Shown piece by piece: positions 1 through 6,997 of a stretch of 6,997 nt of DNA. The stretch comes from an uncultured Thalassospira sp. GTDB taxonomy: Bacteria; Pseudomonadota; Alphaproteobacteria; Rhodospirillales_A; Thalassospiraceae. The notes beneath the pieces were generated by a model that made no database searches, was not told the DNA's origin, and saw nothing but the letters and a program-made list of their open reading frames with translations. The DNA is taken from positions 1-6,997 of the forward strand of contig CAMPHD010000174.1 of NCBI GenBank assembly GCA_946885765.1, in the 5' to 3' direction. Both the position numbers and the translations under genes were made by a program. How positions within the stretch are numbered: the stretch's first letter is position 1; the number at the start of each line of letters is the position of its first letter.

Positions 1-1
1 C

Positions 2-1162
2 AGTGACGATGCTGTTCGCCAGGACAGGGCTGTGAACGAGGGTTCTGGTGCCGAGGCCCCGTCCCAGCCATATGCCGGAAATGTAAAAGGTCTGGTTTCG
101 GGTGGCCGCAAGGCAATTGGCACAATGTCCGATGACGGCATATCGGCAGCCCTTGATCCCCGATATACCTTTGACAATTTTGTGATCGGCAAGCCGAACG
201 AATTTGCCTATGCCGCCGCGCGCCGCCTGGCCGAAGCCGAATCGGTTCCATTCAATCCGCTGTTCCTTTACGGGGGCGTTGGCCTTGGTAAAACCCACCT
301 GATGCATGCAATTGCATGGCATATTCGCCGCACGCAACCGCATCGCACGGTGATTTATCTGTCTGCCGAAAAATTCATGTACCGGTTCATCCGGGCCTTG
401 CGTGACAAGAACACGGTCGATTTCAAGGATCAGTTCCGGTCGGTTGATGTGCTGATGGTCGATGATGTTCAGTTCATTTCCGGCAAGGACTCGACCCAGG
501 AAGAATTCTTCCACACCTTCAATGCGCTGGTGGATCAGGGGCGTCAGATCATTGTGTCTGCCGACAAGTCACCATCCGACCTTGAAGATATCGAGGAACG
601 TTTACGTTCCCGTCTGGGTTCCGGTCTGGTTGCGGACATTCATGCCACGACCTATGAACTGCGTTTGGGTATCCTCGAATCGAAGGCGGAACGCCAGAAT
701 ATTGAACTGCCGCAGCGCGTGATGGAATTCCTGGCTCACAAGATCACCGCGAACGTGCGTGAACTTGAAGGGGCGCTTAACCGCGTGATTGCCCATGCGC
801 AGCTTGTCGGACGTGAAATCAGCCTTGAGATGGTTCAGGACGTGCTGCACGACGTGCTGCGCGCTTCCGAACGCCGGGTTTCGATTGAGGAAATCCAGAA
901 AAAGGTCGCTGAACATTTTAATATCAAGGTGTCGGACATGCATTCCGCCCGTCGCGCCCGGGCTGTTGCCCGCCCGCGTCAGGTTGCAATGTATCTGTCC
1001 AAGCAATTGACGACGCATTCCTTGCCGGAAATCGGTCGTAAGTTTGGTGGTCGTGACCACACGACCGTCATGCATGCAGTTCGCAAGATCGAAGAGCTGC
1101 ATGTGAGCGATCCTTCGCTGTCCGAGGATATCGATCTGCTGCGTCGTATGCTTGAAGGCTGA
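2..1162 (+). CDS. dnaA: Chromosomal replication initiator DnaA, 5'-truncated by window edge
   Basis: DnaA binds DnaA boxes as an ATP complex, melts the origin and recruits the DnaB helicase. The frame is open from base 2 with no stop, so the gene almost certainly starts before the window and domain I plus part of linker domain II are missing. Numbering from the in-frame GTG at 32: AAA+ domain III starts near 44 ([11 protein letters not shown]), Walker [10 protein letters not shown] is at 81-89, Walker B LMVDDVQF at 141-148, sensor [10 protein letters not shown] at 173-181, and the box VII region EERLRSR at 188-194, whose last Arg matches the E. coli Arg finger. Domain IV has the basic loop [11 protein letters not shown] (307-317) and the DnaA signature [18 protein letters not shown] (339-356). 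The stop TGA is at 1160-1162. The GSG at 196-198 stands where E. coli has GWG. dnaN follows after a 310-base spacer with its own promoter. The identification is certain; only the 5' end is unresolved. Confidence 0.98.
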
Positions 1163-1183
1163 TCGAGGTTTGAAAATACGGGT

Positions 1184-1234
1184 ACGGGTCACGGTTCAAG
1201 GACGGTGGCCCGTTCTGATTCTGGGCGGGTTTTT
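1184..1234 (+). terminator. Possible dnaA terminator with two competing hairpins
   Basis: ACGGGTCAC (1184-1192) pairs with GTGGCCCGT (1205-1213): nine pairs with one G-U and a 12-base loop. The 3' arm of this stem overlaps CCCG (1209-1212), which can instead pair with CGGG (1226-1229), directly followed by five T (1230-1234). The second stem is only four pairs, so termination may be weak. The two structures exclude each other, as in an attenuator, but nothing shows regulation. It would allow partial read-through from dnaA into dnaN. Confidence 0.3.
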
Positions 1235-1351
1235 ACAGTGATCAACCGGCTGAAAATCAGGCACCGCGCGGGGTTCCGCCTTTTGCGTGCATTGTGCGGG
1301 AAAATATACAACGACTCGTTTTGTTTGCTTGGGTTTAGGCCGTAAAAATCC

Positions 1352-1379
1352 TTCGATTTCCTGACATGCATGTTATAAT
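1352..1379 (+). promoter_or_regulatory. dnaN promoter, extended -10 type, overlapped by a palindrome
   Basis: A perfect sigma70-type -10 TATAAT at 1374-1379 is preceded by TG and one base (1371-1373), the extended -10 form. The -35 is weak: TTCGAT at 1352-1357 with a 16-base spacer matches three of six consensus bases, which an extended -10 can tolerate. The start of transcription would be near 1385-1387, giving a leader of roughly 87 bases before the dnaN ATG. The perfect palindrome ACATGCATGT (1364-1373) fills the region just upstream of the -10 and could be a repressor or activator site. The promoter probably serves dnaN, recF and gyrB. Confidence 0.6.
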
Positions 1380-1384
1380 GCGCC

Positions 1385-1408
1385 TGCCTCATCCGGAAGG
1401 GTGGGGTA
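1385..1408 (+). promoter_or_regulatory. GNRA-capped stem-loop at predicted 5' end of dnaN mRNA
   Basis: Bases 1385-1394 (TGCCTCATCC) pair with 1399-1408 (GGGTGGGGTA) as ten consecutive pairs, three of them G-U, closed by the tetraloop GGAA (1395-1398), a member of the stable GNRA class. The stem begins almost exactly where transcription should start, seven or so bases after TATAAT. No T-run follows, so it is not a terminator. 5'-terminal stem-loops are known to protect some bacterial mRNAs from decay, and that is the likeliest role, by inference only. Confidence 0.4.
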
Positions 1409-1472
1409 AAAGCGACAAAACAGATTATAAATCAATTTGTTAAACCAATACTGACAGACGGATAGGACGGGC

Positions 1473-2591
1473 ATGAAGCTGACCATTGAACGCGCGGCTC
1501 TGTTGAAATCTTTGACCCATGTTCAAAGTGTGGTCGAACGGCGCAATACCATTCCGATTCTGTCCAATATTTTGCTGCGGGCAGAGAATGACCAGCTTTC
1601 TCTGACGGCAACGGACATGGATCTTGAGGTGATTGAAACCACCACTGCGGAAGTCAGTGAAGCCGGTGCAACCACCACCCCCGCCCATACGCTTTACGAG
1701 ATTGTTCGCAAACTGCCGGAAGGATCGCAGGTGCAAATCGAGCTTGAGCCGGGTGCGGGGCGTCTAACCCTTTCGGCGGGTCGTTCGAAATTCAAACTGG
1801 CCGTTCTTCCGGTAGATGATTTCCCGGTCATGTCCGGTGGGGACCTTCCGGTCAGCTTTGGCCTTGCCGCAGCGGAACTTCGCGGTCTGATTGATCGTGC
1901 CGAATTTGCCATTTCGACCGAAGAAACCCGTTATTACCTGAACGGTATCTATTTCCATGCAACAGATGCCGAAGGAACCAAAATCCTGCGCGCTGTTGCG
2001 ACTGACGGCCATCGTCTGGCACGTGTCGAAGCGCCGCTTCCCGATGGTGCGGAAAATATGCCGGGCGTCATCGTGCCGCGTAAAACCGTTGGCGAACTGC
2101 GTAAGCTGATCGAGGAAACGGGCGAAGCGGTGGATATCGCATTGTCGGATACCAAAATCCGCTTTGGCTTTGGCAAGGCTGTTCTGACCTCCAAGCTGAT
2201 TGACGGTACCTTCCCGGATTACGAACGGGTTATCCCGTCGGGTAATGACAAGACACTTGATATCGAATGCAAGGCATTTGCCGATGCGGTTGACCGTGTT
2301 TCGGCGATTTCAATCGAGAAATCCCGTGCAGTAAAGGTCGTCATGTCGGGCAATACCCTGACCCTGTCGGCATCAAGTCCGGAACATGGAACCGCGACCG
2401 AAGAACTTGAAATCAATTACGATGCCGATGATATCGAAATCGGTTTTAACTCGCGCTATCTGCTCGATATCGCCAAGCAGGTAAAGGGCGATACCCTTAA
2501 CCTTCTGATGTCGGATGGATCGTCTCCGACCATTCTGCGTGATACCGATGACCTGTCGGCATTGTATGTTCTGATGCCGATGCGCGTCTGA
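1473..2591 (+). CDS. dnaN: DNA polymerase III beta sliding clamp DnaN
   Basis: DnaN forms the homodimeric ring that encircles DNA and tethers polymerase III and other clamp clients to the template. The protein is 372 aa, close to the E. coli clamp length, so it is complete. It starts MKLTIERAALLKSL, as expected for the first clamp domain, and carries the family blocks NTIPILSNIL (25-34), STEETRYYLNGIY (148-160), ATDGHRL (176-182) and LIDGTFPDYERVIP (242-255). It ends in YVLMPMRV (365-372), the C-terminal strand that forms part of the cleft binding clamp-interaction peptides. The ATG at 1473 is supported by AGGA at 1464-1467, five bases upstream. It lies between dnaA and recF in the usual order, and recF starts 64 bases after its stop with no visible terminator between them, so the two are probably co-transcribed. 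Confidence 0.98.
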   Translation: MKLTIERAALLKSLTHVQSVVERRNTIPILSNILLRAENDQLSLTATDMDLEVIETTTAEVSEAGATTTPAHTLYEIVRKLPEGSQVQIELEPGAGRLTLSAGRSKFKLAVLPVDDFPVMSGGDLPVSFGLAAAELRGLIDRAEFAISTEETRYYLNGIYFHATDAEGTKILRAVATDGHRLARVEAPLPDGAENMPGVIVPRKTVGELRKLIEETGEAVDIALSDTKIRFGFGKAVLTSKLIDGTFPDYERVIPSGNDKTLDIECKAFADAVDRVSAISIEKSRAVKVVMSGNTLTLSASSPEHGTATEELEINYDADDIEIGFNSRYLLDIAKQVKGDTLNLLMSDGSSPTILRDTDDLSALYVLMPMRV

Positions 2592-2655
2592 CGGTTAGCG
2601 CATTTTTGCTGTGGCTGTTTTTGCCCATAATCTCTCATCTCAAGACGGTACGTTC

Positions 2656-6304
<3,649 letters not shown>

Positions 6305-6314
6305 GCGACATCAA

Positions 6315-6382
6315 TGTGAATTGACTCATAAAACTGGAAACGCGACACATAAATTTAGAAGCTGTGACGCATAAAATTAGAA
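6315..6382. mobile_element. Putative terminal end of a Tn7-like transposon, inserted just after gyrB
   Basis: The stretch starts TGTGAATT (6315-6322) and then runs into three tandem repeats that begin GACTCATAAA (6323), GACACATAAA (6344) and GACGCATAAA (6366). As I recall it, the Tn7 end has the same plan: TGTG, eight terminal bases in all, then 22-bp TnsB-binding repeats starting GACAATAAAG. Vibrio type I-F CRISPR-associated transposons have TGTTGATA followed by repeats with CCATAAATTGATA. The end is therefore probably recognised by a TnsB/TniA-class DDE transposase. The bases just outside, ATCAA (6310-6314), would be one copy of a 5-bp target duplication. The other end and the tns genes lie outside the window. 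IS21-family or Tn552/Tn5053-type elements, which also have TGT ends with internal repeats, are the alternatives. Confidence 0.55.
6323..6382 (+). repeat. Three tandem 17-bp repeats, 21-22 bp period, likely transposase sites
   Basis: The copies are GACTCATAAAACTGGAA (6323-6339), GACACATAAATTTAGAA (6344-6360) and GACGCATAAAATTAGAA (6366-6382). Copies 2 and 3 match at 15 of 17 positions, 1 and 3 at 14, and 1 and 2 at 13. The consensus is GACNCATAAAATTAGAA. The starts are 21 and 22 bases apart, two helical turns, so bound proteins would line up on one face of the DNA. All three point the same way, away from gyrB. The copy nearest the terminus is the most divergent. The spacers are only four or five bases, which excludes a CRISPR array. 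Confidence 0.85.
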
Positions 6383-6604
6383 CGGGCAGAGTAAGTCCAA
6401 TCGCGTGATACGAACTAGCTCTGCCTGTACATCATCGTTGAGATATGTTGCAACGAGACATATCGATAACGCCCCCCCATACACAACGCTTAGCCTGTTT
6501 CTGAGTCATCTCAGTGATTCGCTTCTTGGGGGATTATTTTTAGCCAAAATAGTAATTTGTTGAAGGTTTTGCTTCCTCAGTGAGGTTTATTCACGTCACT
6601 ATAT
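6383..6604. other. Non-coding, structured region inside the putative mobile element
   Basis: I see no gene in this stretch, but several inverted repeats. ACGGGCAGAG (6382-6391) pairs with CTCTGCCTGT (6419-6428) as ten pairs with one G-U and a 27-base loop, directly next to the third terminal repeat. GATATGT (6442-6448) pairs with ACATATC (6458-6464), flanked by CGTT (6436-6439) and AACG (6468-6471), making a longer interrupted stem. CTGAG (6501-6505) pairs with CTCAG (6510-6514). This small stem sits between seven C (6472-6478) and five G (6528-6532), and an ATTATTTTT tract follows the G run, so the whole could act as a terminator. CCTCA-G-TGAGG (6575-6585) is a perfect odd-centred palindrome. 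The region is clearly poorer in GC than gyrB. No promoter with two good boxes was found for the downstream gene; TATATG at 6600-6605 is a weak -10 candidate. Confidence 0.5.
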
Positions 6605-6637
6605 GAGCCGAATAAGGTGATTAATCGGCTCAGGAGG
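6605..6637 (+). promoter_or_regulatory. Inverted repeat abutting a strong Shine-Dalgarno before the fic remnant
   Basis: GAGCCGA (6605-6611) pairs with TCGGCTC (6625-6631). After an A-A mismatch (6612/6624), TAA (6613-6615) pairs with TTA (6621-6623), leaving the loop GGTGA. The repeat ends exactly where the Shine-Dalgarno AGGAGG (6632-6637) begins, seven bases before GTG 6645 and ten before ATG 6648. It could be an operator for an autoregulator or an mRNA hairpin next to the ribosome site. The near-perfect Shine-Dalgarno supports the reading of the following frame as a real, once expressed gene. Confidence 0.45.
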
Positions 6638-6644
6638 GAGCATT

Positions 6645-6977
6645 GTGATGGGTAAATGGAGCTGGCGGCACAGCGACTGGCCCAATTTCACGTGGGATAG
6701 GCAGCAGACCCAAGCCTTAATCACAAAAGCACTTACTGAGAACATTGTTGCGTCTTTTGCAATTGAGGGCGAGCACCTCGACGGAAATGCAGTTTCCAAC
6801 GAATTCGAAAGAGTTTTTGTTTCGACTGACTGCCAAGAGCGAGCAAGGAATGTAGGTGTTAAGGAAGCGAACGCTGCTGCTTTAATGTCTGACGTTTTTA
6901 ACGATTCTTCTTCAAAACTTTCTTTTTATCGTTTGGGGTCCTTGAATAGCCCCTGGAATTGTAGACACCCGGTTTGA
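6645..6977 (+). pseudogene. Fic-family protein remnant (DUF4172-type N-terminus), interrupted
   Basis: Fic proteins transfer AMP or other groups to target proteins and often serve as toxins. The reading frame starts at GTG 6645 or ATG 6648 (109 aa from the ATG, used for numbering). WSWRHSDWPNFTWD (4-17) fits the start of the DUF4172 domain found before many Fic cores. SFAIEGE (36-42) fits the Fic inhibitory motif [S/T]xxxE[G/N], here Ser36, Glu40 and Gly41, which blocks the active site in class II Fic proteins. Between these blocks about 30 residues usual for the family seem to be missing. Residues 67-96 still resemble the family, but the match stops near Leu96, and the last residues read into an apparent IS end (from 6943) before a TGA. 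The catalytic HPFxxGNGR motif is absent, so the product should be inactive. Base composition is AT-richer than the core genes. The family call is from remembered motifs and is fairly sure; calling it a pseudogene depends on the IS reading. Confidence 0.6.
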
Positions 6978-6997
6978 TCAGATTTGTCGTCTTTCGA
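6943..6997. mobile_element. Probable left end of an IS3-family insertion sequence, runs off the window
   Basis: The stretch starts TGAATAGCCCCTGG (6943-6956), then AATTGTAGACACCCGG (6957-6972). This fits IS3-family terminal repeats as I recall them: TG at the tip, a CCC block about eight bases in, then AAT and GACAC (for example IS3 and IS2). It begins where the Fic similarity breaks off. No transposase frame is visible in the 55 bases available, and the second end and target duplication are beyond the window. It could instead be unrelated sequence fused by a deletion. Confidence 0.45.

What the first reader, a model, noticed from the sequence alone, without database searches (positions are those of the whole stretch)
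6315..6382. Putative Tn7-like transposon end beside the replication gene cluster
A TGTG terminus, exactly eight bases, then three direct repeats of GACNCATAAAATTAGAA at 21-22 bp spacing reproduces the plan of Tn7 and of CRISPR-associated Tn7-like ends, as I recall them. Such elements carry defence, metal-resistance or CRISPR cargo and a TnsABC machinery. The sequence resembles both the Tn7 (GACAATAAAG) and the Vibrio I-F type (CCATAAATTGATA) sites without matching either, so it may mark an undescribed branch.
Basis: partly seen in the sequence, partly recalled or inferred. Interest (0 to 1): 0.75.

Follow-up and report, generated by a model that had tools for sequence, protein, structure and literature searches.

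The report
End of a gyrB-homing Tn7-like transposon
Just after the gyrase gene gyrB sits one end of a Tn7-like jumping element, and close relatives show that this family repeatedly inserts at this one spot, a landing site for which I found no published description in the library searched.

Summary
The 68-bp array at 6315-6382, 10 bp past the gyrB stop, is the gyrB-proximal (R) end of a Tn7-like element. In Thalassospira G016 the same end opens an intact 16,952-bp element (Fic, ORF325, tnsA, tnsB, tnsC, tniQ, type I restriction-modification) with an inverted far end and a perfect AGGTG duplication; G015 has the exact empty site. An R end lies 11-23 bp after gyrB in 15 of 29 Thalassospira genomes. 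In three wider surveys 23 genomes carry a related TniQ: 14 have it on the gyrB contig with an end 3-14 bp after gyrB, 2 beside parE, 1 is split between contigs, 6 are elsewhere. TnsB matches I-F3 CAST TnsB far better than Tn7 TnsB, but Cas6f is absent (0 of 17 genomes): a CRISPR-less relative. Untested extra: in Thalassospira, hairpins just inside the R end look like replacement gyrB terminators. Ten of the 15 R-end carriers lack this lineage's TniQ. The window's own copy is decayed: its Fic gene is shortened and cut by an IS3-family element, so whether tns genes follow is unknown. New variant of a known kind.

The parts
3845..6304 (+). gyrB, intact, inferred attachment gene (stop TAA 6302-6304)
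   Evidence: GyrB Pfam domains; last 200 aa 98-99% identical to five Thalassospira genomes
6310..6314 (.). ATCAA, presumed 5-bp target duplication next to the R end (partner copy outside the window)
   Evidence: position only; equivalent 5-mers are duplicated in G016, G001, G003
6315..6382 (+). R end: TGTGAATT terminus plus three inferred TnsB sites
   Evidence: same end bounds complete elements in G016, G001, G003
6323..6339 (+). inferred TnsB site 1
6344..6360 (+). inferred TnsB site 2
6366..6382 (+). inferred TnsB site 3
6383..6427 (+). hairpin immediately inside the end, where Thalassospira relatives carry terminator-like hairpins; no T-run here
   Evidence: -20.2 kcal/mol, z -4.08; the window fails the T-run test
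6473..6541 (+). second hairpin (C run pairs with GGGGG) followed by ATTATTTTT, terminator-like
   Evidence: -20.7 kcal/mol, z -2.41; the simple consensus scan found no terminator
6645..6942 (+). 5' part of a Fic/DUF4172 gene (first cargo gene), lacking 24 residues present in G016 and cut off by an insertion
6943..6997 (.). one end of an IS3-family element inserted in the Fic gene, running off the window
   Evidence: 98.2% over 55 bp to IS3-family elements on two Thalassospira plasmids

Best explanation
The array is the gyrB-proximal (R) end of a Tn7-like transposon of a lineage whose target selector, a ~620-aa TniQ/TnsD protein, sends insertions to a fixed spot just past the gyrB stop. Shown: end architecture, complete elements with tnsABC-tniQ between inverted ends, duplications, empty sites, and repeated use of the same spot across Pseudomonadota. 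Inferred: TnsB binds the three repeats; the array of helix-turn-helix-like units in the TniQ C-terminus reads the conserved gyrB 3' end; TnsC then recruits TnsAB, leaving gyrB intact; in Thalassospira, hairpins just inside the R end restore transcription termination that insertion separates from gyrB. The window's copy is decayed at least in its first cargo gene.
For: G016: R end, Fic, ORF325, TnsA, TnsB, TnsC, TniQ, type I R-M, inverted L end; 16,952 bp; AGGTG on both sides; G015 reads straight through. Pfam on the G003 set: TnsA-like N, rve and Mu-transpos_C, TniB, TniQ plus HTH_17. G001 and G003 also have perfect 5-bp duplications. Window matches G016 at 79.5% over 435 bp, from the gyrB stop across the end into the element. 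R end at gyrB in 15 of 29 Thalassospira. TniQ and gyrB on one contig, same strand, within about 24 kb, in 14 of 23 TniQ genomes. A TGT end 3-23 bp after the gyrB stop in 28 loci, median 12. TniQ model: Foldseek's only hits below E 0.001 are I-F3 TniQ chains (7 rows, though TM-scores are only 0.2-0.3), with repeated helix-strand units behind the core.
Against: The window has no transposase gene and no far end; ATCAA is unpaired; Fic is broken. 10 of 15 Thalassospira R-end carriers have no TniQ of this lineage. Similar ends also occur away from gyrB: 8 of 34 pattern matches are not accounted for by gyrB-type elements. G012's two tandem elements lack perfect duplications. The TniQ relatives of 6 of 23 genomes are not linked to gyrB or parE. 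The terminator scan failed in the window, in G002 and in 6 of 7 non-Thalassospira R-end loci. No binding or transposition was tested.
Confidence: 0.9

Rival explanations
1. Not an alternative origin but an alternative present state: the window holds only an orphan R end; the rest of the element has been lost and the end persists as the 3' flank (terminator) of gyrB.
For: 10 of 15 Thalassospira R-end carriers lack this lineage's TniQ; four (G011, G013, G022, G030) keep only one site plus a hairpin; the window's Fic gene is shortened and interrupted.
Against: The window keeps all three sites and 560 bp of element interior, including a Fic gene like those in the elements of G001, G003 and G016.
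Confidence: 0.4
2. End of an unrelated transposon (IS21, IS481, Tn552 type) inserted there by chance.
For: TGT termini are shared by many elements (recalled); NCBIfam IS481, IS3 and IS21 models score on this TnsB, far below their cut-offs.
Against: The same end bounds elements with TnsA, TnsB, TnsC and TniQ; 15 of 29 genomes use the same spot.
Confidence: 0.02
3. A host regulatory array (iterons or regulator sites) of the gyrB 3' region.
For: Helically phased repeats after gyrB recur in many relatives, some without tns genes.
Against: Exact empty sites without the array (G015, G027, G029), 5-bp duplications, inverted copies at the other end of elements.
Confidence: 0.02

Closest known systems
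Tn7
   Same: TGT...ACA ends, several TnsB-type sites, tnsA-tnsB-tnsC-target selector reading inward from the R end, 5-bp duplication, insertion just past a conserved gene with the R end next to it (Tn7 side largely recalled)
   Different: TnsB scores only 104 bits against Tn7 TnsB; target gyrB instead of glmS; TnsE was not looked for
[quoted passage not shown]
   Same: best-scoring solved TnsB (306 bits) and TnsC (142 bits) are Tn6677's, and the best TniQ (85 bits, 7u5d, I-F3 by recall); a TniQ/TnsD aimed at parE, the gyrB paralogue, is known in Tn7017 (PMC11406308, passages)
   Different: no Cas6f/Csy4 in 17 of 17 genomes searched; a long (~620 aa) TniQ; site gyrB
Tn7-like transposon B479_00025-00140 of Pseudomonas putida HB3267 (PMC4731212, passages)
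   Same: numbering suggests it starts right after gyrB (my inference; not checked)
   Different: the passages seen do not name gyrB as attachment site

Membership tests
Tn7-like transposons | tnsA, tnsB, tnsC and tniQ/tnsD inside the element | tested here: met
   met in relatives G003 (Pfam) and G016; not visible in the window
Tn7-like transposons | catalytic DDE residues in TnsB | tested here: met
   alignment of G016 TnsB to Tn6677 TnsB keeps D (veidht), D (vtdng) and E (ver.fg); residue roles recalled
Tn7-like transposons | inverted TGT...ACA ends with several TnsB-type repeats | tested here: met
   G016, G001, G003, G012: R ends with 2-3 clear repeats, L ends with a terminal repeat and further, more degenerate ones; the window has one end
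Tn7-like transposons | 5-bp target duplication | tested here: met
   3 of 5 delimited elements perfect (G016, G001, G003); the tandem pair in G012 not
Tn7-like transposons | insertion at a conserved attachment gene without breaking it | tested here: met
   3-23 bp after the gyrB stop in 28 loci
Tn7-like transposons | TnsB binds the end repeats; TniQ binds the attachment gene | not testable with these tools
   needs bench work
Type I-F3 CAST | transposase closest to I-F3 proteins | tested here: met
   against solved structures only; no TnsB tree was built
Type I-F3 CAST | Cas6f/Cas7f/Cas8f and CRISPR array | tested here: not met
   Cas6f family PF09618 absent in 17 of 17 genomes, control rings in E. 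coli; Cas7f, Cas8f and arrays not searched
IS21/IS481 and other insertion sequences | istAB or a single transposase within this end | tested here: not met
   complete elements carry tnsABC-tniQ

The most novel reading that the evidence does not exclude
A CRISPR-less, I-F3-related Tn7 lineage homes to the shared 3' end of the paralogues gyrB and parE through a winged-helix array in TniQ, carries (at least in Thalassospira) a replacement terminator in its R end so that occupying an essential gene's 3' flank costs the host nothing, and leaves behind orphan R ends that serve as the gyrB terminator and, by holding TnsB sites, give target immunity against later insertions.
Probability: 0.17. Interest if true: 0.72.

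Novelty: new variant of a known kind. Interest (0 to 1): 0.55.

Why it matters
A protein-guided landing site at gyrB, an essential gene next to the replication-gene cluster in this window, adds to the known Tn7-like attachment sites (glmS, parE, tRNA genes, yhiN, comM among those listed in PMC11406308). Together with the parE-linked relatives it offers a natural series for learning how TniQ/TnsD proteins change target between paralogues. A replacement terminator in the end would explain how an element can sit in an essential gene's 3' flank at little cost.

Tried and rejected
Led nowhere: the end against plasmids, phages and E. coli genomes gave no transposon-end match; the IMG/VR match L001 is a chance match in a phage gene; L005 (Treponema) is a tandem repeat; L012, L013 and L014 carry similar termini with no gyrB in the 8-kb stretch and were not resolved. 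The immunity idea was weakened: G003 and G012 have a second element inserted between gyrB and an older end, so an old end does not always block insertion. The TniQ tree does not make gyrB-homing proteins one clade: 4 label changes, shuffled mean 8.2, as low in 2 of 500; deep forks weak, several long branches. The terminator scan has no shuffled control and found nothing in the window, in G002 and in 6 of 7 non-Thalassospira R-end loci (G005 passed). The ORF325 Foldseek search gave nothing at E below 0.001. No TnsB tree against CAST and Tn7 proteins was built.

Considered and rejected: unrelated insertion sequence; host regulatory array; chance repeats.

Full report
OBSERVATION. The array is real: TGTGAATT at 6315, then three GACNCATAAA-type repeats at 6323, 6344 and 6366 (spacing 21 and 22), 10 bp past the gyrB stop. 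The motif occurs three times in the window against a shuffle mean of 0.10, and none of 200 shuffles reached three. Inside the end lie a strong hairpin (6383-6427, z -4.08), a second hairpin with a T-rich tail (6473-6541, z -2.41), then the start of a DUF4172/Fic gene. That gene lacks 24 residues relative to G016 and is cut from about 6943 by an end that is 98.2% identical over 55 bp to IS3-family elements on two Thalassospira plasmids.

FINDING THE ELEMENT. A pattern for the terminus and two repeats, scanned over genome contigs (84,980 species genomes by the tool's description), hit 11 stretches. Seven of the 11 have the end right after gyrB: five Thalassospira, one Rhodospirillales MAG and Curvivirga. 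The other four are a Treponema tandem repeat and three loci with no gyrB in the 8-kb stretch. Behind the end in L004 lie Fic, an unknown ORF, a TnsA-like protein and the start of TnsB. Proteins of the G003 locus match Pfam TnsA-like N, rve and Mu-transpos_C, TniB, and TniQ with HTH_17; in G003 tnsB is split over two frames.

INTACT ELEMENT AND EMPTY SITE. In G016 the order is R end, Fic, ORF325 (minus strand), tnsA (215 aa), tnsB (667), tnsC (336), tniQ (624), a type I restriction-modification set, inverted L end. It is 16,952 bp long with AGGTG on both sides, and G015 has the exact uninterrupted site. G001 carries a 6,189-bp internally deleted copy (tnsB truncated) with ATGAC on both sides and matching empty sites in G027 and G029; G003 a 28,195-bp copy with CGTGT on both sides. 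Of five elements delimited on both sides, three have perfect 5-bp duplications. The two tandem elements in G012 (62,308 and 11,293 bp) do not: their junction keeps only a shared ACT, and the outer flank reads TTGAC. In G003 the element lies between gyrB and a second R end; G030 has only that second kind of end at gyrB with the same flank, from which I infer that the younger insertion took the gyrB-proximal place.

HOW OFTEN. Among 29 Thalassospira genomes, 15 have an end within 11-23 bp of the gyrB stop. The pattern with 2 mismatches gave 34 matches in 17 genomes. By my reading 15 are these ends, 8 are far (L) ends and 3 are second R ends abutting an L end (the far ends of G007 and G002 and the second R end of G002 on contigs without gyrB); 8 lie elsewhere. 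TniQ of this lineage (77-100% identity) is in 5 of 29, one of them (G007) on a separate contig; five further genomes have only weaker TniQ matches. So 10 of 15 R-end carriers lack it.

WIDER SURVEYS. TniQ profile searches: order 11 of 317 genomes (E 1e-40 or better), class 3 of 385 and phylum 11 of 398 (E 1e-30 or better), together 23 distinct genomes. gyrB lies on the same contig and strand within about 24 kb in 14 of 23 (G001, G003, G012, G016, G288, G091, G061, G153, G156, G713, G1047, G1023, G898, G927), and a TGT-initiated, repeat-bearing end follows the gyrB stop by 3-14 bp in those 14. Two are beside parE, the gyrB paralogue: G170 (end 3 bp after the parE stop; it also has an end after gyrB on another contig) and G1003; parE was named from its weaker match to GyrB and by eye. 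One (G007) is split between contigs. Six are elsewhere (G573, G638, G736, G962, G014, G027); G736 has TniQ and gyrB on different contigs, and G014 and G027 sit about 1 kb past rpoD (named by eye). For G713, G1047, G1023, G898 and G927 the repeats were recognised by eye. A named example: Azospirillum argentinense Az39 replicon NZ_CP007794.1 has a TniQ-like gene (tblastn 25.8%, 99% of the query) about 4.6 kb past gyrB and a TGT end 7 bp past its stop (offset by eye).

KIND. Best solved relatives are I-F3: TnsB 306 bits to Tn6677 against 104 to Tn7; TnsC 142 bits to Tn6677 (no Tn7 TnsC was listed); TniQ profile 85 bits to 7u5d TniQ. The DDE residues align. Cas6f is absent from 17 of 17 genomes, so these are CRISPR-less relatives, not CASTs. 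The TniQ model is moderate (pLDDT 69.9, pTM 0.38). Its seven matches below E 0.001 are all I-F3 TniQ chains (4e-7 to 1e-4, TM-scores only 0.2-0.3), and its C-terminal half is a series of helix-strand units with small excisionase- and BldC-type matches that are not significant. A paper on Tn7 target selectors describes multi-HTH tails in TnsD-like, protein-guided selectors (PMC10293859, section 10 read).

MECHANISM. Most likely TniQ reads the conserved gyrB 3' end (GyrB ends in NLDV here; in G170 ParE ends in DLDV) and TnsC brings the TnsAB-paired ends to a spot 3-23 bp past the stop. In 13 of 14 Thalassospira genomes without an R end, a terminator-like hairpin starts 25-49 nt from the stop (G028: 174). 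In 14 of 15 R-end carriers one starts within about 20 nt of the last retained repeat: at 38-42 nt with one repeat, 58 with two, 79-104 with three. Against this: G002, the window and 6 of 7 R-end loci outside Thalassospira (all but G005) failed this scan, which has no shuffled control. In Thalassospira insertion thus lands between gyrB and its terminator, and the R end appears to supply a new one. Four carriers that kept one repeat kept the hairpin. Function is inferred.

NOVELTY. Papers, CC-licensed library only: in the searches no listed title or abstract start describes gyrB as a Tn7-like attachment site. I saw passages of PMC8649781, PMC10293859, PMC12452197, PMC11406308 and PMC4731212, section 6 of PMC8649781 and section 10 of PMC10293859, and did not open the other listed papers. 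PMC8649781 and PMC10293859 have zero occurrences of gyrB or gyrase in their main text. Three papers on CASTs and Tn7-like elements cited in PMC11406308 were not held, so prior mention there or in supplements is possible. parE targeting by an I-F3 TniQ is known. Verdict: new variant of a known kind.

Noticed in passing
[not shown]
   Followed up: partly
L172, L174, L023 (G014, G027, G007): A second Tn7-like lineage in Thalassospira with tnsABC-tniQ about 1 kb downstream of rpoD (gene named by eye).
   Followed up: partly
L147 (G170 C9) and L168 (G1003): Related tnsABC-tniQ elements directly after parE; G1003 has two TniQ genes, and Cas6f is absent from both genomes.
   Followed up: partly
G003 C12, G012 C1, G002 C11 (L068, L069-L072, L077): Tandem junctions in which an L end abuts another R end, suggesting serial insertion at one site.
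   Followed up: yes
L075, L076, L090, L094: R-type ends of the same family away from gyrB, some with a terminator-like hairpin just inside by eye.
   Followed up: partly
L013, L014 (MAG SI074_bin150), L012 (Curvivirga): Similar TGTG-GAC repeats at other sites, no tns genes noticed in the 8-kb stretches.
   Followed up: no
[not shown]
   Followed up: partly
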